Below, one piece after another: positions 1-64,000 of a stretch of DNA of 64,000 nt. The stretch is from Pontibacter sp. Tf4 (lineage in GTDB: Bacteria; Bacteroidota; Bacteroidia; Cytophagales; Hymenobacteraceae): the NCBI RefSeq assembly GCF_014212495.1, contig NZ_JACKZC010000003.1, positions 186,001 through 250,000 on the forward strand, in the 5' to 3' direction. Numbering within the stretch: the stretch's first letter is position 1; each line of letters begins with the position of its first letter. The notes below the pieces were generated by a model, which searched no databases, was not told where the DNA came from, and saw only the letters and a program-made list of their open reading frames with translations. The translations under genes and the position numbers were made by a program.

Positions 1-896
1 AACCAGGCATAATGCATCCCGAATTTATTAGACACCATCGCCGGACCAGTGTGCGGACAACCATCGATCACCCAGTTGTCGGCGCTGATGCGTTCAGGCT
101 TAGAGAAGGTTTTACCACCATCTACAGAAACCAGGTGCATCATGTCGCGGATGCTGTCGTTCAGGATGCCGCGGTAAGCTACGTGCAGTTGCTGTGCCTG
201 GTCTAAATACAGGTCGGTGCGGCAGCATTGGCAGAGTTGCCTGTCGATTACTTTCTCCCCCACAAAACCGTTACGGCCATTGGTGCTGGCAAAATATAAA
301 CTGGAACCCTCCTTATCCGAATCTTTGCGCGAGTCAAGCCAGATAGCCCCTATTTCGCCGTTCGGCAGCACTTCCATGTCAAAATAGCGCTCGTCAATGC
401 TGTTCACGGTGTCTTCAGCCAGCTGCCTGGCTGTAGTCCAGCTTTTACCCCCGTCAAACGACTGTGTATAGAAAACGAGGCCGGCATAGCTGTTCTTCGG
501 GTTCGGGTTGCTTACCGGGAACATGGCCATAATGTCGCCATTCTCCCGGAAAAGGATTTTGGGCAGGTTCTCGTCGTGCGGGTGTACCGCGCTGGTAGTT
601 GGTATAGTTTGCGGGTTGCCAAAGATTTTTCCACCGTCTTCCGACACGGCGTAGACCATCTTGTAATGATCCAGCGTATCAGTAGCCTGCACCCAGCTCA
701 GTACTACGTTCCCGTTATGGTCTTTGGTAAGGAAAGGGCACGAAGCCGATAAGCCCTTTGCCGAAATAAGGGTTGGAGTAGACGGAGCTTCTGTCGTTTC
801 TGCAGGGTTCTCCGCCTTTTTCTGCTGGTTGCAACCCGCCACTATAAGCAGGGCAGCCAGAAAGCAGGTGTATAGAAAGTTGAAAGTGCGTGTCAT
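1..896 (-). CDS. BNR/sialidase-like lipoprotein, C-terminus beyond window
   Basis: Reading leftwards from ATG at 896, the frame stays open to the window edge (about 298 codons), so the C-terminus is missing. The protein begins with a lipoprotein signal ending in a lipobox (LLIVAGC), then a short disordered Glu/Thr/Pro stretch. Asp-box-like motifs (SFDGGKSW, SVDGGKTF) mark BNR repeats of a sialidase-type beta-propeller. A C-Q-C-C cluster at 222-233 could bind metal (inference). It follows the TonB receptor by 21 bp on the same strand, so it is probably the last gene of that operon and a surface or periplasmic lipoprotein working with the receptor. BNR folds are often not enzymes; true sialidase activity is not supported. 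Confidence 0.8.
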   Translation of the reverse strand, partial: MTRTFNFLYTCFLAALLIVAGCNQQKKAENPAETTEAPSTPTLISAKGLSASCPFLTKDHNGNVVLSWVQATDTLDHYKMVYAVSEDGGKIFGNPQTIPTTSAVHPHDENLPKILFRENGDIMAMFPVSNPNPKNSYAGLVFYTQSFDGGKSWTTARQLAEDTVNSIDERYFDMEVLPNGEIGAIWLDSRKDSDKEGSSLYFASTNGRNGFVGEKVIDRQLCQCCRTDLYLDQAQQLHVAYRGILNDSIRDMMHLVSVDGGKTFSKPERISADNWVIDGCPHTGPAMVSNKFGMHYAW

Positions 897-917
897 GGTT
901 TGTGCGGATTTTATAGT

Positions 918-3209
918 TTAGTTGGCCTTTGCGCCAAAAGTGTAGCCAACACCAACGTGAATGGTTCGTGGCGCGCCCTGGCGGTAACTTTTGCCATAGC
1001 TATATTTGTCTGCAGTAGTCGCGTATAGTTCATTGGTCAGGTTCAGGACGTTGGTCCATAGTTCCAGACCGCCAATCGTGTAGCCGATGCGTGCGTTCAG
1101 CAGGTCGTAGCCATTATATTTTTCAGAGTTGGCTGCATCCAGGTAATACTTGCCCATGTGCTGCCACTCCAGCCCCAGCCGCAGGCCTTTTACCATAGCC
1201 GGTTTGTACACAACTTCGGTGTTGCTGATAAAGCGTGGGGCCGTTGCCATTTCTTTGCCGTTCAGCTCCATGCCTTTTTCAGAGAAGTTGATGTAAGTAT
1301 GCCGGGCATTAGTGCCGCTGAAGCGGAAGTTCAGGTTCTCAACAGGAGCGTACTTCAGGGTATACTCCACGCCACGGTGGCGCGTGCGGCCGGCATTCTG
1401 GTTCTCATAAGAGCCATCTTCTAACCTCACCGACACGATCTCATTTGTTCCGTCCAGTTGGTACAGGCTTACATCCAGGTAACCTCTGGTATTGGCAAAA
1501 CTGATCCAGCCACCCAGCTCATAGTTGTTATAGTTAGCAGGTTTCAGGGTTGGCACCTGCACGCCGCGGTATAGTTCGGTTATCTGCGGAGGCGTAAAGC
1601 CCACGCTATAGTTGGCATAAACTCCTTTGTCCTTGCCCAGGTCGTAGGTCATACCTAGTTTTGGTGTCAGGCTTTTAAAACCGTTTTTCTCGTCGGGAGC
1701 ACCTGTAAAAGCGCCCGGCTGCAGGTGGTTGTCGAAGTTAAAATCGAGGCGGTCGTAGCGCAGGGCAGCCACCGCTTTCAGCCGCTCTACAGGGTTGATC
1801 TCGAACTGGGTGTAAACGGCGGTGTTCAGCAGGTCTACGCTATAGTTTGTCAGCAAAGTGCCGGTCTGGCTATAGTTGGTATACTTGCCAGTGGCATCGC
1901 GGTCAATCTCTGTCAGTTCTGCTTCGTAAGTTGCCGGGCTATAGTCTGCGCTGATTCCACTGATAAGCTGTGCATTCAGGAACGGGAACAAGGTTTTATG
2001 CTGCGCGATCAGACCATAGCTCTGAAAAGCATCCTCGTTGATTTCGCCTTTCGCCTTCAGCGGGTTATCCTTTATGTTTTTGATAGCATAAAAAGGATTC
2101 TGACCGATGGCGTTGTTGCGGTAAAAGGCTGTTAGCTGGGTGCTGTTCTGCGTGTTCCAGTTCTGTTCCAAAGTTGTGCGTAGGCGCAGGGCATTAATTT
2201 TGCGGTAGGTAAACGTGTGCAGGCTGCTGTACTCTTTGCTGTAGAAACGGGTGCTGTCCAGGCCGCCGGTCTGGTCGGTTTTATAGTCTACCAGGCTGGC
2301 AGAAGAGATCAGTTTGGTTCTGTTGCTGAAACTATAGTCTGCACGTAAGGTTAGGGCCAGTTTGTCGAAATCGCTGTGCTCGACGATGCCGTTGCGCTGA
2401 GCGGCATAATAACCCGCCACATACACGCCCAGTTTACCGAAGGTGTTGGATACACTGAAATCGGTACGGCGGTAGCCTTTGTCGCTGGTTTCGGCCTGTA
2501 GCCTGGCGGTAAAGATCTGTGCCGGAGCCTGTGTGATAAAGTTGATGGCGCCGCCAATAGCTTCGCTGCCGTACAACGACGACGCCGGCCCCCGGATCAC
2601 TTCAATGTTGCGCAGTGCACCCATGTTGATCTCGATCAGGGCGTTGTGGTTAAAGTTACCGGTCGTCCGGATCGGAATGCCATCTTCCAGGTATAAGAAC
2701 AGACTTTTGTACCCGATGGGCTGGCGGATGGCCATGGTGTGCTGCTCATTGCCCAGGTTTACCATATACACGCCGCTCACCTTGTTCAGCACCTGCTCCA
2801 GCGATGCCGCTTTGGTTTCGAGCAATACTTCCTTAGAGATGGCACTGATGGCAACCGGTGTTTCGGTGCGTACGGCAGCTTCGCGGCTGGCCGATACAAC
2901 AACCTGGTTCAGCTGATTGGAAGACGGGTGTAGTTGTACCAGCAGGTTACCTTTATTCGATGGCTTTTTCTGGGCATCGTAGCCGATGTAAGAGAACACC
3001 AGCGAGTCGGTGGCTATAGTTGCCGGCAGGTTAAACGTACCGTCGGCACCGCTTATAGTTCCGGTATTGGATTGTGTGGCGCGTATGTTAACGCCGTAAA
3101 GTGGTTCTTTGGTTAAGGCATCTATTACCTGCCCTTTGGTTATTGTCTGGGCATAGGTAGTGTGGCATAGGGCCAGCAGGCACGCCACGGTGCATATAAA
3201 ACTTCTCAT
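918..3209 (-). CDS. TonB-dependent outer membrane receptor
   Basis: A 763-residue outer membrane receptor. The open frame extends upstream to 3305, but the signal peptide (MRSFICTVACLLALCHTTYAQ) starts at 3209, so that start is chosen. After cleavage near residue 20 come a carboxypeptidase-regulatory-like domain (about 24-100, with GQVIDALTKEPLYGVN), a TonB-box-like stretch near VVVSASRE, a plug domain (about 115-225, with the conserved IEVIRGPASSLYGSEAIGGAINF) and a 22-strand-type barrel to the C-terminus. The family imports ferric chelates, cobalamin, other metals or oligomers using TonB energy. There is no SusD partner, so a metal-chelate substrate is more likely than a glycan; this is inferred from context, including the Cys-motif protein just upstream. 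The gene is dense in TATAGTT copies. Confidence 0.93.
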   Translation of the reverse strand: MRSFICTVACLLALCHTTYAQTITKGQVIDALTKEPLYGVNIRATQSNTGTISGADGTFNLPATIATDSLVFSYIGYDAQKKPSNKGNLLVQLHPSSNQLNQVVVSASREAAVRTETPVAISAISKEVLLETKAASLEQVLNKVSGVYMVNLGNEQHTMAIRQPIGYKSLFLYLEDGIPIRTTGNFNHNALIEINMGALRNIEVIRGPASSLYGSEAIGGAINFITQAPAQIFTARLQAETSDKGYRRTDFSVSNTFGKLGVYVAGYYAAQRNGIVEHSDFDKLALTLRADYSFSNRTKLISSASLVDYKTDQTGGLDSTRFYSKEYSSLHTFTYRKINALRLRTTLEQNWNTQNSTQLTAFYRNNAIGQNPFYAIKNIKDNPLKAKGEINEDAFQSYGLIAQHKTLFPFLNAQLISGISADYSPATYEAELTEIDRDATGKYTNYSQTGTLLTNYSVDLLNTAVYTQFEINPVERLKAVAALRYDRLDFNFDNHLQPGAFTGAPDEKNGFKSLTPKLGMTYDLGKDKGVYANYSVGFTPPQITELYRGVQVPTLKPANYNNYELGGWISFANTRGYLDVSLYQLDGTNEIVSVRLEDGSYENQNAGRTRHRGVEYTLKYAPVENLNFRFSGTNARHTYINFSEKGMELNGKEMATAPRFISNTEVVYKPAMVKGLRLGLEWQHMGKYYLDAANSEKYNGYDLLNARIGYTIGGLELWTNVLNLTNELYATTADKYSYGKSYRQGAPRTIHVGVGYTFGAKAN

Positions 3210-3316
3210 CAGGAAGCAGCATTTATAGTTTATCAGAAATTGAACGTGCGCAGCCATAGTTGCAACAGGTAAAAACCTGCGCAAAACCATGCATAAGCGG
3301 CACACTCGCCGTCGGG

Positions 3317-3694
3317 TTAAACTATAAATTGCGGTGGATGGAAGATGCTTTGGTAGGCAACAGAACTATAGCTGCATGTATAGCCGGTATGGTTGGTAAC
3401 TATAGTTGCCGGTCTGAACGGCTTCAGCGCAAAAAGGCTCTGGCAGAAAAGGTGTACCGGCGCTTCCTGCTTCTGGCCACGCTCGTTGGCCTGCTTGTCG
3501 GTGTCGTGCTGGGCTTTCAGTCTTTTGGTAAGCTGGCATTTACCTTCGCACTTCAGTTCGGGCTTGTCGCGGTTGATACATAGAAACTCCATGATGTACT
3601 CTTTGTTCGCCTGGTAATCTACCAGCACCAGCACCTTGCTAAAGGTCTGGAGCAGCATGACGGCCAGCAGGGATAGAACAAAAAGGTTTTTCAT
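3317..3694 (-). CDS. Small secreted protein with Cys motif, first gene of receptor operon
   Basis: A 125-residue protein with a hydrophobic N-terminus (MKNLFVLSLLAVMLLQTFSK) that serves as signal peptide or anchor. It then has a conserved-looking block CINRDKPELKCEGKCQL with Cys39, Cys49 and Cys53, a Lys/Gln-rich charged linker and two more Cys (84, 107). I recognise the C-x9-C-x3-C block as typical of short proteins encoded just before TonB receptors in Bacteroidota, but I know of no proven function. The 107-bp gap to the receptor start and common strand suggest co-transcription. The spaced cysteines would suit metal binding (inference). It is the promoter-proximal gene, with palindromes at 3701-3817 upstream. 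Confidence 0.72.
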   Translation of the reverse strand: MKNLFVLSLLAVMLLQTFSKVLVLVDYQANKEYIMEFLCINRDKPELKCEGKCQLTKRLKAQHDTDKQANERGQKQEAPVHLFCQSLFALKPFRPATIVTNHTGYTCSYSSVAYQSIFHPPQFIV

Positions 3695-3700
3695 GGTCTG

Positions 3701-3754
3701 TTTCGTTACGAAAGTAATACAAGATTAGATCTCTATGCTTGTATTTCGATACAA
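3701..3754 (-). promoter_or_regulatory. Inverted repeats upstream of the receptor operon
   Basis: Two perfect inverted repeats lie just upstream of the gene starting at 3694: TTTCG-TTA-CGAAA at 3701-3713, and TTGTAT-TTCG-ATACAA at 3739-3754. Their position between an FNR-like box and the start codon suits operators or a promoter-overlapping regulator site. Which regulator binds cannot be told from sequence. Confidence 0.45.
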
Positions 3755-3778
3755 AAGTATACCCTGCTTCCCTGCAAA

Positions 3779-3817
3779 TTGATGACCTGCATCAACATTA
3801 CAATTGATCTTTATCAA
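3779..3817 (-). promoter_or_regulatory. FNR/CRP-type box candidates
   Basis: TTGAT-CTTT-ATCAA at 3804-3817 matches the FNR consensus TTGATnnnnATCAA exactly. A second half-site pair with a 7-bp spacer, TTGAT-GACCTGC-ATCAA, lies next to it at 3779-3795. They end one base short of the corA stop codon and are 85-110 bp upstream of the small Cys-motif gene transcribed leftwards. The match is seen directly; oxygen- or redox-responsive control of the receptor operon is an inference. Confidence 0.5.
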
Positions 3818-4726
3818 TCAGAGCCAGCCTTTCCGCCTGAACCACATGTAAATAACCGCCGTGATGAGCAGCATTACCAGCATGATGAGTGGATAACCAT
3901 AAACGGAATACAGCTCGGGCATAAACTTAAAATTCATGCCGTAAATACCAACTATAAAGGTAAGCGGCATAAAAAACACCGAGAAAATGGTAAGCACCCG
4001 CATCACCTCGTTGGTGCGCTGCGACGATAAGGAGATGTAAACATTTACCAGGTGGTTGGCACTGTCGTTCAGCTCGTCGTAAAGGGTGGTCATGTGCACG
4101 TATAGGTCCTGCATGTCCTGCATTTCCGTAGACGAGAGCTTCTGCAGCCTAAGATGGTCCAGGATCACTTCCGATAACTTGATCACACGTTTCGAAACAG
4201 CTACTTTGCGCTTGAGGTGGTACAGCCCTTTGGTAAGCGACACCGGCTTTGCCTGCAGAAAGGTTTTCGTCTCGTAATAATCCAGGTCATCGGCCAGTTT
4301 GTCGGCGGGTACAGCAAATGTACGGAAGGCAGCCCGCACAAGGCGTGTGAGCAGGTTGGAGCTCTTCTTTATCTGGCCTGTCTCGATGTACTTCTCTATT
4401 ATCTCAGGAATAAACTCGACCGGGTATTTATGCACCGTGATCACAAACTGCTCGTGGTAAAAGATCGACACTTTATTGGTGAGTTCCTGTATGGTGTCGG
4501 CCTCGATGTGGGCTTTGGTATCGAAGATGCGGGTAATGATGAAGACGATGTTGTTGGCGATCTCGTACTTGGGCAGGTGCTCGGGTTGCAGACAGTCGCG
4601 CAACGACGACGGATGTAGGCCGTATTTCTGCCCCAGTTCCTGCAGTTCATCAGCAGTCGGGTTCTCAACATCTATCCACTCCCAGCTTTTATCGGGGGCT
4701 GTAAACAGGGTTTTATGCACGGGCAA
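3818..4726 (-). CDS. corA: CorA family magnesium/cobalt transporter
   Basis: A 302-residue divalent cation channel. It has the long soluble, helix-rich N-terminal domain, two C-terminal membrane helices and the signature YGMN (Gly-Met-Asn about 263-265) in the loop between them, then the positively charged end RRKGWL. CorA forms inner-membrane pentamers that admit Mg2+ and sometimes Co2+ or Ni2+; ZntB-type zinc transporters share the fold, so the ion is not certain. The length is somewhat short but normal for the family. It is followed downstream by the FNR-like box and the next operon. The upstream POT gene is separated by a terminator-like hairpin, so it is probably transcribed alone. Confidence 0.9.
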   Translation of the reverse strand: MPVHKTLFTAPDKSWEWIDVENPTADELQELGQKYGLHPSSLRDCLQPEHLPKYEIANNIVFIITRIFDTKAHIEADTIQELTNKVSIFYHEQFVITVHKYPVEFIPEIIEKYIETGQIKKSSNLLTRLVRAAFRTFAVPADKLADDLDYYETKTFLQAKPVSLTKGLYHLKRKVAVSKRVIKLSEVILDHLRLQKLSSTEMQDMQDLYVHMTTLYDELNDSANHLVNVYISLSSQRTNEVMRVLTIFSVFFMPLTFIVGIYGMNFKFMPELYSVYGYPLIMLVMLLITAVIYMWFRRKGWL

Positions 4727-4830
4727 TGTGTTTAGGGTTTTACTACATCTACTCTCTACGCAGCAGCAAATGCGTAGTTAAAAGCTGCTAAAAGTATGGA
4801 ATTAACAGACAAAAACAGCCTGCAAACAAA

Positions 4831-4862
4831 AGATCCGCCCAAACTATAGCTCAGGCGGATCT
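4831..4862 (-). terminator. Rho-independent terminator of the peptide transporter
   Basis: A 9-bp perfect stem AGATCCGCC / GGCGGATCT is followed, reading leftwards, by TTTTGTTTG. It lies 24 bp after the stop of the POT transporter. The loop holds a copy of the iterated AACTATA motif. Confidence 0.75.
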
Positions 4863-4885
4863 CCGTAAGTATGTAATCTATAAGT

Positions 4886-6538
4886 TTAGCTCTTACCCGT
4901 ATGCTCCTTCACGATCTGGCGCAGCCATTTCAGCATCAGGAAAATAGCCAGCGCGGCCAGCAGCGAACCCACACAGTTTACCAGGAAGAAGTAGGCTTTG
5001 TGGTCGTATTTATCCCACATACTGGCCAGCACCCCCGATAATTTGTTACCGATAGACGTAGCCAGGAACCAGCCACCCATCATCAGGGCCGTTAAGCGCG
5101 GCGGGCTCAGCTTAGATACAAGCGACAGTCCCATCGGGCTCAGGAATAGTTCTCCTATAGTTATAACGGCGTAGGAACCAACCAGCCACATAGCAGAGCT
5201 CTTTTCAGCACCGTTCATACCGGCGTACACGGCTCCTACCATTACCAGCGTACTCATGGCAGTAATCACCAGACCCCACATAATTTTAGCAGGCGTTGAT
5301 GGCTCTTTGCCACGCTGGCGCAGGAACGCGAAAAACCAAACCACCAGCGGCGTAAGCAGGATCACGAAGAACGGATTAATGGACTGGAAAAGCTCTGTAG
5401 AGATCAGCGATAAAGGCTTGCCCTCTTCCGGCCACTGCGACTTCGGCAGGTTGTTCAGGTAAGGCGCCACTCCTTCTTTGGTGATCACTTTGCCTTCTGC
5501 GTCTGTACGCGCTCTGAAGTTTTCATCGTAATCCGGAACGGTAGCGGTACTCTGGTCTACTTCCTGCACCATGCCAATGGCACCGGCAGGTCCTTCCAGC
5601 CCCGATACCATTTCGCGGTCGGTGTAGTATTCGGCCCAGGTAGTAAGCGCGGTTCCGTTTTGTTTAAAGATAGCCCAGAACACGATAACCACCGCAAATA
5701 TAGATAGCAGCGCTGCAATCGGTCTCTTGTCTTCTGCTGATGCACGTGCCCAGAGCGAGCCGTAGAACACCATGATCGGAATAGCGCCAAAGATGAAAGC
5801 GTCTGTAGAGTTAGAGCCGAAAATATCGCCCGGTATCAGTACCCAGCCCAGCACACCGGCTATTACGGCAGGCAATATCACAATACCGAAAATACGCATC
5901 AGCGACATATCGTTTTTAGCGGCAGGTTTCAGTACATCGGCATCTTTGTAGTGTTTGTTACCCAGCCAGAAAATAAGCACACCCAGCAACATACCTACAC
6001 CGGCCGCGGCAAACGCATAGCCCCAGCCATAGTTATTACGCAGGTAAGAGGCCACGAACGGTGCAATAAAAGCACCCACGTTTATGCCCATGTAAAAGAT
6101 GTTATAGCCGGTATCTTTCTGCTCCTGGTATTCAGGTGCCGCATACAAACCACCTAATAAAGTAGAGATATTCGGTTTAAAGAAGCCGTTACCAATAATG
6201 ATAAGGCCAAGCGAAGCTACCATCGCCAGATCGCCGGGCAGCGCCAGGCCCATGTAGCCAAGGGCCATCAGGATACCGCCAATAGAAATGGACAATCGGT
6301 AACCCAGCACACGGTCTGCCAGCAGACCACCTACAAACGGTGTTAAGTAAACAAACGCGATAAACGTACCGAATATATCCGATGCATTTTCTTTAGATAA
6401 GCCAAGGCCACCGTTCTGTGCATCGATCATGTACAGGAAGAAGATGGCCAGCATCAGGTAGAAGCCGAAGCGCTCCCACATTTCAGAAAAGAACAGGTAA
6501 TAGAGTCCTTTAGGGTGTTTGGATTTGGTTGTAGACAT
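4886..6538 (-). CDS. POT/PTR2 family proton-coupled oligopeptide transporter
   Basis: A 550-residue multi-pass inner-membrane protein of the major facilitator superfamily. The first helix carries the POT signature E-x-x-E-R-F (residues 19-24, in SEMWERFGFY), which couples proton entry to di-/tripeptide uptake. About 14 hydrophobic segments can be seen. A long polar loop in the middle (around residues 300-370, with TTWAEYYTDREM) is typical of the Bacteroidota subfamily. The ATG at 6538 gives a normal N-terminus with no signal peptide. It is transcribed divergently from the small secreted gene at 6757, so the 6539-6756 gap holds promoters for both. Substrate range is inferred from the family only. 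Confidence 0.93.
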   Translation of the reverse strand: MSTTKSKHPKGLYYLFFSEMWERFGFYLMLAIFFLYMIDAQNGGLGLSKENASDIFGTFIAFVYLTPFVGGLLADRVLGYRLSISIGGILMALGYMGLALPGDLAMVASLGLIIIGNGFFKPNISTLLGGLYAAPEYQEQKDTGYNIFYMGINVGAFIAPFVASYLRNNYGWGYAFAAAGVGMLLGVLIFWLGNKHYKDADVLKPAAKNDMSLMRIFGIVILPAVIAGVLGWVLIPGDIFGSNSTDAFIFGAIPIMVFYGSLWARASAEDKRPIAALLSIFAVVIVFWAIFKQNGTALTTWAEYYTDREMVSGLEGPAGAIGMVQEVDQSTATVPDYDENFRARTDAEGKVITKEGVAPYLNNLPKSQWPEEGKPLSLISTELFQSINPFFVILLTPLVVWFFAFLRQRGKEPSTPAKIMWGLVITAMSTLVMVGAVYAGMNGAEKSSAMWLVGSYAVITIGELFLSPMGLSLVSKLSPPRLTALMMGGWFLATSIGNKLSGVLASMWDKYDHKAYFFLVNCVGSLLAALAIFLMLKWLRQIVKEHTGKS

Positions 6539-6756
6539 GTAGGTGTTAGATAAATAATGCCTGAAAATAAGCAGACTTTACAAATCTGCCAAGAAACCGG
6601 GTTAAATCAGGCGCTGAATTCGAGGGATTATTGCCCCTGCTCCTGCTGAATCAGCAGGGCAAATAACACAATGTAAAAATCTTTTTGCCATATAGTTGTT
6701 TTACAGCCGGCTGCAGTATTCCTTTGCGGGTTAATTTGGAAAAAGCATATTCTCTG

Positions 6757-7086
6757 ATGCAAAAACTGCGGGTCTTGTTACTGATTTTACTGTGCAGTGT
6801 GCTGCTTTTGCCGCAGCCTGTGTCCGCGTTTCCTGCCATCACGCAGGAGCCTGTTATGCAGACTTCCAAAGCTGATCCGGCGCCGGTGGCAACGCTTACC
6901 GCCGAAACTATAGTTTCTGAAAATCAGGCTGTTCTCAACATTTGCAAAGTAGAATTACACTCTGTACTTTATCAGGAACTGTCTTTGGTTTACATGACGG
7001 AGAGCGGGATCAGGGGTGTTTCAGCTTTTCCTGCGGCTGCCTTACATGCCAACGGCCTGCATATCATCTTCACGGCAGGCCCATAA
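6757..7086 (+). CDS. Small secreted protein, unknown function
   Basis: I do not recognise this 109-residue protein. The open frame begins at 6685, but the signal peptide (MQKLRVLLLILLCSVLLLPQPVSA) begins at 6757. The mature part is short, has Thr/Val-rich repeats of the iterated motif (ETIVSENQ), a single Cys in NICKVEL and ends in a hydrophobic segment, GLHIIFTAGP. The protein encoded at 12776 has the same layout: signal, one conserved Cys region followed by a Leu/Tyr helix, hydrophobic C-terminal segment, and a Gly-Pro end. Both sit just before a transporter gene in the same run. They may be diverged paralogues; a transporter-associated periplasmic or membrane role is speculative. Confidence 0.55.
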   Translation: MQKLRVLLLILLCSVLLLPQPVSAFPAITQEPVMQTSKADPAPVATLTAETIVSENQAVLNICKVELHSVLYQELSLVYMTESGIRGVSAFPAAALHANGLHIIFTAGP

Positions 7087-7187
7087 TCCATTCATTCCGG
7101 TAACTATAGTTATATGGTCTGTTCCATTGCCCGGCGTGGCAACAGGTTCACCTGTCCTTTCATTTATATTTAAATTTTATCGTTACT

Positions 7188-7844
7188 ATGTTGGAGCTCA
7201 TTCAGCACCTGATCAGTTTTATTCTGCACATAGACCAGCACCTGGTAGATCTGCTGAACCAGTATGAAAGCTGGATCTACCTCATCCTGTTCCTCATTAT
7301 TTTCTGCGAAACGGGCCTGGTGGTTACGCCTTTCCTGCCCGGCGACTCACTGCTGTTTGCCCTGGGTGCCCTGGCAGCACTGCCATCATCCGGCCTTAAT
7401 GTGTGGTTCCTGATCGTATTACTGGTTATTGCAGCCATACTCGGCGACTCGTTCAACTATTATACCGGCCACAAGCTCGGGAAAAAGTTTTACAACAAGG
7501 ATTACTGGTTCCTGCGCCAGTCGCACCTGCGCGAAGCCGAGAAGTTTTATGTAAAGTATGGTGGCCGCACCATTATCTATGCCCGCTTTGTACCTATTGT
7601 GCGCACCTTTGCCCCTTTTGTAGCCGGTATGGGCAGCATGAACTATAAGCGCTTCATTATCTTTAACGTGGTGGGGGCTCTGGTCTGGGTTATTTTCTTT
7701 ATCATGGTCGGTTACCTGTTTGGCAACCTGCCGGGCGTTCGCTCCAACTTCTCGCTGCTCATTCTGGGTATTATTGCCGTCTCGGTGATGCCGCCTATTT
7801 ACACCATTATCAAGCAACGCATGGCCACTTCAAAGCAGTCGTAA
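7188..7844 (+). CDS. DedA family membrane protein (VTT domain)
   Basis: A 218-residue integral membrane protein. It has the DedA/VTT-domain layout: an N-terminal re-entrant region with acidic and Pro-Gly residues (FCETGLVVTPFLPGDSLLF), the G-D-x-x-x-Y-x-x-G-x-x-x-G block (LGDSFNYYTGHKLG) and the Arg-containing ARFVPIVRTFAPFVAG motif, followed by two or three helices. Members act as flippases for undecaprenyl phosphate or phosphatidylethanolamine and affect proton-motive force and envelope integrity. It starts 101 bp after the small secreted gene and 112 bp before kup on the same strand, so it probably belongs to the transporter run. Confidence 0.92.
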   Translation: MLELIQHLISFILHIDQHLVDLLNQYESWIYLILFLIIFCETGLVVTPFLPGDSLLFALGALAALPSSGLNVWFLIVLLVIAAILGDSFNYYTGHKLGKKFYNKDYWFLRQSHLREAEKFYVKYGGRTIIYARFVPIVRTFAPFVAGMGSMNYKRFIIFNVVGALVWVIFFIMVGYLFGNLPGVRSNFSLLILGIIAVSVMPPIYTIIKQRMATSKQS

Positions 7845-7956
7845 GTACCATTTTTTCCTTCGTGATAACAATAAATAAAACAGGCTAAAAAAGCGCTTTA
7901 TTTCAAACTTATCACCCTGTTATACATGTTGTAGGGTAGTTTTTATACAACCATTA

Positions 7957-9894
7957 ATGAGTAGTATTTCAAAGACCAGCGCCGCTTCTACGGCCGGTGT
8001 TTTAATTTCGCTGGGCATCATTTACGGAGACATCGGCACATCGCCGCTCTACGTAATGAAGGCCATTTTAGGGGAAGATCCTGTGTCGGCCATACTGGTA
8101 TACGGTGGTATTTCCTGCGTTTTCTGGACCCTGACGCTACAGACAACTATAAAGTATGTGCTGCTCACCCTCCAGGCCGACAACAAAGGCGAGGGCGGTA
8201 TTCTGACACTTTATACACTGATACGTCGACGGGCACCCTGGCTTATAGTTCCGGCCATGATCGGGGGCGCTGCCTTGCTGGCCGATGGCATCATTACACC
8301 GCCTATTTCTGTGTCGTCTGCCATCGAAGGGCTCCGCATACTGAACCCGGATATCCCGACGGTTCCGATCGTTATCACCATCCTGACAATCATTTTCCTG
8401 ATGCAGAGTTTTGGTACCGAGATCGTGGGAAAAGCCTTCGGACCTATCATGCTGATCTGGTTTACCATGCTGGGTACCCTGGGTGCGTTGTCGCTGATCG
8501 AGCATCCGGAGATCCTGCGGGCCGTGAACCCTGTTTACGCCTATAACCTGCTGGTTAACTACCCGGATGGTTTCTGGGTGCTGGGAGCTGTTTTCCTGTG
8601 CACCACAGGCGCCGAAGCACTGTACTCTGACTTGGGCCATTGCGGCCGGCCGAACATACGCCTGAGTTGGGGATTTGTAAAACTTTGCCTGCTGCTGAAT
8701 TACTTCGGTCAGGGTGCCTGGTTAATGACCATGGAAGGCAGTATTCTACGCGAGAACCCTTTCTTTGGCATTATGCCATCCTGGTTCCTGCTTATCGGTA
8801 TTGCCATTGCAACTATAGCAGCTATTATTGCCTCCCAGGCACTTATTTCGGGCTCGTTCACGCTTATATCTGAAGCCATACGCCTGAACCTGTGGCCCCG
8901 CGTAAAACTGGTATACCCTACCAACCAGAAAGGACAACTGTATGTACCGAGTATAAACTGGCTACTATGGCTGGGGTGCGTAGGTGCAGTGTTGTACTTC
9001 CGCGAATCAGAGCACATGGAGGCAGCTTATGGGATGGCCATCACCATGTCGATGCTGTCCACCACTATCCTGATGAGCTATTACCTGCACATCAAGTTCA
9101 GATCCTGGCTGCTGGTTGCCCTGTTTTTTATAGTTTATTTCACCATCGAGTCGTCTTTTATGATAGCCAACCTGAGCAAGTTCACGCAGGGAGGCTGGGT
9201 GTCGCTGATGATTGCCTGTGTGTTGCTGCTGGTGATGTATACCTGGATAAAAGCCTTTTACATTAAGCGTAGCCTGACCGAGTACGTGCGCCTGAAAGAT
9301 TACCTGCCGGCCCTGAAAGAACTGAGCGCCGACGATACTATCCCGAAATATACCACCCACCTGGTGTTTATGACCAGTGCGCCCAAACCACGGGATGTGG
9401 AGTCCAAAGTAATCTACTCCATCTTCCAGAAAAGGCCAAAGCGTGCCGATATTTACTGGTTTGTACACGTGGAGACAACCGACGAGCCTTATACCACCGA
9501 GTATAAAGTAAAGCAACTGGAAGGCGGCCACGTGATCCGTATCGATTTTAAACTGGGCTTCAGGGTAGAGCAGCGCATTAACATGTTTTTCCGGAAAGTG
9601 GTGGAAGAACTGGTAGCCAACGGCGAAGTGGATATTACCAGCCGTTACGACTCGCTGAGCAAACAGAACCTGATCGGCGACTTCCGGTTTGTGGTGCTCG
9701 AGAAATTCCTGTCCTACGAGAACGACCTGCCTTTTATAAACCGCCTGATCATGGAGTGGTACTTTAATATAAAGAAGTTTGCCATTTCAGAAAGCCGCTG
9801 GTTCGGGCTGGATACCAGCTCCGTAAAAGTAGAGAAAGTGCCCCTGGTTATCAGGCCGGTGCAGTTGCCGGAGCTGAAACGCATTACAGCTTAA
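7957..9894 (+). CDS. kup: KUP family potassium uptake transporter
   Basis: A 645-residue K+/H+ symporter. The signature GIIYGDIGTSPLYVM is near the N-terminus, followed by about 12 transmembrane helices and a cytosolic C-terminal domain of about 200 residues (from about 440 on). The length matches the family. A 112-bp AT-rich gap separates it from dedA and may hold an internal promoter. The YbhN-like gene starts 10 bp after its stop, so these two are co-transcribed. The grouping of K+ uptake with amino-acid permeases and envelope proteins suggests an osmotic or pH homeostasis unit (inference). Confidence 0.95.
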   Translation: MSSISKTSAASTAGVLISLGIIYGDIGTSPLYVMKAILGEDPVSAILVYGGISCVFWTLTLQTTIKYVLLTLQADNKGEGGILTLYTLIRRRAPWLIVPAMIGGAALLADGIITPPISVSSAIEGLRILNPDIPTVPIVITILTIIFLMQSFGTEIVGKAFGPIMLIWFTMLGTLGALSLIEHPEILRAVNPVYAYNLLVNYPDGFWVLGAVFLCTTGAEALYSDLGHCGRPNIRLSWGFVKLCLLLNYFGQGAWLMTMEGSILRENPFFGIMPSWFLLIGIAIATIAAIIASQALISGSFTLISEAIRLNLWPRVKLVYPTNQKGQLYVPSINWLLWLGCVGAVLYFRESEHMEAAYGMAITMSMLSTTILMSYYLHIKFRSWLLVALFFIVYFTIESSFMIANLSKFTQGGWVSLMIACVLLLVMYTWIKAFYIKRSLTEYVRLKDYLPALKELSADDTIPKYTTHLVFMTSAPKPRDVESKVIYSIFQKRPKRADIYWFVHVETTDEPYTTEYKVKQLEGGHVIRIDFKLGFRVEQRINMFFRKVVEELVANGEVDITSRYDSLSKQNLIGDFRFVVLEKFLSYENDLPFINRLIMEWYFNIKKFAISESRWFGLDTSSVKVEKVPLVIRPVQLPELKRITA

Positions 9895-9904
9895 CTATAG
9901 CATT

Positions 9905-10999
9905 ATGGCTTTAACCAAAGAAAAGCTTCAGAAAAAATTCTCGGCACGCCGTATTCTGCTGCCCATCCTGATAGGTTTGAGTGTGGTGGGCTACATGCTT
10001 TACCAGAACTATGAGCCCGGGCAATTGCAAACCCTGCTGCATGCGAACCTTTTCTGGGCGGGCATGGCGTTGCTGGTGCTTTTTGTACGCGACTTTGGTT
10101 ATATGTACCGCATCCGCTATATCACAGAAAAGGCCCTCCACTGGAAGCAAAGCTTTAATGTGATCATGCTTTGGGAGTTTGCCTCTTGCGCGCTGCCTTC
10201 GGTGGTGGGTGGCTCTACGATAGCTGCTTTTATCCTGTTTAAAGAAAAGATACAGCTGGGCAAAGCCATAGCCCAGGTAATGGTAACAGCCATGCTCGAT
10301 AACCTGTACTTTGTGCTGGCGGTGCCGGTAGTTATCTTGTTGGCTGGCAACGAGCTTATTCCAACAATAGCCGGTATCAGCGATACGTTGCGCAACAGTC
10401 TGACTATAGCGTTTGCGATCTCTTACCTGCTGATCGCCATATACGCGTTTACCATGTTCTATGCGCTGTTCATTAACCCGAGGGCTGTTAAACGCCTGAT
10501 GATACGCATAGGACAGGTACGGCTTTTCCACCGCTGGAGAGTTCCGTTATTTCAGCATGCCAACGAGCTCCTGATCGCTTCCAAGCACCTCAAAACCAAA
10601 AACACCGCTTACTGGATGCACGCCAGCATTTCCACCTTCTTTGTGTGGACGGCCCGATACATTATTATAGGCTGCCTGATAGCGGCTTTTGCAAACCTCA
10701 GTTTTTCGGACCATGTGCTCATTTTCTCCCGTAACCTGATTTACAAGATCGTATTATTTGTGTCGGTTACGCCGGGTGGGGCGGGTTTTGCAGAGCTGGC
10801 TTTTCCGGCTTTTTTCGGGGCATTCATTGGTAGCTTCACAACAATTATTATCTTGCTGTACCGCTTGCTTACCTACTACCTGTATTTGCTCATCGGGGCC
10901 ATTGTTTTTCCGCGCTGGGCGGCAAGGGTATTCAGTAAAGAAGCGGCAGACGATAACACTGACACCTTAAAACAACCTACCCATCAGCAGATGGCTTAA
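9905..10999 (+). CDS. Lysylphosphatidylglycerol synthase TM-region/YbhN-like flippase
   Basis: A 364-residue membrane protein with about eight helices and the conserved features of the LPG_synthase_TM family. These include RIRYITEKALHW after the second helix, the helix with SVVGGST, and the C-terminal TPGGAGFAELAF motif. It lacks the MprF C-terminal aminoacyl-transferase domain, so it is a flippase-like stand-alone membrane part (UPF0104/YbhN group), not a complete lipid lysinylating enzyme. The start is 10 bp after kup and the stop 15 bp before the next permease, which indicates one operon. The transported lipid or other substrate is not known. Confidence 0.85.
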   Translation: MALTKEKLQKKFSARRILLPILIGLSVVGYMLYQNYEPGQLQTLLHANLFWAGMALLVLFVRDFGYMYRIRYITEKALHWKQSFNVIMLWEFASCALPSVVGGSTIAAFILFKEKIQLGKAIAQVMVTAMLDNLYFVLAVPVVILLAGNELIPTIAGISDTLRNSLTIAFAISYLLIAIYAFTMFYALFINPRAVKRLMIRIGQVRLFHRWRVPLFQHANELLIASKHLKTKNTAYWMHASISTFFVWTARYIIIGCLIAAFANLSFSDHVLIFSRNLIYKIVLFVSVTPGGAGFAELAFPAFFGAFIGSFTTIIILLYRLLTYYLYLLIGAIVFPRWAARVFSKEAADDNTDTLKQPTHQQMA

Positions 11000-11014
11000 C
11001 GACACCCTTACTAC

Positions 11015-12751
11015 ATGAGTCAATTTTTACGGAATATTACGCGCCGCAAAAGCGGAACTGCCTTACTTGCCGATTACGAATCTGACCACAACATACAGGG
11101 TACCAACCTGGTACGCACCCTTCGCCTGAAAGACCTTGTCTCTTTTGGTATTGCCGCTATCATTGGCGCCGGTATTTTCAGCACCATCGGTAATGCCAGT
11201 GCCGCCGGCGGGCCGGGTGTGTCGCTCCTTTTCATATTTACTGCTATTGCCTGCGGCTTCTCGGCCTTATGCTATGCCCAGTTTGCATCCTCCATACCGG
11301 TTTCGGGCAGCGCTTATACGTATGCCTATGCCTCGTTTGGCGAGTTGGTTGCCTGGATCATCGGCTGGGACTTGTTGATGGAATATGCTATTGGTAACAT
11401 TGCGGTGGCAATCTCGTGGTCCGATTACTTTACAGCCGTGCTGTCCGGGGTTGGCCTGGGGATGCCGGAATACCTGACCATGGATTTTCTGAGTGCCTCG
11501 CGCGGTTTTGCAGAAGCCACCAAATTAATGGCTGAGGGCCAGGTCCTAACGGATATGCCGACTTATTTGCAGGAAGCTTACCTGGCCTGGCTGAATGCCC
11601 CTACCCTGGGCAGCATAAAACTGGTAGCCGACATTCCGGCGCTTGGCATCACGTTCCTGATCACATACCTGGTATATATCGGCATTAAAGAATCGAAGCG
11701 TACGGCCAATTTGCTGGTGCTGCTCAAGCTTATCGTTATCCTCCTGGTTATAGTTGTCGGTGCTTTTTATGTGAATCCGGGTAACTGGTCTCCGTTTGCA
11801 CCCAATGGCATTTCCGGTATTCTGAAAGGGGTATCGGCCGTTTTCTTTGCCTATATCGGTTTTGACGCCATCTCAACGACTGCCGAAGAATGTGAAAATC
11901 CGCAGCGCGACCTGCCCCGCGCCATGATCCTGGCTCTTGTGATCTGTACCACCTTGTATGTGATACTGGCGCTGGTGCTTACCGGTATGGTTCCGTATAA
12001 CGAGCTGGCTGTCGGCGACCCGTTAGCCTACGTTTTCTCCAGAGTAAACCTGGATGTGATGGCCGGTATAGTGGCGGTTAGCGCTATAATTGCCATGGCC
12101 AGTGTACTGCTGGTTTTCCAGTATGGTCAGCCACGTATCTGGATGAGCATGAGCCGTGATGGCCTGTTGCCAAAGATCTTCTCGAGCATCCATCCGAAAT
12201 ATAAAACACCGTGGTTTGCAACTATAGTTACCGGATTTGTGGTAGCCGTGCCTGCCCTGTTCATGAACCTGACCGAAGTAACTGACCTGACCAGCATAGG
12301 TACGCTGTTTGCCTTTGTGCTGGTGTGCGGCGGTATTCTGGTAATGGAAGAAAAGCAGAAACAGACTGCAGAAGCGCATACAGGCTTCCGGGTACCTTAT
12401 ATAAATGCTAAATACACGCTGCCACTAATCCTGGCCCTTATCGCCACCCTCATCTTTGTGTACAGCCCTCAGACTATAACCAATTTATTCAGTACCGAAG
12501 GTGGCTGGGAGGAATTTCAGCATAAGCTGCCCTTGTTAGGCTTTTTAATTATTACGGCTGTGATGCTGGTAGTTTCGATCACCCGCGACCTGTCGCTGAT
12601 ACCGGTGCTTGGCCTGCTGACCAACCTGTACCTGATGACAGAACTGGGTATCACGAACTGGACCCGTTTTCTGGCGTGGCTGGTGCTGGGGCTGATCCTG
12701 TATTTTGCGTACGGCTACCACAACAGTAAACTAAAGAAACACCAACTATAG
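11015..12751 (+). CDS. APC superfamily amino acid permease
   Basis: A 578-residue permease of the amino acid-polyamine-organocation superfamily. Helix 1 has the unwound substrate-binding motif IIGAGIF, and the conserved SGSAYTYAYASFGELVAWIIGWDLLMEY follows in helices 2-3. FFAYIGFDAISTTAEECENPQRDLP is typical of the cationic amino acid transporter (CAT/YfnA) group. The protein is longer than the paralogue at 13245 because of an insert around residues 150-205 and extra C-terminal helices. The two share the family motifs and probably arose by duplication. Amino acid uptake is known of the family; the substrate is inferred only. Confidence 0.92.
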   Translation: MSQFLRNITRRKSGTALLADYESDHNIQGTNLVRTLRLKDLVSFGIAAIIGAGIFSTIGNASAAGGPGVSLLFIFTAIACGFSALCYAQFASSIPVSGSAYTYAYASFGELVAWIIGWDLLMEYAIGNIAVAISWSDYFTAVLSGVGLGMPEYLTMDFLSASRGFAEATKLMAEGQVLTDMPTYLQEAYLAWLNAPTLGSIKLVADIPALGITFLITYLVYIGIKESKRTANLLVLLKLIVILLVIVVGAFYVNPGNWSPFAPNGISGILKGVSAVFFAYIGFDAISTTAEECENPQRDLPRAMILALVICTTLYVILALVLTGMVPYNELAVGDPLAYVFSRVNLDVMAGIVAVSAIIAMASVLLVFQYGQPRIWMSMSRDGLLPKIFSSIHPKYKTPWFATIVTGFVVAVPALFMNLTEVTDLTSIGTLFAFVLVCGGILVMEEKQKQTAEAHTGFRVPYINAKYTLPLILALIATLIFVYSPQTITNLFSTEGGWEEFQHKLPLLGFLIITAVMLVVSITRDLSLIPVLGLLTNLYLMTELGITNWTRFLAWLVLGLILYFAYGYHNSKLKKHQL

Positions 12752-12775
12752 GCATTCCTTTCCTGTTCGAGTAGA

Positions 12776-13135
12776 ATGAAAAAGACGCAAAATGTAGTTA
12801 CTCTCCTGCTGTTATGGCTGTGGGTGGCTATGTTTTGCTTTTCTGTTTCGCTTACCCTCCAGGAGCATCAGGCAGTAATACCTGTGTCGTTTGCATCTGC
12901 TCTACAGGATAACGAACAGCTGAACTCTATAGAAAAAGGCACACCGGTAGCCTGGACAGAGCAATCTGCCCCGACAACGGTCACCTGCTCCCTCGAATCA
13001 GCTTTACAACTTTACAACTTCATACGCTGGGCCGCACAACCCGTACAACTATCCCCTGACCTGAAACCGGTAAATGGGGCACTTGCTTTTGCCTGCGCTA
13101 CCATCTACTTCCGGATTCTCCCGAACGGCCCTTAG
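12776..13135 (+). CDS. Small secreted or membrane-anchored protein, unknown function
   Basis: I do not recognise this 119-residue protein. It starts with a Lys-Lys and a long hydrophobic run (VVTLLLLWLWVAMFCFSVSL) that is a signal peptide or anchor. It then has a polar middle part, a Cys followed by a Leu/Tyr helix (TCSLESALQLYNFIRW), a second hydrophobic segment with a Cys (GALAFACATIYF) and the end LPNGP. Layout and C-terminus recall the protein at 6757. It begins 24 bp after one APC permease and lies 109 bp before another, so it is likely in the operon. A transporter-accessory role would be speculative. Confidence 0.55.
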   Translation: MKKTQNVVTLLLLWLWVAMFCFSVSLTLQEHQAVIPVSFASALQDNEQLNSIEKGTPVAWTEQSAPTTVTCSLESALQLYNFIRWAAQPVQLSPDLKPVNGALAFACATIYFRILPNGP

Positions 13136-13244
13136 CTATAGTTTAGTTTAGACCGCCTGCGCTGCTTTTTACCGGGCAGCCCAGCCATTGCCTGCCTGTT
13201 TCTGTACAGGCACCTCTCATCTATAACTAAACTTTACACACCAA

Positions 13245-14738
13245 ATGTCAAAACATTTCTTCGCGACAAAATCTGTCGAAAAACTGATCCGGGAATCAGA
13301 AGGGGGTGAACATACCCTGAAGCGAACCCTGTCGGCCACTAACCTTACCATGCTGGGCATCGGCGCTATTATAGGTGCCGGTATATTTGTACTTACCGGT
13401 ACGGCTGCAGCCAATGCCGCGGGACCTGCCATTGTGATTTCCTTTATTATAGCCGGACTGGGCTGTTTATTTGCCGGCCTGTGCTATGCCGAATTTGCCT
13501 CCATGATACCTGTAGCCGGAAGCGCCTATACCTACGGCTATGCCACCCTGGGAGAATTCCTGGCCTGGATCATTGGCTGGGACCTTATTCTGGAATACCT
13601 GTTCAGTGCGGCAACGGTAGCCGTGGGCTGGAGCGGTAACTTTGTAAGCCTTCTCCGATCGCTTGGTATCGAGATTCCGGCTATTGTTGCCAGTGCACCA
13701 CTTGCGTACGATGGTACCACCATCACGGCCACCGGCACATTGGTAAACTTACCGGCTGTTGTGCTGATACTTGTGCTTACTGCCCTGCTGGTAGTTGGTA
13801 TACAGGAGTCTGCCAAGCTGAACAACCTGATCGTGGTTGTAAAAATCGCCATTGTGTTGCTGGTGATCCTTTTCGGGTTCCAGTATGTGAATGCCGAGAA
13901 CTGGGATCCGTTTATACCGGCTATGGAAATACTGCCAAACGGCAGCACCCGCTTCGGCTGGAGTGGTATTGTGCAGGGAGCGGCCATCGTGTTCTTCTCC
14001 TACATCGGTTTTGATGCCGTTAGTACGGCCGCGCAGGAAGCCAAAAATCCGCAGCGCGACATGCCGATCGGTATGCTCACCTCCCTGGGTATCTGCACAC
14101 TGCTTTATGTACTGATGTCGCTGGTGCTTACCGGATTAACCTCTTACGAGAACCTGAACGTGCCGGACCCGGTACTGGTAGCGCTGACAGCAGCAGGCCC
14201 TGCGCTTAAGTGGCTTTACTTCTTTACGGGTATTGGTGCTGTGGCAGGTCTGGCATCGGTGGTGCTGGTAATGCTGATGGGGCAGCCCCGTATCTTCTTC
14301 GCCATGTCGCGCGATGGCCTGTTACCGGGTCTGTTCGGAAAGGTGCATCCGCGTTTCGGAACGCCACACGTGGCCACCATTATTACCGGTGTTATTGCGG
14401 CAGCTATTGCAGGCATCTTCCCGATCGGTTTGCTGGGCGAACTGGTGAGTATTGGTACCCTGCTGGCTTTCGTGATCGTATGCGGTGGCATTATTATGCT
14501 GCGCCGTACCAGCCCTGACCTGAAGCGACCGTTCAAGACGCCGTTGGTGCCGCTTGTTCCAATTCTGGGGATCCTAATCTGTGGCTACATGATGCTAAAC
14601 CTGGGTTTCGATACCTGGATGCGCCTGATCATCTGGATGGCCATTGGTATAGTGATCTACTTAAGTTATGGCCGCAAGCACAGCAAGCTACGTAAGCAGA
14701 ACGAGGCCGAGGAAGCGACAAAAGTAAAAGTAGGCTAA
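13245..14738 (+). CDS. APC superfamily amino acid permease
   Basis: A 497-residue, 12-helix amino acid permease of the CAT/YfnA group. Key features are IIGAGIFVLTG in helix 1, AGSAYTYGYATLGEFLAWIIGWDLILEY, FFSYIGFDAVSTAAQEAKNPQRDMP and GQPRIFFAMSRDGLLP. It is close in sequence and order of motifs to the product of the 11015 gene, but without its inserts. A GTP-like or regulatory domain is absent. The upstream 109-bp gap after the small secreted gene could hold a promoter. The gene is followed 26 bp later by a 28-residue membrane peptide and then a strong terminator. Function as amino acid/H+ symporter is inferred from family. Confidence 0.93.
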   Translation: MSKHFFATKSVEKLIRESEGGEHTLKRTLSATNLTMLGIGAIIGAGIFVLTGTAAANAAGPAIVISFIIAGLGCLFAGLCYAEFASMIPVAGSAYTYGYATLGEFLAWIIGWDLILEYLFSAATVAVGWSGNFVSLLRSLGIEIPAIVASAPLAYDGTTITATGTLVNLPAVVLILVLTALLVVGIQESAKLNNLIVVVKIAIVLLVILFGFQYVNAENWDPFIPAMEILPNGSTRFGWSGIVQGAAIVFFSYIGFDAVSTAAQEAKNPQRDMPIGMLTSLGICTLLYVLMSLVLTGLTSYENLNVPDPVLVALTAAGPALKWLYFFTGIGAVAGLASVVLVMLMGQPRIFFAMSRDGLLPGLFGKVHPRFGTPHVATIITGVIAAAIAGIFPIGLLGELVSIGTLLAFVIVCGGIIMLRRTSPDLKRPFKTPLVPLVPILGILICGYMMLNLGFDTWMRLIIWMAIGIVIYLSYGRKHSKLRKQNEAEEATKVKVG

Positions 14739-14764
14739 CCTCAAACTATAGTTTCTACTGAATC

Positions 14765-14851
14765 ATGGGAATGCTGGAGTTATTCATTTTCCTGTTTGGC
14801 TTAACCCTGCTCACGTTTTATTACCGCTATGCCAGCAGAAAGAAGAAATAA
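14765..14851 (+). CDS. Putative 28-residue single-helix membrane peptide
   Basis: ATG at 14765 opens a 28-codon frame ending in TAA at 14851. The peptide is one hydrophobic helix (MGMLELFIFLFGLTLLTFYY) followed by a basic tail (RYASRKKK). This is the layout of a small type-I-like inner-membrane peptide with its positive end in the cytosol. It lies 26 bp after an amino acid permease and 32 bp before a strong terminator, so it is on the transporter mRNA. Small helices of this kind can act as transporter subunits, but no function is known here. There is no clear Shine-Dalgarno, so translation is not proven. Confidence 0.45.
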   Translation: MGMLELFIFLFGLTLLTFYYRYASRKKK

Positions 14852-14883
14852 AAAACAACTATAGCTGAAAGGCAACTCCCCGA

Positions 14884-14922
14884 AGAACCCACCTGGTAAA
14901 AACAGGTGGGTTCTTTCTTTTT
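14884..14922 (+). terminator. Rho-independent terminator of the transporter operon
   Basis: A 12-bp perfect stem AGAACCCACCTG / CAGGTGGGTTCT with a 7-base loop is followed by TTCTTTTT. It closes the rightward run that starts at dedA. Confidence 0.92.
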
Positions 14923-14974
14923 ACCAAGCCAACAAACTATAGCTTTGTCGCGCATATTTCAGAACTTTGCACCT

Positions 14975-17542
14975 ATGGCTACTGCTGACCTGTTCCCTGT
15001 TTTACCTGACCTGCCCGTAAAGGAAGCCCTGCCCCGACTGCTGGACGCACTGGAAACAAACAACCGTGTTGTACTGGAGGCACCTCCCGGAGCCGGCAAA
15101 ACCACGCTTGTACCCCTTGCCCTACTGCAGGCCAGCTGGCGAAATGAGGAGAAGATACTGGTACTGGAGCCCCGCCGATTAGCTACGCGCGGAGCCGCAC
15201 AACGCATGTCGGACCTGCTGGGCGAGCCACTGGGGCAAACAGTTGGCTATTGGGTGCGGATGGAGCATGTGGTATCTGCAAAGACCAAAATAGAAGTAGT
15301 TACAGAAGGCATCCTTACCCGCCTGCTGCAGGACGATCCGGCACTGGAAGGCGTTGCTGCTATTATTTTCGACGAGTTTCATGAGCGTAACCTGCAGGCG
15401 GATCTGGGACTGGCGCTGGCACTGGATGCACAGGCAGTCCTGCGCCCTGACCTTCGGATCGTAGTGATGAGTGCCACCCTGGATGCAGCCGGTATCAGCA
15501 ATTGGTTAAAAGCACCTGTTATTACAAGTGAGGGCCGCCAGTTTCCCGTAGAGACGCATTATCTCCCGCAAGCCGAAGTTGCCGCTGCCGGTAATCGGCC
15601 TGCCGAACGCCTCATGAGCCTTGTTCCTAAAGCTATCCGGAAAGCGCTAACAGAGGAACCTGAAGGCGATATACTGGTATTTTTACCCGGTATGGGCGAA
15701 ATGCGACGGGTAGCCACGCAACTGGAAGGAAAACTGGCACAACTGGAAGGAAAACTGGCACCAACTATAGATCTGCACCTGTTGCACGGCGATCTGCAGT
15801 TAGCGAAACAAATGGCTGCTATACAACCCGCCCCGGCAGGGAGGCGCAAAATAGTATTAGCCACCAGTATTGCCGAGACCAGCTTAACGATAGAAGGCGT
15901 AAAAATTGTGATTGATGGCGGCTTTTCGCGGGTGCCCCGTTTTGTGCCCCGTACCGGCCTTACCACGCTGGCAACTATAGCTGCATCCAAAGCAGCTGCC
16001 GACCAGCGGCGTGGACGGGCCGGACGCCTGGGGCCGGGCGTTTGTTACCGCCTGTGGTCTGCTGCCGACCAACTACAGCTCCCCGACCGACAATTACCAG
16101 AAATTTGCGAAGCTGACCTAACCGGGCTGGCGCTGGAACTGGCAATATGGGGAGTAAAGAATGCTGCGGACCTGCAATGGCTTGATATACCGCCTGCCGC
16201 GGCCATCTCGCTCGCCCGCGACCTGTTGCTGCGCCTGGAAGCCATAGATGCTGCAGGAAATGCCACTGCCCACGGAAAAGCACTGGCCTCCTTAGGCTTG
16301 TCGCCGAGGCTGGGACATCTGGTGATACGGGGACGTGAATTTGGATTTGGAGCAACTGCCTGTGCGCTGGCTGCGCTTCTGTCTGAAAAAGATATACTAA
16401 AGCAACTGGAAACAGGCCGCGGCCAGGTACTGCCCGACCTGTCGCTTAGGCTGGAGATACTGAATGGCAAGCGGCCACCTATACCCGGGTTTGTGCTGGA
16501 TGAAAATGCGTTGCGGCGTGTAAAAGAGCAGGCCCGGAACCTGATGCAGCGCACGCGCACTACTACCGAAACGATAAAACCGGAAGTGGCCGGCCTGCTA
16601 ACCGCCCTCGCCTACCCCGACCGTATTGCCCAGCGCGAAACTTCTGGCAGAGTACGCCTGATTACAGGCCAACGGGCAGCATTGCCCACCGAGCTCTTCA
16701 GCGAAGCAACTTTTTACGGAATTGCCCACCTCGAAACCGGAAACCAGGCCCGCGTACTGCTGGCAGTAACTTTAGATAAAGCAGAACTGTTAGCGCATTT
16801 TGCAGAACAGCTGGAAGAATTTGATGAAGTAAAGTTTGATGAAACCACAGGCCGTGTTATTGCCCGGAAAATCACCCGCCTGGGTGCTCTCGTTTTGCAG
16901 AAAACCAGCCAGCCCAATCCGGATAGCGGGCAGATAGCAGCCAAACTATTACAGGCCTTGCAGGAAAAGGGAATTGAGAAACTGCCATGGTCTGATCAGG
17001 CTATCAGCACACGACAGCGTTTGTCCTTTCTGCATCAGCTGCAACCGCAACAATGGCCTGATGTATCGGATAGTACCCTGACAGAAACGATGGAAACGTG
17101 GCTGTTGCCGCATTTAGCCGGATTACGAACTATAGATCAGGTGGGCAGGCTGGACTTTAAGGAAATATTGCTTTCGGAACTGACCTGGGAACAGCGACAG
17201 GAAATGGACCGGCTTGCGCCTACACATTTGCAGGTACCCAGTGGCTCCCGCATTGCCCTTGATTACACAGACCCAACCACCCCGGTTCTTGCCGTGCGTC
17301 TGCAGGAAATATTCGGGATGCTGGATACGCCACGTATAGGCGGCGGTAAGGTACCATTGCTTATTCTCCTGTTGTCGCCGGCATCACGCCCTGTGCAGGT
17401 TACCCGCGACCTTCGCAGTTTCTGGGCAAACGGCTATTTTGAGGTGCGCAAAGACCTGCGCGGCCGCTACCCTAAACACCACTGGCCTGAAAACCCGCTG
17501 GAGGCCGCCCCGACCCGCGGTACCAAGAAACGCCCGCTATAA
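14975..17542 (+). CDS. hrpB: ATP-dependent helicase HrpB
   Basis: An 855-residue DEAH-type superfamily 2 helicase. Walker A is GAGKT (39-43), the Walker B/DEAH position reads DEFH (133-136), motif III is SAT (166-168) and motif VI is QRRGRAGR (344-351). These are followed by the helicase-associated and HrpB C-terminal domains. The open frame runs further upstream to 14906, but that extension lies inside the terminator hairpin; the ATG at 14975 gives the normal HrpB start. HrpB is a widespread helicase with a poorly defined role in RNA metabolism. Residues 249-262 are a tandem duplication of QLEGKLA, coded by two identical 21-bp units. Confidence 0.95.
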   Translation: MATADLFPVLPDLPVKEALPRLLDALETNNRVVLEAPPGAGKTTLVPLALLQASWRNEEKILVLEPRRLATRGAAQRMSDLLGEPLGQTVGYWVRMEHVVSAKTKIEVVTEGILTRLLQDDPALEGVAAIIFDEFHERNLQADLGLALALDAQAVLRPDLRIVVMSATLDAAGISNWLKAPVITSEGRQFPVETHYLPQAEVAAAGNRPAERLMSLVPKAIRKALTEEPEGDILVFLPGMGEMRRVATQLEGKLAQLEGKLAPTIDLHLLHGDLQLAKQMAAIQPAPAGRRKIVLATSIAETSLTIEGVKIVIDGGFSRVPRFVPRTGLTTLATIAASKAAADQRRGRAGRLGPGVCYRLWSAADQLQLPDRQLPEICEADLTGLALELAIWGVKNAADLQWLDIPPAAAISLARDLLLRLEAIDAAGNATAHGKALASLGLSPRLGHLVIRGREFGFGATACALAALLSEKDILKQLETGRGQVLPDLSLRLEILNGKRPPIPGFVLDENALRRVKEQARNLMQRTRTTTETIKPEVAGLLTALAYPDRIAQRETSGRVRLITGQRAALPTELFSEATFYGIAHLETGNQARVLLAVTLDKAELLAHFAEQLEEFDEVKFDETTGRVIARKITRLGALVLQKTSQPNPDSGQIAAKLLQALQEKGIEKLPWSDQAISTRQRLSFLHQLQPQQWPDVSDSTLTETMETWLLPHLAGLRTIDQVGRLDFKEILLSELTWEQRQEMDRLAPTHLQVPSGSRIALDYTDPTTPVLAVRLQEIFGMLDTPRIGGGKVPLLILLLSPASRPVQVTRDLRSFWANGYFEVRKDLRGRYPKHHWPENPLEAAPTRGTKKRPL
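15719..15760 (+). repeat. Two tandem identical 21-bp units inside hrpB
   Basis: The 21-bp unit at 15719-15739 is repeated without change at 15740-15760. It adds seven residues in frame (QLEGKLA twice) between the two RecA-like domains of HrpB. Identity at every base suggests a recent slippage duplication. Confidence 0.95.
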
Positions 17543-17550
17543 GCTATAAA

Positions 17551-17583
17551 AGCCAAAACCACCCGTAAAAGGTGGTTTTGGCT
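17551..17583. terminator. Bidirectional terminator between hrpB and rnk
   Basis: A 13-bp perfect stem AGCCAAAACCACC / GGTGGTTTTGGCT with a 7-base loop lies between two converging genes. The runs of A and T are inside the stem, so either strand can form a stem with U-rich flank. Confidence 0.85.
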
Positions 17584-17611
17584 TCAGCAGCTATAGTATG
17601 TAGCAGCGCAA

Positions 17612-18016
17612 CTATAGAAACAGATCGCCGGCAGCTTCAGGCTGGTACAGGATCTCTTCAATCACATAGTTCAGTTTCCCCTTCGGCGCAGGCCATTCTA
17701 TTTCGTCGCCCACTTTGCAGCCTAAAATGGCAGTGGCCACCGGAGCCAGCACCGATATTTTACGGCTGTTCAGGTCAGCGTCCTTCGGGTAAACAACCGT
17801 TATCTCCATTGTTCCGTTGCTCTTCAGATCTTTCAGGCGTACCAGCGAATTCATGGTCACCACATTTTTAGGAATCTCCTCCGATGCCACTACTTTGGCT
17901 CGTTTCAGTTCCTGGCATAAACCTTCTACGGCGGCAGCACCACCGCTCTGGCGTTGCACCTGCACTAAACTATGCAGGCGTTCGTAGTCCTTTTCGGTTA
18001 AATAGATCGTATTCAT
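17612..18016 (-). CDS. rnk: GreA/GreB-family C-terminal protein, Rnk-like
   Basis: A 134-residue cytosolic protein. The N-terminal part is a short helical segment (YLTEKDYERLHSLVQVQ). The C-terminal part (about 50-125) is the FKBP-like GreA/GreB C-terminal domain with VTMNSLVRLKDL, ITVVYPKDADLNSRKISVLAPVATAILG and VGDEIEWPAPKG. Length and domain order match Rnk, which binds RNA polymerase in the secondary channel but lacks the long coiled coil needed for transcript cleavage. It starts 6 bp after the stop of the glutamate-synthase-like gene on the same strand, so the two are probably one transcript. Confidence 0.85.
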   Translation of the reverse strand: MNTIYLTEKDYERLHSLVQVQRQSGGAAAVEGLCQELKRAKVVASEEIPKNVVTMNSLVRLKDLKSNGTMEITVVYPKDADLNSRKISVLAPVATAILGCKVGDEIEWPAPKGKLNYVIEEILYQPEAAGDLFL

Positions 18017-18022
18017 TTTCGT

Positions 18023-19585
18023 TCAGTTTAGTATGAGTTGTCGTTCTTTGGTCAGCAGGTTTCCGGCATCGGCAGCATCAAAGTACAGTTCCTTAAAGCT
18101 CATCGTCTTACCGGACTCTACCCTTCTGAAGATCTTATCCGGCGTAATACTGCTTAAACCACCAAAGCCACAAGCCTCCATCACTTCTATAGTTGATTTA
18201 ATGGTATTGCCATGGAAGTTAGCCACACGTACCCGCTTATCAGCAACATCCAACCCTTTATAAAGGTTTTCGTCCTGGGTGGCAATACCTACCGGGCAAC
18301 GGCCCGAATCACACTGCAGCGCCTGGATGCAACCTAAGGCAAACATCATTCCGCGCGCACTATAGCATATATCTGCCCCCAACGAGATCGCCTTGATAAT
18401 ATCCACACCGGTAATGATCTTACCAGCCGCTATTACTTTCACTTCGTCGCGCAGTTTATACTTCTGCAACATCAGCTGTACAAAGGCAAGGGCATCATAA
18501 AGCGGCATTCCCAGGCTGTCGGTAAACTCAAGTGGCGCTGCACCGGTGCCACCTTCGGCACCATCAATGGTTATAAAGTCAGGATAGATCTGGTTGTGCA
18601 TCATCTCCTGGCACAGACGCTCGAACTCCTGCTTATTACCAATACATAACTTTATACCGATAGGTTTGCCTTTTGATAAGATTCTTAACTTCTCGATAAA
18701 CAACAGCATCGTAAACTGGTCCTGGAAAGCAGAGTGGCCCGGAGGCGACGCAACAGTTGTATGCGGCTCTACTTTACGGATGGCAGCGATCTCAGGCGTG
18801 TTTTTGGCAGCCGGTAGTATACCACCGTGCCCTGGTTTTGCGCCCTGCGATAGTTTTATTTCCACCATCTTAATGTTCGGGTGCGCTACCTGCTCTTCAA
18901 ACAGCTCTTCCGAAAAATTACCTTTGCTGTCGCGGCAACCAAAGTAACCCGTACCGATCTGCCAGATAAGGTCGCCACCGCCCTCAATATGGAAGGGGCT
19001 GACACCACCTTCGCCGGTGTTATGCGCAAAACCACCCAGTTTAGCGCCGGCGCTCAGGGCCGTAACAGCCGTTTTGCTCAGCGAGCCATAGCTCATAGCC
19101 GAAATGTTATAGATGCTGGCACTGTACGGTTGCTTGCAGCGCGAGCCACCCACCATCACGCGCATGTCTTCGGTTTTTACCTCCACCGGAAACATGGTGT
19201 GCGCTATCCATTCAAATCCGTTCTCCTGGCTGTTGGTCTGCATACCAAAAGGCACGGTCTGGCGTACGTTTTTGGCTCGTTGATAAACGATAGACCGCTG
19301 CCGGCGGCTGAACGGTTTCCCATCCAGGTCCGACTCGAAGAAATACTGGCGCATTTCGGGGCGGATGCTCTCGAAAAAGTAACGCAGGTACCCCAACAGC
19401 GGATAATTGCGCAGGATAGAATGATTTGGCTGCCGGATGTTGTGCCAGTACAGGATCTGCAGCGGCACTAGGGGCACCAACAACAACAGGTAAGCGGTAT
19501 TCTGATAACTTAAATATGCTACTAATGCAAAAAGGGCAGCAAGGACAACTGCCAAGAATTGCCTTACGCTAAGCTTGGTTAACAT
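18023..19585 (-). CDS. FMN-binding glutamate synthase family protein
   Basis: A 520-residue protein with two N-terminal hydrophobic segments (about 9-45), which set it apart from classical GltB, followed by a (beta/alpha)8 domain like the FMN domain of glutamate synthase. Typical stretches are YNISAMSYGSLSKTAV, GAKPGHGGILPAAKNTPEIA, ITIDGAEGGTGAAPLEF and CDSGRCPVGIATQ. The amidotransferase and GXGXG domains of GltB are missing. The family is common and often annotated as glutamate synthase-related, but its reaction is not established; an FMN-dependent, membrane-tethered oxidoreductase is the safe call. It is co-oriented with rnk 6 bp downstream. The upstream 19586-20130 gap holds its promoter. 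Confidence 0.88.
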   Translation of the reverse strand: MLTKLSVRQFLAVVLAALFALVAYLSYQNTAYLLLLVPLVPLQILYWHNIRQPNHSILRNYPLLGYLRYFFESIRPEMRQYFFESDLDGKPFSRRQRSIVYQRAKNVRQTVPFGMQTNSQENGFEWIAHTMFPVEVKTEDMRVMVGGSRCKQPYSASIYNISAMSYGSLSKTAVTALSAGAKLGGFAHNTGEGGVSPFHIEGGGDLIWQIGTGYFGCRDSKGNFSEELFEEQVAHPNIKMVEIKLSQGAKPGHGGILPAAKNTPEIAAIRKVEPHTTVASPPGHSAFQDQFTMLLFIEKLRILSKGKPIGIKLCIGNKQEFERLCQEMMHNQIYPDFITIDGAEGGTGAAPLEFTDSLGMPLYDALAFVQLMLQKYKLRDEVKVIAAGKIITGVDIIKAISLGADICYSARGMMFALGCIQALQCDSGRCPVGIATQDENLYKGLDVADKRVRVANFHGNTIKSTIEVMEACGFGGLSSITPDKIFRRVESGKTMSFKELYFDAADAGNLLTKERQLILN

Positions 19586-20130
19586 AACAGTTTTATAAAA
19601 TAAGATTAAAGGGATTTGGCTGGTGAAGCACTAACAGAAATAACTCCTGTTTATTGCATGCACCGACTCAGGCGCTTTATCGGGGCCGGAAAAAGGAAAG
19701 GTTCCGGCTTACTTGTTAAAGTCTTTTGGAGTGGAAAAAAAGTGAAGGCAATAGCCGATCAGCTTATCACTCAGGGAAAGGTGATGAGATGTTGCGACAA
19801 ACCCGGTTAACGGCATCTGTAAGGAACAGTAATGTCTGCTAAGTGGCTGCAAATTAATCTCTCTTAAGCGGTTCAAAGTAAACAGTTACTTCTGTTAAAA
19901 ACAACAAATTTCAGTCGCTTTATACGGTGTATCTGTCAAAAGTAGTTGCAACTACCTGTTTGCACCTATAAAGGCATGCCTTTTAAGGACATAAACAAAC
20001 TATAGCCGGCAAAGTTTCCGTAATTGTATAATTCTGTTTTTCAGGGGATGACGAGCAATTTGGTAAACCTTAAAGCGCTTAATTCGTTTTTTTAGAGCAA
20101 CGTACATTTAATCATTAACAAAATATAACT
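19586..20130. other. Intergenic region without a convincing gene
   Basis: This gap lies between divergently transcribed genes and should hold promoters for both. I see a palindrome AAAGGCATGCCTTT near 19970-19983, one AACTATAG copy near 20000, and a short similarity (GATTAAAGGGATTT) to text at 63340. A 64-codon frame from a TTG at 19616 has no recognisable features and is not called. Confidence 0.5.
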
Positions 20131-20412
20131 ATGGAAGCACAAGAATTGAAAAACAAAGCTGACAGAATGAACCCTGAACATAGAGAAGGACCTGTGGCAA
20201 GAACCATTGAAGAATATACCGCCAAACTGCCATCAGACCTGTTCCTGTGGTCTGCGTTAGGCTGTATGGCCATATCAGCTACGCTTAAGATCATGAAGAA
20301 AGACGACGAAGCCTTGTTTGTAGGCCAGTGGCCTGCTCCTTTCCTGATCCTGGGCTTATACAACAAGCTGGTAAAAGTAGAAGGACACGACAAACGCGAC
20401 AGAGGCAGATAA
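20131..20412 (+). CDS. Conserved small membrane-associated protein of Bacteroidota
   Basis: A 93-residue protein. The N-terminus is charged and helical (residues 1-35). Two moderately hydrophobic segments follow (LFLWSALGCMAISATLKIM and ALFVGQWPAPFLILGLYNKLVK), then a basic-acidic tail. I recognise the pattern S-D-x-F-L-W ... FVGQW-x-APFL as a small protein found across Cytophagales, with no known role. The start at 20131 follows AAAATATAACT without a Shine-Dalgarno. It is monocistronic: a strong terminator lies 24 bp after its stop, and the next gene converges on it. Confidence 0.75.
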   Translation: MEAQELKNKADRMNPEHREGPVARTIEEYTAKLPSDLFLWSALGCMAISATLKIMKKDDEALFVGQWPAPFLILGLYNKLVKVEGHDKRDRGR

Positions 20413-20436
20413 GCTAACCGCAGTTAAATTCATAAT

Positions 20437-20472
20437 AAAAACACCCCGGCCAGTTTTGGCCGGGGTGTTTTT
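20437..20472. terminator. Bidirectional terminator, GC-rich 16-bp stem
   Basis: A 16-bp stem formed by AAAAACACCCCGGCCA and TGGCCGGGGTGTTTTT with a GTTT loop. It sits between two converging genes, and both strands end in a U run. Confidence 0.93.
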
Positions 20473-20491
20473 ATGTAGAGGGAGTTTGTTA

Positions 20492-21169
20492 TTAGTTGAC
20501 GTTGGTTGCCATCTCGTAGAAGCGCAACTGTAATATTTTCAAGCCATTGTTGTCATAGCTCCAGTAATAATCTTCCAGTCTGTCGTCAAATAATGGGTAA
20601 CGCTCAGTGTCCCCGTCATTGTCCAGGTCAGCATAAATATAGAGGAGGTCTTTGGATACGTTTGTAAAAGATGATTTCCCTTTGCTTCTGACAGAAACCA
20701 AACTCTCTGTGCTGCATACATCCTCACCGGACATAGGGTCGTAGGCACAAGTGCTCATGGTTGAACTGCCACCTGGCTTACCTAAGGCACGAGCCCAAAC
20801 AGAATATTCTGTAATGCCATCATTATCCGGGTCAGGGTTAGGCAGTTGGAACTTCGCCCCGTTACTGTCAGTGCCGTTTGCATCTAATACCTGGTACGTA
20901 TCACCTTCGGCAAGCAGAATTTTTGTATTGCCTTCCAGACTTACAAAAATACGGTGACCGCTGTTGCCATCCATAGTTGCAGTTTTGCCTTTTGATACGC
21001 CAATAATGTTCAGGTTGTAGTGCGAACCACTTGGGGCGCCATTACCAGTTGCCAGCGCTGCAGTGCTTGCGCTTAAATCTGCTGATGGGGTAACGTCCTG
21101 ATCATCAGAACAACCTACTGTGAACATTGCCGGAATTACCAGCAGACCGAAAAGTTTTACTTTTCTCAT
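20492..21169 (-). CDS. Putative lipoprotein, unknown function
   Basis: A 225-residue secreted protein with a lipoprotein signal (MRKVKLFGLLVIPAMFTVGC; Cys20 is the lipid site) followed by a Ser/Asp/Gln-rich tether. The mature part has Asp-rich stretches of calcium-loop type (NPDPDNDGITEY near 110-122 and DLDNDGDTERY near 180-190) and ends in a beta-rich segment. No catalytic motif is seen. The Asp-x-Asp-x-Asp-Gly pieces resemble thrombospondin-type-3 or dockerin-like loops, so Ca2+ binding on the outer surface is plausible. The gene is monocistronic, and the AT-rich region upstream (21170-21585) contains its promoter. Confidence 0.75.
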   Translation of the reverse strand: MRKVKLFGLLVIPAMFTVGCSDDQDVTPSADLSASTAALATGNGAPSGSHYNLNIIGVSKGKTATMDGNSGHRIFVSLEGNTKILLAEGDTYQVLDANGTDSNGAKFQLPNPDPDNDGITEYSVWARALGKPGGSSTMSTCAYDPMSGEDVCSTESLVSVRSKGKSSFTNVSKDLLYIYADLDNDGDTERYPLFDDRLEDYYWSYDNNGLKILQLRFYEMATNVN

Positions 21170-21585
21170 GATTGTTAGAGGGGTTTAAGTTAAAAATATA
21201 TTTACTTTGGGCTTGTACCCCCCGTAAAATCATCAGGTTTCATTATTTATTTTCATTAATTATAGATATAGTACAATTAAATATACGTATTTATTTCCAG
21301 CTCTTGTGTTAAGCGGTATAACACTGATTATTTATTGCACTGCTTTATATTATTAATTTTTTAATAATTTTTTTAACATAATTAAACTACCTGCATAAGC
21401 AATTCATTGTGACAGTTAAAAATATATAACTATAAGAATATCAATACCTTACAATATCATCTGATCTTTAACCTTTTGAATTGCTATACAATTTAAAAAT
21501 GTAACAATGGCGCAATAGCACAAAAGCTGGAACCGCTCTGTGGCAGCTTCAGCTTTTGAATGGTTTTTGGTTGGTTAGTAAATTC
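21170..21585. other. AT-rich intergenic region
   Basis: This is one of the most AT-rich stretches of the window, with long A/T runs around 21240-21440. It contains the promoter side of the leftward lipoprotein gene and, at its right end, a hairpin downstream of hsp20. No gene is seen in it. Confidence 0.5.
21521..21558 (-). terminator. Possible terminator after hsp20
   Basis: A 9-bp outer stem CAAAAGCTG / CAGCTTTTG encloses a 20-base loop with a smaller pairing. It is 28 bp past the hsp20 stop in the leftward direction. The U tract is short, so support is moderate. Confidence 0.45.
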
Positions 21586-22044
21586 TTACTCTACATTTAT
21601 TCGCTTACGGCGCTGCTCTTTCTGTTCTGCTTTGGGCACAGTTATATGCAGCACTCCTTTGTCGTACTGGGCTTTAATTTTATCGGCAACTATAGCTTCG
21701 GGTAAGCGGAATGTACGGCTGAAAGAACTATAGTTATATTCCCGTCGGCTATAGTTGTCTTTCTCATCTTTTATGTCCTCTTCTTTCTGGCAGCTTACCG
21801 AGAGCATGTTCTCATCTACCTCAATGGTAAAATCGTTGCGGTCCATGCCCGGCACGGCCAAGTCTACGGCATATTCCTTTTCTGTTTCGCGCATGTTGGC
21901 TGCCGGCATATTATTACCTTTACCAAAGCGCATCGGCATCAGGAACATGTCGTTGTCGAACATACGGTCTATGTCGCTGAAGAAGCCCGAGAACATATCA
22001 CGGGTGGCCGGGTTATGTTCCCCTTTTCTTGCTAATGATCTCAT
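21586..22044 (-). CDS. hsp20: Hsp20/alpha-crystallin small heat-shock protein
   Basis: A 152-residue small heat-shock chaperone that holds unfolding proteins without ATP. After a Phe/Met-rich N-terminal arm (FFSDIDRMFDNDMFLM), the alpha-crystallin domain spans about residues 45-140. Conserved pieces are YAVDLAVPGMDRNDFTIEVDENMLSVSC, the arginine-bearing SFSRTFRLPE, and KGVLHITVPKAE with the Gly-Val-Leu motif. The C-terminal Ile-Asn-Val is the I-x-I/V oligomer clip. Unusually for this window, AGGAGG lies 4 bases before the ATG, a strong Shine-Dalgarno (22048-22053 read on the minus strand) that fits fast stress translation. Several copies of the iterated AACTATA motif lie inside the gene. Confidence 0.95.
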   Translation of the reverse strand: MRSLARKGEHNPATRDMFSGFFSDIDRMFDNDMFLMPMRFGKGNNMPAANMRETEKEYAVDLAVPGMDRNDFTIEVDENMLSVSCQKEEDIKDEKDNYSRREYNYSSFSRTFRLPEAIVADKIKAQYDKGVLHITVPKAEQKEQRRKRINVE

Positions 22045-22289
22045 GGTACCTCCTTGCTTTTAAATTAAACATCTGTACTGTTTTTTATACGCGCGCAGTT
22101 TATAGTTGTTAAAGGCAAACCAGCCTGCACCCGATTAGCCGGACATTAAAACCAGTTACGTAAAAACACTGATTATAAAGGACTTATATTGCTTTTATAA
22201 AACTTGTTTTGCTATATTTACAGGCTATGCAGGCATGCACCCGAACAGCTGGCCGCATTGTACATCCACCTATAGTTGTGTGCGTAAAA

Positions 22290-22733
22290 ATGATGATGAA
22301 TACCTCCGATTTTATGGAATGCCGCATTGATGACCGGAAAAAGCTGCTGTATTGCCGCTGGCTCCGGGATGTGGAGCAGGATGAGTACAGGACAGGACTG
22401 ATGCAGGTATACCAACTGATAAAGGAGAATGCCCTGGAACTATGGCTGCAGGACAGCTCCGTGCTAACTCCCCGATCGGTACCGAACCTGAAGTGGCTGA
22501 CCGAAGAGTTTGGTATTTTGCTGGTACAAAGCACCCTTAAGTTTTGCGCAGTTGTTACGCCCAGCGCACTTCCGCACCACGCAGGGCTGGCCTCCATCCG
22601 CGACAAAGCCTACCGTATTTATGGCAAAACAAAGCTGATACAGGTATTTGACACAACAGACGAAGCCCTGGCCTGGCTCCTCCCCAACCTGCAACATTAC
22701 CGCCTGCCTGACATACCGCTTGTGAATGTCTGA
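22290..22733 (+). CDS. SpoIIAA/STAS-like small regulatory protein
   Basis: A 147-residue cytosolic protein. The frame is open from 22209, but the ATG at 22290 (MMMNTSDFMECRIDD) gives the family-like start. The order is a beta-strand pair (ECRIDDRKKLLYCRWLRDVEQDEYRTGL), helix, strand with Asp (ALELWLQDSSVL), helix and a final helical part (TTDEALAWLLPNL). This matches the SpoIIAA-like/STAS-like proteins common in Bacteroidota, and the protein encoded at 28338 (minus) has the same architecture. The fold can serve in partner switching or lipid binding. No phosphorylatable Ser is clear here, so the role is not known. Confidence 0.6.
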   Translation: MMMNTSDFMECRIDDRKKLLYCRWLRDVEQDEYRTGLMQVYQLIKENALELWLQDSSVLTPRSVPNLKWLTEEFGILLVQSTLKFCAVVTPSALPHHAGLASIRDKAYRIYGKTKLIQVFDTTDEALAWLLPNLQHYRLPDIPLVNV

Positions 22734-22873
22734 CATAAACTATAGCTCCTGCCGGTTTATCTGCAGACTTTGATTCCCGAAAAATCACCAAAAGTAAGTA
22801 TTGACCTTTACGATTAAGATGTGCATATTGTATTCTCCTGAATTGAAGGCATTTACCTTTTACTGCTTCACGT

Positions 22874-23083
22874 ATGGAGAAACATGTACGAATTTTAAGC
22901 AACCGCGAACGCAAGATTATTGAGCTGCTGGCCCAGGGTTGTACGGAGAAACAGATAGGCGATGAACTGGGCTTGCCAGCTGCAGTGATAAAAAGGCATG
23001 TACAAAATATGCTGCTAAAAAAAGGCTTCGTAAACCCCTATCAGCTTATCTGCTGGGCCTACCGCGAGTATATTCTTTCCTGA
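22874..23083 (+). CDS. LuxR-type helix-turn-helix-only protein
   Basis: A 69-residue protein consisting almost entirely of a LuxR/GerE DNA-binding domain: LSNRERKIIELLAQGCTEKQIGDELGLPAAVIKRHVQNMLLKKGFVNPYQL. No receiver, PAS or other sensor domain is attached. It may act by competing with or joining full-length LuxR regulators such as the one encoded next to it on the other strand (23102-23845). Stop codons converge 18 bp apart. The start at 22874 is preceded by the element CCAAAAGTAAGTATT at 22788-22802, which recurs before two other loci. Regulation by, or of, the neighbour is inferred from position only. Confidence 0.75.
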   Translation: MEKHVRILSNRERKIIELLAQGCTEKQIGDELGLPAAVIKRHVQNMLLKKGFVNPYQLICWAYREYILS

Positions 23084-23101
23084 GCAAAAAGCTTTACCCG
23101 A

Positions 23102-23845
23102 TCAGATCAGATCAAAGGCGCGGGCGTATTGCGTGAGCTCGAAAAATGAAGACGTATTCAGTTTCTTTTTAATGTTGCGCCGGTGCGTTTCTACGGTTGT
23201 AGCCGAAATACAAAGCTCATCGGCACATTCGGCGGCGCTCTTCCCTAAGGCTATGTATCGCAGAATTTCCTGCTCCCTCCCCGATAGCTTACTGAACCGG
23301 CTATAGTTCAACCTTAAAAAGTTATTCTCCTCCAGCAAACGCGATACCTTTGAGGTAACGTGGTGCAGCGGATCTATAGGAAATGCCAGGCCTATAGTCA
23401 GCAGCGGCTTTCCTTCATCGTCCCACATCAGAATCTTTACCGTGGTCAGGTACCATTTCCAGGGATGCTGCTCCGAACCACGAACCTGCTGGAAAAGCGA
23501 AATAATGTAGTCGCTGCTGTTCTGCTCCAGCAACATTTTGGCTTTGGCAATGTAGTCAGGTGCATCTTCGGGGTTAAAAAACTTGGTGTGGTATTCTTCC
23601 CCAAGGTTCCGGATATCCTCCACCGTAAACCCTAATAGCTCAGCTCCCCGCTCCGACATATACTCCACCGAAAACCCCTGCTGTATATTATGGATAATAA
23701 CAACGGCTGGCAATTGTGCCGAGATCATGTCTATCTCGGCAATTTTGCGTTTCATGCGCTCCTCCAGGGGCAGCGTTTCCGTCTCGTTCAAGTTGTTTTC
23801 TGAGGATTTAGAATAGGTCATAGCTTTTGCGCTTTTTGGCAGCAT
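23102..23845 (-). CDS. PAS-domain LuxR family transcriptional regulator
   Basis: A 247-residue regulator. The N-terminal part is charged and probably helical (1-40), then a PAS-like sensor domain spans about 45-150 (LPAVVIIHNIQQGFSVEYMSERGAELLGFT through WKWYLTTVKILMWDDEGKPLLTIGLAFPID). A LuxR/GerE DNA-binding domain follows at about 183-240 (LSGREQEILRYIALGKSAAECADELCISATTVETHRRNIKKKL). The PAS ligand is not known. An internal Met at position 9 (MTYSKSS) is an alternative start. It lies tail to tail with the small LuxR-only gene and faces the outer-membrane gene at 24156 across a 310-bp divergent promoter region. Confidence 0.87.
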   Translation of the reverse strand: MLPKSAKAMTYSKSSENNLNETETLPLEERMKRKIAEIDMISAQLPAVVIIHNIQQGFSVEYMSERGAELLGFTVEDIRNLGEEYHTKFFNPEDAPDYIAKAKMLLEQNSSDYIISLFQQVRGSEQHPWKWYLTTVKILMWDDEGKPLLTIGLAFPIDPLHHVTSKVSRLLEENNFLRLNYSRFSKLSGREQEILRYIALGKSAAECADELCISATTVETHRRNIKKKLNTSSFFELTQYARAFDLI

Positions 23846-24155
23846 AAATATAGTTAATTCTATATCTATTATAAAATTCTACCTTATTTTATCATTTCTG
23901 TTTTAGAAATTTTATAAATACTCAGAAGTAGGTATTCTAATTCAGCCCAGAACTACAGACCTTTGATACACTCTCCGGGAACGATCCCGCAACTATGAAA
24001 TAAGCTAAGCCCCGATATTCAGAAGTAACCGGACCTTTTACAGGTGCAGACATCCTGTGCCATAGTTTAACGTATTAACAAACAACTATATAGAATAAGC
24101 TGTATAATCAACTGACATTTAACCATCTGCATTCACAAACCCTAACACGCCACTC
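23846..24155. other. Divergent promoter region
   Basis: The gap separates the PAS-LuxR gene (leftward) from the outer-membrane gene (rightward). Its left third is very AT-rich. TCAGAAGTAGGTATT at 23922-23936 is one of three near-identical elements in this window; a partial copy (TTCAGAAGTAA) lies near 24021. No gene is seen. Confidence 0.5.
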
Positions 24156-25031
24156 ATGAAACACCTGTTTACCACCCTTGCCCTATGCTTCAGCGCGGGC
24201 TTATGCGCTGCCCAAACCGACACAACAGCTGCCCCGGTGCTCTCTGTTGATTCTGCAAACACCCTGCAGACTGCCTTAGCGCCAGCCCGGGATTCGGTTG
24301 TTGCCCCTGCGCCGGAAGTATTCCGGAAGAACAGTATCAAGATGAACCTGTCATCACTGGCTTTCAGCAACTATAGTTTCAGCTACGAGCGTGCCATTGC
24401 CCGCAAAATTACTTTGGTGGGCGGCTATAGTTTTATGCCCGAAACCCAGATCAGTTCCATCCCTGTAGTTGACAAAGCCCTGGAAATGACTTCGGACACG
24501 GAAGGCATGGACAGTGATGATTTTGAGGACGCTTTTAAGAAGGGTAACGCTGCCGCAACGGCCTTTACAGGAGAGATCCGTTTTTATACCGGTAAAAAAC
24601 CGGGTGCCCGCGGCTTCTACGCATCGCTTTACGGCCGCTATACTACCATGGACCTGTCGTACCTGGATGTATATGAGGATGCACTGGGCATGGAGCACGA
24701 CCTGCCTTACAAAGCCAGCCTGAAAGGCCTGAGTGGCGGTATTATGCTGGGAGCCCAGTGGCTGATTGCCAAGCGCGTAACTTTTGACTGGTACATTGTA
24801 GGTGGCCACTACGGCAACGTAACCGGCGACATGACAGCCAAAGTTGACCTGAGCATGCTATCGGAGCAGGACAAGGCAGAGCTTGAGCAGGAAGTAGAAG
24901 ATATCTTTGAATACAGCGATGGCAAAAGCTATGTAGACGCTACCGTAAACGACAACGGTATGTTCGGCAAAGTAAAAGGCCCGTTCGGCGGTATCCGCGC
25001 CGTTGGGTTTAACCTGGGTATTGCCTTTTAA
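24156..25031 (+). CDS. Outer-membrane beta-barrel protein, DUF3575-like
   Basis: A 291-residue secreted protein with a clear signal peptide (MKHLFTTLALCFSAGLCAAQ). After an Ala/Pro/Val-rich linker, the segment from about residue 65 has alternating beta-strands ending in aromatic residues (KMNLSSLAFSNYSFSYERAIARKITLVGGYSFMPE, ARGFYASLYGRYTTMDLSYLD, LSGGIMLGAQWLIAKRVTFDWYIVGGHYG). It ends in NLGIAF with a C-terminal Phe, as expected for an outer-membrane barrel. The pattern resembles DUF3575-type proteins of Bacteroidota. An acidic helical insert (SEQDKAELEQEVEDIFEYSDGK) comes before the last strands. A terminator follows 70 bp later. Function is unknown. Confidence 0.72.
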   Translation: MKHLFTTLALCFSAGLCAAQTDTTAAPVLSVDSANTLQTALAPARDSVVAPAPEVFRKNSIKMNLSSLAFSNYSFSYERAIARKITLVGGYSFMPETQISSIPVVDKALEMTSDTEGMDSDDFEDAFKKGNAAATAFTGEIRFYTGKKPGARGFYASLYGRYTTMDLSYLDVYEDALGMEHDLPYKASLKGLSGGIMLGAQWLIAKRVTFDWYIVGGHYGNVTGDMTAKVDLSMLSEQDKAELEQEVEDIFEYSDGKSYVDATVNDNGMFGKVKGPFGGIRAVGFNLGIAF

Positions 25032-25102
25032 TACAGCTCCCCACTGTACATTTAAAGCGCAATACGCACACGCGCCAACTATTTCTATAAACCCTATAAG
25101 TT

Positions 25103-25136
25103 AAAAGCCGCCCGAAAGTGGGCGGCTTTTACTTTT
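25103..25136 (+). terminator. Rho-independent terminator
   Basis: An 11-bp perfect stem AAAAGCCGCCC / GGGCGGCTTTT with loop GAAAGT, followed by ACTTTTTA. It ends the transcript of the outer-membrane gene at 24156. Confidence 0.92.
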
Positions 25137-25337
25137 TATACCTTTTTGCTTTAGGCAGGCAACCAATCTCTCCTTTCCTTCATCCTATAGCAGCAGGCAG
25201 GCTGTGCCGGTAAACTATAAATAATTTATCAGCTGACTGCCCGCTAAAACAAACGACTGTTTAAGCTATAGTTGCCCGGAGTTTGCAGATAAACTATAGT
25301 CATTCATCTAAAACAAGTAAGTAATTCACAACAGTAC

Positions 25338-25369
25338 CTTGCATTACAAAGTACTATACAATAACTTTG
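25338..25369 (+). promoter_or_regulatory. Bacteroidota-type promoter for the 25404 receptor
   Basis: CTTG at 25338-25341 and TAACTTTG at 25362-25369 are 20 bp apart, fitting the Bacteroidota sigma-ABfr consensus TTTG-N19-21-TAnnTTTG with an exact -7 element. Transcription would start near 25376, giving a leader of about 28 bases. Confidence 0.65.
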
Positions 25370-25403
25370 CATCATCATTAAACAATACACACTCCATAAA
25401 ACT

Positions 25404-27836
25404 ATGAAAAATATCTATCTCCTGCTTCTGGCTGTGCTCTACTGTTGCACTACCGGTAACCTGTTTGCCCAATCGGAAAGCCTACTGACCGGAACTATAG
25501 CTGATGAGAAGGCGCAATCGGTTGGCTTTGCCAATGTAGCCGTGGTTAATGCCGGAACTGCAGCGGTCGTAACCGGTGCCATTGCCGACATGGATGGCAA
25601 CTTTAAGATCAAGACGCCGGCAAAAGGTACTTATTACCTGAAGATCAGTGCCCTTGGGTACCAGCAGTTCCAGAGCCCGGTTTTCGAGATCAGCGGAACA
25701 ACAGCTTCTAAAGACTTCGGAAAACTGGCCCTTACGGCTGATGCCAAGGTGCTGCAGGAAGTAACTATACAGGCCATGCGCCCGACCATTGTAAACGAAG
25801 CCGATAAAATGGTAGTCAGCGTGGAAGGCACTGCGCTGGCCAGTGGTAGCACCGCTTACGAAGTGCTCGAAAAATCGCCGGGCGTGTGGGTGGACCAGGA
25901 CGGTAACCTTACCCTGAACGGCAAAGGCGGCGTACAGATCCTGCTTAATGGCAAACCATCTTACCTGAGCGGAAAAGATCTGCAAAACCTGCTGCAGGGC
26001 ATGTCAGCTGAGAACCTGAAAGACCTGGAGATCATTACTAACCCATCAGCCAAGTACGATGCGGAAGGCGCATCCGGAATCATCAACATCAACCTGAAAA
26101 AGAACTCCCAGTTTGGCCTGAACGGCGGCGTGTATGCCGGCTATAGTTATAACCGCTACCATGGCTATACCACCGGTACGAACGTGAACCTGAAACATGG
26201 AAACTGGAATACCTCCATCAATGCAGACCTGTCGAGCCGCCCGCGTTACCGTGACATGGATATGACCCGCGATATGAATACCACCGAGGGCAGAATGTAT
26301 ATGACACAGGATGGCCTGGAAAGAAAAGAAAGCCTGTCTCCTTCGCTGCGCCTGGCCACAGACTATGACCTGAACGACAAGCACAGCATCGGGATGGTAG
26401 CAAACCTGCAGTACGCCGACAACTATAACAACTTTTTTACTAACTCGCTGCGTACCGACCGGGTTACCCCGAACGATACCCGAATCCTTTCAGAGACAGC
26501 GACAGACCATATTTACAAAAACGGAACATTTAACCTGCACTATAGCGGAAAGCTGGGCACTTCTACCCTATCGGCCGATGTAGACTACGCCACTATCCGA
26601 AACGATGTGGAATCGGACATGTTCCATAGTTTCAGACCCGCTGACGGTTCGGCTCCGGCTGAGGTGAAAGCGTACAGAAACCTGAACCCAACCAGCTATG
26701 ATATTTACTCTGCCCGCACCGATTACTCCAGAGGGATGGGCAAGCATGGCAAAATGGAACTGGGCGCTAAGTTCAGCCACGTGGTATCGGATAACGAACT
26801 GGGCTTTTACAACATGAACGACGGTATACCAGCTTTTGACAAGGCACGTAGCAGCCACTTTATCTTTACCGAGAACATTACAGCCGGTTACCTGAACTAC
26901 TCTACTAAACTGAACGAAAAATGGAGCGTGCAGGCCGGTTTACGCGCCGAATATACCACTGCCAAGGGCAACTCCAGAACCCTGAACAAAATAGACGATA
27001 ACGATTACCTGAACCTGTTCCCGAGCGTGTTTGTGCAGCAGAAAGTGAGCGACAACTACCAGCTGAGCTACAAGTACAGCCGCCGCATCAACCGCCCGCA
27101 TTACGAGCACCTGAACCCGTTCGTTTTCTACATCGATCCTTATACCCTGGCCACCGGAAATCCGCACCTGAAACCACAGTACACCAACTCGTTTGAGGTA
27201 ACCCAGATGTACAAGCAACTATACCACCTGGTGCTGGGCTATGCCGTTACCACCGACCTGATTGGCGAAGTACCTGTGTTTGATAAAGAAAAGGAGATGA
27301 CCATATTTGAGCGCCGCAACATGGATAACTTTACCAATGCCACTGCTACGCTGGTTGTACCTGTCCGCATAAAGCCGGGCAAGTGGGAGATCAACAACAA
27401 TGCGACCCTTTCTTACCAGCATTTTACCACCAGCGTAAAAAATGTGACCGAGACCAAAGAAGAGATGAACTTTAGTGCGCAGAGCAGCCACAACATCCTG
27501 CTGCCAAAGAACATCAGGCTGGAACTGAGCGCTGCTTACCAGGGCCCTGGCGTGTATGGCCTGTTCGAGTTCGACCAGATGTGGTGGGCGGATGCCGGCC
27601 TGAAGCGCTCTTTCCTGGACGATAAACTGGCCGTGAGCCTCAGTTTTACCGACATCTTTAAGAGCCGCATGATGAAGATAAACACTGTAGTGGATGGCAA
27701 CACAAACACGATAGACCAGTACTTTGGTCAACAAACTGTGCGGGTGCACCTGCGCTACAACTTTAACAAAGGCAAGGCATTCGAAACCAAAAAACGTAAC
27801 GTAAACTTAGACGAACTGAACCGTACAGGCAGTTAA
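25404..27836 (+). CDS. Outer membrane beta-barrel receptor (OMP_b-brl_3 type)
   Basis: An 810-residue TonB-receptor relative. The signal peptide is MKNIYLLLLAVLYCCTTGNLFAQ. A carboxypeptidase-regulatory-like domain follows (about 28-110, GTIADEKAQSVGFANVAVV), then a plug-like domain (about 115-225, with AYEVLEKSPGVWVDQDGNLTLNGKGGVQILLNGKPSYLSG and IITNPSAKYDAEGASGIININLKK), then a large barrel of the OMP_b-brl_3 family. The plug phrase DGNLTLNGKGGVQILLNGK is diagnostic for this subfamily. It has no SusD partner, and its substrate is unknown. Methionine-rich loops (RDMDMTRDMNTTEGRMYMTQDG) are visible and could bind metal, which is only a guess. It has its own promoter and terminator. Confidence 0.92.
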   Translation: MKNIYLLLLAVLYCCTTGNLFAQSESLLTGTIADEKAQSVGFANVAVVNAGTAAVVTGAIADMDGNFKIKTPAKGTYYLKISALGYQQFQSPVFEISGTTASKDFGKLALTADAKVLQEVTIQAMRPTIVNEADKMVVSVEGTALASGSTAYEVLEKSPGVWVDQDGNLTLNGKGGVQILLNGKPSYLSGKDLQNLLQGMSAENLKDLEIITNPSAKYDAEGASGIININLKKNSQFGLNGGVYAGYSYNRYHGYTTGTNVNLKHGNWNTSINADLSSRPRYRDMDMTRDMNTTEGRMYMTQDGLERKESLSPSLRLATDYDLNDKHSIGMVANLQYADNYNNFFTNSLRTDRVTPNDTRILSETATDHIYKNGTFNLHYSGKLGTSTLSADVDYATIRNDVESDMFHSFRPADGSAPAEVKAYRNLNPTSYDIYSARTDYSRGMGKHGKMELGAKFSHVVSDNELGFYNMNDGIPAFDKARSSHFIFTENITAGYLNYSTKLNEKWSVQAGLRAEYTTAKGNSRTLNKIDDNDYLNLFPSVFVQQKVSDNYQLSYKYSRRINRPHYEHLNPFVFYIDPYTLATGNPHLKPQYTNSFEVTQMYKQLYHLVLGYAVTTDLIGEVPVFDKEKEMTIFERRNMDNFTNATATLVVPVRIKPGKWEINNNATLSYQHFTTSVKNVTETKEEMNFSAQSSHNILLPKNIRLELSAAYQGPGVYGLFEFDQMWWADAGLKRSFLDDKLAVSLSFTDIFKSRMMKINTVVDGNTNTIDQYFGQQTVRVHLRYNFNKGKAFETKKRNVNLDELNRTGS

Positions 27837-27859
27837 GAATTTCCTGTTTCATTGTTCTG

Positions 27860-27893
27860 AAGCCTTTCCCTGCCAGTCGGGGGAAGGCTTTTT
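27860..27893 (+). terminator. Rho-independent terminator of the 25404 receptor
   Basis: Stem AAGCCTT(T)CCC / GGGAAGGCTT with one bulged T, followed by TTTT. It lies 23 bp after the receptor stop. Confidence 0.85.
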
Positions 27894-28072
27894 ACTGCCA
27901 ACCCCTGCCCTTGTGAAAGCTTTATTTGTGTAACACTGCTAAAAAAAGATGCATTTCAGAAACGGCTATAGTTGCGCGCAGAGGCCTTTTTTTGAAAATT
28001 ATTTGATTGAATTAACAAAATTTTGAACATTTTAAGAGAAGCAGGTGTAGTAGGGGTATAATTTATAACATC

Positions 28073-28264
28073 ATGAATAACGGAACAGTAAAATTCTTTA
28101 ACACCGAGAAAGGTTTTGGCTTTATTAAGGACGAAAATTCAGACAAGGAGTACTTTGTACACGTAACTGGATTAGTAGACGAGGTCAGAGAAAACGACAG
28201 AGTAACATTTGAATTGCAGGAAGGAAGAAAGGGACTGAACGCGGTTAACGTAAAGCGCGCTTAG
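28073..28264 (+). CDS. CspA-family cold-shock protein
   Basis: A 63-residue single cold-shock domain that binds single-stranded RNA/DNA. RNP1 is KGFGFI (residues 14-19) and RNP2 is YFVHVTGL (27-34), where Val-Thr replaces the usual Phe-Ser. The length is normal for the family. The upstream region (27900-28072) is long and AT-rich, with TTTG and TTTTG runs, as is common for cold-shock leaders that fold differently at low temperature; I do not assign its promoter. A terminator follows 28 bp after the stop. Such proteins act as RNA chaperones, often induced by cold or entry into stationary phase. Confidence 0.95.
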   Translation: MNNGTVKFFNTEKGFGFIKDENSDKEYFVHVTGLVDEVRENDRVTFELQEGRKGLNAVNVKRA

Positions 28265-28292
28265 TATTAATATAGCATTGCAACATCAGCAG

Positions 28293-28327
28293 AAAAGCCT
28301 TGCCACCCGGTAAGGCTTTTTTGTTTT
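28293..28327. terminator. Terminator after the cold-shock gene
   Basis: Stem AAAAGCCTTGCC / GGTAAGGCTTTT with one G-T pair and an ACCC loop, followed by TTGTTTT. It lies between converging genes. Confidence 0.88.
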
Positions 28328-28337
28328 CAGCAGTTTT

Positions 28338-28751
28338 TTATTTCTCCGTAAGCCAACTATAAGCTGCCTGCTGCTCTGCAAAGTTCCGGAACACAAAATC
28401 GATCCCCATTTTCTTGAGGGCCAGTTCGGCTGTGTCGTCCACTACGTCTTCGCGCCTGGAATCAACTGTAGAAATGCGGGCCAGCCGCTGCAGGCGGGTT
28501 GTTTTTAGTTGCTGCACAAACGTGATCAGTACGCCCTGGTACTCTTCCTGCGACAGGTCAGACAGTTTGCTCTGCCGCGAATCTATAAGCAGGTTCTTGA
28601 TATCGTAATGGCGCAGGGTATCAATGATCTTCCTGATCGAATAATCTATCTCCGGCAGGGTAATACCGGTCAGGTCTGGCCAGTTCATCAAAAGAACATC
28701 GTTCGCAACTTCGTATCTCAGTTCTATTAATCCGTCCTTGTGCAGCAGCAT
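28338..28751 (-). CDS. SpoIIAA/STAS-like small regulatory protein
   Basis: A 137-residue cytosolic protein. Its order is two beta-strands (GLIELRYEVANDVLLMNWPDL), a helix (PEIDYSIRKIIDTLRHYD), a central strand with Asp (IKNLLIDSRQSKLSDLS), a helix, a strand (RLARISTVDSR) and a terminal helix with a Phe pocket (VFRNFAEQQAAYSWLTEK). The layout and the motif LLIDSR match SpoIIAA-like proteins of Bacteroidota and parallel the 22290 gene product. In this class a Ser or Asp in the central loop may be a phosphorylation site, but no kinase gene lies nearby. It is transcribed towards the cold-shock gene and away from the 29007 gene. Confidence 0.65.
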   Translation of the reverse strand: MLLHKDGLIELRYEVANDVLLMNWPDLTGITLPEIDYSIRKIIDTLRHYDIKNLLIDSRQSKLSDLSQEEYQGVLITFVQQLKTTRLQRLARISTVDSRREDVVDDTAELALKKMGIDFVFRNFAEQQAAYSWLTEK

Positions 28752-29006
28752 GAAGTAGAGGGTATACTTGGTTGAGTGTAAATATACGTGCTAAATCGTA
28801 GTTTCTTTTCTTAAAGTTGTAGTTATAGTTGTCAGCTATAGCCTGTAAACCTCTAATTGTCCCTGTAATCTGAATGTAAAAGCATAGATAGCTTCAACTA
28901 TAGTTGCTCCAAAATCTCTCACAGGTAAAGGTTGTATTTTTTTAGCATACTTTTTGCTTACTCCAATTATCTCAACTATAACCTTTTCCTTACCCGAAAG
29001 CTGCTT

Positions 29007-29369
29007 ATGATAAAAATGTTTATTCTGCCTGCTTTGCTGTTCTGCACCTACATTTCGGCCGCTGCACAACAACCGGTGGCTACAGCGCAAACCACAGCAA
29101 ATACAACTATAGAATATGTTCGGGTACAGGTATCGGCTTTTCTGCTCCGTAAAAATTACACAGCTTACCTCACCTACGGCAGCGGAGAAAACACCGAAAA
29201 ACAAATTACCGATGCTTCGGGCAAAAAGCTTGAATTTGTTTCAGTTACCGGCGTGCTAAACTATATGGGCAAACAGGGTTGGGAGTTTGTGGCTTACATT
29301 CCGGATGATGATGGTAAAATATCCGATCGGCTTTTCCTGATGAAACGGACACTTTTACCTCCACAATAG
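29007..29369 (+). CDS. Small secreted protein, DUF4177-like
   Basis: A 120-residue secreted protein. The frame starts upstream at 28932, but the signal peptide (MIKMFILPALLFCTYISAAAQQ) starts at 29007, 11 bases after a CCCGAAAG stretch. The mature part has the pattern EYVRVQVSAFLL ... LNYMGKQGWEFVAYI, which resembles the short DUF4177 fold (strand, helix, then Gly-Trp-Glu-Phe-Val strand). No enzymatic motif is visible. The iterated motif codes for TTIEYV near residue 35. It stands alone between two divergent or spaced genes. A structural or regulatory role in the periplasm is possible but not shown. Confidence 0.7.
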   Translation: MIKMFILPALLFCTYISAAAQQPVATAQTTANTTIEYVRVQVSAFLLRKNYTAYLTYGSGENTEKQITDASGKKLEFVSVTGVLNYMGKQGWEFVAYIPDDDGKISDRLFLMKRTLLPPQ

Positions 29370-29513
29370 CAACTGGAAAGGGTACTTCTGCCGCAGATAT
29401 TCCCTTTTCGGAAATTTCATTGTATTTTTACAGGTAATGCGCTGCATTAAGCAAAGCAGTTACTTTATTTATTTTAACCATTTTACCTTTATTTTACCAT
29501 TTAACCACTTCTT

Positions 29514-30224
29514 ATGAAAACTACAATTCTCCGGTCATGGCTGCTGCTTGTGCTGGGCATTTTTTTATTCGCATCCTGCAGCGAGGATAACGAAGTAACA
29601 CCCAAAGATGAATTTGAAACCGGTGAAGCCTTCCAGATAAATGAGTACGGCGCTAAAGTTACCGTTACCCTTGAGCTGATTAATGATATTGCCATAGAAG
29701 AAAAAGGTATTGCCTGGAACGACTATGGCGGTCCGATGATAGATGAGAACAAGCAAAGCGCAGGCGCAGGCGATGGCTCATTTACCGGAATCCTGACCGG
29801 ACTGCGCGCCAACACAAGATACTATGTACGCTCTTACTACATCAGCAATGGTAAAGTAACCTATGGCAACGAAATATCTTTTACAACAGCAGAGTCGCCG
29901 TTTAAAGGCGAATGGAAGAATGGCGATGGCACGCTTGTATTTACAGGTTCCGGACAGGGGCTGGTATTTAAAACAGTGAACAAGCCAGAGTGGGCCGAAG
30001 CCGTTGAGAAAGGATATGTAACAGTGGGTACAACTGCTTACCTGCGTAACATTTTACCACAGGGCAAGCGCTATGCTGCCGAAGCGTTATGGGTATCAGC
30101 AGATGGTGTGCAGTACAGCACCAAAACCACGCTTACCTTCAATGCCTCCGGTTCTGAGCTTCAGATTGAGTCGTACAGCCCGTTCGATGATTCTTATTTC
30201 ACAACCACCCTTAACAGAAAATAA
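29514..30224 (+). CDS. Fibronectin-III-like lipoprotein, paralogue A
   Basis: A 236-residue lipoprotein. The signal ends in LFASC, with Cys21 as lipid site, and a charged tether (SEDNEVTPKDEF) follows. Residues about 30-125 look like an immunoglobulin/FN3-type sandwich common in Bacteroidota surface proteins: KVTVTLELINDIAIEEKGIAWND, TGILTGLRANTRYYVRSYYISNGKVTYGNEISFTTAE. The C-terminal part (about 130-236) is a second beta-rich domain. The protein at 31947 has the same two-domain order, and many identical stretches (ETG, ITIDEKGI / IAIEEKGI, YGNEISFTTAESPF / YGKEVSFTTEDSPF). A terminator follows 21 bp downstream. Surface adhesion or ligand binding is guessed from fold type. Confidence 0.72.
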   Translation: MKTTILRSWLLLVLGIFLFASCSEDNEVTPKDEFETGEAFQINEYGAKVTVTLELINDIAIEEKGIAWNDYGGPMIDENKQSAGAGDGSFTGILTGLRANTRYYVRSYYISNGKVTYGNEISFTTAESPFKGEWKNGDGTLVFTGSGQGLVFKTVNKPEWAEAVEKGYVTVGTTAYLRNILPQGKRYAAEALWVSADGVQYSTKTTLTFNASGSELQIESYSPFDDSYFTTTLNRK

Positions 30225-30245
30225 CAAAGCAGTAAATTTTCCTTT

Positions 30246-30276
30246 AAAGCCCCGGCCTCACCGGGGCTTTTTGTTT
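30246..30276 (+). terminator. Terminator of lipoprotein paralogue A
   Basis: A 10-bp perfect stem AAAGCCCCGG / CCGGGGCTTT with loop CCTCA, followed by TTGTTT. Confidence 0.9.
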
Positions 30277-30385
30277 CTATAGTTGCAGCTGTGCACGGCT
30301 ATAGTTTAGCTATAGTTAGCAGATGTCCCCGGACCTATAGTTTGCAATTAACTCCGCCCCAACTATAGCCAGCCTGTAACTATAG
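30277..30385. repeat. Cluster of six CTATAG-motif copies
   Basis: Six copies of CTATAG, most in the form CTATAGTT or AACTATAG, lie within 109 bp between the two facing terminators of convergent genes (paralogue A and the HEIGH metallopeptidase). This is one of the densest non-coding clusters in the window. Confidence 0.9.
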
Positions 30386-30404
30386 TTGTGATAACCCATA
30401 ACAG

Positions 30405-30438
30405 AAAAAACCCCGGAAGGTAGAACCAACCGGGGCTT
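30405..30438 (-). terminator. Terminator of the HEIGH metallopeptidase
   Basis: Reading leftwards, stem AAAGCCCCGG / CCGGGGTTTT is followed by a run of T. It lies 22 bp past the protease stop codon. Confidence 0.88.
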
Positions 30439-30459
30439 TGCTGTACGTAAGGGTAGAGC

Positions 30460-31263
30460 TTAGTACAGGTAATTAAGAGCTGTTCTGTCGTTAGAGTTGA
30501 AGTAACGGTTCACGCCAGAGCCGATGCAGGCCAGCATCCAGGAATTAGGATCAGCACCTGTTGGTGTACCTGGTATGTGGATAGCGCCAACTGTAGAGGC
30601 ACCCTCGTTGTAATAAGAACCACCGCAAGAGTAAGCACGGTTCATGTAGTCAGTATGGCGGAAACCGATGCAGTGACCGATCTCGTGTGCCAGGATAGTA
30701 GCCAGGTAGTTGGTACCAGGGTTTGTGCCCAGGTAATCAGAGTTAACCTGAACTCTGCTATACGGATTGCCACCTGACGGGAAACCGGCAGAAGCCAGGT
30801 AAGAAGAACCAGACGGCGCCTTTGTGATCAGGATGTTGTAGCCTGATGACACACGCTGGAACCTCAGTCGTAAGTTCTCAGCGTTGTAACGACGGATGGC
30901 CTCATCTACGGCTGTAACATAAGCAGAAGGAAGGCTGGTAGAAACCGCTACATAAATTGTACGCGATGTGCTGACACTTACCAGGTTGGAAGTACGGTAC
31001 TGCTCTACGTCCCCCACGCGGAGCGCCTGTACCAGTGTATTCTCATTCAGGTCTTTTTCTGTCAGCAGGATGTCGCCCTCTACCAGGTATCCTCCTTCTA
31101 CTTTCTGTACATTATCGGTGCTGAAGCCCATCTGCGAAATCCTGGAAACAGCCATTTCCGATACTTCATTCTTGGCTACAGCGCCTTCTTCTTTCTGCTC
31201 GCACGACGAGAAGAAAATGGTTGCTACCAGTGCAGGCAGCAGGAGTAAATTTTTAATTTTCAT
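30460..31263 (-). CDS. Secreted lipoprotein metallopeptidase, HEIGH type (M57-like)
   Basis: A 267-residue lipoprotein peptidase. The open frame extends upstream to 31407, but the lipoprotein signal (MKIKNLLLLPALVATIFFSSC, Cys21) begins at 31263. A pro-like region of about 80 residues is followed by the catalytic domain. The zinc motif is H-E-I-G-H-C-I-G-F-R-H with ligands His193, His197 and His203 and catalytic Glu194. The name HEIGH comes from this motif in the dual-action metallopeptidase family (MEROPS M57-like). The Met-turn may be the later SWMLACIG. It faces paralogue A and is divergent from paralogue B, so the two FN3-like lipoproteins flank it; a joint surface role is inferred. Confidence 0.87.
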   Translation of the reverse strand: MKIKNLLLLPALVATIFFSSCEQKEEGAVAKNEVSEMAVSRISQMGFSTDNVQKVEGGYLVEGDILLTEKDLNENTLVQALRVGDVEQYRTSNLVSVSTSRTIYVAVSTSLPSAYVTAVDEAIRRYNAENLRLRFQRVSSGYNILITKAPSGSSYLASAGFPSGGNPYSRVQVNSDYLGTNPGTNYLATILAHEIGHCIGFRHTDYMNRAYSCGGSYYNEGASTVGAIHIPGTPTGADPNSWMLACIGSGVNRYFNSNDRTALNYLY

Positions 31264-31946
31264 GTGTGTTAAGGTGTTAAAGTGAAACATATAAGTAAGG
31301 TGAGACAATTTCCGGTTGCACACCTCTGGTAATACTGTTGCAAATGCGCTGCATGCCTTTCTGTAGCAGATTTTGCCACAAGCGCATAGTTCTTGTATGC
31401 CAAACATATCTCACTTTATTGCTATTAAAAAGGAAACTTAGCTGGTAAAAGTAACAAGCCAAATTACTGTAGGATAGCTTTTTACAGACCGGAACGCAAC
31501 CTTTTAAAACCGCCCGATTGAAGGAAGGTCACTTTAGTACAAGAGACCTCATTATTCAGGAATACTGGCTGGAAATAGTAAAAGGCTTAAAAAGGAGCGT
31601 TTATACTATAACAGGAAAAATTTAACCAAAGCTTATACACACAGTACAAGTGCAGGAATGATCAGCAAAAATCAGGGAAGATTTAGGGCGAAAAGTAACA
31701 TCTCACATTACCTGTACAAACGAAAAGCTGAAGAAAGATTGCGGGTAAATTAACCTGAACTGCCGGCCAAACACGATAGATCAATAGTCAAATATGCTCA
31801 AAAGTAGGTATTGCGTAACTGCGCACTTCCAGGCATCTTTACCTGATTTATTGTATTTTATTTTTGATTTGTTAGCCAATTGCTTGTCTTCGGCCTGAAG
31901 CGGGCGGTTCGTTTAAGCAGCAACTCTTCACCTAACCACTATTGTT
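31264..31946. other. Long intergenic region without the iterated motif
   Basis: This 680-bp gap holds the promoters of the leftward peptidase and of rightward paralogue B. It contains no CTATAG copy, unlike the rest of the neighbourhood, and one TCAAAAGTAGGTATT element at 31798-31812. GTGAGA and TCTCAC form a spaced inverted repeat near 31301 and 31410. No gene is seen. Confidence 0.5.
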
Positions 31947-32690
31947 ATGACTAAAAATTTACTCAGATCATTCATGATGCTGTTGGCAGCATTGGTATTA
32001 TTTACTGCTTGTGGGACTAAAGACGATGAAGTTGAACCTGATAACGGACTTGAGACCGGCGACGTATTTGACATCGGCTCCTCATCCGCCAAGATCAACA
32101 TAAACCTCTCCGTTGCCGGCGACATTACCATTGATGAAAAAGGTATCTGCTGGAACACAACAGGCAAGCCAACTGTGGAGGATGAAACGCACCGATCTGG
32201 TTCCGGCCCTGGCTCCTATACAGGCAACTTAACCGGCCTTACCCCTAAAACAAATTACCGTGTGCGCCCTTACTATATTACTGATGAAGGGAAGACAGAG
32301 TATGGCAAAGAAGTATCTTTTACAACAGAAGATTCTCCGTTTGTAGGCGAGTGGTCAAATCAGAGTGGATCTCTGGTATATACCGGCACACAAAATGGGC
32401 TCATCTTCAAGTATATCGGTGAGTCTAGTGTTACCCTGAGCTGGTGGCAGACATACCAGCGCGGTTATGTAAAGCTCGGCGATGCCTATATCAAAAATGC
32501 CCGCCAGAGTGGCACCTCTTATAAAGCTGACGCGCTTTGGTATTGGGGTACATCATCGGAAGGTGTAAAAGGAGTTGAATGGGGATCAAACACCACGATC
32601 ACATTCCGAAATAATGGCAAAGAGATGTCTATAGAAGCATACAGCCCGATAACAGGAAGTTATTCAAGCGGTACGCTCTACAAAAAGTAA
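31947..32690 (+). CDS. Fibronectin-III-like lipoprotein, paralogue B
   Basis: A 247-residue lipoprotein. The signal MTKNLLRSFMMLLAALVLFTAC puts the lipid on Cys22. The tether is acidic (GTKDDEVEPDNG). Residues about 35-130 form the FN3-like sandwich, with KININLSVAGDITIDEKGICWNTTGKP and NLTGLTPKTNYRVRPYYITDEGKTEYGKEVSFTTED. A second beta-rich domain ends with MSIEAYSPITGSYSSGTLYKK. It is a paralogue of the product at 29514-30224 across the full length, so an old local duplication is likely. It is preceded, about 135 bp upstream of the ATG, by the TCAAAAGTAGGTATT element and followed by its own terminator. Confidence 0.72.
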   Translation: MTKNLLRSFMMLLAALVLFTACGTKDDEVEPDNGLETGDVFDIGSSSAKININLSVAGDITIDEKGICWNTTGKPTVEDETHRSGSGPGSYTGNLTGLTPKTNYRVRPYYITDEGKTEYGKEVSFTTEDSPFVGEWSNQSGSLVYTGTQNGLIFKYIGESSVTLSWWQTYQRGYVKLGDAYIKNARQSGTSYKADALWYWGTSSEGVKGVEWGSNTTITFRNNGKEMSIEAYSPITGSYSSGTLYKK

Positions 32691-32715
32691 TTCTTCTAAA
32701 TCTATAGTTTAGTAG

Positions 32716-32741
32716 AGGCCCCGGTTTCGCCGGGGCTTTTT
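32716..32741 (+). terminator. Terminator of lipoprotein paralogue B
   Basis: Stem GCCCCGG / CCGGGGC with loop TTTCG, followed by TTTTTG. Confidence 0.85.
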
Positions 32742-32981
32742 GTTTATAGTTGTTCTTTTTCAATCAGAATGGCTTTTTTATGCTGCCGGAAATCACCTAT
32801 AGTTTTCATGGTCGTGAGTTGGGAATCAGGTAAGAAAGGCATTATAGTAGCAATAAACTCTTTAAGGCAGTGCTAGATCGTGCAAAACCGAAGTGCTAAA
32901 CTATAGCCTTACAAACTATAGTTAAATGGTTTTCAGGTCATTTCTGTACTATCACCAACCGCTAACTATAGACCGGATCAG

Positions 32982-34289
32982 TTATTTCACAAAATAAGGG
33001 AAATTGGCTGTGGCAACATTTCCATCTCCGTCGTGGAGGTTTACAAACAATCTGTAGGCGCCCGGTTTGGTTGGCAAAAGCGTAACCTGCTGCCCGGCTG
33101 CCTCTTTGATCATGCCCTGAACAGGAGCCGGTTTTTTCTCATTCCCGGTATTCCCATCTTCTGATTTTGTTTCGGGCAGTACTTCCCAGCTCAGGCGCAG
33201 CGGCTTGCCTTCGGGGTCGAAGGCGTAAACTTTGGCAACAGCTGGTTTGCCTGGCTGCAGGTACACATTATCTATGGCGTGTTTGTTATCCAGGGTCAGA
33301 TAAGCGATATAGGGTGCCTGGTTGCGCTGCGTTTTTTTGCCCGTCCATAGTTCTTCCATTTCGTGCACCAGCTGGGTCTCTTCGCCGTCGGCAGTGATCA
33401 GGCTGAACCAGGTTGGTGTGGTTTCCTGTTTGTTGCCCCACATAAATACGTAGCTGCCAAGGCAGTTGCCGCTATCAGCCAGTACGGTGCGCTCGTAACG
33501 CTCGCGGCTAAAGGTAGCTTTCTCAGAGCTCGTCTGCTCTATGGGTGCCATCCACTCCGTAAAAAACGACTCCCAATACCCACGGGCCCCGAACTCTGAA
33601 ATAATGTAAGGCCCTTTCCAGGCGCTGTTGGCCAGTTCCTCGCGCAGGTTGTGCATTGCCCCAAATGAGTTAATGGAGAGCACATCCAGGGCAGGGCACC
33701 GTTTCGCGATCAGGTTCACGTCCTTCAGCGGCACGTTCATAACCGTAGTGGTGGTCGGGTGGTCGGGGTCCAGTTCGTGGATCATCTCTGCGATCTCATT
33801 CACGGCATCCCATACTTTTACGTTGGCGCTTTCGGCGTATAGTTCGTTGCCAATGCCCCACATCAGCAGGGCCGGATGATCTTTATACTTCAGCACCACG
33901 TTGCGCACTTCTTCTTTCTGCCTGGCTACCAGTTCTTTATCGTAGTAGTTAAATCCTTCGCGCTCGCGCCCCAGCCATAAGCCCAGTGTTACGGTAAGGC
34001 CATGTTTGTGTGCCTCATCCAGAATTTTATCGGCATCGTCGGTGTGCCATACCCTTACAGAATTGCCGCCGTATGCTTTTATGCGGTCAAAATAACTATA
34101 GCCGGCTGCCCCTTTTATAAAATATGGCTTGCCGTGGCGGTATAATCTATAGTTACCCGGGCTGCCAACTATCTCCACAGTCCGCCCTTTTGCCTTGAAT
34201 ACTTTACCTTCTTCTCCGGTGCGGCAGGCAGTTACAACAAATAGCAGAATACAAATAAAATATATAAAACTATAACGGGTGATGATCAT
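32982..34289 (-). CDS. GH2-type TIM-barrel glycoside hydrolase, lipoprotein
   Basis: A 435-residue lipoprotein with signal ending VVTAC (lipid Cys22). Residues about 45-330 are a TIM barrel of the glycoside hydrolase family 2 / clan GH-A type: FIKGAAGYSYFDRIKAYGGNSVRVWHTDDADKILDEAHKHGLTVTLGLWLGRE, then the acid/base site WGIGNE (Glu149) and the nucleophile site ISEFGARG (Glu232). A C-terminal beta-domain (about 330-435) may bind substrate. It lacks the N-terminal sandwich domains of beta-galactosidase. It is divergently transcribed from the cellulose-synthase-like transferase at 34445, so the pair may make and trim one polysaccharide (inference). Exact activity is unknown. Confidence 0.82.
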   Translation of the reverse strand: MIITRYSFIYFICILLFVVTACRTGEEGKVFKAKGRTVEIVGSPGNYRLYRHGKPYFIKGAAGYSYFDRIKAYGGNSVRVWHTDDADKILDEAHKHGLTVTLGLWLGREREGFNYYDKELVARQKEEVRNVVLKYKDHPALLMWGIGNELYAESANVKVWDAVNEIAEMIHELDPDHPTTTTVMNVPLKDVNLIAKRCPALDVLSINSFGAMHNLREELANSAWKGPYIISEFGARGYWESFFTEWMAPIEQTSSEKATFSRERYERTVLADSGNCLGSYVFMWGNKQETTPTWFSLITADGEETQLVHEMEELWTGKKTQRNQAPYIAYLTLDNKHAIDNVYLQPGKPAVAKVYAFDPEGKPLRLSWEVLPETKSEDGNTGNEKKPAPVQGMIKEAAGQQVTLLPTKPGAYRLFVNLHDGDGNVATANFPYFVK

Positions 34290-34444
34290 AGCTAAGCAGA
34301 ATTATAGATAGGCGCGTATAAAAACCAGCTTTAAAGCAAACTTACAAGTCGCAATACGAGTATAGTTAGCGGAAGTTTATACCTCGAGGGAGATGGACTT
34401 TCCCCGGAGTTTGCAGAAACAGTACAATTTGCCCCTACCTCTCT

Positions 34445-36223
34445 ATGCCACCCTTATCATCAGACCATATCGCCCTGCCCCGCTTAGAACACCCAAAAAC
34501 AGGTGATGTTCGCGTTGTCCGGTTCATGATCGTACTTGGGCTGCTATGCATGGCCTCGTTCCTGTTCTGGTTTATTGATGGCGACCACATGGGGTATGCC
34601 CCGTTGTACTGGCTGCTTACCACTGCCCTGGGTTTTAAACTGCTGCGCACGCTGCATGAGTGGTACCATTATTATTCGGTGAGCGTGCCGGAGCGGCCGG
34701 CCTTAAAAACAGCTTTTACAGTGGATGTTTTTACTACCGCCTGCCCCGGTGAGCCGCACAGCATGATCATCGAAACGTTGGAAGCCATCCAGAACATCCG
34801 GTACCCTCACACCACCTACCTTTGCGACGAAGGCGATGACCCGGTACTGAAGGCTGCCTGTGAGCGACTGGGCGTAAAACATGTTACCCGCACTATAAAA
34901 AAAGACGCCAAAGCCGGCAATGTAAACAACGCCCTGCAGTACGCTACCGGCGACATCTGCCTTATACTTGACCCCGACCACGTACCGGCCCCTGAATTTT
35001 TAGATGAGGTACTGCCCTTTTTCGAGAACCCGCAGGTAGGTTTTGTGCAGGTGGTGCAGGCTTACAGTAACCGGAAAGAGAGCCTGATAGCGTATGGTGC
35101 GGCCGAGCAGACCTATAGTTTTTACGGCCCCATGATGATGGGCATGAACAGCTATGGTACGGTACAGGCAATCGGGGCAAACTGTACCTTCCGCCGCAAG
35201 GCACTGGATAGCATTGGCGGCCACGCTGCCGGTCTGGCCGAAGATATGCACACCGCCATGCAACTACACGCCAAAGGCTGGAAATCGGTATATGTGCCGA
35301 AGATTTTAACCCGCGGCCTGGTACCTGCTACCATGTCGGCGTACTATAAGCAACAGATAAAATGGGCGCGCGGTACTTTTGAGCTGCTTTTTACAGTGTA
35401 CCCCAAATTATTCCGCCATTTTACCTGGCGACAGAAAATCCATTATTTTACCCTGCCGCTTTACTACCTGTTCGGCGTTTTCAACCTCATCGATTTTGCC
35501 ATTCCGATCCTGGCGCTGGTGCTGGCTGAGTTTCCGTGGTACCTGCCCCTGGGCGAATTCTTACTGATGTTTGCTCCTTTTTTCTGTATCTCTATCTGTA
35601 TCCGGCATTTTACGCAGCGCTGGTTTCATGAGCAGAATGAGAATGGCTTTCACCTGTTTGGCGGTATATTGCGCACAGGCACCTGGTGGGTTTTCTGTCT
35701 GGGTCTGGTCTACTCTATTCTCCGCATCCGGGTACCTTACATCCCGACGCCTAAAGACGACAAACCACGCAACAATTACCTGCTCAACCTGCCTAACCTG
35801 GCGGTGTGCGGCATCAGTGTAGGCGCCATCTACTACAGCCAGATAGAGTACGGGCACTTGTACAGCAACCCGTATGTGCAGATGATGGCTTTATTTGCAC
35901 TGGTGAATGTTACCATACTGGGCAGCATTGTACTGATAGGGCAGGAAAAATGGGTGCACTGGTTCCGGGTTAATTTTATACAGGCCCCTGTGCTGCAACC
36001 TGTATTAATGCCGCTCCGCATGCTTATCTGGCGTACCAGGCATGGCTTTTATGGCAGCATCCGGTATTTTGCCTTAACTCTTACCATGCTGTCGGCGGTT
36101 TTAAGCATAGGCTTTATGATAGAGAAATACGACACCAACCATACCGTTGACTTCAAAGCCATCAAACAGATGAGCGCCAAATATTCCCATCTCCTGAACG
36201 CTGTTTTCCAGAACCCGAATTAA
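34445..36223 (+). CDS. Cellulose-synthase-like family 2 glycosyltransferase
   Basis: A 592-residue processive membrane glycosyltransferase. Two helices precede the GT-A catalytic domain (about 90-320), and four to five helices follow. Catalytic motifs in order: the first Asp in LCDEGDD (Asp128), D-x-D in LILDPDH (176/178), the E-D of AGLAEDMH (266/267) and Q-Q-I-K-W (303-307) in place of Q-x-x-R-W, with Lys for Arg. It lacks the C-terminal PilZ domain of BcsA, so c-di-GMP control by that route is absent. Substrate could be UDP-glucose or another UDP sugar. The GH2-like hydrolase gene starts 155 bp away on the other strand. Confidence 0.88.
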   Translation: MPPLSSDHIALPRLEHPKTGDVRVVRFMIVLGLLCMASFLFWFIDGDHMGYAPLYWLLTTALGFKLLRTLHEWYHYYSVSVPERPALKTAFTVDVFTTACPGEPHSMIIETLEAIQNIRYPHTTYLCDEGDDPVLKAACERLGVKHVTRTIKKDAKAGNVNNALQYATGDICLILDPDHVPAPEFLDEVLPFFENPQVGFVQVVQAYSNRKESLIAYGAAEQTYSFYGPMMMGMNSYGTVQAIGANCTFRRKALDSIGGHAAGLAEDMHTAMQLHAKGWKSVYVPKILTRGLVPATMSAYYKQQIKWARGTFELLFTVYPKLFRHFTWRQKIHYFTLPLYYLFGVFNLIDFAIPILALVLAEFPWYLPLGEFLLMFAPFFCISICIRHFTQRWFHEQNENGFHLFGGILRTGTWWVFCLGLVYSILRIRVPYIPTPKDDKPRNNYLLNLPNLAVCGISVGAIYYSQIEYGHLYSNPYVQMMALFALVNVTILGSIVLIGQEKWVHWFRVNFIQAPVLQPVLMPLRMLIWRTRHGFYGSIRYFALTLTMLSAVLSIGFMIEKYDTNHTVDFKAIKQMSAKYSHLLNAVFQNPN

Positions 36224-36399
36224 ATCAAGGTTTAGCAGTACAGCTGGTTGATCCAGTATATTCTGAACATAGAATGCTGCAAAAGACTATAGTTAAAGCT
36301 GCAAAGTGCAGGACACCGCTTTTGGTAAATTAAAGCTAACAAGGCAGGAGGCACCGCACTTATTTTTACAGATTATGCCATTAAGGCACCTCGTTTTGT

Positions 36400-37086
36400 T
36401 TATAGTTCATCAAACACTTCATCCACTAAATAGTTCTTATCCTTTTTGGGTTCAGCCACCTGTGTTGCGGTGTATTGCCGGATCGTGTCGGTGGTCAGGT
36501 TGATGTACCACAGGGCCGGGTAATATTCCTCCCCGGTTTCCTGCACCAGCCCCACCACAATCACTTCGTTTGGAGTGCGCCACCAGGCATCATGAAACTG
36601 GCAGGGTGTGCCGCAGAACATCAGGCGGGTCTTCTCCCCTTTTGCTGTGTCAACTATAGCTACTTCACTATCCGGCGAGTCGGCCGAGACCTCTATTTTG
36701 CCTCTCCGCTTTTCGTCAAAAACGCGTTCGTAGGTATAAATATCCAGCACGGTGGTTTTATCCGGAGATGGTTTAAAAAGTTTGGGGTGCTCTTTGTACA
36801 ATTCCTGCCAGTTACCAGATACCGGAGCCGTCAGCAGACTGACTTCCCACACTTCCCGAAGCCTGAACAGGGTATCGGCATGCTCATCCAGGTGATAGAA
36901 CCGGAACCACTTTTTCAGCTCTTTCCGGGTATCGGCCACAAGGGTATTCCGGAGCATTTCTTCTTCCGAGCGTATAGTTTCGGGTGTCTGTTCGGTAGTA
37001 GGCTCGTCGGGAGTGCACGACCATAGGGCACACGCTGCCATAGTTATTAAAAGTAGTTTTCTGACCAAAAGTAAAGCTGCCCCCAT
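36400..37086 (-). CDS. Putative lipoprotein, unknown function
   Basis: A 228-residue protein. The ATG at 37086 gives the signal MGAALLLVRKLLLITMAACALWSC with Cys24 as the likely lipid site; an upstream start at 37122 would add 12 polar residues. The mature protein begins with a Glu/Thr-rich tether (DEPTTEQTPETIRSEEE), then a helical region (RKELKKWFRFYHLDEHADTLFRLREVWEV) and a beta-rich C-terminal half with a Cys pair (MFCGTPCQF) and DAWWRTPNEVIVVGLV. I do not recognise a family. It ends 66 bp before the start side of the VWA gene region and is transcribed in the same direction as that gene. Confidence 0.7.
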   Translation of the reverse strand: MGAALLLVRKLLLITMAACALWSCTPDEPTTEQTPETIRSEEEMLRNTLVADTRKELKKWFRFYHLDEHADTLFRLREVWEVSLLTAPVSGNWQELYKEHPKLFKPSPDKTTVLDIYTYERVFDEKRRGKIEVSADSPDSEVAIVDTAKGEKTRLMFCGTPCQFHDAWWRTPNEVIVVGLVQETGEEYYPALWYINLTTDTIRQYTATQVAEPKKDKNYLVDEVFDEL

Positions 37087-37151
37087 GTTGTGGTTATAGT
37101 TTGTAACTATTACGCACGACACGGGAGCAGGTATAAACTATAGGTTACAGG

Positions 37152-39002
37152 TTACTTTTTGCTGGCTCTTGCGTCCATCAGTTGTACAGCTTTTACCAGT
37201 TTCACAAATTCGCCGCGGTTGCCGTCTTCGTCTTTGCCGCGTGCCTGTTGAGCCAGTTCCAGCACCTGGCTATAGTTGGCCGAGCCTTTGAACTTCGAAT
37301 CTCTTAACAACATTCCGTACGCCGCTACTGCCGCAGAAAACTTATAGTTGTCGGATAGTTTTTCGGGGGCTAAAGTTTGGGTGGTAACTATAGTTTGTAG
37401 CAGTTTGCTCTGGTCGCCGGCCGGTTCTTTGTAGCGTAGTTTCAGGGTCAGTAGTTCGTTGGTAGCAGCAGCTTTGTTGTTAAGTTTGGTTTCCTGGTAC
37501 TTCAGGTCATCAATCGTTTGCAGCTCTGTTTTGTTGTTTTTAGATGTGGCTGGCACAATTTCGTAAAGCGCAGTTACAGTGTGGCCACTTCCCATGTCGC
37601 CGGCGTCTTTTTGGTCGTTGTTGAAGTCCTCGTTCTGCAACGCGCGGTTCTCGTAGCCGATCAAACGGTAAGCCTTTACGTGGGCCGGATTAAACTCGAG
37701 TTGTAGTTTTACGTCTTTTGCAATGGTAAACAGCGTGCCGCCAAACTCATTTACAAATACCTTTTTGGCTTCCAGAATGTTGTCGATGTAGGCATAGTTG
37801 CCGTTGCCTTTGTTGGCCAGCTGCTCCATGCGCGAGTCTTTCAGGTTGCCCGTCCCAAAGCCAAGTACAGTCAGGAACACACCAGTTTCACGCTTCTTCT
37901 CGATCAGTCTTTCTAGTTCACCTGAGCTTGATACCCCCACATTAAAATCACCATCGGTGGCCAGTATTACGCGGTTGTTGCCGCCTTTTATAAAGTGTTT
38001 TTCTGCTTCTTGGTAAGCCAGATTGATGCCAGCCGCTCCGGCAGTCGCTCCGCCAGCTTCCAGGGCTTCAATGGCATCCAGCATCTTTGTTTTATTGTTT
38101 GTGGATGGCAGTACTAAACCAGCAGCTCCGGCATACACCACTATAGCCACTTTATCCTGCGGGCGCAACTGCTCCACCAGCATCTTAAATCCGGATTTTA
38201 TCAGCGGCAACTTATCCTGGCTCATCATCGAACCCGACACATCGATCAGAAACACAATGTTGGAAGCCGGCAGGTTGTCGGTTGGGATTTCTTTGCCCTG
38301 CAAGCCAATGTGCAGCAGCAGGTTGTCTTTGTTCCAGGGACTTACGCCCAGCTCTGTGGTCACTGAAAACGGGTGTTCTCCGGTTGGTTGCGGGTAGTCG
38401 TAATCAAAGTAGTTGATCATTTCTTCGATGCGCACGGCATCGGCAGGTGGCAACTTTCCATCGTTTATAAAGCGGCGCACGTTGCTGTAGGCTGCATTGT
38501 CCACATCGATCGAAAACGTAGAAAGCGGATTCTTCTTCGCTTCTAGGAAAATGCTTTCAGGCAAATGCTGGTACTCTTCGGTGTTGAATACTGGCGCGCT
38601 GCTGAAGGTCATGTTTTGGACATCTGCCCCTATTCCGGCTATCTTACCAAGAATCATGCGTTTACGGCTATACCCGGTAACTACCACTTCTTCCAACTGA
38701 GCATTGTCAACTTCCAGGGCAACGTTCACAACCGAATCCTGCTTTATCGGCACTTCTTTAGTGATATAGGCAATGTATTTAAATATAAGCGCCTTGTCCT
38801 TTGCTGAGACTTGCAATTTATAGTTACCATCCTTATCAGTGGCTGTGCCTTTGTTGGTTCCTTTTATAGTTACAGTCACGCCGGGGAGGGGCTTTGCTGT
38901 TTCGAAATCTGTTACCTTACCGGTTATAGTTCGGGTCTGGGCTATAGTTGTAGAAGCAATCAGCAGGAAGCTGAAAATGAGTAAGTAGATGGGCTTTTTC
39001 AT
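37152..39002 (-). CDS. VWA-domain protein of the YfbK type with carboxypeptidase-regulatory domain
   Basis: A 616-residue secreted protein; the signal peptide (MKKPIYLLIFSFLLIASTTIAQ) starts at 39002, not at the more distal 39053. A carboxypeptidase-regulatory-like domain covers about 24-100 and ends in EEVVVTGYSRKR, the phrase found after the same domain in the anti-sigma fusion encoded at 39759. A YfbK N-terminal domain (about 140-245, EEYQHLPESIFLEAKKNPLSTFSIDVDNAAYSNVRRFI) is followed by a von Willebrand A domain with the MIDAS motif DVSGSM (254-259) and a C-terminal YfbK domain. It is divergent from the ECF sigma gene. Binding of a partner at the outer face or periplasm is inferred. Confidence 0.9.
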   Translation of the reverse strand: MKKPIYLLIFSFLLIASTTIAQTRTITGKVTDFETAKPLPGVTVTIKGTNKGTATDKDGNYKLQVSAKDKALIFKYIAYITKEVPIKQDSVVNVALEVDNAQLEEVVVTGYSRKRMILGKIAGIGADVQNMTFSSAPVFNTEEYQHLPESIFLEAKKNPLSTFSIDVDNAAYSNVRRFINDGKLPPADAVRIEEMINYFDYDYPQPTGEHPFSVTTELGVSPWNKDNLLLHIGLQGKEIPTDNLPASNIVFLIDVSGSMMSQDKLPLIKSGFKMLVEQLRPQDKVAIVVYAGAAGLVLPSTNNKTKMLDAIEALEAGGATAGAAGINLAYQEAEKHFIKGGNNRVILATDGDFNVGVSSSGELERLIEKKRETGVFLTVLGFGTGNLKDSRMEQLANKGNGNYAYIDNILEAKKVFVNEFGGTLFTIAKDVKLQLEFNPAHVKAYRLIGYENRALQNEDFNNDQKDAGDMGSGHTVTALYEIVPATSKNNKTELQTIDDLKYQETKLNNKAAATNELLTLKLRYKEPAGDQSKLLQTIVTTQTLAPEKLSDNYKFSAAVAAYGMLLRDSKFKGSANYSQVLELAQQARGKDEDGNRGEFVKLVKAVQLMDARASKK

Positions 39003-39184
39003 GGTTTTTCGTGTTTGGTTTGTTACAGGATGCAGCACACCACACGATTCCATAAATAAATATTAAAAAATTTTTTATTGATCGTTTTTGCTTTTCTTTA
39101 AAGTGACAATCAAACTATAGTTTAAAAGTGCTGCTATAGTATAAGGCTACGGCTTTTGTCAAAATCTCATTTGTCCGGTAACCC

Positions 39185-39772
39185 ATGTTTCTTAAATTCT
39201 TTAAAAAGGCCGACCCACCCGACGACCTGCAGCTGGTGCAACAGTACCGCGCTACAGGCGATATGGACTGCCTTGGCGAGCTTTTTGAGCGACATACCGA
39301 AATGGTGTACCTGGTTTGCCTAAAGTACCTGCGCGACGAAGAAGAAAGCAAAGACGCCACCATGCAGGTTTTTGAGAGCCTGACCGAACTGCTGCTGAAA
39401 CACGAGATCACGAATTTTAAAAGCTGGCTGCACGTAATTACCAAAAACCATTGCCTGATGCAGCTTCGGGCCAAAAAAGGAAAGGAACAGGTAAGGTTAG
39501 AAGATGCTTCGCCGCCGTTTATGGAAAATGCAGATCTTTTTCATCTTAGTGATGCCGAACTGCAGGAACAAAGTGAACAGCAACTACGGCAGGGCCTGGA
39601 AACATTGCCACCCGAACAACGCACCTGTGTAGAGCTGTTTTATTTGCAGCAAAGGAGTTATAAAGAGATTGCCGAACAAACGAATTACGACCTGAACAAA
39701 GTAAAAAGCTATATCCAGAACGGGAAACGCAACCTGAAACTATACCTGGAGAAACACCATGAACCACGCTAA
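39185..39772 (+). CDS. ECF-type RNA polymerase sigma factor
   Basis: A 195-residue sigma-70 family member. Region 2 (about 18-85) has LGELFERHTEMVYLVCLKYLRDEEESKDATMQVFESL with the DAT-type core-binding helix, and region 4 (about 130-185) has the helix-turn-helix LETLPPEQRTCVELFYLQQRSYKEIAEQTNYDLNKVKSYIQNGKRNLKLYL. It recognises the -35 and -10 elements of target promoters. The stop overlaps the start of the next gene by 14 bp, so it is translationally coupled to its probable anti-sigma protein. The start at 39185 follows the divergent region with the VWA gene. Confidence 0.92.
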   Translation: MFLKFFKKADPPDDLQLVQQYRATGDMDCLGELFERHTEMVYLVCLKYLRDEEESKDATMQVFESLTELLLKHEITNFKSWLHVITKNHCLMQLRAKKGKEQVRLEDASPPFMENADLFHLSDAELQEQSEQQLRQGLETLPPEQRTCVELFYLQQRSYKEIAEQTNYDLNKVKSYIQNGKRNLKLYLEKHHEPR

Positions 39773-41111
39773 CCGCCACATACTTTTCGGTGCAGACGGA
39801 CACCCGACCATGGAACTGTTGCGGCAGTACCAGGAAGGCTTGCTGTCGCCTGCCCTGAGCCACCAGTTGGAGCGCCACCTGCTGGACTGCGAGCTATGCG
39901 CGGATATTGTGGAAGGCATGACGTTATCAAACGCAACTCAAACCAAAGCTGCCATTACCGACATTAAACAGCGCATGGCAGTCAAAGAAGAGAAACGCCG
40001 AGCTGCCGCCTGGTACTCGGATTGGCGCGCTGTGGCTGCTGTATTAGTGCTGTTTTGCTCTGCTTTAATGGTGTTTTATTACCAGTATACTAACTTACAA
40101 ACTGCCCCCGAAACTATAGCTGCAGAGCAGACTGAAACTATAAATCAACAGCCTGAGCCAACTATAAACTACGCGCCACCCATTGCCAAACTGGATGAAG
40201 AAGCAGCAGAAGAGCCTAAAGCAGACCAACCTATAGTTAAGCAGCGACCAAAATTTTCTGAGCCTATAGTTGTTGCCGATCAGCAGGACGATTTTATGGC
40301 GGATGAAGAAGTGTTTCCGGAAGAAACTATAGCGGCTGTTACTGAAACTGAAGTAGCAGAAGGAATAGCGCTGGAAGAAATTACATTCGATCTGAAACAG
40401 GACAGCGTCGCAACTATAGCTACAGCCAAACCTAAAACCAGGGCAGCCACTACCCCACAAATGAACCTGGAAAGAGCTTTACAGGGCCAGGCAGCAGGTG
40501 TTTCAATTCAGCGTAATGCTTTGAATGGGAATGTTGCTAAAGGCAAAGTTACGGATGACAATGGAATCCCGCTGCCTGGCGTAACCGTGCAGGTAAAAGG
40601 TACGATGCTGGGTGTATCGACAGACAAAGACGGTAACTTTACTATTCCGCTCCCGGAAAGCAAAAATACACTAACCTTCCGCTACATCGGCTTCGAGACA
40701 AAAGAGCAAAAAATAGACAGCGCCACGCAGTTACTGGCCATAAATCTGCAACCCGACAACCAGGCATTATCAGAAGTGGTGGTAACCGGTTACAGCAAAC
40801 GCGCCGCCGAGGAAAGTGCCGACGTGCCCGTCATCGAAAAACCAAATCCAACTATAGGCCAACGCGCCTACAAACTATACCTGAAAAACGAACAGCGTCC
40901 GTTAACAGAAAAGGTTAAAGGCAGAGTTATAGTTGGTTTTACAGTTTCTGAAAAAGGGCAGTTAGAGCATGTACGCGTATTACGCAGCCTGAACCCGGAA
41001 GCAGATGCAGAAGCAATACGGCTAATTAAAGATGGCCCTGCCTGGGAACCAGCTATGCAGAATGGAAATCGTGTAGCGCAGCAGGTAAAAGTGGTAGTTA
41101 GGTTTAGGTAA
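39759..41111 (+). CDS. Anti-sigma/carboxypeptidase-regulatory/TonB C-terminal fusion protein
   Basis: A 450-residue membrane protein with an unusual domain row. Residues 1-60 are a zinc-anti-sigma-like cytosolic domain with His40-x3-Cys44-x2-Cys47. A single helix (about 89-110) is followed by a Glu/Thr/Pro/Ile-rich periplasmic linker (117-230) saturated with the iterated motif. Next come MNLERALQGQAAGVSIQ (a TonB-plug-like phrase), a carboxypeptidase-regulatory domain (262-330) ending in EVVVTGYSKR, and a TonB C-terminal domain (about 375-450, VIVGFTVSEKGQLEHVRVLRSLNPEADAEAIRLIKDGPAWEPA). It overlaps the sigma gene by 14 bp. The layout suits direct sensing of outer-membrane state by TonB-type contact (inference). 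Confidence 0.87.
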   Translation: MNHANRHILFGADGHPTMELLRQYQEGLLSPALSHQLERHLLDCELCADIVEGMTLSNATQTKAAITDIKQRMAVKEEKRRAAAWYSDWRAVAAVLVLFCSALMVFYYQYTNLQTAPETIAAEQTETINQQPEPTINYAPPIAKLDEEAAEEPKADQPIVKQRPKFSEPIVVADQQDDFMADEEVFPEETIAAVTETEVAEGIALEEITFDLKQDSVATIATAKPKTRAATTPQMNLERALQGQAAGVSIQRNALNGNVAKGKVTDDNGIPLPGVTVQVKGTMLGVSTDKDGNFTIPLPESKNTLTFRYIGFETKEQKIDSATQLLAINLQPDNQALSEVVVTGYSKRAAEESADVPVIEKPNPTIGQRAYKLYLKNEQRPLTEKVKGRVIVGFTVSEKGQLEHVRVLRSLNPEADAEAIRLIKDGPAWEPAMQNGNRVAQQVKVVVRFR

Positions 41112-41132
41112 TTATTTAAAAGAAGCTATACG

Positions 41133-41696
41133 ATGGCACATTTAGATAACATAGACTTAGAAAAGACTCTTTCAAAAAACAGATTGTCGTTTAAGTCTCC
41201 ATGGCTGGAACTGGCAGACAATTTCTTATTCTACTTTAAAGCTGCTGCCTTTATCTTTTTGATTACACTAACTGCAACTTTTGTTGAAGCAAAGAATAAT
41301 AATGATAAAGCAATCGTATACTTTATCTTCCCCACTTTATTGATTTTTACTTTTTACTTGTGCATCAGGAAAGCTTTAGAAAAAAAGTTAATCCCTATTG
41401 ATACCTCATTTAGTAAAGATATAAATAGAAGGCTGCTGGTAAAGTACGCCAAAAGTGAAGGATGGAAAATTGATTTTAATAATAGTAATTACCTGAGAGC
41501 GCGTACCGGAATGGATTTGGGCAATTGGGGTTACCAAATAACCTTCATTTAAATAAACAATAAGGTTTTACTTAATGTGGTCCGTGATAACCCTATCGTT
41601 AGGATACCTGTTTTCTTTAGACAAAACAGTTTAAAGAAAGAGATTATAAGGTACTTAAATAGTATGTCGGAAACAGTTAGTATGTCGCAAGTTTGA
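41133..41696 (+). pseudogene. Small two-helix membrane protein gene, probably broken by an in-frame stop
   Basis: From ATG 41133 the frame codes 139 residues to TAA at 41550-41552, then continues open for 47 more codons to TGA at 41694-41696. The first part has two hydrophobic helices (FLFYFKAAAFIFLITLTATFV and AIVYFIFPTLLIFTFYLCI) and a soluble C-terminal part ending in RTGMDLGNWGYQITFI. The frame after the stop reads INNKVLLNVVRDNPIVRIPVFF, which looks like natural continuation. So the gene may have been about 187 residues and lost by a nonsense change, or the shorter protein may be real. It is AT-rich, nearly free of the iterated motif, and ends at an inverted-repeat element. Confidence 0.6.
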
Positions 41697-41913
41697 GCGC
41701 AGCAGTATCTTGTGGCTGCACATGGCAGCAAGTTTATAACTTGATTTGCTTTGAAAAAGCAACAAAACCAGAAGCCACAACTATAGAACTACAGTTTTAC
41801 CAGCTGAAACTCCTCGCAAACTATATATCAGACATTGCCATTTTCTGCTGTCGCAGAAAGCCAGTTACAAACTGGTACCACACCTAACCACAAGTTACCG
41901 CTGCGCTCAAACT
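41690..41913. mobile_element. MITE-like inverted-repeat element
   Basis: Arms of 26 bp at 41690-41715 and 41888-41913 are reverse complements with 2 mismatches, enclosing about 170 bp. The inner part includes the hairpin CCAGTT-ACA-AACTGG near 41861-41875 and no gene. The left arm touches the TGA that ends the downstream fragment of the broken gene. The size, lack of coding and terminal arms resemble a miniature element; no transposase is present and no target duplication is clear. Confidence 0.55.
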
Positions 41914-42021
41914 CGCGGTAGTTACGATCCATTTAACCATCCAACCACCCAACAATCAGCCATCCAACCATCAACAATTAAAAACCCACCGTATAGTTAC
42001 AAACACAAACAAACTTAACCT

Positions 42022-42306
42022 ATGGAACATAAAGTAAAGCACGACCAGGACGACATGCGCTTTTATATTGTTATAGACGAAGAAGAAGCGGAACTAACCT
42101 ATAGTTACACAGATGAAAATGCCATGGACTTTGACCATACCTTTGTGCCCGAAAGCGCCCGTGGACAAGGCATTGCGCATGTGCTGGCACGCCACGGCCT
42201 GGATTATGCCCGCGAAAACAACTGCAAAGCTATTGCCTCCTGCCCTGCGGTAGAAGCCTTTGTAAAACGCAACCCCGAGTACAACGACATCATGCTGTGG
42301 CCATAG
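42022..42306 (+). CDS. GNAT family N-acetyltransferase, YjdJ-like
   Basis: A 94-residue acetyltransferase of the short YjdJ/GNAT-like group. Strand EEAELTYSYTDENAMDFDHTFVPESARGQGIAHVLARHGLDYARE contains the acetyl-CoA loop R-G-Q-G-I-A (residues about 47-52). The C-terminal piece KAIASCPAVEAFVKRNPEY is typical of the family. The group is small compared with standard GNATs and lacks a full acceptor domain; its natural acceptor is not known. A possible promoter or 5' leader lies in the CCATCCAACC-rich tail of 41930-42000. Confidence 0.85.
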   Translation: MEHKVKHDQDDMRFYIVIDEEEAELTYSYTDENAMDFDHTFVPESARGQGIAHVLARHGLDYARENNCKAIASCPAVEAFVKRNPEYNDIMLWP

Positions 42307-42424
42307 TTTGCCAACTATAAAACCTCACTAAAAGCGGTTTCTGTATTCAAAATTTCGGATATTTGCCTGAAAACTAATGCAAACCCGCACTGCACTATAG
42401 TTGTGCAGCTGCCAAAACCATACT

Positions 42425-43888
42425 ATGAACGAAGAAATAAGAGAACTCGAGCCAAAAGCGCTCTGGAACTACTTCACCGACCTGAATGCTGTGCCGCGTC
42501 CGTCAAAAAAAGAAGAGCGCGTGATACAGTTTATGAAAGACTTCGGCAACAGCCTTGGCCTGGAAACTATAGTTGATGAGATCGGCAACGTGATCATTAA
42601 AAAGCCAGCCACAGCCGGCATGGAAAACCGACAGACCGTGCTGCTGCAAAGCCACCTGGACATGGTGCACCAGAAAAACGCCGACACCAATTTCGACTTC
42701 AACACACAAGGCATTGAAATGTATGTGGAAGGTGACTGGGTGAAAGCAAAAGGCACCACACTGGGCGCTGACAATGGTATTGGCGTGGCTACGATCATGG
42801 CGCTGCTGGCATCCGACAATATTCCGCACCCGCCACTGGAAGCCCTGTTTACCATTGACGAAGAAACTGGCATGACCGGAGCCCTTGGTCTGAAAGGTGG
42901 TTTGCTGGAAGCATCTATCATGCTGAACCTGGACACCGAGGATGATACCGAACTAACTATAGGCTGCGCAGGCGGCGTGGATGTAACGGCAACCGGAACC
43001 TATAGTTCTGAGAGCGCTGCTGGCAATGCAACTGGCTACAAGCTAAGTATTAAAGGTTTAACCGGAGGCCACTCGGGTATGGATATCCATCTGGGCCGTG
43101 GCAATGCCAACAAACTGATGAACCGTATTTTATTCGGAGCAGCTGAGCAGTTTAGCGTACAGGTTGCCGAGATTGACGGCGGCAGTTTGCGAAATGCTAT
43201 TCCACGCGAGTCGTTTGCTATAGTTGCCGTGGCGCTGGACAAGGCAAAGGCTTTTGAAGAGTTTGTAGCTGCGCAGAAAGACATCCTGAAAAAGGAATAC
43301 AACACCACTGACCCGAACCTTGAAGTAACAATAGAGACTACGGCTGTGCCAACACAGGTGCTGGCACAGGATTTCCAGTATAAGTTACTGCGCAGCATTT
43401 ACGCCTGTCCGAACGGTATTTACCGCCTCAGCCCGGACATCGAGAACCTGGTACAGACATCAAACAACGTAGCCCGGGTGCTGGTGAAAAACGGCGAATA
43501 CAGCATCCAGTGCTTAACCCGAAGCTCTGTAGATACCGAGAAAATGGACCTTGCCAATGCCATCAAATCAACATTTGAGCTGACTGGTGCTGAAGTTACC
43601 TTTAAAGGCAGCTACCCGGGTTGGACGCCACTTCCGGGTGCAGCTATAGTTCAGGTGATGAGCGACCTGTACCGCGAACTGTTTGATGGCGAGCCACATG
43701 TAAACGCCTGCCACGCCGGTTTGGAGTGTGGTATAGTGGGTGGTAATTACCCGGGCATGGAAATGATCTCTTTCGGCCCGAACATACGTGGTGCCCACTC
43801 CCCTGACGAAAAAGTGCAGATCAGCTCGGTACAGAAATACTGGGGCTTTTTACTGGAAACGCTGGAGCGCATTCCTGTGAAGGTTTAA
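42425..43888 (+). CDS. pepD: Aminoacyl-histidine dipeptidase (M20)
   Basis: A 487-residue metallopeptidase of the M20 family that cleaves Xaa-His dipeptides such as carnosine. The start at 42425 gives MNEEIRELEPKALWNYFTDLNAVPRPSKKEERV, the standard PepD N-terminus; 8 codons upstream of it are not needed. Zinc-ligand and catalytic motifs are visible: SHLDMVHQ (His and Asp), GADNGIGVA, TIDEETGMTGA (catalytic Glu and ligand), NLDTED, and the C-terminal HAGLECGI with a His/Glu pair. A lid dimerisation domain is inserted between about residues 200 and 370. A terminator lies 25 bp after the stop. Confidence 0.94.
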   Translation: MNEEIRELEPKALWNYFTDLNAVPRPSKKEERVIQFMKDFGNSLGLETIVDEIGNVIIKKPATAGMENRQTVLLQSHLDMVHQKNADTNFDFNTQGIEMYVEGDWVKAKGTTLGADNGIGVATIMALLASDNIPHPPLEALFTIDEETGMTGALGLKGGLLEASIMLNLDTEDDTELTIGCAGGVDVTATGTYSSESAAGNATGYKLSIKGLTGGHSGMDIHLGRGNANKLMNRILFGAAEQFSVQVAEIDGGSLRNAIPRESFAIVAVALDKAKAFEEFVAAQKDILKKEYNTTDPNLEVTIETTAVPTQVLAQDFQYKLLRSIYACPNGIYRLSPDIENLVQTSNNVARVLVKNGEYSIQCLTRSSVDTEKMDLANAIKSTFELTGAEVTFKGSYPGWTPLPGAAIVQVMSDLYRELFDGEPHVNACHAGLECGIVGGNYPGMEMISFGPNIRGAHSPDEKVQISSVQKYWGFLLETLERIPVKV

Positions 43889-43913
43889 ACCATAACCTTA
43901 AAGATTTAGTTAT

Positions 43914-43946
43914 GAAAGCGCCTGCAACCACAGGCGCTTTCTTTTT
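43914..43946 (+). terminator. Terminator between pepD and the YczE-like gene
   Basis: An 11-bp perfect stem GAAAGCGCCTG / CAGGCGCTTTC with loop CAACCA, followed by TTTTT. Confidence 0.93.
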
Positions 43947-43957
43947 ATCTTTGCCCC

Positions 43958-44614
43958 ATGAAAAACTGGATCATCCGTTATAGTTTCTTTTTTGCCGGGT
44001 TGCTGTTGTTTGGGTTTGCTAACGCGATGGCCGTGAAAGTTAAATACCTGGGCCTGCACCCCTGGGAAGTACTGAATGTGGCGCTTTTCCAGAAGTTTGG
44101 TTTTACCATTGGTACCTGGAGTGTGCTGGTCGGCCTGGCCGTAATTGTGGTGGCCTGGTTCGTAAACCGCAAATACATTAACGTAGGTACTTTCCTGAAC
44201 ACATTGCTCATCGGTCCGTTCATGGACTTCTTCCTGTGGCTCGATTTTTTGCCGGAAGCTACCCACGCCTGGCAGGATTATGCGCAACTGTTTACGGCAA
44301 TATTGATCAGCAGCATTGCGGGTGGTTTGTATGTGGCTGGTGGCGTTGGCGCCGGTCCGCGCGATGGGTTTATGCTGTCCCTTTCAGAGCGCACGAAGCT
44401 ATCGGTAAGCCAGGCCCGAATCGTAGTGGAATGTTTTGTACTGGGTATAGGCTTTTTACTGGGTGGCCCGATCGGTGTGGTTACCTTCCTATACACCTTC
44501 ATCCAAAGTCCGCTGTTCCAGATCACACTGCGCTGGTTCCAGAAACTGCGCATGTATTTAACCGGCGAGCTCGCTCCGGAAAAAGTAACCATAAAGCCAC
44601 TTAAACAGGATTAA
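43958..44614 (+). CDS. YczE/YyaS/YitT-like membrane protein
   Basis: A 218-residue integral membrane protein with about five helices. The conserved stretch GGVGAGPRDGFMLSLSERTKLSVSQARIVVECFVLGIGFLLGGPIGVVTFLYTFIQSPLFQ is the signature of the YczE family. The first ATG at 43958 gives a helix right at the N-terminus. Family members are poorly characterised; some are linked to lipopeptide synthesis in Bacillus and to regulatory operons. Here it stands alone between a terminator and a converging transglutaminase gene, so there is no clue to its partner. Confidence 0.85.
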   Translation: MKNWIIRYSFFFAGLLLFGFANAMAVKVKYLGLHPWEVLNVALFQKFGFTIGTWSVLVGLAVIVVAWFVNRKYINVGTFLNTLLIGPFMDFFLWLDFLPEATHAWQDYAQLFTAILISSIAGGLYVAGGVGAGPRDGFMLSLSERTKLSVSQARIVVECFVLGIGFLLGGPIGVVTFLYTFIQSPLFQITLRWFQKLRMYLTGELAPEKVTIKPLKQD

Positions 44615-44687
44615 CGGCATAAACCAACAGCTATAGGCTGAACTATAGTTTGACAACCTGCCCGATAACTATAGCTTTTACTGAACC

Positions 44688-45758
44688 TTACCTGCCCACC
44701 TTGTACTCCAGGAAGTAAGAATAATTTGCTTTGGAGCCTTTAGGGCGTGCCATAATGGCCAGGTCGCCGGCAACTGGTTTTAGCTGCAGCGTATGTGTTG
44801 TCCCTTTTGTGGTAAAGTAATGCCAGTCTTTGCCGTTCTTCACGATCAGCTCCACATCCTCCGTAATATTGAACGAGAACGTCTGACTTTTACCCGCTAA
44901 CAAGCTGGCTTGCAGTGGAATATCCGCATTTCTGATCTCGAAATCAGTTTTCCAGGTGGCTGGCAAGTTTTTCAATTTACCTTTCAGCATGTTTTCCAGT
45001 ATTTCGGCCCCTCCGATGCCCAGCCTGAAAAGCGAAACCTCTACTCTTGGCAGTTGCTCGTATTGCCCCAGCGAAACCGGTTTTGCAATAAACTGGAAAT
45101 CGGGGTTTACAGGCAGATGGCTGAAGAGAAAAACGTGCGGGTCCGTATCAAACCAGTAGGGATCGTATTTGTATACTGTTTTAAGTTTGCCGTTTACCGT
45201 TTTAGCGCTTCCGGCTGCCCAGGTGGGGTCCGCTAAAATCCAGCTATCGTCAATGCGCACGGCGTTCCAGGCATGGTTCGTGCGGGCGAACCGCTTTCCA
45301 GGAGCATAACCATAGCCTTTGGCGTAGCCACTCACTTTCTCCACTTTCAACCCCATCTCCTGGCCCAGCGCCTGAAACAAGCGCGCATACCCGTCGCAAA
45401 TGGCTTTCCGGGTTTTAAGCACATAGGCCGGCGAGCTGTCCAACGATTTACCGGTGTTAAAGCCATAGTCGTCGTAGCGGATGTTGGCGGCTATCCAGGC
45501 GAACAGTACACGGGCTTTTTCATAATCGGTAGTAGCGCCTTTGCTTAAATAGGCAGCTAATGTTTGGATGCTGGAAGTGTGGCGGTTATCGGCTTTAAAG
45601 GCATAGGCATCCAGTTGTTCGAGGCGCGCCTGGTCTGGTTTTCGTGTTCCGGCCTGTGCAGGCAAAATGCCCGAAACTATAGAAAGGCTCAGGATCAGAA
45701 AGCTGAGCTGCAGCCATCGCCTGCCTTGTGTAAATGCTATAAACTGTAAAGGGTGCAT
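44688..45758 (-). CDS. Secreted transglutaminase-like protein
   Basis: A 356-residue secreted protein. A hydrophobic N-terminal segment (LQLSFLILSLSIVSGILPAQAG) is the signal peptide or anchor. The transglutaminase-core domain has the papain-type triad: Cys121 in KAICDGYARL, His162 in NHAWNAV and Asp177 in ILADPTWA. The C-terminal half (about 235-356) is beta-rich and may be a carbohydrate- or peptide-binding domain. Bacterial members act as proteases, peptide cyclases or amidases, so true crosslinking is not certain. The gene ends 73 bp from the YczE stop in convergent orientation; two AACTATAG/CTATAGTT copies lie in that gap. Confidence 0.87.
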   Translation of the reverse strand: MHPLQFIAFTQGRRWLQLSFLILSLSIVSGILPAQAGTRKPDQARLEQLDAYAFKADNRHTSSIQTLAAYLSKGATTDYEKARVLFAWIAANIRYDDYGFNTGKSLDSSPAYVLKTRKAICDGYARLFQALGQEMGLKVEKVSGYAKGYGYAPGKRFARTNHAWNAVRIDDSWILADPTWAAGSAKTVNGKLKTVYKYDPYWFDTDPHVFLFSHLPVNPDFQFIAKPVSLGQYEQLPRVEVSLFRLGIGGAEILENMLKGKLKNLPATWKTDFEIRNADIPLQASLLAGKSQTFSFNITEDVELIVKNGKDWHYFTTKGTTHTLQLKPVAGDLAIMARPKGSKANYSYFLEYKVGR

Positions 45759-46062
45759 ACCTGGGTAAAACGTAATGATCCGGACATAAAAAGCCGCCCC
45801 GTCTGGCTTTGGTTCCCTGATAACGCTGCCGGTGGTTACTTCAGTATACAGTAAAATAGCTATGAAACAATGTTTAAAGGATTGGGCATGTATTTTGTGA
45901 ACAACTTGCTTTGCGCACTAACTGATTGTATTCTTGCACCTTGCAACGAAAGAGCAAGTCTTGTTATAATTATATTAAGAGTTAAGAGAAACATTCAGAG
46001 TTTATTGTCCGGACCGGAAACTATAGGCGTTGAACAGGAGTTTAGAATAAAATTTGAAAGTT
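45759..46062. other. Divergent promoter region upstream of the glucan phosphorylase-like gene
   Basis: The 304-bp gap separates the divergent transglutaminase and phosphorylase-like genes. It has an imperfect hairpin near 45792-45812 (AAAGCCGCC/GGCTTT) and AT-rich text around 45965-46000. One CTATAG copy lies near 46020. No gene is supported. Confidence 0.45.
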
Positions 46063-47715
46063 ATGGAACAATACAGCAGGTGGTATCATCCTTACGAAAT
46101 TGATGAAAAATACAATAACCGTGTAGCTTACTTCAGCATGGAGTACGGCATCGACCAGGCATTTAAGATCTACTCCGGTGGTCTTGGTTTTCTGGCCGGG
46201 TCGCATATGCGCAGCGCCCATGACCTGCGCCAGAACATGATCGGGATCGGCATGCTTTGGAAATACGGCTATTACGATCAGGTTCGTAACGACGACCAGA
46301 CCATGCGCTCGCAGTTTATCAAGAAATTCTACACGTTTCTGGAAGATACAGGCATTAAGGTTACGGTATCGGTGAATAACCACCCTGTAAAAGTGAAAGC
46401 CATGGTGCTGAAGCCGGAAATTTTCGGAACAGTGCCCATGTACTTCCTGACCACCGACATCCCGGAGAACGACTACCTGGCCCGCACCATTACACACCGC
46501 CTGTACGACCCTGAAGAGAGCACCCGCATTGCGCAAAGTATTGTACTGGGCATTGGCGGTGGTAAAGTAGTGGAAGCCCTGGGTGGTGCCAACATTTATC
46601 ACCTGAACGAAGGCCACGCCCTTCCGCTGGCTTTCTGGCTGCTCGAAAAATACCGAAACGTGGACCAGGTACGCCAGCACATGGTATTTACCACCCACAC
46701 CCCGGAAAAAGCCGGCAACGAAGAGCACGATATCCATTTCCTGGACCGTATGAGCTTTTTTAACGGCACGCCGCTGGAAGAAGTACGCAAGCTTACCCGC
46801 ATGGAGGGCCACATGTTTAACCACACGCTGGCAGCGCTCCGGCTCTCGAAAGTTGCCAACGGCGTATCGCAGCTGCACGGCGAGGTAGCCAACCAGATGT
46901 GGCACGAAAATGAAGGCATCTGCGAAATAAAAGCCATCACAAACGCCCAGCACGCCCCTTACTGGACCGACGACTACCTGTGGAATGCCCTGAAATCCGG
47001 AAACGACCAGGAGCTGGTACAACGAAAAAAACAGATGAAGCACCTGCTGTTCCGCATTGTAGCCGACCAGACAGGCAAATTGTTTGATCCGGAAGTATTA
47101 ACTATAGTTTGGGCACGCCGCTTTGCCGCTTATAAACGGGCCGACCTGCTGGTACACGACCTGGAGCGCTTCCTTGACATTGTAAATAACCACGACCGCC
47201 CGGTGCAGGTCATCTGGGCTGGAAAGCCCTACCCGTTTGATGAAGGCGCTGTCAGTACGTTCAATAAACTGGTAGGACTGTCGCGCAAACAGCCAAATGT
47301 TGCCGTGCTGACTGGCTATGAGATGGAACTGTCGCGCAAGCTGAAACAAGGTTCTGATGTTTGGCTGAACACCCCACGTCGTCCGCGGGAAGCCTCCGGC
47401 ACCAGCGGCATGACTGCTGCCATGAACGGATCGGTTAACTTCTCGGTACAGGATGGCTGGCTACCTGAGTTCTCGCGTCACGGCGAAAACAGCTTTATAT
47501 TACCGATAGTGGACACTTCGCTTCCGAATTACCATCAGGACCAGGAAGACCACAAAAATATGATGAACATGCTGGAGCACGAGATCATCCCAACCTATTA
47601 TTACGACCAGGGGAGATGGCTCAACATTATGAAGCAGGGTATGTACGACGTGCTACCTTTCTTCGGCTCCGACCGCATGGCCCATGAGTATTATGAGAAG
47701 TTGTATAGCTACTAA
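46063..47715 (+). CDS. glgP: Alpha-glucan phosphorylase family protein, PLP lysine replaced
   Basis: A 550-residue GT35-family protein of the short bacterial/archaeal type. VAYFSMEYGIDQAFKIYSGGLGFLAGSH is the typical first-domain motif, then NEGHALPLAF and FTTHTPEKAGNEEHD, WARRFAAYKRADLLVHDLERF and PRRPREASGTSGM. In classical phosphorylases the next residue is the PLP-binding Lys; here the codon is ACT (Thr451), followed by A-A-M-N-G. So the reaction may be lost or changed; glycogen binding or a synthase-like role is possible. An ATG at 46063 is preferred to the TTG at 46054, which lies 9 bases upstream. A terminator follows. No other glycogen genes are close. Confidence 0.82.
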   Translation: MEQYSRWYHPYEIDEKYNNRVAYFSMEYGIDQAFKIYSGGLGFLAGSHMRSAHDLRQNMIGIGMLWKYGYYDQVRNDDQTMRSQFIKKFYTFLEDTGIKVTVSVNNHPVKVKAMVLKPEIFGTVPMYFLTTDIPENDYLARTITHRLYDPEESTRIAQSIVLGIGGGKVVEALGGANIYHLNEGHALPLAFWLLEKYRNVDQVRQHMVFTTHTPEKAGNEEHDIHFLDRMSFFNGTPLEEVRKLTRMEGHMFNHTLAALRLSKVANGVSQLHGEVANQMWHENEGICEIKAITNAQHAPYWTDDYLWNALKSGNDQELVQRKKQMKHLLFRIVADQTGKLFDPEVLTIVWARRFAAYKRADLLVHDLERFLDIVNNHDRPVQVIWAGKPYPFDEGAVSTFNKLVGLSRKQPNVAVLTGYEMELSRKLKQGSDVWLNTPRRPREASGTSGMTAAMNGSVNFSVQDGWLPEFSRHGENSFILPIVDTSLPNYHQDQEDHKNMMNMLEHEIIPTYYYDQGRWLNIMKQGMYDVLPFFGSDRMAHEYYEKLYSY

Positions 47716-47733
47716 TATAGCTTAAGCTATTAT

Positions 47734-47766
47734 AAAGCCCTGTTCTGAAAAGAGCAGGGCTTTTTT
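47734..47766 (+). terminator. Terminator of the phosphorylase-like gene
   Basis: A 13-bp stem AAAGCCCTGTTCT / AGAGCAGGGCTTT with one G-T pair and loop GAAA, followed by TTT. Confidence 0.9.
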
Positions 47767-47854
47767 GTCTGAACCAGGATTTACTGGATTAAAGGATTTG
47801 GAGGATTAGAGTGTTGCTTAGTTAGAAGCCATAGTTTCATAGTTTCTGTTTGTC
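47767..47854. repeat. Short dispersed repeat (GGATT-rich)
   Basis: The text TCTGAACCAGGATTTACTGG, continuing with ATTAAAGGATTTGG, is related to the arms of the inverted-repeat element at 59282-59570 (TCTGAACCGGGATTAAGGGA) and to GATTAAAGGGATTT near 19607 and 63339. It is a solo or degenerate copy of that family. Confidence 0.6.
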
Positions 47855-48250
47855 AAACCACCCCTACCCCTCCTTATCCAAGGAGGGGAACTCTGACATT
47901 GCTATAGTTTAACATACATTGCTATAGTTACAGACCAAGGGCGGACAGGTCGCGACCTGTCCCTACGGAATTACAACCACGAAAAAAACGATCTGCTATA
48001 ACCAAGAGACATTAAGCAAACTATAGTTAAATAAGTTACTATCGAATGTGATTTCAGTCTTTGGGTTGAGCGCCTTTGACTTGTTGCGGTGCCGCAGGCA
48101 ATCCGAGCGCAGCGAGGATAGCAAGAAGGCAGCAGCGCGATACCCGAAGACGGGGCCTCCCGGCCCGGGAGGGAGCCAAAGAAACTATAAAACGGTAGGC
48201 CCTTAGAGCTCCCAGGAATAAAAGTAGCTATAGAACAATGACTTGTTTCC
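47855..48250. repeat. Multi-hairpin dispersed repeat, copy 1
   Basis: This block matches 63522-64000 in the same orientation with many shared long stretches. It contains, in order: CCCCTCCTT-ATCC-AAGGAGGGG (47867-47888), the 20-bp palindrome GGACAGGTCGCGACCTGTCC (47943-47962), a conserved block of about 140 bp starting near 48043 that reads TTGGGTTGAGCGCCTTTGAC and later GCAAGAAGGCAGCAGCGCGA, and the palindrome CCTCCCGG-C-CCGGGAGG (48156-48172). Between these, spacing differs between copies. No reliable gene is in it. Downstream (48300-48385) are text pieces like CTCGACTTAGCTCGGGATGA and CTGGCTACACTCGAAATGAC that look like further intergenic repeats. Confidence 0.85.
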
Positions 48251-48418
48251 AGCAGTAAGCAAAGTAAACTATAGAAAGAAAGCCTATCAACTATAAGGCG
48301 TGTAAGATCCCTCGACTTAGCTCGGGATGACAAGTAGAAAACTATAGTCTAAAATAGATTTCTGGCTACACTCGAAATGACAAAGGAATATAAGTTGGAC
48401 GATCTCTCAACAACCAAA

Positions 48419-48982
48419 TCACCCTTCTACTACTCCACTCTTAATCAACTCCTCCCGAAACTCACGGAAAACGGCTGCTAATTTAGTTGGTGGGAAATGT
48501 GCATTCAGGCCACTGGGGTTGGGCAGCACCCAAACTATAGTTTCGCCGATCTGCTCCGGTTGTCTGCCTAAAACAGCCTTTGGTTGACCGAAAGCTGTTC
48601 GGTAAGCCGAAATGCCGAGTATGGCCAGCACTCGCGGTCTGAAGACCAGTACTTTCCGGGTTAAAAGCTGCGCTCCCTGCTGTAATTCTTCGGTTGATAC
48701 CGCAGCGGCAGTATTGGTCGCGCGGCTGGCGATGTTGGTAATGCCACAGCCAAGGGAGATGAGCTCAAGTTCTTCGGAAGGTAAAAAAAGACGCGGCGTG
48801 AAGCCGGACCGGTGCAGCGTGGGCCAGAAACGATTGCCGGGTCTGGCAAAATGGAAGCCTGTGGCAGCGGAGTACAAACCAGGGTTGATACCACAGAAAA
48901 GCACATCCAGTTCCGGCGCGATCACGTCCTGAACAAAGCCGTTCACTGCGGCGGCAATCTCTGCCTTACTTGGTTTTATCAT
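48419..48982 (-). CDS. mug: G/U mismatch-specific DNA glycosylase (Mug/TDG family)
   Basis: A 187-residue DNA repair enzyme that removes uracil or ethenocytosine from mismatched pairs. The first motif is FCGINPGLYSA, with the Asn of G-I-N-P-G-L that activates water; it is followed by HFARPGNRFW. The second motif is NPSGLNAHF, which fills the space left by the flipped base. The protein fits the Mug/TDG length and has no N-terminal extension. It ends at the repeat mosaic and is divergent from eboA, so its promoter shares the 48983-49260 gap with that operon. Confidence 0.93.
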   Translation of the reverse strand: MIKPSKAEIAAAVNGFVQDVIAPELDVLFCGINPGLYSAATGFHFARPGNRFWPTLHRSGFTPRLFLPSEELELISLGCGITNIASRATNTAAAVSTEELQQGAQLLTRKVLVFRPRVLAILGISAYRTAFGQPKAVLGRQPEQIGETIVWVLPNPSGLNAHFPPTKLAAVFREFREELIKSGVVEG

Positions 48983-49260
48983 CTTTGTTTCTGCTTATAG
49001 CTGTGCCTGCCATTTATACTTTATCATTCCCGATGCTGTTGTATGCCACCTTATATAGTCCTCTTTTGTATAAAACCTGAACGCGGGTGGTAACAGCAGC
49101 CGTATCCGGTGCAATTTGTATTAACCTTCTGGATTGGCAACCGTACTTAGTCAAAACCTAATATAGCCGGAAACTATACTTGTGTTTGCTGATTGCTTAC
49201 GTAGCTGTAACGCATAAGTCGGCGTCCGGCGAACCGATCTTTACCTAACCATACATAACC

Positions 49261-50151
49261 GTGGATAGTAAACTTCTACCTAATCTCATCGCTTTCCTTG
49301 AAAAATCACTGGCTACCCATGCTAAGCCCGAAGCGTTAAACTGGCTTCAGGAAAAAAAGCAGTTGGTGCAGGCTTCCGAAACCGGTAAAGAACTATACGT
49401 ACCTTTTAGTGCAGCACCGCGTTATGTGGGCAAAGTTCCATTAAATCTCACATCAGAAGAACTCGAAGAAGCAACCCAGCTGCGCAAAGGCTTTAACCCG
49501 GGCAACTGGACTACAGACCAACTGGCACGAACTATTCTTTTGTTAAGCCTGCCTTCAGAAGAGGCTGATACCTATAGCAAAACCATTCTAAAACTGTTTG
49601 GCACCGCCGATATGGGCGAACTGGTTGCGCTTTACGCTGCTTTGGCCCTGCTGCCACACCCCGAAAAGTTTGTACACCAGGCCACCGAAGGCATCCGGAC
49701 AAACATGGGAAACGTGTACGAAGCTATTGCGCTGCACAACCCCTACCCAGCTGAGAACTTTACAGAAGCCGCCTGGAACCAGATGGTGCTGAAAGCGATC
49801 TTCACGGGTAAATCTTTACATAAGATTTTTGGCCTGGATGAACGCAGCAACCCCGAACTGGCCCGCATGCTCTCGGACTACGCGCACGAGCGCTGGGCAG
49901 CCGGCCGTACCGTAACACCTGAACTATGGCGCCCGGTTGGTCCGCACATCAACGAAACTATAGTTCTGGACATCAATAAGCTATTCTCCAGTGAAAACGA
50001 GACCGAACAGGAAGCTGCTGCCCTGGCCTGTGCCCAAAACAATTACCCTGAAGCACAGGCTTTACTGGACCAACACCCGCTGTTAAAACACAAGATACAA
50101 GAAGGCCAGCTAACCTGGAACCACATCGGCCGGAAAGCTATAGTTGCCTGA
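49261..50151 (+). CDS. eboA: EboA domain protein, first gene of ebo operon
   Basis: A 296-residue protein with a GTG start at 49261 (VDSKLLPNLIAFLEKSL). It is mainly helical and has no catalytic motif that I can name. The stretch FTGKSLHKIFGLDERSNPELARMLSDYAHERWAAGRTVTPELWRPVGPH is typical of EboA domain proteins. Its place at the start of an uninterrupted set TatD-like, UbiA, dehydroquinate-synthase-like, TIM-barrel epimerase-like and phosphodiesterase-like genes identifies the ebo cluster, known to be needed to move a scytonemin precursor to the periplasm in Nostoc (established knowledge). No role has been shown in this organism. Confidence 0.88.
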   Translation: MDSKLLPNLIAFLEKSLATHAKPEALNWLQEKKQLVQASETGKELYVPFSAAPRYVGKVPLNLTSEELEEATQLRKGFNPGNWTTDQLARTILLLSLPSEEADTYSKTILKLFGTADMGELVALYAALALLPHPEKFVHQATEGIRTNMGNVYEAIALHNPYPAENFTEAAWNQMVLKAIFTGKSLHKIFGLDERSNPELARMLSDYAHERWAAGRTVTPELWRPVGPHINETIVLDINKLFSSENETEQEAAALACAQNNYPEAQALLDQHPLLKHKIQEGQLTWNHIGRKAIVA

Positions 50152-50188
50152 AATAAAATATCACCCTGAACCTAACCCATTTACGCTA

Positions 50189-51130
50189 ATGAACACGCTG
50201 AACATGAAATTTATTGATCCGCACATTCACATGACATCGCGCACCACCGACGATTATGCAGCGATGCAGAAAGCCGGCATTGTGGCCATTATTGAACCTG
50301 CTTTCTGGCTGGGACAGCCCCGCACAGAACTCGGCTCTTTTAAAGATTACTATAGCAGCCTGATCGGTTGGGAGCGTTTCAGAGCGAGCCAGTTCGGGAT
50401 AAAGCATTACTGCACCATCGGCCTTAACTCGAAAGAAGCGAACAACGAGGCGCTGGCCGAAGAAGTAATGGACCTGCTACCTATGTTCATCTGCAAAGAA
50501 GGCGTGGTGGGCGTTGGCGAGATAGGGTATGACGACCAGACCGCTGCCGAAGACAAATACTATAGATTACAACTGGACCTGGCCAAAGAGAACAACCTGC
50601 CTGTACAGATACACACCCCGCACCGCGATAAAAAAGCCGGAACTATCCGCAGCATGGAAGTGGCGCTGGAACACAAACTGGATCCGGGCATGGTAATAGT
50701 AGACCACAACAACGAGGAAACAGTTCGCGATGTGCTGGACCGTGGCTTCTGGGCGGCCTTTACCATTTACCCGAACACCAAAATGGGCAACGAGCGCATG
50801 GTGGAAATTGTGAAGCAATATGGCTCTGAGCGCATTATTGTAAACAGTGCTGCCGACTGGGGCATCAGCGATCCGCTGGCCGTGCCTAAAACCGCTGCCT
50901 TGATGCTGGAAAAAGGTATAAGTATAGACGATATCCACAAGGTGTGCTACCAGAATGCCTTAGACGCTTTTGGACAAAGCGGTCAGATGAAAGAAACCGA
51001 CTGGATGGAAAACACCACTGTAGATCAGAGCGAAAAGCTGTTCAACAACTCTATTCTGCGTGGTGGCCAGACACCAACTATAGGTGAGCTGAAGACCAAT
51101 CCTATTTTCGATTCCAACATTATCCGCTAA
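50189..51130 (+). CDS. eboB: TatD-family metal-dependent hydrolase of the ebo operon
   Basis: A 313-residue (beta/alpha)8 hydrolase. The frame begins at 50144, but the ATG at 50189 (MNTLNMKFIDPHIHM) gives the family start. Metal ligands can be seen: H-x-H in DPHIHM (His12, His14), Glu in GVGEIGYDD, His in PVQIHTPH, His in VIVDHNNEE and Asp in SAADWGISD. TatD enzymes include deoxyribonucleases and other hydrolases; the ebo version is divergent and its substrate is not known. The gene begins 37 bp after eboA, and its stop codon touches the start of eboC (51130/51131). Confidence 0.87.
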   Translation: MNTLNMKFIDPHIHMTSRTTDDYAAMQKAGIVAIIEPAFWLGQPRTELGSFKDYYSSLIGWERFRASQFGIKHYCTIGLNSKEANNEALAEEVMDLLPMFICKEGVVGVGEIGYDDQTAAEDKYYRLQLDLAKENNLPVQIHTPHRDKKAGTIRSMEVALEHKLDPGMVIVDHNNEETVRDVLDRGFWAAFTIYPNTKMGNERMVEIVKQYGSERIIVNSAADWGISDPLAVPKTAALMLEKGISIDDIHKVCYQNALDAFGQSGQMKETDWMENTTVDQSEKLFNNSILRGGQTPTIGELKTNPIFDSNIIR

Positions 51131-52033
51131 ATGACCACCTTCGGAGCATACTTACGCCTGATGCGGCCAGCCAACATTGTAACCGCCGTTGCCGATATCC
51201 TGATGGGTTTTGCAGCATCGGGTGCCCTGTTGGCTTTTTACGACCAGGCGACTGATGTTACTTACCTGCAGCCGCTGGCCTGGCTTGTACTTTCAACGAT
51301 AGGTTTGTATGGCGGCGGCGTAGTGTTTAACGATGTATTTGATGCGGATTTAGACCGGATTGAGCGACCTGAACGCCCCATCCCGAGCGGGAAAGCAACA
51401 ATAGCCGGAGCATCTGTACTCGGAGCTATTTTACTGACTATAGGTATTTTAGCTGCTTTACAGGTTTCTGTAGTGAGTGCAACTATAGCTTTTGTGGTAG
51501 CATGCCTGGCCCTGCTCTACGACTGGAAAGGAAAACACCACCCGGTGATTGGACCGATAAACATGGGCAGCTGCCGTGGTGGGAATCTGCTGCTGGGCGT
51601 AAGTGCTATACCAGCGGCCCTGGAACAACTATGGTTCATTGCTTTTATCCCGATCATTTACATCTCGGCTATTACTATGATCAGTCGCGGGGAAGTGAAC
51701 GGAGGTAGCACGAAAGCCTTGAAAGGTGCGGTGGCTTTGTACTTGGTGGTTTTTGCCGGTATTGCCAGTTTAGCCTTGTTGCCACAGTTTTCGTTAGCTT
51801 ATAGTTTGCCGTTCCTGGCGCTGTTTGCGTACCTGGTTTTTCCGCCCTTGTTTAAAGCCATGCCATCGCCGGAGCCGCCCTTTATCATGCGTGCCGTTAA
51901 GGCCGGTATACTGGCCCTGATCGTGATGAACGCGAGCATTGCCGCTGGTTTTGCCGGCTGGCAATATGGGCTGGCGGTGCTTTTGTTGTTACCTATATCC
52001 ATGTTTATGGCAAAGCGTTTTGCTGTAACCTAA
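51131..52033 (+). CDS. eboC: UbiA-like prenyltransferase EboC
   Basis: A 300-residue integral membrane protein with about nine helices. The first Asp-rich motif is NDVFDADLDRIERPERPIPSG (Asn67, Asp68, Asp71, Asp75), diagnostic of UbiA-type prenyltransferases that bind a Mg2+-prenyl diphosphate. The second Asp motif would be near residue 125 (LYDWKGKHHPVIGPINMGSCRGGNLLLGV), with Asp in LYDWK. It would join a prenyl chain to an aromatic or other acceptor in the inner membrane. It follows eboB directly and is 28 bp before eboD. The substrate in ebo operons is not known with certainty. Confidence 0.9.
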   Translation: MTTFGAYLRLMRPANIVTAVADILMGFAASGALLAFYDQATDVTYLQPLAWLVLSTIGLYGGGVVFNDVFDADLDRIERPERPIPSGKATIAGASVLGAILLTIGILAALQVSVVSATIAFVVACLALLYDWKGKHHPVIGPINMGSCRGGNLLLGVSAIPAALEQLWFIAFIPIIYISAITMISRGEVNGGSTKALKGAVALYLVVFAGIASLALLPQFSLAYSLPFLALFAYLVFPPLFKAMPSPEPPFIMRAVKAGILALIVMNASIAAGFAGWQYGLAVLLLLPISMFMAKRFAVT

Positions 52034-52061
52034 CCTATAGTTTTAATGCCATTTAAGGCCT

Positions 52062-53255
52062 ATGAGACCAATAATACAATCGTTTGCTGTTCAGTTTAAC
52101 TACGGCGTATACTTTACCGAAGACCTTTTTGAGCAGGAAAACGCTATGCTGCGCGATGTTATTCAGCAAAACAGCCACGCCCCTGCCAAAGTGCTTTTTG
52201 TGGTAGATAGCAGCGTAGCCGAAGCGCATCCGTTTTTGCTGCAATCCATCCGTAACTATAGTTTCGCTAACGCTGATGCTCTTACTTTGGCAGCAGATCC
52301 GGTGATAATACCGGGCGGCGAGGCCTGCAAAAACAACTCCGATATTCTGCAGCAACTACTGGAAGCTGTAAACCAGTTTGGTGTTTGCCGTCATTCTTAC
52401 CTGGTTGCTATTGGCGGCGGTGCGGTGCTGGACCTGACCGGTTTTGCAGCGGCGATTGCGCATCGTGGCATACGTCATATCCGCATACCCACTACTGTTC
52501 TGTCGCAGAACGATTCGGGTGTGGGCGTTAAGAACAGTATGAACGCCTTTGGCAAAAAGAACTTCCTGGGCACCTTTGCGCCGCCTGTAGCCGTCATCAA
52601 CGACAGTAATTTTCTACTTACCTTAGAAGAGCGCGACTGGCGCAGTGGCATTTCCGAAGCCATTAAAGTAGCCCTTATAAAAGATGCCAGCTTCTACCAA
52701 AGCATAAAAGCCGATGCCAGCCTGCTAAAGCAACGCGACATGCGCGCCATGAACCGCCTGATTCACCGCTGTGCCGAAATGCACGTGGAGCACATTGGCG
52801 GTGGCGATCCGTTTGAGTTTGGTTCGTCGCGCCCGCTGGACTTCGGCCACTGGGCAGCACACAAGCTGGAGCAACTAAGCAACTATAGTTTGCGCCACGG
52901 CGAAGCGGTAGCCATCGGCATCGCCCTGGATGTGGTTTACTCAAAATTAACCGGTATGCTCTCCGAAACTGCCTGCACCGACATCCTGAATCTGCTCTGC
53001 AAACTCGGCTTTGATCTGTACTCCGAACATCTGTCAACTATAGAAAACGGCCAGTTGAGCATACTCAAGGGCTTAACTGAGTTCAGGGAGCACCTGGGCG
53101 GACAACTGACCATTATGCTGCTGGATGAAATAGGCCACGGCGTAGAAGTGCACCAGATAAATGAATCCATCGTTAACGCTGCCGTAACAGAGCTGCAGCA
53201 GTTCCATCATCAACTTTCAGCCAAACCCGAACCCGAACATGTAGTACCCTTTTAA
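52062..53255 (+). CDS. eboD: 3-Dehydroquinate-synthase-like protein EboD
   Basis: A 397-residue protein of the AroB/sugar-phosphate cyclase superfamily. NAD-binding and metal motifs are visible: PGGEACKN, AIGGGAVLDLTGFAAAIAHRGI, IPTTVLSQNDSGVGVKN, EAIKVALIKD, and the C-terminal HWAAHKLEQ and RHGEAVAIG with His ligands. The gene lies inside the ebo operon and starts 28 bp after eboC. Classical AroB takes DAHP, but the ebo copy is separate from the shikimate pathway and probably makes a cyclitol or quinate-like compound (inference). Confidence 0.87.
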   Translation: MRPIIQSFAVQFNYGVYFTEDLFEQENAMLRDVIQQNSHAPAKVLFVVDSSVAEAHPFLLQSIRNYSFANADALTLAADPVIIPGGEACKNNSDILQQLLEAVNQFGVCRHSYLVAIGGGAVLDLTGFAAAIAHRGIRHIRIPTTVLSQNDSGVGVKNSMNAFGKKNFLGTFAPPVAVINDSNFLLTLEERDWRSGISEAIKVALIKDASFYQSIKADASLLKQRDMRAMNRLIHRCAEMHVEHIGGGDPFEFGSSRPLDFGHWAAHKLEQLSNYSLRHGEAVAIGIALDVVYSKLTGMLSETACTDILNLLCKLGFDLYSEHLSTIENGQLSILKGLTEFREHLGGQLTIMLLDEIGHGVEVHQINESIVNAAVTELQQFHHQLSAKPEPEHVVPF

Positions 53256-53267
53256 CACCCTTATGCC

Positions 53268-54500
53268 ATGCTATTACCTAACGGCACCCACCTTACTTAC
53301 TGCACCAACATACACCCCGGCGAGAACTGGGAAGATGTGTTGACAAGCCTGAAAAAATACCTGCCCGAGCTAAAAAAGCAACTTTCCCCGGATGCGCCTT
53401 TTGGCGTGGGCCTGCGCCTGTCGAACCTGGCCAGCCAGGAACTGCTGATCGGGCATAACCTGACCGAATTTAAAAGCTGGCTGGATGCCGAAGGTTTGTA
53501 TGTATTTACCATGAATGGTTTTCCGTATGGCGGATTCCATAATCAGGAAGTAAAGGATGCCGTGCACAAACCCGACTGGACTACTCAAAACCGTCTGGCT
53601 TACACCATACGATTAGCTTATATACTGGCGGAACTGTTGCCCGAAGGCATGGAAGGTGGAATCTCGACGTCGCCGTTATCTTATAAACCATGGCTTGGCT
53701 TTAATAAAGAACGTTTCAAGGAAGTGTTTGAAGTATCGGCGCTGCATTTGGCGCAGGTGACGGAAGAACTGCTTTACCTGAAAGAAAGCAAAGGCAAGAC
53801 GATACATTTAGATATTGAACCCGAGCCGGACGGATTGCTGGAAAACACGCAGGAAGTGATTCATTTTTACCAGAAATGGCTGTTGTACATCGGCTGCAAG
53901 CGCCTAGCCTGCACCAAAGGCATGTCGCCGGATGATGCCGTTACCGCATTGCTGAACCACATCCGGTTATGTTATGATGTTTGCCACTTTGCACTGGCTT
54001 ACGAGCAACCCCACGAAGCTTTCGCTAAACTACAGGCTGCCGGCATACAGATAGGCAAAATACAGCTGAGTGCTGCTTTAAAAACTGAATTACCTGCCGG
54101 CCAAACCGAACGTGCTGCTATTGCCGAAAAACTGAAGCCTTTCGCCGAATCAACGTACCTGCACCAAGTAGTGGAGCGCGATGTGTTTGGTAAACTGAAC
54201 TACTACAGCGACCTGCCTTACGCCCTGCAGCACATCCAGAAACCAACCGCTGCCGAATGGCGCACGCACTTCCATGTGCCGCTTTTCACAAAGAACTATA
54301 ACGGGTTGCAATCTACCCAGGATGATGTGGAAACCGTGCTGACCTATGTTTCGGAGCATCCAGAATTAACCCAACACCTGGAAGTGGAGACCTATACCTG
54401 GGAAGTGCTGCCCGATGACCTGAAAACCGACCTGACAACCTCTATTGCCCGCGAACTGGAATGGGTAATGCAACATACAGCTGTAAAAGAAAATGCGTAA
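53268..54500 (+). CDS. eboE: Metabolite traffic protein EboE, sugar-phosphate epimerase-like TIM barrel
   Basis: A 410-residue protein with the layout of xylose-isomerase/AP-endonuclease-2-like TIM barrels. Seen are FTMNGFPYGGFHNQEVKD, the metal-site strand LDIEPEPDGLLENTQE and the later RLCYDVCHFALAYE. The N-terminus MLLPNGTHLTYCTNIHPGENWEDVL is characteristic for EboE proteins. Glu, Asp and His side chains suited to a divalent metal are present, but isomerase activity has not been shown. It starts 12 bp after eboD and its end overlaps eboF by 8 bp, which gives translational coupling. Confidence 0.88.
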   Translation: MLLPNGTHLTYCTNIHPGENWEDVLTSLKKYLPELKKQLSPDAPFGVGLRLSNLASQELLIGHNLTEFKSWLDAEGLYVFTMNGFPYGGFHNQEVKDAVHKPDWTTQNRLAYTIRLAYILAELLPEGMEGGISTSPLSYKPWLGFNKERFKEVFEVSALHLAQVTEELLYLKESKGKTIHLDIEPEPDGLLENTQEVIHFYQKWLLYIGCKRLACTKGMSPDDAVTALLNHIRLCYDVCHFALAYEQPHEAFAKLQAAGIQIGKIQLSAALKTELPAGQTERAAIAEKLKPFAESTYLHQVVERDVFGKLNYYSDLPYALQHIQKPTAAEWRTHFHVPLFTKNYNGLQSTQDDVETVLTYVSEHPELTQHLEVETYTWEVLPDDLKTDLTTSIARELEWVMQHTAVKENA

Positions 54501-55884
54501 AACTGTAGTCATAAACGTTGTGGGCCTTTCCGGCTCGCTTATCGGCGAACATACTCCCTTTTTAAAACGCTGGTCGGCACAGGGGCAGCAGGCAACTATA
54601 CAGCCTGCCATGCCTGCGGTTACCTGCTCGGCGCAAGCCACTTACCTTACCGGTAAATGGCCCGAAGAACACGGTATAGTTGGGAATGGATGGTACTTTA
54701 AAGATGAGTGCGAGATAAAGTTCTGGCGGCAGTCGAACAAGCTGATACAGGCACCCAAGGTATGGGAAATAGCCAAAGCCATGGACCCTACCTTTACGGT
54801 AGCCAACATGTGCTGGTGGTATAATATGTATTCCAGTGCCGATTACGCCCTTACACCCCGCCCGCAGTACCTGGCCGACGGGCGCAAACTACCCGACTGC
54901 TATACCCAACCCGCCGAACTGCGCGACGAACTACAGACTAAACTGGGCACGTTCCCGCTATTCAACTACTGGGGCCCGGCCACGTCCATTAAATCAAGCC
55001 AATGGATTGCGGATGCTTCCAAGATAACAGACAATAAGTATAATCCGACGCTCACACTCATATACCTGCCCCACCTGGACTATAACCTGCAGCGTTTCGG
55101 TCCGAATGATGCCCGAATTGCAACAGACCTGCGTGAGATAGATGCCGTGGTGGAAGACCTGGTAACGTTCTATGAAGGCAAAGGCGCGCAGGTGATCATC
55201 CTGTCGGAGTACGGCATATCGGCTGCAGACAAACCAGTACACCTGAACCGTGTGCTGCGTGAGAAGGGCTATATTGCTGTGCGTAATGAGCGGGGCACTG
55301 AACTGCTGGATGCCGGAATAAGCAAAGCCTTCGCTGTTGCCGACCACCAGGTGGCGCATATTTACGTGAACGATCCAGCCGAACTGGACAAGGTAAAAGA
55401 GCTGATAGCACAGGTGCCCGGTGTGCAGGAAGTGCTGGCTGGCGATGAACGAAACAAGTATAACATGGCCCACGACCGTTGCGGCGACCTGGTTGCCATT
55501 GCCGAAAAAGGTGCCTGGTTTACCTACTATTTCTGGCTCGATGATGCCAAAGCGCCCGACTATGCCCGCATGGTAGACATCCACAAAAAGCCCGGCTTCG
55601 ACCCGGTAGAAATGTTTGTTAACCCAGCTATAAAATTCCCGAAGGCACTGCTGGGCGCGAAGCTGCTTAAGAAAAAACTTGGCTTCAGAACCGTGATGGA
55701 TGTGATACCACTGGACCCGACATTGATAAAAGGATCGCACGGAAGGGTGCCGGAAGACAAAGACGAATGGCCGGTGTTGCTGACCAAAAGCAAGGAGCTG
55801 ATACCACAGAAAGAGCTATTAGCCACCGATGTTTTTGATGTGATACTCCAACATCTGCAAGCCGAACAATTTGTACTAAACTAA
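54493..55884 (+). CDS. eboF: Nucleotide pyrophosphatase/phosphodiesterase-like EboF
   Basis: A 463-residue protein of the alkaline phosphatase superfamily, NPP type. Conserved parts are PAVTCSAQATYLTGKWPEEHGIVGNGW (nucleophile Thr44), TLIYLPHLDYNLQRFG (Asp and His ligands), VIILSEYGIS, VADHQVAHIY and GSHGRVPEDKDEWPVLL (His ligand). The usual Asp after the first strand (in D-G-x-R) is absent; the strand reads INVVGLSGSLIGEHTP, so metal binding may differ. No signal peptide is seen. It is the last ebo gene, with an 8-bp overlap with eboE and a terminator soon after its stop. Confidence 0.87.
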   Translation: MRKTVVINVVGLSGSLIGEHTPFLKRWSAQGQQATIQPAMPAVTCSAQATYLTGKWPEEHGIVGNGWYFKDECEIKFWRQSNKLIQAPKVWEIAKAMDPTFTVANMCWWYNMYSSADYALTPRPQYLADGRKLPDCYTQPAELRDELQTKLGTFPLFNYWGPATSIKSSQWIADASKITDNKYNPTLTLIYLPHLDYNLQRFGPNDARIATDLREIDAVVEDLVTFYEGKGAQVIILSEYGISAADKPVHLNRVLREKGYIAVRNERGTELLDAGISKAFAVADHQVAHIYVNDPAELDKVKELIAQVPGVQEVLAGDERNKYNMAHDRCGDLVAIAEKGAWFTYYFWLDDAKAPDYARMVDIHKKPGFDPVEMFVNPAIKFPKALLGAKLLKKKLGFRTVMDVIPLDPTLIKGSHGRVPEDKDEWPVLLTKSKELIPQKELLATDVFDVILQHLQAEQFVLN

Positions 55885-55888
55885 GCAC

Positions 55889-55919
55889 ACGAGCAACTAA
55901 CCCGGTTGCTCGTTTTTTA
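55889..55919 (+). terminator. Terminator of the ebo operon
   Basis: A 9-bp perfect stem ACGAGCAAC / GTTGCTCGT with a 7-base loop, followed by TTTTTAT. It lies five bases after the eboF stop. Confidence 0.92.
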
Positions 55920-56159
55920 TTCGTGCGAGAGGTTTGTGGTGTTGGGCCGGAACAAAAGCCAGAGCACAAGACCCAGCGGCCACGACAGCAACGCGACCAG
56001 AACAGCGACCAGCCAGCCCGGCTTTCCGCGTCTGTTCGCATCCTTGTACGCCCATACCACGCTCCAGATATAGAGCACCAGCAGTACCAACCCGACAATT
56101 ATACCAATGATACCAAAGCCTGCCCAGAAGTCATCTATGATCATGTCCGCCAACATCAT
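55917..56159 (-). CDS. Small two-helix membrane protein, PLDc_N-like
   Basis: An 80-residue inner-membrane protein. Helix 1 (IIGIIVGLVLLVLYIWSVVWAY) is followed by a basic loop (KDANRRGKPGW), helix 2 (LVAVLVALLSWPLGLVLWLLF) and a short polar tail (RPNTTNLSHE). The pattern with W-A-Y-x-D-A-x-x-R-G-x-x-G-W resembles the small phospholipase-D N-terminal-like membrane proteins of unknown role. The start has MM; the second Met is equally possible. It converges on the ebo operon, and its stop sits inside the terminator flank. Confidence 0.75.
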   Translation of the reverse strand: MMLADMIIDDFWAGFGIIGIIVGLVLLVLYIWSVVWAYKDANRRGKPGWLVAVLVALLSWPLGLVLWLLFRPNTTNLSHE

Positions 56160-56632
56160 AACAAAGCGTATTTTATCTTATAAAACGATAGGTATTATTT
56201 TCTGTTTATTCATCTCATAATCAATACTTTAAATAACCTCACATAAACATAAACATCAATATATATATTCAAATTAAAAAGATGCCAGATGGCTGGAGAG
56301 CGGGTTTTATTTTCGCATCAGCAATGCAGATTCTGCTTATCTGTGCCTGCAAACTATAAACAAAGAACTGACAATGCGCCAGGATCCTTTCAAAACTGCA
56401 TTCTCTGCCAAAAACGAACCTATAGCTATAGTTTAACATTTACATCACAACTATATCATATTCAGTAGTTACTATATTAAACAAGACACAATGTCAGGTT
56501 TGTTTGGATTGCGTTTTAGGCAGATCAGGCTGCTGTATTTATAGTTGCTGCCAGCACTTTACTAACCCCATGGTCTGCGGTCGCGTAACTCTAAGGTCCG
56601 GAGTAATACGGAAAAGCTAAACCAGAAAACAT
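56160..56632. other. AT-rich intergenic region
   Basis: This gap of 470 bp is AT-rich around 56180-56280. It contains promoters for the leftward 80-residue gene and for the rightward 56633 gene. Iterated-motif copies cluster near 56353 and 56420-56435. No gene is supported. Confidence 0.5.
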
Positions 56633-57265
56633 ATGGGACTTAAAAACATCATCAATAAGATAAAGGAAGAAGCCGAAGTGCTGAAGGGCGATGCATCAAA
56701 AGACAAAGTGTACAGCACCGAAAACACTTACCCCGATGCGGCCTCGGCCCGGCAGGGATTTGAGGAATCCAGGAGGAAACTATTTGACGTGAACCGCTGG
56801 TCGGACCTGCCCGGTATTAACTCCGAATTTGTACTTTACGATCAACATGGCAATGAGATGAGCGGCCCGCTGACCATGCCCGGTTGCTACATCCGGATAA
56901 ACCTGCCGGGACCAACGCCGGAGAACTGGGTGCGGGTGACGGACGTGCACGAAGAGGAAAACATGGCCGAGTTTATAGTACACCCCAGCGAGAAGCCACA
57001 GCCCGAGCCCGGAAACGAAAACGTGACAGAACACTTTTTTGCTAAAGAAGCCAGCAGCACTTTCCGGGTGGAGCTGAAGGGAAACAAGCTGACCGCATAC
57101 GAGATCGGGAAGAACGAAGCGATTAATAACAAAGGCGAAGAAGCCGGCGACCGCGGGCTTGCCAACACTTTGCTGGCCGAAGGGGGCTGGGCTGGCGTGC
57201 AGGCATTGCAGTGGAACAAACTTACCTCCTACCTGGTGCATCAGACCGAGACCAAAAGCAACTAA
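56633..57265 (+). CDS. Conserved-type hypothetical protein
   Basis: I do not recognise this 210-residue cytosolic protein. It has a helical, charged N-terminus (MGLKNIINKIKEEAEVLKGDASKDKVYST) and a middle part with NSEFVLYDQHGNEMSGPLTMPGCYIRINLPGPTPENWVRVTDVHEEENMAEFIVHPSEKP. The C-terminal half has HFFAKEASSTFRVELKGNKLTAYEIGKNE and ends helical. The beta-rich middle with NWVRVT ... EFIVHPS could be a ligand-binding domain. It starts at an ATG after CATATG and is followed 12 bp later by an SDR gene, so the two are likely co-transcribed. Confidence 0.72.
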   Translation: MGLKNIINKIKEEAEVLKGDASKDKVYSTENTYPDAASARQGFEESRRKLFDVNRWSDLPGINSEFVLYDQHGNEMSGPLTMPGCYIRINLPGPTPENWVRVTDVHEEENMAEFIVHPSEKPQPEPGNENVTEHFFAKEASSTFRVELKGNKLTAYEIGKNEAINNKGEEAGDRGLANTLLAEGGWAGVQALQWNKLTSYLVHQTETKSN

Positions 57266-57277
57266 CCAACATACACT

Positions 57278-58321
57278 ATGAAAACAGACGAACAACAGCA
57301 AAGTAAAGGCGTGGTCGTAGTAACCGGGGCTTCGGCAGGGCTGGGCCGCTCCATTGCCCGCGAATTTGCTAAAGAAGGCTACGATGTTGCGTTGCTGGCG
57401 CGCGGCGAAGATGGCCTGAAAGGTGCTAAAGCTGAAGTGGAAGCCATGGGCCGCCGTGCCGCTTATTTTATAGTTGATGTGGCCGATGCCGCAGCTGTAG
57501 AGCAGGCCGCCGAAGAAACAGAAAAGCAACTGGGCCCCATAACAGTTTGGGTGAACAATGCCATGAACAGCGTCTTCAGCCCGATAAAGGAAATGCAGGC
57601 CGAAGAATACAAACGCGTGACCGAAGTAACCTACCTGGGCCAGGTATATGGCACCCTCTCGGCGCTAAAGCGGATGCTGCCTCGCAACAAGGGCGTGATC
57701 GTGCTGGTGGGTTCGGCGCTGGCTTACCGTGGCATTCCGCTACAGTCGGCCTATTGTGGCTCCAAACATGCTATTCAGGGCTTTTTTGATTCGCTGCGGG
57801 CAGAGCTGTTGCACGACAAGACCAATGTACGCGCCACCATGGTGCAGCTGCCAGCCATGAACACTACACAGTTTAAGTTTGTAAAGACCCGCCTTCCCAA
57901 CAAGCCAAAACCCATGGGCAAGATCTACCAGCCCGAAGTGGCTGCCCGGGCTATAGTTTACGCTGCCGAAAACGACCGCCGCGAAGTATACGTGGGCTAC
58001 CCTACCGTACAGGCTATAGTTGGTGACAAGATAGCACCGGAAGTAGGCGACTGGGTATTAGCCAAAACCGGCTATAAAGGGCAGCAGACCGACATCCCTG
58101 AAGACCCGGACCGGCCGAACAACTTATGGGAGCCCCTGCCCGGCGACCACGGCGCGCACGGAACGTTCGATGCAGAAGCCACCTATAGTTCGCCACAACT
58201 ATGGCTGAGCATGCATAAAAAGGAGCTGCTTATAGCGGCAGCGGCACTCGGCGGGCTATTGTTAGGAAATAAGCTGCTGAACAACTGCGACTGCGACGAC
58301 GAGCAGGACTACCAGATTTGA
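57278..58321 (+). CDS. Short-chain dehydrogenase/reductase with C-terminal membrane anchor
   Basis: A 347-residue oxidoreductase. The NAD(P) fold has T-G-A-S-A-G-L-G (16-23) and NNAMNS (94-98). Catalytic residues are Ser146 in VGSALAYRG, Tyr159 and Lys163 in SAYCGSKHA. The C-terminal extension ends with an alkaline helix LLIAAAALGGLLLGNKLL followed by an acidic NNCDCDDEQDYQI tail, which may anchor it to the membrane. It follows the 210-residue gene by 12 bp. Substrate is unknown; lipid or sugar-derived alcohols are possible. Confidence 0.9.
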   Translation: MKTDEQQQSKGVVVVTGASAGLGRSIAREFAKEGYDVALLARGEDGLKGAKAEVEAMGRRAAYFIVDVADAAAVEQAAEETEKQLGPITVWVNNAMNSVFSPIKEMQAEEYKRVTEVTYLGQVYGTLSALKRMLPRNKGVIVLVGSALAYRGIPLQSAYCGSKHAIQGFFDSLRAELLHDKTNVRATMVQLPAMNTTQFKFVKTRLPNKPKPMGKIYQPEVAARAIVYAAENDRREVYVGYPTVQAIVGDKIAPEVGDWVLAKTGYKGQQTDIPEDPDRPNNLWEPLPGDHGAHGTFDAEATYSSPQLWLSMHKKELLIAAAALGGLLLGNKLLNNCDCDDEQDYQI

Positions 58322-58518
58322 CAGAAGTAAAAGAGGACTTTGCGTTTTCAGCGTTTTCCCTTGCGTTCCTCGTGTTAAAATTAAACCACTGAGAGCGCGA
58401 AGAAGGCGCTATGTTTGCAAAGCAGGATGGCTATAGTTTAAGTCCCGGTTTGCTAACTTCTGCGCTGCCAGGCCGTTTATTTATTGTACAGCTATTTACA
58501 ACAACAAACTATAAAGCT

Positions 58519-59283
58519 ATGAATTACAACGAAAGAGATCGGGAACGCTACCATACACATCGCTCAGAACGCTACCGTCATCCTGAAAGCGACAGGGATT
58601 ACCACTTTGATAACTATGGCGATGCTGCCCACGGCGGATATGGCAACGAAAGCTATGGCGGCACCTTTGGCAACCAGGGCAACGAAATGGGTGGTTCGCG
58701 CAACGTGGCTAACCGGGGCATGAGCACCTATGCTACCTCGCGCAACTACGGCAATATGGGCAGTTATGGCGGTGCACAGGGCTTCGGTTCGTCAAGAGGC
58801 GGATACTCCCAGCAGCGTTCATCAGGCTACGCATCGGAATTTGACAGCGGCCACGGACGGCATGAGCGCACAGGCTGGGGCCGCGGCACAGACCAGCGCA
58901 GCCGTGGCTACGAAAACGACTACGACAGTCATGGCCAGAACTCCGACAACTACCGCTACGACCGCGACTATACACCCCGAAGGTTCCGCGGCGCAGACCA
59001 AGGCTATTACAATTTCGACCGCGACGACTACCGCTCGCATAGTTTTGGCGGAGACAGAGGCAATTACATGGGCAGCGGCTACGAGCGCACACCCCGCCGG
59101 AACGAATACGGTGCTACACGTGGCGATTACGGCTCCTCAGGCTACTACACGGACCGCCGCCAAAGCGGCAGCAACTATAACCAACCATACGGCATGAGCG
59201 GCTATTACCAGGGCGGCTACTACGACGACACCGACTATAACAGCTATGCCCGCGACCGCGACGAACGCCAGAATGACTGGTAG
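58519..59283 (+). CDS. Gly/Tyr/Arg/Asp-rich low-complexity protein
   Basis: A 254-residue protein with highly biased composition. The open frame reaches 58411 upstream, but MNYNERDRERYHTHRSERYRH at 58519 gives a start whose composition matches the rest. It has many short repeats such as GGYGNESYGG, NYGNMGSYGG, RGGYSQQ, YDRDYTPRRFRG and YYNFDRDDYRSH. No signal peptide, membrane helix or folded domain is seen, so it should be disordered. Arg/Gly/Tyr repeats resemble RNA-binding or phase-separating proteins, and similar desiccation-related proteins exist in Bacteroidota; both links are inference. The stop lies one base before an inverted-repeat element. Confidence 0.78.
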   Translation: MNYNERDRERYHTHRSERYRHPESDRDYHFDNYGDAAHGGYGNESYGGTFGNQGNEMGGSRNVANRGMSTYATSRNYGNMGSYGGAQGFGSSRGGYSQQRSSGYASEFDSGHGRHERTGWGRGTDQRSRGYENDYDSHGQNSDNYRYDRDYTPRRFRGADQGYYNFDRDDYRSHSFGGDRGNYMGSGYERTPRRNEYGATRGDYGSSGYYTDRRQSGSNYNQPYGMSGYYQGGYYDDTDYNSYARDRDERQNDW

Positions 59284-59570
59284 CTTGTCTGAACCGGGAT
59301 TAAGGGAGATTTTTGAGATTTTCAGGAATATGGAGACGCAAAATGTTGCGTCTCTTTTTCTTTTTTTACCCTGGCGCCGGTATCTAACCGTTGCCGCAAG
59401 GTGTGCGCGAGTCTCCAGACTCGCCTGGCTATAGTTGAGCCTGTAGTTGTAAATCAAAGCGGGTGCTGCTTCTAACCTATAATTTCATAGCAGAGGAGAC
59501 GCAAAGTATTGCGTCTCTACATATCCTGATAATCTCAAGAATCTCCCTTAATCCCGGTTCAGACAAAGCT
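59282..59570. mobile_element. MITE-like palindromic element between converging genes
   Basis: Arms at 59282-59354 and about 59495-59570 are near-perfect inverted repeats of about 75 bp. Each arm starts with AGCTT(T)GTCTGAACCGG, continues with ATTAAGGGAGATT and ends with GAGACGC-n-GCGTCTC. Each arm thus contains an inner hairpin, and a third hairpin GCGAGTCT-CC-AGACTCGC is in the middle (59407-59424). The left arm begins in the stop codon of the 58519 gene, and the right arm supplies the last codons and TGA of the 59559 gene. It has no reading frame and probably acts as a two-way terminator. Confidence 0.82.
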
Positions 59571-60671
59571 CTCCGGCAAACCCGATAAATGCTCCAGCCG
59601 TTCGCCTTCCAGTGTCAGGTAACTTTTCATGCTGCCGGCGGTGAGGCACGAGTGGATGGGCAGTATGTACATGATATCGCCGATGCTATAGTTGGCAAAC
59701 TGCTCTGGCGTCGCCTTTACTATGCCATGCTCCTGCGACAACGAAACCAGGTTGATGCCTTCTTCCGGGTCAGACCATCCATCTTCGGTCATTTCCACAA
59801 CTCTGCCGAACAAATTACCGCCGTTTGGCTGCACTAACACGTCTTTCGAGAAATGTACGCTGCCACCGTGGATGATGATCTCGTTACGTTCGGGGTGTTT
59901 GGCAATAACCGGGCAGGCCATGCAAACTGCTATCTGGTTATAGTTATTGCTGCCGATGTGATGCTGCGTAAGATCGTAAAACACGAAGTTACCTGGCCTG
60001 ATCTCGTCTACGGCAACTATAGTTTCCAGAATGCTGCAGCTTGGTGTGTCGCCAATGGAGAGTTGTATAGTTGAAAGCTGGCTTTTGTAACGCTCGCGTA
60101 GCTGGTTTAGCTGGTCTACAGTTGTTTTATGGATTTCGCGGATGGCTTCGGCATCGGTTTGTTTGTAGGTATGTCCGTCGTGCGCCATAAAGCCCTGGAA
60201 CTCCAGTTTATCCGAAGCAGCTATAGTTTGCAGCGTGCTGTCTATAGTTTCATAGTTGGTGGCCGGGATGCCGGTGCGGTGGTAACCGGTATCGATCTTG
60301 AGCCAGACCGCCACGTTATGTTTTAAGCCCTGCTGCAGCGCAGGCAGCACTTCTTCGTTCACAACTATAAGGTGCAGGCGCACGCGTCCGGCAAGTTCGT
60401 TTATAGTTTCCAGTTCCAGCACATTTACGGGTATGGCCACCATTATATCGGTCCAGCCGTGGTTGGCAAAGTACCGCGCCATCCTTACCGACGAAACCGT
60501 AATCGCTTCCACTCCTTCCTGCCTGAACCACTCGCCAACCTGCGCTGACTGATGCGTTTTAAAATGCGGCCGTAACCTTACATTATTGCGCCTGGCTTTC
60601 TCCACCATCATACGGATGTTTCGCTGGCACTTTTCTTTGTCGAGCAGCAGGGTTGGGACGGAAATTTTCAT
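59559..60671 (-). CDS. D-threonine-aldolase/alanine racemase-like PLP enzyme
   Basis: A 370-residue fold-type III PLP enzyme. The PLP lysine is Lys38 in LRPHFKTHQS. An alanine-racemase-like barrel spans about 1-260, and the C-terminal beta-domain holds the metal-site pair H-x-C in LPIHSCLTA (His340, Cys342). Family members act as D-threonine or D-serine/D-threo-3-hydroxyaspartate aldolases or dehydratases with a divalent metal. The final codons (S-F-V and TGA) lie inside the MITE-like element, so its C-terminus may have been replaced by the insertion. It is followed by no other gene and converges on the Gly/Tyr-rich gene. Confidence 0.88.
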   Translation of the reverse strand: MKISVPTLLLDKEKCQRNIRMMVEKARRNNVRLRPHFKTHQSAQVGEWFRQEGVEAITVSSVRMARYFANHGWTDIMVAIPVNVLELETINELAGRVRLHLIVVNEEVLPALQQGLKHNVAVWLKIDTGYHRTGIPATNYETIDSTLQTIAASDKLEFQGFMAHDGHTYKQTDAEAIREIHKTTVDQLNQLRERYKSQLSTIQLSIGDTPSCSILETIVAVDEIRPGNFVFYDLTQHHIGSNNYNQIAVCMACPVIAKHPERNEIIIHGGSVHFSKDVLVQPNGGNLFGRVVEMTEDGWSDPEEGINLVSLSQEHGIVKATPEQFANYSIGDIMYILPIHSCLTAGSMKSYLTLEGERLEHLSGLPESFV

Positions 60672-60860
60672 CGGTCAAATTCTGGTAATGTAGACCGTGA
60701 AGTTACCAAGATTTGGGGAGAGATGCTTTTATAGTTTGGGGCTATAGTATTAGATAAAGTTTATATATTGGTTTTGAATTTTAATCTAAGCAATACAATC
60801 ATATCCGCATTAGAGCAGATTAGAATTTGTTTAAATTATACAATGGTTAACTGTTATTGA

Positions 60861-61736
60861 ATGAAAACAAAAGATAAAAATAAATTGAATGGGTATTTAG
60901 GAGTTGTATTCTGCAAATCTCCCAAAGATTACACATTTTTTGATCCGCGTTCAGCAAAACCAACTTACCATGTAGGTGAAGATAATATAGTCGAAAGCAG
61001 TCCAGGAATGGTAATTCAAGAAGTAGATAACATTAAATTCAATGGTAGCAATGTCTTAGAATACTTTACACCAAATAATGTAGGAGTTTTACTTTCTATT
61101 ACCAACCGCTCGCTCACACTAGCTAAAGATTTATTTAATAAGCAAATAGATCCTAATAGTTATAATCATACATTAAAGAATGTAGAGGGCGATAGAAGGG
61201 AAGCGCTAATCCAAAAATCAAAAATTATTTATGATTTCATTGAGATAATACAAACATGTATAGTATTCTCCTACACATCAATTGAAGCATTTGCTAATCT
61301 TAGTATTCCTGATAAATATGAATATGAACAGCGAATAGAAAGTAAAGGAATAGTTGAAAAGTATGATAAAGCAGCAATTGAAAGATGGTTACCGCTCAGA
61401 CAGAAGATAAGTAAAATCCTTGTAGTAATTTACGAAACAGAAGACATTACTAAAAAACCAATTTGGAATCATTTTATAAAACTAGAACAATACAGACATG
61501 ATATTATTCATCAGAAGTCTATAGATAGAGTTGAGTTTTACAAAAACTATTTCAATAAGGACATATTCAAAGTTTGTACCTCTGCAGAGGAAATAATTGA
61601 CTTCTTCTATAAGCAGCACGCAAAGAAAAATGCTTCTAACCCATTATGGCCTTGGCTTATAAATAAGGAGAATCATTTCCCAGCTACTAAATTTAAATCA
61701 GAGAACTTTGAGAAAAGAGGAAGTATATATGATTAA
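60861..61736 (+). CDS. HEPN-like orphan protein, AT-rich
   Basis: A 291-residue protein that I do not recognise as a named family. From about residue 120 it is all helical. FVFSY-type text (CIVFSYTSIEAFAN, 133-146) is followed by KISKILVVIYE and then HFIKLEQYRHDIIHQKS, giving R212-x4-H217, the R-x4-6-H motif of HEPN-domain ribonucleases. The first 110 residues have a beta-rich look. The gene is clearly more AT-rich than neighbours and uses A/T-ending codons; it has one CTATAG but no TATAGTT/AACTATA-type copy. Both suggest recent transfer. HEPN proteins serve in toxin, phage defence or RNA-processing systems, but there is no nearby antitoxin or nucleotidyltransferase. Confidence 0.68.
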   Translation: MKTKDKNKLNGYLGVVFCKSPKDYTFFDPRSAKPTYHVGEDNIVESSPGMVIQEVDNIKFNGSNVLEYFTPNNVGVLLSITNRSLTLAKDLFNKQIDPNSYNHTLKNVEGDRREALIQKSKIIYDFIEIIQTCIVFSYTSIEAFANLSIPDKYEYEQRIESKGIVEKYDKAAIERWLPLRQKISKILVVIYETEDITKKPIWNHFIKLEQYRHDIIHQKSIDRVEFYKNYFNKDIFKVCTSAEEIIDFFYKQHAKKNASNPLWPWLINKENHFPATKFKSENFEKRGSIYD

Positions 61737-61956
61737 AACGTAAAAGATCAACTAATAACTACTTGTACACTACATATTTCAGTTGGAAGCCTCAAAAGTT
61801 ATTTCCACAAGTACGTTATTCCCCCAAACCTGACAATTATCCCCCTTTCCACTCCCCTACTACTGACATATATCATTTCCTGCGGCGCGGCAACTTCAGA
61901 CCTTTGCAGTATAATTTCAGCCCGAAAAACGGGTAACTGTACTAAATCTGTAAGTT

Positions 61957-63330
61957 ATGACCGCACCAGTAACTACACCAACTGAACTACTTGCCAAATA
62001 CGACGTGCCTTCGCCGAGGTACACCAGCTACCCAACCGTGCCGTTCTGGGACGAAAAACCCCTGACCGAAGCCGCCTGGATGCTGCACGTAAAACAGGCT
62101 TTCGATAAAACAAATGATACCGACGGCATTAGTGTGTACATGCACCTGCCTTTCTGCGAGAAGCTCTGCACCTACTGCGGCTGCAACAAGCGCATTACCA
62201 AGAACCACGCCGTAGAAGAGCCTTATATTGTAGCCATTTTAAAGGAATGGAAACGCTATCTGCAGGTTTTCGGCAGGAAGCCGCGCATTACAGAGTTACA
62301 CCTGGGTGGTGGTACGCCTACTTTTTTCGGGGCCGAGAACCTGAAACTGATGCTGGGCAAACTGCTGGAGAAAGCCGAACTTGCTCCCGATGCCGCTCTT
62401 AGTATAGAAGTACACCCAAACGCCACCAACGCCGAGCAACTGCAGGTGCTTTACGACCTGGGTTTTAGAAGACTGAGCGTAGGCATCCAGGATTTCGATA
62501 TTAAGGTGCAGTTCGTGATCAACCGCATCCAGACCTTCGAGAAAACAAAAGAAATATTTGACGCTGCCCGAGAAATTGGCTACACATCTATAAACGGCGA
62601 TATTATTTACGGCCTGCCCATGCAGACTGCCGAGAGCGTGCGCCATACGATAGAAAGAGTAAAAGAGCTTCGTCCGGAACGCATTGCGTTTTATAGTTAC
62701 GCCCACGTGCCCTGGAAGAGTAAGGCACAGCGCCGCTACTCCGAAGCCGACCTGCCAGAGCCATCTGTAAAACGTGGCTTATACGAAATGGGTCGCGCCA
62801 TGCTGGAAGAAGCCGGTTATGTTGAGATCGGGCTGGACCACTTCGCGCTGCCAACCGACGAACTTTACCTGGCTGCGCAAAACGGAACCCTGCACCGCAA
62901 TTTTATGGGCTACACGCCTCGCCACACCGAATTGTTGATCGGCCTGGGTTGCTCCAGCATTTCCGATACAGGCACTGCTTTTATGCAGAACATTAAGGAA
63001 GTAGAGCCTTACGAAGCCGCTGTAGAGATGGGAATTCTGCCAATTCTGAAGGGGCACGAGTCAACTGCCGAAGACCGTCTGATCCGCCAGCACATCACCA
63101 ACCTGATGTGCCAGTTTAAAACCGAGTGGAACGAAGCCGTTTCGCCTTATTTTACCGACGCCCTTGTACGCCTGCAACCGCTCGCCGAGGATGGCTTGGT
63201 AGAGTACACAAAGAACAGTATTGAGATTCTTCCGGCCGGTCACCCGTTTGTGCGCAACATTGCCATGTGCCTGGATGCAAGACTATGGTCTCAGCAACCG
63301 ACAACACCGGTGTTCAGTAAGTCTGTATAA
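61957..63330 (+). CDS. hemN: Oxygen-independent coproporphyrinogen III oxidase
   Basis: A 457-residue radical SAM enzyme that converts coproporphyrinogen III to protoporphyrinogen IX in haem synthesis without oxygen. The 4Fe-4S motif is C-x3-C-x2-C-x-C (Cys67, 71, 74, 76) in LPFCEKLCTYCGCNKR. HLGGGTPTFF and the C-terminal HemN domain follow, and the length matches HemN (about 455). It starts at 61957 with MTAPVTTP and ends 70 bp before a terminator. The upstream 61737-61956 gap has no exact FNR box that I could see. It is probably transcribed alone. Confidence 0.95.
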   Translation: MTAPVTTPTELLAKYDVPSPRYTSYPTVPFWDEKPLTEAAWMLHVKQAFDKTNDTDGISVYMHLPFCEKLCTYCGCNKRITKNHAVEEPYIVAILKEWKRYLQVFGRKPRITELHLGGGTPTFFGAENLKLMLGKLLEKAELAPDAALSIEVHPNATNAEQLQVLYDLGFRRLSVGIQDFDIKVQFVINRIQTFEKTKEIFDAAREIGYTSINGDIIYGLPMQTAESVRHTIERVKELRPERIAFYSYAHVPWKSKAQRRYSEADLPEPSVKRGLYEMGRAMLEEAGYVEIGLDHFALPTDELYLAAQNGTLHRNFMGYTPRHTELLIGLGCSSISDTGTAFMQNIKEVEPYEAAVEMGILPILKGHESTAEDRLIRQHITNLMCQFKTEWNEAVSPYFTDALVRLQPLAEDGLVEYTKNSIEILPAGHPFVRNIAMCLDARLWSQQPTTPVFSKSV

Positions 63331-63436
63331 GACCAATGATTAAAGGGATTTAGCTGATTACTATGATTTTGTAAGTTTTAGGTTTTGATTTCGATTTTAG
63401 AAGAGCTGTACTATTGTGCAGCTCTTTTTTGTTTAC
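63331..63436. other. 3' flank of hemN with terminator and short repeat
   Basis: This stretch contains GATTAAAGGGATTTAGCTGA, similar to text near 19607 and the 47767 repeat, then the hemN terminator. No gene is seen. Confidence 0.6.
63401..63430 (+). terminator. Terminator of hemN
   Basis: An 11-bp stem AAGAGCTGTAC / GTGCAGCTCTT with one G-T pair and loop TATT, followed by TTTT. Confidence 0.9.
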
Positions 63437-63521
63437 CTCACCCCAACCCTCTCCTTTCATCGAGAGCCCCTGCCCCCAGAACAGGGGAAGGAGCTTAGCT
63501 ATGGTTCTATAGTTGCCGTGG
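63437..63521. repeat. Intergenic repeat with CCCCTG/CAGGGG hairpin
   Basis: CTCACCCCAACCCTCTCCTT is followed by the hairpin CCCCTG-CCCCCAGAA-CAGGGG. The GC- and C-rich style fits the short intergenic repeats of the mosaic that follows. Confidence 0.5.
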
Positions 63522-64000
63522 TCCAACCACCCCTACCCCTCCTTATCCAAGGAGGGGAATTCTGATATTGATGTGTTGACAGCTATAGTTTTATAGTTGC
63601 TGCTTTAACACCCCTATAGTCCCCTCAAGGGGACAATCTCTGTCTTTGCGATAGTTGAAGCTATAGTACTATAGTTTTAGTTTTAGGCTGAGAATAGGAC
63701 AGGTCGCGACCTGTCCTTACAGAATTACGACTACGAGTAACACCGATCTGCCCTAACCAAGAGCGAGAAGGAAACTATAGCAAAGGCAAAAGCTATCGAA
63801 TGTGCTATCAGTCTTTGGGTTGAGCGCCTTTGACTTGTTGCGGTGCCGATAGGCAATCCGACGCAGGAGGATAGCAAGAAGGCAGCAGCGCGATGCCCGA
63901 AGACGGGGCCTCCCGGCCCGGGAGGGAGCTAACCAAACTATAGCACTATAGGTTAGTAGAGCTCCCATGATTACAAGTGGCTATGAAAGAAAAGGCTTGT
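63522..64000. repeat. Multi-hairpin dispersed repeat, copy 2 (cut by window end)
   Basis: Same parts and orientation as 47855-48250: CCCCTCCTT-ATCC-AAGGAGGGG (63536-63557), the palindrome GGACAGGTCGCGACCTGTCC (63697-63716), the conserved block from about 63798 (TTGGGTTGAGCGCCTTTGAC, GCAAGAAGGCAGCAGCGCGA) and CCTCCCGG-C-CCGGGAGG (63909-63925). An extra hairpin GTCCCCTCAAGGGGAC (63619-63634) is inserted relative to copy 1. Copies of CTATAG cluster between 63580 and 63680. No gene is supported. Confidence 0.85.

What the first reader, a model, noticed from the sequence alone, without database searches (positions are those of the whole stretch)
47855..48250. Multi-hairpin repeat of about 400 bp, present twice 15.7 kb apart
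Copies at 47855-48250 and 63522-64000 keep the same order of palindromes and a block of about 140 bp with high identity, while spacers and insertions vary. It is non-coding and mosaic, with hairpins that can each be separate units. It may be a composite of REP-like elements, a structured RNA or a recombination site. The two direct copies flank about 15 kb that includes the ebo operon, so they could also mediate its loss or duplication.
Basis: seen in the sequence. Interest (0 to 1): 0.62.

Follow-up and report, generated by a model that had tools for sequence, protein, structure and literature searches.

The report
Hundred-copy folded intergenic DNA repeat
The two matching stretches belong to a seemingly undescribed family of more than one hundred copies per genome that fold into one precise knotted shape, sit between genes at places shared by related species, and appear to keep exchanging sequence with each other.

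Summary
The ~140-bp block is the core of an intergenic repeat: 116 full-length copies in this Pontibacter genome, copies in 43 of 50 Pontibacter genomes and in 4 of 6 genera of the family. No Rfam match covers the core; no phage, plasmid or (exact pattern) IMG/VR match.

The core folds, on one strand, into a long stem, a three-way junction and a hairpin whose loop makes a pseudoknot. Covariation is strong within and between genera; a pseudoknot pair, left out of the model, ranks 6th of 7,306 column pairs.

Places are shared: 40 cross-species pairs have both flanks homologous in the same orientation, 5 flipped; yet such copies are no more alike than random ones, and distant variable sites within the genome are unlinked. 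So copies overwrite each other: concerted evolution.

Best reading: a non-autonomous REP/ERIC/BOX-like repeat, selected as a folded + strand and homogenised by ectopic conversion. RNA or single-stranded DNA is undecided. A Y1 (RAYT) link is strong inside Pontibacter but fails in two genomes of other genera.

The parts
47767..48382 (+). whole composite repeat unit, copy 1 (module train around the core)
   Evidence: extent of homology among 30 own-genome loci and reading of the unit; ends approximate
47734..47766 (+). terminator-like hairpin and T-run of the upstream gene, directly before the unit
   Evidence: sequence; 29 of 61 own-genome copies with a co-directional upstream gene have such a hairpin within 140 bp of its stop
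47867..47888 (+). upstream hairpin module P (CCCCTCCTTATCCAAGGAGGGG)
47943..47962 (+). upstream hairpin module Q, TCGCGA type; two other types (TTTA, GCGCAGC) occupy this place in other copies
48054..48179 (+). conserved folded core, copy 1, inner type A
   Evidence: R1 match 128.1 bits, positions 1-127
48057..48066 (+). P1 stem, 5' side; pairs with 48142-48151
48070..48073 (+). P1b (GCGC), separated from P1 by a UGA/GAU internal loop; pairs with 48135-48138
   Evidence: invariant in A1, so without covariation there, varied in other genera
48090..48100 (+). P3 hairpin with GCA triloop
48101..48119 (+). P4 hairpin, tandem G-A and GCA triloop
48142..48151 (+). P1 stem, 3' side
48153..48166 (+). 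P5 hairpin; loop 48158-48161
   Evidence: covariation and consensus fold; the single-sequence energy fold of this copy prefers another hairpin here
48171..48174 (+). pseudoknot partner of the P5 loop
   Evidence: covariation in A1; two of the four pairs rank 6 and 30 of 7,306 although not modelled
48204..48218 (+). downstream module T (AGAGCTCCCAGGA)
48304..48381 (+). downstream hairpin modules U (..GGGATGAC, ..GAAATGAC types)
63536..63557 (+). hairpin module P of copy 2
63609..63634 (+). hairpin module R of copy 2 (CACCCCTATAGTCCCCTCAAGGGGAC)
63697..63716 (+). hairpin module Q of copy 2
63808..63932 (+). conserved folded core, copy 2
   Evidence: R1 match 125.8 bits, positions 1-127
63957..63971 (+). 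module T of copy 2; the unit runs on past the window end
   Evidence: L026

Best explanation
It is a high-copy, non-autonomous intergenic repeat of the same broad kind as REP/BIME, ERIC and BOX elements, with an unusually elaborate fold. Shown: the + strand of a ~127-nt core is under selection for one fold (P1 with a tandem G-A internal loop, three-way junction P2/P3/P4, hairpin P5 whose loop pairs 3' of it); many copies stand at the same place and in the same orientation in different species, mostly behind gene ends; copies within a genome resemble each other more than their positional counterparts elsewhere; and variable sites within the genome assort freely. Inferred: places are inherited vertically; copies are occasionally gained through a trans-acting machinery that recognises the folded single strand, survive in safe places behind terminators, and are afterwards homogenised by ectopic gene conversion, while structure is kept because only foldable copies are recognised. 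Which machinery, and whether the folded molecule is single-stranded DNA or RNA, is not shown.
For: 116 full-length copies in the own genome, 129 in the complete genome G054. Covariation: 20 of 43 pairs with double changes in Pontibacter, 88.4% of cells paired against 79.0% shuffled; 33 of 39 pairs, 91.2% against 68.4%, in 34 sequences of three other genera (aligned to the model, so leaning to it). Among 7,306 column pairs of 77 sequences the top five are stem pairs, 26 of the top 40 are; pseudoknot pairs rank 6 and 30. One strand: G-U against A-C cells 76:20, 204:20, 70:3 in three alignments; fold z-scores + strand -2.6 (RNA) and -2.8/-3.2 (DNA), - strand -1.2 and -0.5/-0.7. Shared places and concerted evolution: 40 same-orientation pairs against 5 flipped; positional counterparts more alike than other cross-genome copies in only 16 (core), 14 (upstream), 17 (downstream) of 40; within-genome copies more alike than counterparts in 33, 38, 34 of 40. 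Shuffling: 63 biallelic sites in 78 copies, mean r2 0.012-0.024 beyond 50 bp (1/n = 0.013), but 0.64-1 inside the paired P2/P4 block; most module types independent, 26 of the 27 copies that could be fully typed (of 78) unique, four-gamete fraction 1.0 beyond 60 columns. Placement: of 201 typed copies 87 convergent, 63 tandem co-oriented, 34 tandem anti, 17 divergent. Empty counterparts: P. populi L179 against own L273, P. mangrovi L170 against isolate 903 L115.
Against: No autonomous relative, no target-site duplication and no sharp ends were found. None of 50 sampled Y1-transposase loci holds a core. No significant replichore strand bias in G054 (75 against 54, Fisher p 0.079). Conversion was not observed; it is read from allele patterns, and recurrent mutation could add to the loss of linkage (37 of 63 sites are transitions); core type and module V are weakly associated (p 0.04). 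Fold: RNAalifold on A1 left to itself finds P1, P1b, P3, part of P4 and P5 but not P2; P2 comes from my reading, pairs poorly at some columns (e.g. 16 of 27 unpaired at 27-89), and the number of pair types in A1 does not exceed shuffles (36 against 38.7). Of the four pseudoknot pairs the two outer ones do not rank (209 at best and 2,217), and the energy folds of both window copies prefer another hairpin in the P5 region (pseudoknots are not modelled there). Loops lean to DNA, wobble pairs to RNA. Copies at shared places are also what a maintained host function would give.
Confidence: 0.5

Rival explanations
1. Specific form of the above: an oversized REP, recognised as top-strand single-stranded DNA and spread in trans by a Y1 (REP-associated tyrosine, RAYT) transposase.
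For: Loops are of the type that caps DNA hairpins: 193 GNA triloops, 72 GNYA and 28 GNRA tetraloops of 337 parsed loops. TnpA-REP acts on single-stranded REP of one strand (passages of PMC8266576).
Against: Outside Pontibacter G073 has 60 copies and no Y1 match, and G206 has 22 copies and is not among the genomes with a Y1 match; two further genera (g18, g20) have Y1 but no core match; in Pontibacter 5 genomes with fewer than 3 copies do have Y1. None of 50 sampled Y1 loci carries a core; the one own-genome Y1 locus read by eye (L075) is flanked by a different hairpin repeat. The Pontibacter correlation is not corrected for phylogeny. REPs are 20-40 bp and terminate in a GTAG or CGTC tag (abstract start and passages of PMC3733652).
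Confidence: 0.2
2. A functional structured non-coding RNA (or 3'-UTR RNA domain) encoded in >100 copies and kept uniform like tRNA or rRNA genes; a protein or small molecule binds it.
For: Fold with three-way junction and pseudoknot, strand-specific G-U pairs, shared positions, mild co-orientation with genes (63 against 34 tandem, p 0.004).
Against: 29 of 61 copies with a co-directional upstream gene lie behind a terminator-like hairpin of that gene; 7 of 50 Pontibacter genomes have no match and 6 have 1-3, so it is dispensable; tetraloops show no purine preference at position 3 (72 GNYA, 28 GNRA), unlike the GNRA loops of known RNAs (recalled). No promoter scan was run.
Confidence: 0.25
3. 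A chromosomal DNA site (BIME-like gyrase/nucleoid site, recombination hot spot or replication-restart signal) whose extruded strand structure is used in place; not mobile.
For: Intergenic, hairpin-rich, often behind terminators, rare in divergent promoters; extensive exchange between copies.
Against: Single-strand asymmetry of the fold is unexpected for a cruciform; no significant replichore bias; empty sites exist.
Confidence: 0.15
4. Shared positions are repeated independent insertion into the same few safe sites, not inheritance; uniformity within genomes then means recent bursts.
For: Strong placement preference; positional counterparts are no more alike than other copies. Sharing does not fall neatly by species: P. 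burrus 1 of 9, P. vulgaris 2 of 4; for this I raised the odds slightly (0.10 to 0.12).
Against: Same orientation 40 against 5. Copies sharing a place with one of 79 sampled own-genome copies: 11 of 36 in P. populi, fetidus and burrus (same 7-mer dialect), 3 of 6 in isolate 903, 8 of 49 in mucosus, chinhatensis, ruber, vulgaris and mangrovi, 0 of 26 in flavimaris, litorisediminis, anaerobius and pamirensis (relatedness itself was not measured). A burst leaves linked haplotypes, but linkage is absent.
Confidence: 0.12

Closest known systems
REP / BIME / REPIN with RAYT (TnpA-REP)
   Same: dispersed, intergenic, palindromic, one strand distinguished, mosaic arrays, non-autonomous
   Different: core is ~127 nt with three-way junction and pseudoknot, no constant GTAG/CGTC tag seen, no RAYT neighbour in 50 sampled loci, copies in two genomes without a Y1 match
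BOX elements of pneumococcus (PMC3049150, search listing only)
   Same: modular, about a hundred copies, intergenic, mosaic of sub-modules (details recalled)
   Different: host, modules and fold differ as far as recalled; no sequence comparison made
ERIC/IRU repeats of enterobacteria (recalled)
   Same: ~127 bp, intergenic, imperfect palindrome, shared places between species (recalled)
   Different: not a single long hairpin; different phylum; not compared by sequence
HEARO and other multi-copy structured RNAs; TnpB/IscB guide RNAs (recalled)
   Same: multi-copy structured RNA with pseudoknot, most copies without a protein gene
   Different: no Rfam match over the core; no TnpB-type match in the own genome

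Membership tests
REP (RAYT-associated) | short (20-40 bp) single palindrome | tested here: not met
   127-nt branched core, covariation
REP (RAYT-associated) | GTAG or CGTC tag at one foot | tested here: inconclusive
   upstream word varies (GTAG, GCAG, GGAG before CTATCGAA) in the flanks listed; no constant tag seen by eye, no statistic made
REP (RAYT-associated) | copies flank a RAYT gene | tested here: not met
   0 of 50 sampled Y1 loci (L059-L108) hold a core at E<=0.1; all 22 hits of the call lie in the ten other loci. The remaining Y1 matches were not fetched
REP (RAYT-associated) | co-occurs with RAYT genes | tested here: inconclusive
   38 of 38 Pontibacter genomes with >=3 copies have a Y1 match; G073 and G206 have copies without one
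Any Rfam family | covariance-model match over the core | tested here: not met
   0 in the window at gathering score; with E up to 5 one sub-threshold match (Pseudomon-1, 22.1 of 50 bits) at 48292-48391 on the - strand, outside the core; with E up to 1 in ten relatives' loci one sub-threshold GcvB match outside the core
TnpB-type guide RNA | TnpB-like gene in the genome | tested here: not met
   PF07282: 0 matches in the own genome with 116 copies; 3 of 39 genomes overall
Retron / group II intron / DGR element | reverse transcriptase in the genome | tested here: not met
   PF00078: 0 matches and 0 candidates in the own genome
ERIC | sequence match to the ERIC consensus | not tested
   family recalled only
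BOX | boxA-boxB-boxC sequence | not tested
   only a paper listing seen
Integron attC | core-site pair, integrase, array of cassettes | not tested
   GTTGAGC resembles GTTRRRY in Pontibacter (recalled motif); not kept in all other genera; copies are dispersed; no integrase search made

The most novel reading that the evidence does not exclude
A new class of multi-copy folded nucleic acid, shared by at least four genera of one bacterial family, whose copies act as one freely recombining population inside each genome: the folded + strand (as single-stranded DNA or a transcript) is a currency by which copies at fixed, inherited addresses continually overwrite each other, with base-paired blocks exchanged as units and a dedicated unknown protein reading the pseudoknotted fold.
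Probability: 0.3. Interest if true: 0.85.

Novelty: new variant of a known kind. Interest (0 to 1): 0.62.

Why it matters
Bacterial repeats are usually thought of as short hairpins that spread and decay. Here a complex, pseudoknotted fold is conserved across four genera at up to about 130 copies per genome (129 in G054, 127 in G068), and the copies show, together, shared positions and loss of positional identity. That would make ectopic gene conversion in bacteria measurable from a single genome, gives a natural test of whether a folded repeat is selected as DNA or RNA, and offers a target for finding the protein that reads it.

Tried and rejected
Protein-coding origin: 21 of 220 cores lie inside a crude ORF of 120 aa or more (4 of 79 own-genome, 14 of 114, 3 of 27), and copies differ by short indels (by eye); no formal coding test was made. 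Known RNA family: no match over the core. Phage or plasmid carriage: no match (exact pattern in IMG/VR; blastn with the own core only). RAYT flank: not found. RT- or TnpB-borne mobility in the own genome: no such gene. Autonomous element between inverted pairs 3.4 kb apart in g19: in four loci the enclosed main frame (785-787 aa) and its neighbours are shared in place and do not look like a transposase by eye; its family was not searched. Replichore bias: not significant. The Thermoleophilaceae pattern hit (L169) is not confirmed by the model: 79 of the 80 loci given have a hit, L169 has none; only 80 of the 109 pattern loci were given to that call. L169 was nevertheless one of the 220 pattern-found cores; it is in none of the 40 pairs.

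Literature: searches found no account of such a repeat in Pontibacter (one search listed one unrelated paper). This is not proof of absence, because the library lacks most subscription papers.

Full report
What was checked. The window is G000:C17:186001-250000 of a 4.45-Mb genome in 23 contigs. The two copies exist as described: cores at 48054-48179 and 63808-63932, both +.

Copy number and range. A blastn search with the 151-bp core gave 40 scored hits at 91-100% identity out of 123 candidates. A covariance model (R1, 127 positions) found 116 full-length matches among 150 scored candidates, and 129 of 150 in the complete genome G054. 43 of 50 Pontibacter genomes have it, 33 of them with 10 or more copies. 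In the family 69 of 204 genomes and 4 of 6 genera have it; g18 and g20 have none. In the order 29 of 390 genomes do, 28 of them in this family; the exception is one weak hit in G034, E 1.4e-6. No match in IMG/VR (exact pattern), plasmids or phages (blastn with the own core).

Fold. On 27 Pontibacter sequences (A1) the fold I proposed has 88.4% of cells paired against 79.0% in shuffles and 38.7-43.8% when slid, with 108 double-changed cells against 41; the number of pair types does not exceed shuffles (36 against 38.7). RNAalifold alone recovers 26 pairs: P1, P1b, P3, part of P4 and P5, not P2. On 34 sequences from three other genera, aligned to the model, the fold is 91.2% paired against 68.4%, 33 of 39 pairs with double changes, P2 included. 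On 77 sequences, also aligned to the model, an APC-corrected mutual-information ranking of 7,306 column pairs puts stem pairs in all top five and 26 of the top 40 places; two pseudoknot pairs, which the model did not contain, rank 6 and 30, the other two do not rank (209 at best and 2,217). The P5 loop and its 3' partner change together (CCC/GGG, CGC/GCG, UGC/GCA, CUC/GAG in A1; GCC/GGC in another genus). Energy folds of the two window copies show P1-P4 but prefer another hairpin in place of P5.

DNA or RNA. The fold belongs to one strand: G-U cells outnumber A-C cells 76:20, 204:20 and 70:3 in three alignments, and fold energies stand out from shuffles mainly on the + strand, for RNA and DNA parameters alike. 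Of 337 parsed caps of P3 and P4, 193 are GNA triloops, 72 GNYA and 28 GNRA tetraloops (185 of 220 cores parsed, 29 P4 loops unparsed). RNA tetraloops of this kind are nearly always GNRA, and GNA and GNNA caps are the stable ones of DNA (recalled; a reference to GNA minihairpins and the statement that the GAA triloop is ultra-stable were seen in passages of PMC11101458). Copies are not independent (79 of 220 from one genome). I take this as a lean to single-stranded DNA, not a proof; conserved wobble pairs at two P1 positions fit RNA at least as well.

Mosaic and shuffling. Own-genome copies share an ordered train of modules over about 650-700 bp. Each place holds one of a few words: Q hairpin of three types, inner core of three types (A 40, B 31, C 7 of 78). 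Q type and core type are independent (p 0.24, n 75), as are core and P5 variant (p 0.87, n 64) and Q and V (p 0.70, n 75); core and V are weakly associated (p 0.04, n 78); 27 of 78 copies could be typed at all five places and 26 of these differ. Linkage between 63 biallelic sites falls to 1/n beyond 50 bp apart from the paired P2/P4 block, where r2 is 0.64-1. So base-paired blocks travel whole while the rest assorts. Recurrent mutation may contribute (37 of 63 sites are transitions), but multi-base types such as Q are unlikely to arise that way.

Places. 220 pattern-found cores (219 Pontibacter and the unconfirmed L169) were compared by flanking proteins. 40 pairs from different species share both flanks in the same orientation; 5 share them flipped. 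6 of 16 P. populi and 4 of 11 P. fetidus copies share a place with one of the 79 sampled own-genome copies, but only 1 of 9 P. burrus copies. Counterparts are more alike than other cross-genome copies in only 16 of 40 cores, 14 of 40 upstream and 17 of 40 downstream flanks, while within-genome copies are more alike than counterparts in 33, 38 and 34 of 40. This is the pattern of concerted evolution. A tblastn look at neighbouring gene pairs gave 100 rows with a core in the same orientation, 10 without and 4 flipped (own-genome loci partly held twice), so empty sites exist. Copies are rare between divergent genes (17 of 201 typed; 2 of 77 in the own genome) and often follow a terminator-like hairpin (29 of 61).

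Partner. In 50 Pontibacter genomes the number of copies follows the number of Y1_Tnp matches (Spearman 0.67), in 25 genomes not that of RVT_1 or TnpB; the own genome has no RVT_1 and no TnpB match. Against a RAYT partner: G073 with 60 copies has no Y1 match and G206 with 22 copies is not among the genomes with one; none of 50 sampled Y1 loci has a core. So RAYT is a candidate, not a finding.

Verdict. A large, structurally elaborate family of intergenic repeats, REP/ERIC/BOX-like in behaviour; not a REP by the tests made, while ERIC and BOX were not tested by sequence. The observation deserves follow-up mainly for the combination of an elaborate selected fold, shared fixed addresses and free exchange between copies.

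Noticed in passing
whole window; L109-L217: A 7-mer is over-represented genome-wide with a one-base species dialect: AACTATA/TATAGTT 14-21 times the composition expectation in the window, P. populi, fetidus and burrus; AAGTATA/TATACTT 11-32 times in mucosus, chinhatensis, ruber, flavimaris, litorisediminis and vulgaris; both about 10 times in isolate 903; in neither top list for pamirensis and diazotrophicus (cores masked with 600 bp on each side). In the window it is denser between genes (6.2 per kb) than in them (2.4 per kb). It resembles DNA-uptake-sequence dialects (PMC3630211, listing and start of abstract) or HIP1-type iterated words (recalled) and may deserve its own study.
   Followed up: partly
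L295, L300, L307, L308, L318-L327: In other genera of the family, and in G041, the core sometimes comes as two inverted copies a few hundred bases or 1-3.5 kb apart.
   Followed up: partly
L032, L044, L046, L047, L039; also own-genome L008, L010, L015: A small hairpin insert (about 20 bp, GGGGTAGGGGCCCTC-like) sits at different places inside or beside the repeat in several species (by eye).
   Followed up: no
L075 (G000:C17:161394): An own-genome Y1 (RAYT-like) gene is flanked by a different hairpin repeat, GCACGAGCTACAAGCTCGCGCCAGC-like (by eye).
   Followed up: partly
L087 against own-genome L022: In G017 the gene gap where the own genome has a repeat unit holds instead a Y1 (RAYT-like) frame between inverted hairpins.
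   Followed up: no
G054: 38 of the 129 matches are 141-146 nt long and score lower (54.7-92.1 bits), a second class of cores not looked into (counted by eye).
   Followed up: no
G002: A Pontibacter genome with only 2 cores has 14 reverse-transcriptase domain matches, seven of them with identical score and 444-aa frame.
   Followed up: no
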